From Deltaproteobacteria bacterium (GTDB lineage: Bacteria > Desulfobacterota > DSM-4660 > Desulfatiglandales > HGW-15): DNA of 12,743 nt. The notes beneath the pieces are model-generated. The model was not told the origin of the DNA. It saw nothing but the letters and a program-made list of their open reading frames with translations, and did not search any database. Made by a program: the position numbers and the translations under genes. The stretch spans positions 1 through 12,743 of the forward strand of contig JAFGPH010000058.1 of assembly GCA_016926135.1 (NCBI GenBank). Reading direction: 5' to 3'. Every line of letters starts with the position of its first letter. Position 1 is the stretch's first letter. Shown piece after piece: positions 1-12,743 of this stretch.

Positions 1-2
1 AA

Positions 3-416
3 ACGGTTGAAATCGAGTTGGGAAAGAAGGCTGTCCAAATCATCGAGGAACAGAAGAAGAAAGGCCCTTTCGTTTTCTGTAAGAAGAATGGAGATCCTTG
101 GAAGACGAATCTTCATAAACTTATGGTAAGCGCGGCCAGCAATGCCGGTGTTACCCTTCCCAAGCGTAAAGCATGGCACATCCTCCGGAGAACGTGGGCA
201 AGCCTTATGCTTCAAAACGGGTGCGATATTGAGACGCTGAGGGTGCTTGGAAACTGGAAGGATTTTTCAATGCCGATGTGGTATGCTGAGGCTGGAGATT
301 CCGACAAGAAAAGAAAGGCCCTGAACGCCATCCCTGATTTGGACCGGATAGAGAATGGAACCGTAATGGAACAACCGGGCAAGGTGGTTAACCTAAACCC
401 CCGAGAGGGCTTGTAG
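3..416 (+). CDS. Tyrosine recombinase (phage-type integrase), C-terminal part; 5' end outside window
   Basis: Catalytic C-terminal part of a site-specific tyrosine recombinase, which cuts and rejoins DNA through a covalent 3'-phosphotyrosine. The frame is open to the left window edge, so the N-terminal DNA-binding part and the first catalytic Arg/Lys are not visible. Counting from the first complete codon, the visible active-site residues are H59-x-x-R62 (in HILRRTWAS), W85 and Y94. The spacings H+3=R, R+23=W and R+32=Y equal those of P1 Cre (H289, R292, W315, Y324), with Trp in the place where most integrases have His. A charged tail of about 40 residues follows the tyrosine. The gene reads toward an orphan tRNA-Leu 3' half starting 21 bp after its stop, as expected for an integrase next to its own attachment site. 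Its base composition looks less GC-rich than the genes to the right, consistent with transfer. Confidence 0.9.
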   Translation, partial: TVEIELGKKAVQIIEEQKKKGPFVFCKKNGDPWKTNLHKLMVSAASNAGVTLPKRKAWHILRRTWASLMLQNGCDIETLRVLGNWKDFSMPMWYAEAGDSDKKRKALNAIPDLDRIENGTVMEQPGKVVNLNPREGL

Positions 417-437
417 AAATATCGGGGATTGGCTATC

Positions 438-493
438 CTCAAAATCCAGTGGAACTTTGTTCCGTGTCGGTTCGATTCCGACCTCCGGCACCA
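438..493 (+). other. Orphan 3' half of tRNA-Leu(CAA): putative attachment site (att) of an integrated element
   Basis: The segment folds as the 3' part of a class II tRNA: anticodon loop CTCAAAA (438-444, anticodon CAA at 440-442), 3' anticodon strand TCCAG (445-449), long variable arm GGAAC-TTT-GTTCC (451-463), T arm GTCGG-TTCGATT-CCGAC (466-482), 3' acceptor strand CTCCGGC (483-489), discriminator A490 and CCA (491-493). The 5' half is missing: no GCCGGAG acceptor strand or D arm lies upstream, and the five bases before the loop (CTATC) pair with the 3' strand at only two positions. The break falls at the anticodon loop, a known crossover position of tRNA-targeting tyrosine recombinases, and an integrase gene ends 21 bp upstream. 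It is inferred to be the displaced tRNA 3' end left by integration; the intact gene should lie at the other end of the element. Confidence 0.85.
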
Positions 494-496
494 GAG

Positions 497-537
497 AAAA
501 ATCGAGGCTTGGTGGATTCTCTCACCGGGCCTTTTTC
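497..537. terminator. Bidirectional rho-independent terminator
   Basis: A 10-bp stem (505-514 AGGCTTGGTG with 523-532 CACCGGGCCT, two G-T wobbles on the plus-strand RNA) closes an 8-nt loop. It is followed by TTTTT (532-536) on the plus strand and, three bases beyond the stem, by TTTTT on the minus strand (complement of 497-501). It fits the original tRNA-Leu gene's terminator on one side and the end of the vapBC transcript on the other. Confidence 0.75.
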
Positions 538-588
538 ATTCCGCCGCGAAGCGCCAGTGCCGCGTCCCATAAGGACCTTAATATGTTG

Positions 589-1002
589 TCACCCCACCGC
601 TTCGATTCGATCCCGGAGTTTGGTTACCCAAGTGGTGGTGGTTTTTTCAGCAGTGATCAGCGGGATATCCCTGGACAGACAAAGGCTGATATAAACGGCA
701 TCGTAAGCGGTTGCCCCATACTGGAGTGCAATGTCCAGAATACTCTTCTCTTCCGGGTCTGCCCTTTCCAGCGGCGTATCCATGTGAAGTTCATAGATCT
801 CCCGTGCCAGGTCTCGCGGCAATTCGCGCCGCTGAACCAGGGTTCGCAGAACATTGGCAAACTCCCAGTAATGCAGCGACGGCACGATGAGAACGACTTT
901 GCCGCTCAGCAGTCGCTCCTGCCACGCCCTGGCAGAAGTCGAGAATACCTCCTCCAGGTACCACGCGACGGCAATGCTGGTGTCCAAAACATAAGCATTC
1001 AC
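589..1002 (-). CDS. vapC: VapC-family PIN-domain ribonuclease toxin
   Basis: PIN-domain endoribonuclease of 137 aa, the usual VapC length; the toxin half of a type II toxin-antitoxin pair. PIN-domain acidic residues are recognisable in order: D7 (VLDTS), E47 (HYWEFANVL), D101 (AYDAVYISL) and E119 (LITAEK, where Asp is more usual). Members of the family bind Mg2+/Mn2+ through these residues and cleave tRNA or rRNA; the target of this one cannot be read from the sequence. The GTG start (1002-1000) overlaps the TGA stop of the upstream antitoxin gene in the four bases GTGA, so translation is probably coupled and the operon order is antitoxin then toxin. The transcript should end at the bidirectional terminator beyond 537. 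All key residues and full length are present, so it appears intact. Confidence 0.88.
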   Translation of the reverse strand: MNAYVLDTSIAVAWYLEEVFSTSARAWQERLLSGKVVLIVPSLHYWEFANVLRTLVQRRELPRDLAREIYELHMDTPLERADPEEKSILDIALQYGATAYDAVYISLCLSRDIPLITAEKTTTTWVTKLRDRIEAVG

Positions 1003-1238
1003 CGGAGGTCACGGTCCTTTCGGAGAATATCGCGGCTGTCACTTCGGAGTCTAAGCGATTTGGTTCTGTGGCGAATGCTTTGAAGACGCTCCTTGTACGT
1101 GGACCGCCGCCGCTCCTCTACTTTCATCGCCACAAAGGCAGCCAACGCTTCCTCAACCAGCGCACGCTTAGTCCTGGCTTTTGAGTGCTTTTGTGCCTCG
1201 GCGAGCAACTCGTCATTAAGTTCGATGTTCGTTCTCAT
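999..1238 (-). CDS. vapB: VapB-type ribbon-helix-helix antitoxin
   Basis: Antitoxin of 79 aa. The N-terminus MRTNIELNDELLAEA is the classic short DNA-binding segment of VapB antitoxins, followed by a helix pair (to about residue 40) and a basic, flexible C-terminal tail that would wrap over the PIN toxin. I chose the ATG at 1238 because the conserved motif begins there; an in-frame ATG at 1259 would add seven atypical residues. Neither has a Shine-Dalgarno sequence. A good promoter and a perfect inverted repeat lie directly upstream, so the VapBC complex probably represses its own operon, as is established for this family. The stop overlaps the vapC start by four bases. The pair sits just outside an integrase/tRNA junction, a common setting for such systems. 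Confidence 0.87.
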   Translation of the reverse strand: MRTNIELNDELLAEAQKHSKARTKRALVEEALAAFVAMKVEERRRSTYKERLQSIRHRTKSLRLRSDSRDILRKDRDLR

Positions 1239-1275
1239 GTGTATGAGAATACACCTCATGTATTTTATGTGTCAA
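1239..1275 (-). promoter_or_regulatory. vapBC promoter with overlapping operator palindrome
   Basis: On the minus strand, -35 TTGACA (1275-1270, perfect) is followed by an 18-bp spacer and -10 TATTCT (1251-1246, 4/6). A perfect inverted repeat, GTGTAT-GAGA-ATACAC (1239-1254), covers the -10 and reaches the base next to the vapB ATG at 1238. This is a typical autoregulatory arrangement. The predicted transcription start is at or within a base or two of the ATG, implying a leaderless mRNA. An alternative -10, TAAAAT (1267-1262), has only a weak -35. Confidence 0.6.
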
Positions 1276-1408
1276 GACGGAAACAAACGCTTCTTTCGGT
1301 GGCTTTGGCGTTGGGTGCTTCAGAGGCGATCGAGATTTGGCTTCGCGCACAGAGTGCGGATATGTGGGCGAGGAAGACCATGCTCGTAGTCAGGAAGAGG
1401 TGGGGGGA
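1260..1408. other. Intergenic region between vapB and the MNT-HEPN gene
   Basis: Apart from the vapB -35 element (1270-1275), nothing convincing is seen. Short frames cross it on both strands but without ribosome sites or family motifs. Confidence 0.5.
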
Positions 1409-2167
1409 CTACTCTGGAACCTGTTCCACCTGATCCCTCGCAAGTCCGACAAGTCTCTCAGCAAGATCCAGGACAGCAGTAGCGTTCTCGGCCGTTAGGG
1501 TTGCGTCCGGCCTGTATCTTGCCTCGTTTCGGAGTTTGAGGCCCACATTGAGGTCACGACCCAGTTCCCTGTCTACAACACCGGCTTTCACATAGAGCTG
1601 GCCGAACACGGCCACAACGCCTCCATGGCTGCCGGGGAGATCATCCTGTTTCAGCAGAATCAGCGCCTTGGCAGCCAGTTCCGCCGCGTTGTAACCCGCA
1701 TCCACGGAAAGGCGCACCCGGTTGTTGCGCAACACCTCACGGGCGGAGTCGAGATATTCATCACAGAGCCCGAGAATGCTCTCCGCCATTGCCTTTTTGA
1801 GCTGTGTCTTTTCCATGGAGTACACCTCGATCCCGTGCTGGAGGACATGATAAACGAAGTAATCCCTGGGAGAGATGAGATCCGCTATGCCGGCAGTCAC
1901 CACCTCTAAAGGGGTCCCGGACTCGACCATGAAGTCATGGACGTGATCCATCAGCGCTTTCTCTGTGCATGCGCCGTCAGCAGTAAGGACCATCACATCA
2001 ACATCTGAGGATTCAGTGGCCGACCCCCTGGCCTGGCTGCCGAAAAGAATAATCTTGACGACACGGTCTGCGACTTCGGTCTTGAGAAGGTGATCTTTCA
2101 GCGCCTCGATCGATGCCTTGACCCTCAAGTCGTTTTTCTGTCCGGGTTCGGGGTATGAGTCTGTCAA
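1409..2167 (-). CDS. Fused minimal nucleotidyltransferase (MNT) - HEPN domain protein
   Basis: A 252-aa single chain combining two domains normally encoded by adjacent genes in HEPN/MNT toxin-antitoxin systems. The N-terminal half has the polymerase-beta-type signature GSQARGS (about 43-49) with D55 and D57 (SSDVDV), and E88 in a following strand (TPLEVVTA) as a possible third carboxylate. In studied systems such MNT domains AMPylate the HEPN partner. The C-terminal half (about 125-244) is a helical HEPN domain with AAELAAKAL, SHGGV and a terminal RNEARY segment. The canonical HEPN RNase motif R-x4-6-H is not seen. Several TTG starts are possible (2185, 2167, 2128); 2167 has GAAGG nine bases upstream and is preferred. 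It may be a self-contained toxin-antitoxin fusion or a catalytic nucleotidyltransferase such as an antibiotic-modifying enzyme. Confidence 0.8.
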   Translation of the reverse strand: MTDSYPEPGQKNDLRVKASIEALKDHLLKTEVADRVVKIILFGSQARGSATESSDVDVMVLTADGACTEKALMDHVHDFMVESGTPLEVVTAGIADLISPRDYFVYHVLQHGIEVYSMEKTQLKKAMAESILGLCDEYLDSAREVLRNNRVRLSVDAGYNAAELAAKALILLKQDDLPGSHGGVVAVFGQLYVKAGVVDRELGRDLNVGLKLRNEARYRPDATLTAENATAVLDLAERLVGLARDQVEQVPE

Positions 2168-2370
2168 ATCTGTGGCCCTTCGCAAATTCAGCCTATCAAG
2201 GTTACGTTAGACAATAGTTCCTGTCGTCGATCACATGACCGAAAACGCTATAGAAACCGACAAGGTGTAAGCAGGAACGAAAACAGAGTAACGCACGGAA
2301 GGGGTTTGGTCAAGGGCGCTTTTGAAGCCAGCCCTGCACTTCCAGGGGGAAAAGGGAAGGGGATTGTTGG
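2168..2370. other. Intergenic region upstream of the MNT-HEPN gene
   Basis: This region must hold the promoter of the MNT-HEPN gene, unless it is read from the MFS gene upstream, but no pair of good -35/-10 boxes stands out. A short stem CCCTG-GAAGTG-CAGGG (minus strand, 2333-2348) lies after the MFS stop without a T-run. Confidence 0.4.
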
Positions 2371-3582
2371 CTAGTCCCGCCGGCCCCATAGCCATATGGA
2401 GCAGACCATCGTGGTTACGAAGATAAAGACGCCGGAGATGCTGAAGGCCGAGAAAAAGCCCATCCGGTCGATGAGGTAGCCGATGAGCGGCGCCAGCACA
2501 CCACCGCCCTCCATGCTGCTGAAGTAGTATATGCCCAGTATCATCGAGCGGTTGTGTGCCGAAGTCTGCCCCACGATGTAGACCTCGGACACAGGCATAC
2601 GCACATAGCTGACCATGCCGAGAAGAAGCATCAAGACACCGAGGACGACCTTATACGGCACCACGCCAAAGAGGAAGATAATGGGCCCGGCGACGAAGCA
2701 CACGGCCAGGATCAGGGGCACGGCGCCCCATCGGTCGGAGAAGTGACCCGCGAGGGGACCGGTCCACAAACCGGTCACGTAGTATATGGCGATGAATGCC
2801 GCGGCCGTCTCTTCACTCGCGCTGAACCTGTCCACGATATATAGGGGTGTAAAGGAGAGCACGGAAAACATCACGGCCTGGGTCAGGGTGCTCAACGTAA
2901 TGAATACAACGAGGCGGCGCAGCCGTCCCGGTTCGGCCGGCGCATCAGCCTGGGCCCCCGGGGCGCCGGCAGCCCCTTTTTTTGCGGTTATACGGCCCAG
3001 GGCGATGTAGAAGAAGATTCCGAAGAGAATGGTCGGGGCCGCCAGCCCCATGAAAGCACCCCGCCAGCCCCAGAAAGCGGCGATACCTGCGGCGATGATC
3101 GGGGCCAGGAAATAGCTGGCACTGCCGCCTATCATGTGGAGCCCCAGTCCCCGACCCAGTTTTTTTGGTTCCACCGCCGCCGCTATAACGGGCGGCGCGG
3201 CCGGATGATAGCCGCCCCCCATCAGCCCCATCAGCCCCATGAATGTGATAAGTGCCCAGTAGGTGGGCGCCAGCCCCACCAGAAACCCGGCCACCGCCAC
3301 GCCGCAGATACCGATGGTGATCATGATGCGCGCACCGACTCGGTCGGTAATCCAACCCGCCGGCACCTGTCCGATGCCATAAGCCAGGTTGAAGGCCGAG
3401 ACCACCAGCCCGGCTCGGGTATAGTCCAGGCCAAAATCCGACCGAATCATGGGCAGCAATGGGATCGGCAATGCCGTCAGCAGATGGTGCCCGAAATGGC
3501 CCAGGACAAATAGCGGCAGCATCCCGGTGAAAAGCCCCCGCCAGCCAGCAGGCCCCAGAAAGTTCGCTTTTGAAGGTTTCAT
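2371..3582 (-). CDS. Major facilitator superfamily transporter
   Basis: Inner-membrane secondary transporter of 403 aa with the layout of a 12-helix MFS protein: two six-helix halves separated by a polar Ala/Pro/Lys-rich loop at about 196-223. The loop between helices 2 and 3 carries an MFS motif A-like segment, GWITDRVGARI (76-86), and the matching loop in the second half reads GHFSDRWGA (279-287). Substrate is not predictable. The frame is open up to 3780, but the extra 66 residues have no membrane or family character, and a strong promoter sits between them and the ATG at 3582, so I reject that extension. There is no Shine-Dalgarno before 3582. A second possible ATG at 3522 would remove 20 residues just before the first helix and remains an alternative. 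No clear terminator follows the stop. Confidence 0.85.
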   Translation of the reverse strand: MKPSKANFLGPAGWRGLFTGMLPLFVLGHFGHHLLTALPIPLLPMIRSDFGLDYTRAGLVVSAFNLAYGIGQVPAGWITDRVGARIMITIGICGVAVAGFLVGLAPTYWALITFMGLMGLMGGGYHPAAPPVIAAAVEPKKLGRGLGLHMIGGSASYFLAPIIAAGIAAFWGWRGAFMGLAAPTILFGIFFYIALGRITAKKGAAGAPGAQADAPAEPGRLRRLVVFITLSTLTQAVMFSVLSFTPLYIVDRFSASEETAAAFIAIYYVTGLWTGPLAGHFSDRWGAVPLILAVCFVAGPIIFLFGVVPYKVVLGVLMLLLGMVSYVRMPVSEVYIVGQTSAHNRSMILGIYYFSSMEGGGVLAPLIGYLIDRMGFFSAFSISGVFIFVTTMVCSIWLWGRRD

Positions 3583-3591
3583 GAAACGGGG

Positions 3592-3620
3592 ACTATAGAA
3601 TGTTCGGCGCACACTGGCAA
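3592..3620 (-). promoter_or_regulatory. Sigma70-type promoter of the MFS gene, near-leaderless
   Basis: On the minus strand, TTGCCA (3620-3615, 5/6) is followed by 17 bp and TATAGT (3597-3592, 5/6). Only nine bases separate the -10 from the ATG at 3582, so the predicted mRNA would have a leader of about 0-4 nt. Confidence 0.6.
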
Positions 3621-3842
3621 GTGGTTCATGCTCACAGCAGAGTGTTGAAGAAGGAGCCAGGTTCTGGAACTGCCGATTGCACCTGATGCCTGCTGGTGAA
3701 CCGCGCAATCCCCTAACCAGTTGGTTTTCCCGGAAGGGAAGAAAGTTGACGGTGGATTTGGGCCCTTCAAGGAAAAACAACGGGATTGGTCTCCGATGCT
3801 TGGTCGGTTTGCAGGCAAGGTGGTGGGCTTTGCTTTGGCGCT
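3621..3842. other. Intergenic region without a convincing gene
   Basis: This stretch lies between the STAS gene and the MFS promoter. The open frames that cross it on both strands lack ribosome binding sites, start motifs and protein-like composition. I see no clear terminator for the upstream cluster. Confidence 0.5.
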
Positions 3843-4115
3843 TCAGGCTGCGAACGCGGCTTCATGCTTTCCGATGAAGATGATTTTGCCCAACCGGAGT
3901 TTCAGGACGGAGAGATTGGCGTGGAGCACGTCCCGGCCAAAGGGAGACACACGCCTCAGCCCGCTCGTGTCCACGAGAATTCGTTGCGTTTCCTCGATGT
4001 TCCTGCCTATGGCATTCAGCAGGACATGGGCCGAGGAGCCGTCAAAGTCGCCCTTCAGACCGATGTGAAGGTCGCCGTTTTTGCGCTGAAACCGGATTGT
4101 GAAGTTGGACGCCAT
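3843..4115 (-). CDS. Stand-alone STAS-domain protein (anti-sigma factor antagonist-like), atypical phosphorylation site
   Basis: A 90-aa protein that is essentially one STAS domain: strand FTIRF, strand DLHIGLKGDF, helix, strand RILVDTSGL (46-53), then VSPFGRDVL (56-64) and a final strand KIIFIG. In SpoIIAA-type antagonists the loop after the third strand is D-S-[ST]-G, with a serine phosphorylated by an anti-sigma kinase. Here that position reads S-P-F-G (57-60), so the usual phospho-switch seems absent. The ATG at 4115 has GGAGG at a good distance; the longer frame start (4157) does not. It lies 42 bp after the receiver-only regulator and is probably the last gene of that operon. It might act as a binding module in a partner-switching pathway, but no kinase or sigma factor is encoded in the window. 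Confidence 0.75.
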   Translation of the reverse strand: MASNFTIRFQRKNGDLHIGLKGDFDGSSAHVLLNAIGRNIEETQRILVDTSGLRRVSPFGRDVLHANLSVLKLRLGKIIFIGKHEAAFAA

Positions 4116-4157
4116 GAGGATGCCTCCTTTCCCGCGATCATGTGAGTCAAGAGCCAT

Positions 4158-4610
4158 CTAATGCATATCCTGCCACGAAAACCCCATCTGATTCGTGGGG
4201 ACGACCGATCCCCGTTCAGGGGCCTCTCCACGAACAGCGGCAGAGGGGGCTTGGAACCCACCTGCGAGGGCCATCCTTATTCTGAGCTTCAGGTCCGCTA
4301 AATTAGGGCTTTTCACAACGTAGTAATCGGCGGCAATCGACTTCAGGTCGTATTTGAAAGAAGGGTAGGCCGTGCACAGAACAACGGGCAGATCGTAATA
4401 GGTGTTCCGGATGTCCTGGAGAAGATCGAGGCCGTTCGACTGACCCAACCGGATGTCCAGGAGGATGAGATCGGGTCGCGTTTCCTCAATGAGCGATATG
4501 GCTTGAGAGCCATCCCCGGTTGTGATCACCTCGTATCCTTCCTCTGAGAGTTCTTCGGAAAAAAGGATCCGGATCGACTCCTCATCGTCCACCACAAGAA
4601 TCCTATTCAT
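4158..4610 (-). CDS. Receiver-only (CheY/Spo0F-like) response regulator
   Basis: A 150-aa protein with one receiver domain (residues 2 to about 118) and a polar tail of about 30 residues with no output domain. All phosphorylation-site residues are present: acidic pair D8/D9 (VVDDEES), phospho-acceptor D52 (LILLDIRLG), T80 (LCTAY) and K100 (VVKSP). Such proteins relay phosphate or act through protein contacts. The ATG at 4610 has GGAGG just upstream. The frame is open further (to 4715), but that extension overlaps a small gene in another frame whose stop lies inside this start (ATGAATAG), so the shorter form is right. A STAS gene follows 42 bp downstream. The nearby three-PAS kinase is a candidate phosphodonor by proximity only. 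Confidence 0.88.
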   Translation of the reverse strand: MNRILVVDDEESIRILFSEELSEEGYEVITTGDGSQAISLIEETRPDLILLDIRLGQSNGLDLLQDIRNTYYDLPVVLCTAYPSFKYDLKSIAADYYVVKSPNLADLKLRIRMALAGGFQAPSAAVRGEAPERGSVVPTNQMGFSWQDMH

Positions 4611-4764
4611 CTCTCCTCCGGGTTGTCGCGTCTTCCATCGTGGAATCGCGTCTCGATTGAATCTCGATTTCGCAGTCGGGAAACAGGATGCGAAGACATC
4701 TGACCAGAAGCTCATTGATCTGATCTTCTTGGGATGGCTTGGAGAGGAGAAAGATTCTTTCCAA
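4603..4764 (-). CDS. Small protein of 53 aa of unknown function, coupled to the receiver gene
   Basis: A short frame that fills the gap between its neighbours and reads like protein. It starts MERIFLLSKPSQEDQ, continues with a Leu-rich helix-like segment containing RILFPDCEIEI (25-35), and ends in a charged tail. The start is probably TTG at 4764, with AGAGG six bases upstream. An in-frame TTG at 4779 would overlap the TGA of the preceding gene (TTGA) and give 58 aa. The TAG stop lies within the first three codons of the receiver gene (ATGAATAG), so translation is very likely coupled. I know no function. A structured small partner of the receiver or STAS protein is a guess from position alone. 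The main evidence is exact packing between two genes plus sensible composition. Confidence 0.6.
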   Translation of the reverse strand: MERIFLLSKPSQEDQINELLVRCLRILFPDCEIEIQSRRDSTMEDATTRRRDE

Positions 4765-4775
4765 TTCGGGCCTCT

Positions 4776-5024
4776 TCAAGGTTCAAGGCGTTTGCCTTCC
4801 AGGCAGTAGGGACGCCACCAACAGTCCATTTCAGGGCATTCCCCCTGCGGCCTTCGGAAACAGTCGGGGTTTCCCTCGGCACGCTGAATGCTTCTGACCA
4901 GGACCGTCATGTCCACAAAGCTTGTTCTCCGGACGGCGGGGTCTCTCACGCGGGCGGGTGTCGTCGTTCCCTCTCGGTCGCTGATTTGGCCTTCGGATGT
5001 GCTTAACCTGTCTGGATATGCCAT
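4776..5024 (-). CDS. Small four-cysteine protein of 82 aa, possibly metal-binding
   Basis: An 82-aa protein of unknown function. The first 38 residues are polar and probably disordered (DREGTTTPARVRDPA). Then comes VDMTVLVRSIQRAEGNPDCF and a C-terminal cluster, C55-x7-C63-x4-C68-x5-C74, which includes DCWWRPYC. Four regularly spaced cysteines in a small aromatic-rich domain suggest a zinc or other metal site, or disulfides if exported; no signal peptide is seen, so a cytoplasmic metal site is more likely. The ATG at 5024 has AGGAG eight bases upstream. Its stop overlaps, or lies 11 nt before, the start of the 53-aa gene, which in turn overlaps the receiver gene, so it heads a compact four-gene operon. 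I recognise no named family with certainty. Confidence 0.72.
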   Translation of the reverse strand: MAYPDRLSTSEGQISDREGTTTPARVRDPAVRRTSFVDMTVLVRSIQRAEGNPDCFRRPQGECPEMDCWWRPYCLEGKRLEP

Positions 5025-5055
5025 AGTGGGTCTCCTCGTTCATCCAGTTTCCTTG

Positions 5056-5072
5056 GAACCGAATAAGGGTTC
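5056..5072. repeat. Short inverted repeat upstream of the four-cysteine protein gene
   Basis: GAACC (5056-5060) and GGTTC (5068-5072) form a 5-bp inverted repeat with a 7-bp spacer, in the leader 32-48 bp upstream of the ATG at 5024. It could be an operator or leader hairpin; alone it is weak evidence. Confidence 0.3.
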
Positions 5073-5076
5073 ATCT

Positions 5077-5187
5077 ATGAGCCATACAAAACAGCAGGAT
5101 TTGTGGACATACTCTATCACCACCCCTGCCGGCTTTGTCCATAGAGGAAGAATCTCATTTTTCTGGGAGAAAAACCCAGATGGATAG
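5077..5187 (+). CDS. Possible 36-aa small protein on the opposite strand (doubtful)
   Basis: A short frame, ATG at 5077, with AAGGG seven bases upstream, encoding MSHTKQQDLWTYSITTPAGF and a further 16 mostly polar/aromatic residues ending in EKNPDG. It is the only plus-strand candidate between 494 and 8238 and lies wholly in the interval between the four-cysteine gene and the NarL-type regulator. Its last codons form half of a 6-bp hairpin (5162-5180). The ribosome binding site and composition are acceptable, but a frame of this length is common by chance and no promoter is evident. Confidence 0.25.
   Translation: MSHTKQQDLWTYSITTPAGFVHRGRISFFWEKNPDG
5104..5141. repeat. Spaced inverted repeat TGGACA / TGTCCA, possible regulator site
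   Basis: TGGACA (5104-5109) and TGTCCA (5136-5141) are perfect inverted copies whose centres lie 32 bp apart, about three helical turns, between the NarL-type regulator gene and the operon starting at 5024. It could be a binding site for that regulator; this is inference only. Confidence 0.3.
5162..5180. repeat. Hairpin downstream of the NarL-type regulator gene
   Basis: TCTGGG (5162-5167) and CCCAGA (5175-5180) form a perfect 6-bp stem with a 7-nt loop, 30-48 bp after the regulator stop. It lacks a T-run after the stem on either strand, so it is not a standard terminator. Confidence 0.3.
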
Positions 5188-5208
5188 GAATCTGTCCCGA
5201 TCGGCCCT

Positions 5209-5886
5209 CTAATCCTTCCAGAGGTCCACGTCGATCAGGCCCAGCCTTGCGGCGTAGCGGATGAGTTCATGAGAGCTGCTGATACCGAGCTTGCTCATGA
5301 TGCTGGAGCGGTGGTTTTCAACGGTTTTGGGACTGATGAAAAGCCTTTCAGCCACCTCCCTGGAGGAGATCCCTTCGGCCAGCAACCGCATGACCTCCTG
5401 CTCACGGGGGGTGAGGGCGCTGTAAGCGGCATCCGTGATTTTGGTATCCTTTTCAGGAAACTCCACGAGTCTCTTGACCACCTGATGGGAAACGGAGCTA
5501 TCCAGGAAATACTCCCCTTGCGAAACACACCGGAGGGCAGGCAGGAGCCTTTCAGAGGCCGACTCCTTGGTCATGTACCCCACGGCTCCGGCCCGGAAGG
5601 CCTCGGCAATATAGTCGATCTTGGAATGCATGCTGATGATCAGGATGCGCGTCTCTGGAAACAGATGCCGTACCTCCCTTGTCAGCTCGATGCCACTTCG
5701 ATCGGGCAGGGATATGTCCACCAGTACCAGATCGGGCTTGAGATCCTCGGTCATTCGAAGTCCCTCGCGGGCGTCTTTTGCCTCGCCGATCACCTCGAAT
5801 CCGGCTTCCCGGACTATGATGGCCTTCAGTCCTTCCCTGAAAAGGGGATGGTCATCCACGATCAACAGCGTTTTCTTCCGCTCCAA
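5209..5886 (-). CDS. NarL/FixJ-family response regulator (receiver + LuxR-type HTH)
   Basis: A 225-aa DNA-binding response regulator. The receiver domain (about 4-125) has D11/D12, phospho-acceptor D57 (LVLVDISLP), S85 and K107 (GYMTKES). The C-terminal domain has the LuxR-type signature, LTPREQEVMRLLAEG, then VAERLFISPKTVENHRSSIM with the recognition helix. The start is a TTG at 5886 with AGGAG seven bases upstream; the frame is open much further up, but that extension runs inside the kinase gene in another frame. The start lies 35 nt inside the 3' end of the histidine kinase gene, so the two are cotranscribed and probably translationally coupled, making this the kinase's cognate regulator. 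Its targets are unknown; the compact operon just downstream is the nearest candidate. Confidence 0.92.
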   Translation of the reverse strand: MERKKTLLIVDDHPLFREGLKAIIVREAGFEVIGEAKDAREGLRMTEDLKPDLVLVDISLPDRSGIELTREVRHLFPETRILIISMHSKIDYIAEAFRAGAVGYMTKESASERLLPALRCVSQGEYFLDSSVSHQVVKRLVEFPEKDTKITDAAYSALTPREQEVMRLLAEGISSREVAERLFISPKTVENHRSSIMSKLGISSSHELIRYAARLGLIDVDLWKD

Positions 5887-7858
5887 GCTCTCTCTCCTTA
5901 TGGGGAATGCGTATAACGATTTTCGTGCCCTTACCCGGGGCCGACTTGATGTCCATAGCACCGCCCAGCCATCGCACCCGTTCCCCCATGCTGCGAAGCC
6001 CCATGCGCTTCTCGCCGGTAAGGGACCGCTGCCGTTTTTCCACATCGAACCCCATTCCGTCATCCGTGATTCGAAGGATGATGTCGGGGAAGGAGGCCAC
6101 GAGCCTGATGATGACGCGGGTGGCTTTCGCGTGCTTCCTCACATTGATGAGGCCTTCCTGCACAAGGCGGTAAAGGTTGATCTCCGTGTCGGAATCGAGT
6201 TGGAGTTCATCGATCCCAGCGCAGGTGAAGTCTACGACCAGGCCGGTTTTCTGGGAGAAATCTTCGCAGTACTGGTAGATGGACTGCACCAGGCCCAGTT
6301 GATCGAGGCTCGGCGGCCGCAGATCGTAGGCCAGATCGCGCACAGCGGTGATGGTCCCTTGAAGGATTCTGGAGAGGTCCGAGAACTGGTTCTTCGTCTC
6401 CCCGGAGGCTTCCGACCTGGAATCAAGGAGTGTGTCCATCCCGAGCTTGACGGTGGAAAGGTCCTGGGCCACGCGATCGTGGAGTTCCAGGGATATCATC
6501 CGCCTCTCCCTCTCGTGGGCCTTCATGAGTTCCTGGCTGAGGAGGTGAATCTGTTCCTCCGCCTGCTTGGCGCGAGAGATATCAACCCTGATGCCCTGAA
6601 GATGGAGGGGTCTGCCGGTGGAATCCTTCACGATGACCGCCTCGTCTCGCAGCCACACCACGTGACCCTCCCGGTGGAGCATGCGGTATTCGGTGCGGAG
6701 TGGCTCTCCGGTCTCACGGGTGCGGGCGACTTCTGACAGCACCCGGTCCCGATCTTCGGAGTGCAGCTGCCTCCGCCAGATATCGGGGTACCTGCTGCAC
6801 TCCGATTGGGTGAATCCGACCATGCCCTCGATTTGGGGACTCACGTACAGGGTGGTGCCGGCCTCGTCGAGTTCGGTGGAATAGGTGACGGCGGGGATCT
6901 GCTCGACGAGCAGGCGATACCTGGCCTCGCTCTCCCGCAGGGCCTGCTCCATACGCCTTTGGGCGGTAACATTCCTGGCGACCTGAACAAGACCGGTGAT
7001 CTCTCCCGCCTCATTCTTGAGGGGCACGGAGTAGTTATCCCAATAGGTCCCGCCTGCGATCCCTCCCGCACCGGGCTGATACATAACAGCCCTTTCGATC
7101 CGGCCGGTCTCCCTTGCCCTGAGGGTGGGGCACCCCACACAGGGGGTGTCGCGGCCGCTCAGGGCCTTATAGCAGGTCTTGCCCACCAGTTCTTCGGGAG
7201 CCCTATGGAGCGATGAGGCCGTATTCTTGTTGGCCCAGATGATCCTCAGGTCCTTGTCCACAATCCGGATCCTGTCGATGGATGCGTCAAGAATGGCGCG
7301 TTTCTGGGCTTCGCTTTCAAGGTGCGCCTGTTCCGCCCGCCTTCGCTCGGTGATATCCCGGATGATGGCCACGTAACCCTGGACGGACCCGTCGGAGGAT
7401 TTCATCGCCGATGTAACCGTCTCCACGGGGAAGGGGGTGCCGTCCCTGTTCACGAATTCCCATTCCGTCCTGCAGGTGCCAGAGGCCCTGATGACCGGAT
7501 AGATCTTGTCCCCGAAATCACGGTAGCTCATGTCCGATCCGTGAATGATCCTGATGGACTGACCACCTACCTCGCTCCTTGCATAGCCAAAGAGCTGCAG
7601 GAAGGCCTCGTTGCAGGAGAGGACTCTCCTCTGCGGATCAAGGATCAGGATCGCGTCAGATGAGCTCTCCACCAGGGTGCTGTAGCTTTCTTCGCTCGCC
7701 CTGAGCGCCTCCTGGGCAGCCTTGCGTTTGACGATCTCCTGCTGCAATCGCCGGTTTTGCTCTTCGAGCAGGACCTTTATCGAATCGATGCTCGGCCGTG
7801 AATCGTCGACGATGAGTATGCTGCCTTTCCGGCTGTCTTCATCCATGCGCTTCTCCAT
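5852..7858 (-). CDS. Soluble three-PAS sensor histidine kinase (HisKA_3/NarX-UhpB type) with a vestigial receiver start
   Basis: A 668-aa kinase without membrane segments, hence a likely cytoplasmic sensor. Residues 10-33 (SILIVDDSRPS...) look like the first strand and helix of a receiver domain, but this runs straight into a coiled coil (34-58). Three PAS domains follow, at about 58-175, 185-305 and 312-432. The second has C229, C240 and C243 (CYKALSGRDTPCVGCP). The HisKA_3 dimerisation domain has phospho-acceptor H460 (LELHDRVAQDL). The HATPase domain shows the N box (N572 in GLINVRKHA), DDGMGF (599-604) and GLRSMGERV. This subclass pairs with NarL-type regulators, and one overlaps its 3' end. 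ATG 7858 has GGAG upstream; ATG 7846 also has one and is possible. A consensus promoter lies about 210 nt upstream. Confidence 0.93.
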   Translation of the reverse strand: MEKRMDEDSRKGSILIVDDSRPSIDSIKVLLEEQNRRLQQEIVKRKAAQEALRASEESYSTLVESSSDAILILDPQRRVLSCNEAFLQLFGYARSEVGGQSIRIIHGSDMSYRDFGDKIYPVIRASGTCRTEWEFVNRDGTPFPVETVTSAMKSSDGSVQGYVAIIRDITERRRAEQAHLESEAQKRAILDASIDRIRIVDKDLRIIWANKNTASSLHRAPEELVGKTCYKALSGRDTPCVGCPTLRARETGRIERAVMYQPGAGGIAGGTYWDNYSVPLKNEAGEITGLVQVARNVTAQRRMEQALRESEARYRLLVEQIPAVTYSTELDEAGTTLYVSPQIEGMVGFTQSECSRYPDIWRRQLHSEDRDRVLSEVARTRETGEPLRTEYRMLHREGHVVWLRDEAVIVKDSTGRPLHLQGIRVDISRAKQAEEQIHLLSQELMKAHERERRMISLELHDRVAQDLSTVKLGMDTLLDSRSEASGETKNQFSDLSRILQGTITAVRDLAYDLRPPSLDQLGLVQSIYQYCEDFSQKTGLVVDFTCAGIDELQLDSDTEINLYRLVQEGLINVRKHAKATRVIIRLVASFPDIILRITDDGMGFDVEKRQRSLTGEKRMGLRSMGERVRWLGGAMDIKSAPGKGTKIVIRIPHKERELGAEENAVDRG

Positions 7859-8003
7859 CTGCTCTCCAGCGGGTGACCTTGCTTGGGCCTCGCACCTGAC
7901 ATCGGTTTGGACGGGACTCCATGAGCACGGATCTCTGCAGGATCGTCCGACGTGAAGGGTTGAGGGTCAGGCGCCAGGTTTCATGATATGTGGTCTGTTG
8001 GCA

Positions 8004-8059
8004 GGAATTCCGGTTTTTCAAGGAGTGGTGCCGCGCGGGTGGCGGCAGCGGGAATTCCC
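8004..8059. repeat. Repeated palindromes GGAATTCC and GGGAATTCCC
   Basis: GGAATTCC (8004-8011) and the 10-bp perfect palindrome GGGAATTCCC (8050-8059) lie in the predicted kinase leader with centres 47 bp apart. They could be paired protein sites or pair with each other in RNA. Confidence 0.4.
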
Positions 8060-8075
8060 TTTTTTTCACAAAGGT

Positions 8076-8105
8076 ATTATAAGGGGAAACCACACCTGGT
8101 GTCAA
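8076..8105 (-). promoter_or_regulatory. Consensus sigma70 promoter for the histidine kinase operon, with operator-like palindrome
   Basis: On the minus strand, TTGACA (8105-8100) and TATAAT (8081-8076) are both perfect, with an 18-bp spacer. The 11-bp palindrome ACACC-T-GGTGT (8092-8102) fills the upstream part of the spacer and overlaps the -35, where a repressor would block polymerase. Transcription should start near 8069, giving a leader of about 210 nt. Confidence 0.8.
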
Positions 8106-8114
8106 CGAGGTCAT

Positions 8115-8128
8115 CCCTCCATGGAGGG
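8115..8128. promoter_or_regulatory. Perfect 14-bp palindrome, candidate operator
   Basis: CCCTCCATGGAGGG is a perfect palindrome, 10 bp upstream of the kinase -35 element and about 110 bp upstream of the divergent MFS start. Its position between two divergent genes suggests a regulator site; no T-run follows, so it is not a terminator. Confidence 0.4.
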
Positions 8129-8237
8129 GCGAACGAAAGGCAATGGCTGCGTGGGCCGGGTGTAAAGGCCGGCGGATAGGTTTCCGTTTCGCCCCTCTTC
8201 GCCATGTTGGGGACGCAGGGGAAGGAGCGTTTTTGCC

Positions 8238-9515
8238 GTGAAAAGGACGGTCTCTTTCGACTGGTGGCTCTCGGGATTCTGCCTCTCCAGGTCGCTGACC
8301 CAGGCCATCACCATGACCTATGCCGCAGCCATTCCCGTTCTGCAACAGGAATGGGGGATGACGGCGGCCAGGGCAGGAACCGTCTCCAGCGGCTTTCAAC
8401 TGGGCTACGGGGTCTCCCTGCTGGTGATCTCGATCCTCGCGGACAGGTGGGGGGCCAAGGTCCTGTACCTGTGGTCCATGATCGGCACCGCGCTTTTCTC
8501 CCTTGCCTTTGCCCTCTTTGCCCGCGATCACATTTCCGCCCTGGCCCTTTACACCGTGGTGGCCCTGTCCCTCGGAGGTAATTACACAACCGGTCTCATG
8601 ATTCTTGCCCTCAGATACCCTGTCGAGAGGAGGGGCAGGGCAACGGGTGCCTTCATTGCGAGTTCTTCCCTAGGATACGTGCTCTCCCTCGCCCTGAGCG
8701 GCTTCACGATCCCCATAGGGGGCTACCGTCTCTCTTTCCTGGCAGCCTCCCTGGCCTCGGTGATCGGCTGTGTGCTTTCCTGGATCGTTCTCGGAAGAAC
8801 GGAACTCCCGGCGGACGGTCGCACGCAAAGGCCGACCCTGCGAGGTGAAGTGCTCTCCAACAGGCCCGCCCTGCTCCTGATCGGCGCGTATACGTGTCAC
8901 TGCTGGGAACTGCTGGGAATGTGGGCGTGGACCCCGGCCTTTCTGAGCAGTTATTTCGTCCTGAAGGGCGTGGCCGGAACGGGGGCCGCCGGGCTCGGAT
9001 CCTACGCGGCCGCAGCCTTTCACATGGCAGGCATTTTCGCTTCCTTCTGGATGGGCGGCCTGTCTGACCGGCTGGGCCGCGGACGCGTGATCATGGGGGC
9101 GGCAGGGGCGAGCGCATTGTGCTCGTTCGTTTTTGGATGGTCCATCGGGTGGCCCCTGGTCGTTGTGCTGCTCATCGGCCTCGTGTATGCCTTCTCTTCC
9201 ATCGGAGACTCCCCGGTTCTCTCCGTAGCACTGACGGAGGTCGTTTCGCCCTCCTATCTCGGGCGGGTCTTCGGGCTCAGGTCCATGCTGGGATTCGGGG
9301 CCGGCGCCGTCTCTCCGGTGGTGTTTGGGGCCGTGCTGGATTGGACAAACCCCTCGACTGCGGGAGCCGGGCCCTATGCAATCTGGGGATGGGCCTTTGT
9401 CACGCTCGGGTTTCCGGGTGTGGGCGCCTTCTGGGGCGCGCATCTCTTCAGGAAGAGCCGCGAGGCGCCTCCTCGTATCCCGAATCCGGTTCGTCAGGCT
9501 GGACCAGCAGGGTGA
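8238..9515 (+). CDS. Major facilitator superfamily transporter (second, unrelated copy)
   Basis: A 425-aa inner-membrane transporter with about 12 hydrophobic helices and a central polar loop at about 187-209. MFS motif A-like loops are visible in both halves: ADRWGAK (68-74) and GGLSDRLGRGR (273-283). It differs clearly in sequence from the MFS protein at 2371-3582. The N-terminal region around SRSLTQAITMTYAAAIPVL is the expected first helix. Substrate is unknown. The GTG start has AAGGAG ten bases upstream. The cytoplasmic C-terminal tail (about the last 22 residues, Pro/Arg-rich) is encoded on DNA that also encodes, on the opposite strand, the end of the NfeD-like gene. It is the only confident complete plus-strand gene in the window and is divergent from the kinase operon. 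Confidence 0.88.
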   Translation: MKRTVSFDWWLSGFCLSRSLTQAITMTYAAAIPVLQQEWGMTAARAGTVSSGFQLGYGVSLLVISILADRWGAKVLYLWSMIGTALFSLAFALFARDHISALALYTVVALSLGGNYTTGLMILALRYPVERRGRATGAFIASSSLGYVLSLALSGFTIPIGGYRLSFLAASLASVIGCVLSWIVLGRTELPADGRTQRPTLRGEVLSNRPALLLIGAYTCHCWELLGMWAWTPAFLSSYFVLKGVAGTGAAGLGSYAAAAFHMAGIFASFWMGGLSDRLGRGRVIMGAAGASALCSFVFGWSIGWPLVVVLLIGLVYAFSSIGDSPVLSVALTEVVSPSYLGRVFGLRSMLGFGAGAVSPVVFGAVLDWTNPSTAGAGPYAIWGWAFVTLGFPGVGAFWGAHLFRKSREAPPRIPNPVRQAGPAG

Positions 9516-9882
9516 GACCCCGGTCTCCCACAATTCTGACCGGTTCTCCCCTTTCCACCGGCGGGGAATCCCCGGCGATCTCCGCACGCCAGAGCTCGCC
9601 CCGCACCTTGATGTAGCCGGATGGATGAAGCCGATCCACGGCAAAGCCCCGGAGACCTGCCATGGGAGGGCCTTTCCCGGCCAGGGAATCATAGGCCCTC
9701 CAGACGAACGGATAGAGGATCACGTCCTTGGCGATCCAGAGGGCGATGACGGCGGCCGCGACCCAGCCGGGAAGAAGCATCCACCTCCTCAGCAGGACCA
9801 TGAGAAGGAGCAACAGGAAAAGGCCCGGCAGTTGGAACAGGGCATAGCGAAGGAGGATACGGAGGGACCACTTGGGAGTCAT
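9448..9882 (-). CDS. Short NfeD-like membrane protein with OB-fold domain
   Basis: A 144-aa protein with two hydrophobic helices at about 9-31 and 38-60, followed by a soluble domain (about 74-128) with the NfeD C-terminal pattern of Gly and hydrophobic strands: GLRGFAVDRLHPSGYIKV, GELWRAE, GEPVRIV, GLTLLV. NfeD proteins are membrane partners of SPFH/stomatin proteins and, in longer forms, carry a ClpP-like protease; this one is the short type without the protease. No stomatin gene is in the window. I start at the ATG at 9882 because the frame's upstream extension (to 10191) is Arg/Pro/Gly-rich and overlaps the hydrolase gene; the ribosome site (AGGCGA) is weak. Its last 68 bp overlap the 3' end of the convergent MFS gene. 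Confidence 0.78.
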   Translation of the reverse strand: MTPKWSLRILLRYALFQLPGLFLLLLLMVLLRRWMLLPGWVAAAVIALWIAKDVILYPFVWRAYDSLAGKGPPMAGLRGFAVDRLHPSGYIKVRGELWRAEIAGDSPPVERGEPVRIVGDRGLTLLVQPDEPDSGYEEAPRGSS

Positions 9883-9906
9883 TCGCCTGCAGTGTCCTGA
9901 GTTATA

Positions 9907-9922
9907 AATACCATGACGTATT
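9907..9922. repeat. Small inverted repeat upstream of the NfeD-like gene
   Basis: AATAC-CATGAC-GTATT is a 5-bp inverted repeat beside TATAAC, a possible -10 on the minus strand, 25-40 bp upstream of the ATG at 9882. No good -35 is visible, so an internal promoter is only possible. Confidence 0.25.
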
Positions 9923-10004
9923 CTGCAGCCGTGAATGAAACCGTCCACCCTCAAGGGGCCGTCGGCGGGTGGTCTCCCAGGGCCGCAACTCATCTTTATC
10001 CACA

Positions 10005-10796
10005 CTAAAAACCTGACGGTTTTCCCGGCAGCCCGGCGACAAATTCTTCCAGCGCCTCGTTGACGGCCTCCGCCTTCTCTGCCATGACCATGTGGCCGGC
10101 ATGGGGGATGAGCACGAGGCGGGAGCCCGGGATGTGTTCGTGCAGATAACCGGAATACTTCACAGGGGTGAGCCGGTCCTCCTGACCACACACGATGAGG
10201 GAAGGCAAAGCGATCTCTCTCAGGCGGTCCCTGATGTCGAACCCGTTACAGCCCCTGAAGTCCTTCAGGGTCACTCCAGGAGGGCATGCCCGGATGGACC
10301 GGTTCACCTTCTGCCTGATTTCGGCCGACGCGGAGGGCGCGAAGGCAGACATGTCGATGGTGCCGTAAAAGGCCTCCGGGTCGTTCTTGAGCATTTTGAA
10401 GATAGCCGGCATCACGCCGAGCCGGGCGCCGCTTCCCAGGAGCACGATGCCCTGGAGTGCAGGTGGCGGGTTCAGGGCAAAATGAAGGGCGATGGCCCCT
10501 CCCATGGAATGGCCCGCCAGCACGATGCGTTCGGAGGGGAGACCGACCTCGATGGCGCCGCGCACCCAGTCCACATAAGCAGAAATGCTGTCCTCTCCAT
10601 CCCCTGAAGAGTCCCCGTGGCCGGGCAATTCCATGCAGAAGACGCGGTGCTTTCCCCGGAAGAAGGCAGCCTGGTCATCCCAAATCGTGGCGTCCCCTCC
10701 TGCTCCGTGCACGAAGACGAGGGAGGGTTCCCTTTCCCCTCCGACGGGAAGGGTCTGCCGGATGTGAATTCGTGTCCCCCGGATCGTGACGTGCAT
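10005..10796 (-). CDS. Alpha/beta-fold hydrolase
   Basis: A 263-aa single-domain alpha/beta hydrolase, typical in length. Oxyanion-loop motif HGAGG (30-34); nucleophile elbow GHSMG with S97; acid D207 in CGQEDRLTP; histidine H235 in HAGHMVM. The catalytic triad is therefore complete. The family includes esterases, C-C bond hydrolases and haloperoxidases; the substrate cannot be read here. A short cap region lies between about 124 and 190. I prefer the ATG at 10796, which has AAGGGGGG nine bases upstream; a GTG at 10805 in the same frame would add three residues but lies directly against that purine run. It starts 34 bp after the LysM-protein stop, with no terminator between, so the two are probably cotranscribed. 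Confidence 0.9.
   Translation of the reverse strand: MHVTIRGTRIHIRQTLPVGGEREPSLVFVHGAGGDATIWDDQAAFFRGKHRVFCMELPGHGDSSGDGEDSISAYVDWVRGAIEVGLPSERIVLAGHSMGGAIALHFALNPPPALQGIVLLGSGARLGVMPAIFKMLKNDPEAFYGTIDMSAFAPSASAEIRQKVNRSIRACPPGVTLKDFRGCNGFDIRDRLREIALPSLIVCGQEDRLTPVKYSGYLHEHIPGSRLVLIPHAGHMVMAEKAEAVNEALEEFVAGLPGKPSGF
10008..10023 (-). terminator. Weak hairpin at the hydrolase stop codon, possible attenuator
   Basis: AAAACC-GTCA-GGTTTT on the minus strand is a perfect 6-bp stem whose 3' arm merges into a T-run reaching the TAG stop of the hydrolase. With two G-C pairs it is weak, and may only reduce readthrough into the NfeD-like gene. Confidence 0.3.
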
Positions 10797-10830
10797 GCGG
10801 GTCACCCCCCCTTGAGCCGCTGCCTCATTC

Positions 10831-11475
10831 TCACCTGGTCACGATGAGCCTCTGACCGGGCTGAATCATGTCCTGCTTGGAGAGATTGTTCAGCTGTCTG
10901 AGTTCGTCCACCTTGAGATTGTATTTCTTGGCGATGCCGAAAAGGGTCTCCTTCGGTTGCACTTCGTGGAGGCGTTTGTCGGCCTGAGCAGGGGTCTTTT
11001 TCTGGGGTGTGGGAGGTTGAGCCTGGGGCTTGGCGGGCGCAGGGGCGGACGCCATTTTTTTCATCTGCTCTTCCACTCGCTGGACGAGCCTTTCTGCCTG
11101 GTCCCGGACTGCCTTCGTCGAACCCTCCAGCCTGGATAGGGTCCCCTGGAACCCCTTGACCTGCGTTTCGAGAGAGGAGACCTTCTGCTCCACCCCTTCG
11201 ATGCGGGACAGTCGTTTCTCCAGCACGTCCAGCCTGGACTTGATCGTGCTCATTTCCTTGGAGGAACCCTTGTCTCCGCCGCCGAAGAAGACCACGAGGA
11301 GGATGATCAGGATCAGGGCGCCCCCTCCTGCAAAAATCAGGGACTTTTTCTGTGGGTCGAGGCCCTGGGACCCCTTCTGACGGCGCAGGGGCCTGTCCAT
11401 TCTCATGGTCTCTTCCAGTTCGTTGGACATGTCTTCCATGATTTCGGGTGATTCTGTATCCCTCTTCCGGTCCAT
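10831..11475 (-). CDS. Membrane-anchored coiled-coil protein with C-terminal LysM domain
   Basis: A 214-aa protein with four visible parts: a charged N-terminal cytoplasmic segment (1-44), one hydrophobic helix (about 47-65), a long coiled coil (about 73-142, with repeated LDVLEKRLSRIE-like heptads), an Ala/Pro/Lys linker (143-166) and a LysM domain (about 169-213; EVQPKETLFGIAKKY, LRQLNNL, IQPGQRLIV). LysM domains bind the glycan of peptidoglycan, so the protein probably spans from the inner membrane to the wall as a tether or scaffold. The basic N-terminal flank of the helix favours N-in orientation. The ATG at 11475 has AAAGGAGAGGAG upstream. It has its own promoter and is followed 34 bp later by a hydrolase gene. 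No catalytic domain is present. Confidence 0.88.
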   Translation of the reverse strand: MDRKRDTESPEIMEDMSNELEETMRMDRPLRRQKGSQGLDPQKKSLIFAGGGALILIILLVVFFGGGDKGSSKEMSTIKSRLDVLEKRLSRIEGVEQKVSSLETQVKGFQGTLSRLEGSTKAVRDQAERLVQRVEEQMKKMASAPAPAKPQAQPPTPQKKTPAQADKRLHEVQPKETLFGIAKKYNLKVDELRQLNNLSKQDMIQPGQRLIVTR

Positions 11476-11522
11476 GCTCCTCTCCTTTCAAAGGCTTCCA
11501 TTAGGGCGGGAACTTCTGCGCC

Positions 11523-11551
11523 ATTATAGAGAATAAACCGTGCCGCTTCAA
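11523..11551 (-). promoter_or_regulatory. Sigma70-type promoter of the LysM-protein gene
   Basis: On the minus strand, TTGAAG (11551-11546) is followed by 17 bp and a perfect TATAAT (11528-11523). The -35 overlaps the TGA stop of the upstream DUF169 gene. Predicted start near 11516, giving a leader of about 40 nt with a strong ribosome site. Confidence 0.72.
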
Positions 11552-12384
11552 TCCCGCTCTCCCCATGTTCTTCTGCTTCTCTCGATCTTCTTCCGGACCG
11601 TCTCCCAGGTCTTGGTCGTCAGGAAGGACTCCCCGAAACGACGAAGCATGCGGTCAAACATGTCCCAGGGCACCGTGAAGGTGAGCTCATCGGTCTTGAA
11701 GAACTTGCGTGCGGAGGGGTCCCATCCGCCCAGGACGGCTCGACTTCGTCCCTTTGAAAGATACTTTAAGGGCCAGGTTATGAGGTTGGTGCACCCCGCT
11801 CCCCACGGGGATGCCACGACCTCAGGATCGTGGGTCACGAAGGCGGCCAACTGGTGGAGGCCGGAGAGGGTTTCCGGTCTCGCGAAGAAGGCGACCAGCT
11901 CAGGCCTCTCCTGGGGGCCGAAGAGGCTCAATGCCTTGACTACGCAAAACCTTGCGGGGGCAGGCCTGGGGTCGATGTACCCGAAAATCTCCCTCAGGCG
12001 ATCGGGTGAATCGCAGTAGAGTTCCCCCGCCATGCGGCCGGGAATCCCCGTGGAGACGTAATGGATGATGGTCTCGGTCTGCGGCTTCATGAATCCCAGG
12101 AAAAAAGCCCCTCCCGGGCACCCGAAATGCTGGGCATCAAAGTAGGCCGCCTTTTTTTTCTTTCTGGCTCGCCATATATGACCTATGACACAGGAGAACT
12201 GGCCGAATATGGCCTGCCAGTTGATCTCGTTGTTCATCTCTCTCTCCCGGGTGGGCAGTTCGGCCTGCTTGGGGGTGAACCCCTCGGCGGGCTCCTCATC
12301 CGTGTAAAAAATGCCCATGGGCTCCTCGTCAAGCCCGAGAAGATCAAGAAACCCGGACAACTTCTGTTTCATCTCATCGTCCAT
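11548..12384 (-). CDS. DUF169 family protein (COG2043-like)
   Basis: A 278-aa soluble protein resembling the DUF169 family, whose function is not established. Features fitting the family: an N-terminal segment LGLDEEPMGIFYTDEEP (16-32), a cysteine segment SCVIGHI (C65), a Gly/Cys motif FGCPGGAFFLGF (87-98, C89) and SPWGAGCTNLI (192-202, C198). The conserved cysteines suggest a metal or cofactor site, but this is inference. The ATG at 12384 has GGAGG upstream; the frame is open to 12504, but that extension overlaps the upstream gene's end and has no family character. It starts 19 bp after the membrane protein stop and is presumably cotranscribed with it. The next gene downstream has its own promoter. 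Confidence 0.85.
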   Translation of the reverse strand: MDDEMKQKLSGFLDLLGLDEEPMGIFYTDEEPAEGFTPKQAELPTREREMNNEINWQAIFGQFSCVIGHIWRARKKKKAAYFDAQHFGCPGGAFFLGFMKPQTETIIHYVSTGIPGRMAGELYCDSPDRLREIFGYIDPRPAPARFCVVKALSLFGPQERPELVAFFARPETLSGLHQLAAFVTHDPEVVASPWGAGCTNLITWPLKYLSKGRSRAVLGGWDPSARKFFKTDELTFTVPWDMFDRMLRRFGESFLTTKTWETVRKKIERSRRTWGERD

Positions 12385-12403
12385 TGGAAATGCCTCCTTC
12401 CTC

Positions 12404-12743
12404 TCATTCCCTGCTGGCAGGGGTGTGCGGGGTTCGGGTTTTCTCTTCATAGACGGAGACCAGAAAGAGCGTGGCCAGTGGCTGGGTAAAAAGGAAGCCC
12501 ACAAAGACGGAACCCCCGACCGCGGAGATGCCCAGGAAGAGGATCACCGCTACGATCTGATCCCCCAGGTTTCCCCTCAGGGAAAGGGCGTAGCTTTCCT
12601 TCAACGCTTCAATCAGGCCCATCCTCCTGTCCGTCATGAGGGGGAGCATGTAAAGGCAGAAGAAGGCCACGGCCAGGGAGATGACGATACCCGGAATCAC
12701 GAGCAACATGAATCCGAAGAGGGTCGCCAGGAACACGACGATT
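12404..12743 (-). CDS. Multi-span integral membrane protein, C-terminal part; 5' end outside window
   Basis: The last 112 or so residues of an inner-membrane protein; the frame runs off the right edge without a certain start. Two or three hydrophobic helices are visible: FGFMLLVIPGIVISLAVAFF running into the LYMLPLM segment, and VAVILFLGISAVGGSVFVGF followed by a final PLATLFLVSVYEE. The intervening polar loop, TDRRMGLIEALKESYALSLRG, resembles a loop seen in several uncharacterised multi-helix membrane proteins (Pro-Gly in the helix, Asp-Arg, EALKxS). It is the first visible gene of the DUF169 operon. Function unknown. Confidence 0.75.
   Translation of the reverse strand, partial: IVVFLATLFGFMLLVIPGIVISLAVAFFCLYMLPLMTDRRMGLIEALKESYALSLRGNLGDQIVAVILFLGISAVGGSVFVGFLFTQPLATLFLVSVYEEKTRTPHTPASRE

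Follow-up and report, generated by a model that had tools for sequence, protein, structure and literature searches.

Genes and control region of the locus

The locus lies on the minus strand of the window, the whole stretch of 12,743 nucleotides that was analysed. Genes for a sensor kinase and a NarL-type regulator are followed there, after 184 bp, by genes for an 82-residue four-cysteine protein, a 53-residue protein, a receiver-only response regulator and a STAS-domain protein, in that order. The features are listed below.

5852..7858, minus strand: soluble histidine kinase of 668 amino acids with PAS domains, HisKA_3 and HATPase_c (Pfam scan)
5209..5886, minus strand: NarL-type response regulator, receiver plus LuxR/GerE HTH (Pfam, orthologs), with an assumed TTG start codon at 5886
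5187..5198, minus strand: upstream element 1, GGGACAGATTCC, centred about -86 from the predicted start (sequence reading, site family)
5163..5179, minus strand: upstream element 2, inverted repeat CTGGG-N7-CCCAG, centred about -65
5135..5161, minus strand: conserved core AAAWTGA-N10-CTATRGACAA, perfect match, containing the predicted -35 TGGACA (5141-5136)
5113..5118, minus strand: predicted -10 GATAGA, 17 nt after the -35 (sequence reading)
4776..5024, minus strand: four-cysteine protein, 82 amino acids, C-x7-C-x4-C-x5-C; branch of a SAP/Rho_N-like family
4603..4764, minus strand: 53-amino-acid protein of an unnamed family with the signature LFPECEIEI, predicted beta-alpha-beta; TTG start at 4764
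4158..4610, minus strand: receiver-only response regulator, 150 amino acids, with acidic pair, Asp52 and Lys100
3843..4115, minus strand: single STAS-domain protein, 90 amino acids, in which SPFG replaces the phospho-serine segment

The kinase and the regulator are ordinary parts. A kinase with HisKA_3 and HATPase_c beside a regulator with receiver and LuxR-type HTH, as Pfam finds here, has exactly the domains of NarX/NarL-type systems, and inverted-repeat regulator sites upstream of the -35 would also fit this type; in contrast, no known member was found with a four-cysteine/53-residue/receiver/STAS operon behind a regulator-type promoter. By eye, the kinase starts with a segment (ILIVDDSRPSIDSIKVLLEEQ) resembling strand 1 and helix 1 of a receiver, which continues directly into a coiled coil.

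A first-pass annotation of this DNA had described positions 3843 to 5024 as a compact module of four small genes. The open reading frame coordinates and a reading of the sequence bear out all four on the minus strand, together with the exact ATGAATAG overlap between the 53-residue gene (to 4603) and the receiver gene (from 4610) and the 42-bp gap before the STAS gene. The overlapping TTGA start that had been suggested for the 53-residue gene (4779) is possible and less likely than the TTG at 4764, since the family alignment begins at the latter, with AAGAGG standing 6 nt on its 5' side. For the STAS gene a longer start at 4157 is possible; its family alignment begins at 4115. On reading the sequence, a purine-rich ribosome-binding site precedes the family-favoured start of all four small genes. 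Relatives of each exist elsewhere (30 loci for the 82-residue protein, 109 proteins in the 53-residue family, seven aligned relatives of the receiver, and STAS-family matches at E<=1e-12 in 24 of 395 genomes of the phylum), and none of the four is therefore a chance reading frame.

The core is perfect at 5161-5135, and this is its sole occurrence in the window at up to three mismatches. TGGACA, in place of which other sites have TAGACA or TTGACA, is followed after about 17 nt by a hexamer like GATAAT; together they read as a sigma-70-like promoter, from which transcription would start near 5106. A simple promoter scan of the window does not list the predicted -35/-10 pair, because both hexamers are weak. 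CTATGGACA was considered as a -10 and is more likely a -35, given its spacing to GATAAT and the TTGACA variants. The conserved intergenic block was also considered as an RNA leader, and the window gave no Rfam match.

An MFS transporter gene stands on either side of the signalling block as a whole, at 2371-3582 and at 8238-9515; the first of them lies 260 bp beyond the STAS gene if its start is at 3582. Further out lie a VapB/VapC-type toxin-antitoxin pair (589-1259; Pfam PIN and VapB_antitoxin), a single protein that fuses nucleotidyltransferase and HEPN domains (1409-2185; Pfam) and a reading frame (18-416) that resembles the C-terminal part of a tyrosine recombinase. The 12,743 nt hold no tRNA.

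Conservation of the gene group and its promoter

Together with the sensor kinase and the DNA-binding regulator, the four genes form a group met repeatedly among relatives of sulfate-reducing bacteria. In this comparison the nearest relatives of the window's host are Desulfobacterota. With the 82-residue protein alone as query, genome contigs were scanned at one genome per species (84,980 species), which gave 30 loci: 19 closest, titled Deltaproteobacteria, Desulfobacterales or Desulfobacteraceae, and 11 of SAP type. Among the 19, some of whose contigs end too soon, 16 have a close LuxR relative immediately before the four-cysteine gene, 11 have a receiver-only gene downstream of it, eight a STAS gene, and two have a 53-residue gene nearby. 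The SAP-type loci, unlike the window's branch, are not beside a LuxR gene, and none of the 11 has the LuxR, receiver, STAS or 53-residue gene (some contigs end too soon to tell).

The receiver, STAS and 53-residue genes join the four-cysteine gene in varying order, and the content differs between genomes. One other locus, L148, holds all six genes in the window's order (kinase, LuxR, four-cysteine, 53-residue, receiver, STAS), while L147, L149, L150 and L151 hold subsets or other orders. The first-pass annotation had named as its own refutation that the four genes be found together in no other genome; they do recur together, and at L148 in the same order. Its four-gene arrangement stands, and its boundary does not: the conserved unit also takes in the upstream kinase and LuxR regulator. 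Proximity was assessed in all 85 genomes of one class, with a random expectation that assumes 3.5-Mb genomes. In 16 of 32 cases a STAS gene stands no more than 3 kb from the 82-residue gene, always on the same strand (0.08 expected), and the 53-residue gene is near a STAS gene in four of 25 (0.06 expected) and near an 82-residue gene in four of 25 (0.03 expected).

The promoter is conserved with the genes. In the stretches between the LuxR and 82-residue genes the commonest 7-mer occurs in 14 of 23, against at most nine in 50 shuffles, several of these loci being close kin. Alignment of the stretches brings out GGGAyAAATTCCC, TAGGGGTTTCCCCTA or a similar inverted repeat, AAAATGA-N10-CTATRGACAA and an AT-rich -10 region. 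Across 22 sites the two upstream elements pair on average at 4.09 and 4.00 of five positions, above 500 shuffles, which average 3.56 and 3.26 and reach at most 3.95 and 3.73.

Core sites in other genomes and the regulator ortholog

The promoter also recurs before stress-type genes. The core was searched for in 26 genomes chosen for holding module families, where scans at two mismatches had too much background to be of use (135 matches, and 84 for the control). In four genomes (G001, G003, G006 and G009) we read all 17 sites with at most one mismatch that do not precede a four-cysteine gene. The upstream elements, absent from the search pattern, score above the 99th percentile of 20,000 random windows at all 17; among non-module sites of another class, one of six passes. 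The genes at the 17 sites encode CFA synthase (two genomes), glycogen synthase (two genomes), an AMPK-type glycogen-binding protein, a cold-shock protein, Hsp20, a Usp pair, a GYD protein and weakly PilZ-like proteins; the remainder are a molybdopterin oxidoreductase, a HisKA_3 kinase, a TPR-like protein, a small Cys protein, a STAS protein and one contig end. Sites with two mismatches precede dodecin-kinase-LuxR genes (two genomes) and DUF547/phosphoglucose isomerase.

Another 21 sites, hand-picked from six further genomes, again include cold-shock (two), Hsp20, GYD, Usp, PilZ-like, TPR and cNMP-binding proteins, alongside a four-cysteine/receiver/STAS operon and genes of no clear kind. The upstream-element score is passed by 17 of the 21, the four that fail including L310 (Hsp20) and L319. 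Recurrent neighbours first suggested the link to stress and are excluded from the evidence, and the window itself holds no stress gene with a core site. In G003, contig C71, a stress-gene island at 157-195 kb (L205, L206) carries seven core sites with at most two mismatches in about 33 kb; behind them are the module and genes for PilZ-like, CFA synthase, glycogen-binding, dodecin and STAS proteins.

Core sites co-occur with the regulator ortholog, defined as a match to the window regulator at E<1e-70 and present in 73 of the 192 genomes of one class. At up to one mismatch this class gives 126 core matches in 56 genomes, against 46 for a reversed control pattern, and 44 perfect cores in 23 genomes. 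The ortholog is found in 22 of these 23, against 73 of 192 overall (Fisher p=1e-9, kinship ignored); G640 is the sole perfect-core genome that lacks a match. The four-cysteine gene and the ortholog occur together in 47 of 57 genomes (p=1.5e-16, kinship ignored). G633, whose match (E=6e-52, 61% identity) runs into the end of its contig, was scored as lacking the regulator. Against a link between core and regulator count the 51 of 73 ortholog genomes without a perfect core. The upstream-element score divides the 29 sites read from this class into 14 that pass and 15, including three with perfect cores, that do not. Across the 85 genomes of the class used for the proximity counts, the core with up to one mismatch matches 19 times and the control 15 times; 13 of the 19 lie at modules, so that no wider regulon is visible there.

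From this analysis we think it probable that the four genes serve as accessory operon to a self-controlling NarL-type two-component system with a general-stress-like regulon. The PAS/HisKA_3 kinase would phosphorylate the LuxR-HTH regulator, which would bind both upstream elements (about -86 and -65) and activate the sigma-70-like promoter before the four-cysteine gene; the two-component system would thereby control its own accessory genes. The phosphorylated regulator would also activate a regulon for stress and storage (cold shock, Hsp20, Usp, glycogen, CFA synthase and GYD). We infer DNA binding by the regulator, the signal and all roles given to the four proteins.

The sites might instead be bound by another factor, either a different regulator or an alternative sigma factor, in which case the LuxR gene would merely adjoin one target and the operon would be one regulon member among others. 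The -35/-10 within the conserved promoter is a consensus reading, and the perfect core of G640, without an ortholog, is what such a factor would allow. The ortholog in the other 22 of 23 perfect-core genomes, the repeated placement of the site just after the LuxR gene and the inverted symmetry towards which the upstream elements tend, and which a dimeric regulator would lead one to expect, all argue against it, and we regard this explanation as unlikely.

With the NarL-type regulator as the candidate, the conserved control sequence may mark an undescribed stress circuit. We found little in print on general-stress or carbon-storage control in sulfate reducers and their uncultured kin, and this control can now be tested directly through the conserved promoter, the candidate regulator and the small accessory set.

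The four small proteins and their proposed roles

The cysteines of the 82-residue protein (residues 55, 63, 68 and 74) are invariant across 29 aligned sequences, and the pattern C-x7/8-C-x4-C-x5-C is present in 120 of 120 relatives, the best 120 of 2750. Distant members have a SAP/Rho_N-like N-terminus: all five that were scanned match Rho_N, one of them above the curated cut-off. The window protein itself has no Pfam match and hence cannot be called a SAP/Rho_N protein. It shares the LIRSIQRAEGN block and the four-cysteine pattern with the SAP/Rho_N small proteins of Nitrospirota and Geobacter, and differs from them in that its branch lacks the first SAP part and the Pfam match. A structure model (pLDDT 65) gave no match of weight in a structural search. 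The protein may sense or report a metal or redox state. Another small cysteine protein, of MISSPCKNC type (64-69 residues), stands directly behind a core site at L206, L214 and L224, and has no Pfam match where scanned (L214).

The 53-residue family comprises 109 proteins and has neither a name nor a Pfam model. A structure model (pLDDT 71) predicts a beta-alpha-beta core, for which Foldseek returned no match at E<=0.001; a PDB sequence search with the family gave at best E=0.0072, to part of the UPF0201 protein AF_1395. Within one group of true receivers, represented by the stand-alone receiver at L170:1222-1590 on the minus strand, the family profile finds a match at residues 1-30 (E=4.3e-6 in a single genome out of 395; hhalign 26-31%). 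In a search of 58 relatives of that receiver, 15 match at E<1e-4, of which 14 are mutual close kin. The receivers and regulators of the modules compare with the family at hhalign probabilities of 1.4% and at most 4%, and none of 39 family members has a Pfam receiver match. Receiver ancestry of the family is possible, and we suggest it tentatively; a 53-residue protein that was a receiver fragment would naturally imitate the surface at which a kinase docks. By eye, the C-terminus of one family protein, P0092, reads like the end of a STAS protein, as in a 53-residue/STAS fusion.

The 150-residue protein is, by its sequence, a single-domain response regulator. PF00072 covers residues 4-111 (E=1e-22), and D8, D9, D52 and K100 are invariant in eight receiver sequences; the receiver stands alone with acidic pair, phospho-Asp and Lys all present, as the earlier description of a phosphorylatable receiver without output had it. 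That description had also given the STAS protein no phospho-serine, and SPFG-type residues do take the place of the TM1442/RsbS phospho-serine segment across the family, with P58 at the site in at least 90% of 10 relatives. The Pfam STAS match (E=0.0054) is below the family cut-off.

The STAS protein raises the question of partner switching, in which it would act on a sigma factor, either as an anti-anti-sigma factor or within a stressosome, and would be bound or set free by the receiver-only protein. Its profile weakly matches TM1442 (E=0.004) and RsbS (E=0.12) over the whole STAS domain, and a two-component system that acts on STAS-type anti-sigma antagonists is known in RsfSR of Mycobacterium smegmatis (PMC10950880). 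In RsfSR the receiver forms one protein with a PP2C phosphatase, and the STAS protein undergoes phosphorylation (PMC10950880); the present receiver stands by itself, and Pro occupies the STAS site. The window protein has no phosphorylatable Ser/Thr in a DSSG-type loop, as SpoIIAA/RsbV would, and its RsbS match is not specific, with the Ser replaced. A Pfam scan of 16 window proteins found no RsbW-type kinase, PP2C phosphatase or sigma factor, and neither RsbT nor RsbR was seen in the window. Partner switching is accordingly improbable.

As accessory proteins of the NarL-type system, the receiver-only protein would most likely take the kinase phosphate, as sink or relay, and the STAS and 53-residue proteins would adjust signalling by binding partners. 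In a more specific version, which we offer as speculation with the odds well against it, this would be an undescribed general-stress system of Desulfobacterota, with a cytosolic kinase, a NarL-type activator on a two-site promoter and a feedback operon. Its 53-residue protein would be a stripped receiver (beta1-alpha1-beta2, no phospho-Asp) occupying the docking face of the kinase, the receiver-only protein would drain phosphate, and the unphosphorylatable STAS protein would hold its partner by default.

A search of the literature, with few subscription journals covered, gave no such gene set or promoter, in agreement with the earlier remark that no system of this composition had been described. 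Another two-component system of a sulfate reducer tied to stress genes, DVU3303-3305 of Desulfovibrio vulgaris, has a second regulator that carries a Lon protease, and the part of its account available describes neither a four-gene module nor such a LuxR/NarL regulator (PMC3333781).

The first-pass reading of a free-standing four-protein unit, signalling by contacts among its members and without the adjoining kinase and regulator, draws on the compact arrangement and on families found together beyond chance, and is very doubtful: the LuxR and kinase genes, not the other three, are the most constant neighbour of the four-cysteine gene, and 12 of 25 53-residue loci and 33 of 61 STAS loci (12 of the 61 from genomes chosen for holding the module) have no module family within 1.5 kb. 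The four genes appear instead as an operon of variable content that adjoins a NarL-type two-component system and has its own conserved promoter. In some modules a further small helical protein, whose L012 copy gives no Pfam match above cut-off, follows the STAS gene (L012:9017-9289, L011:9882-10148 and L237).
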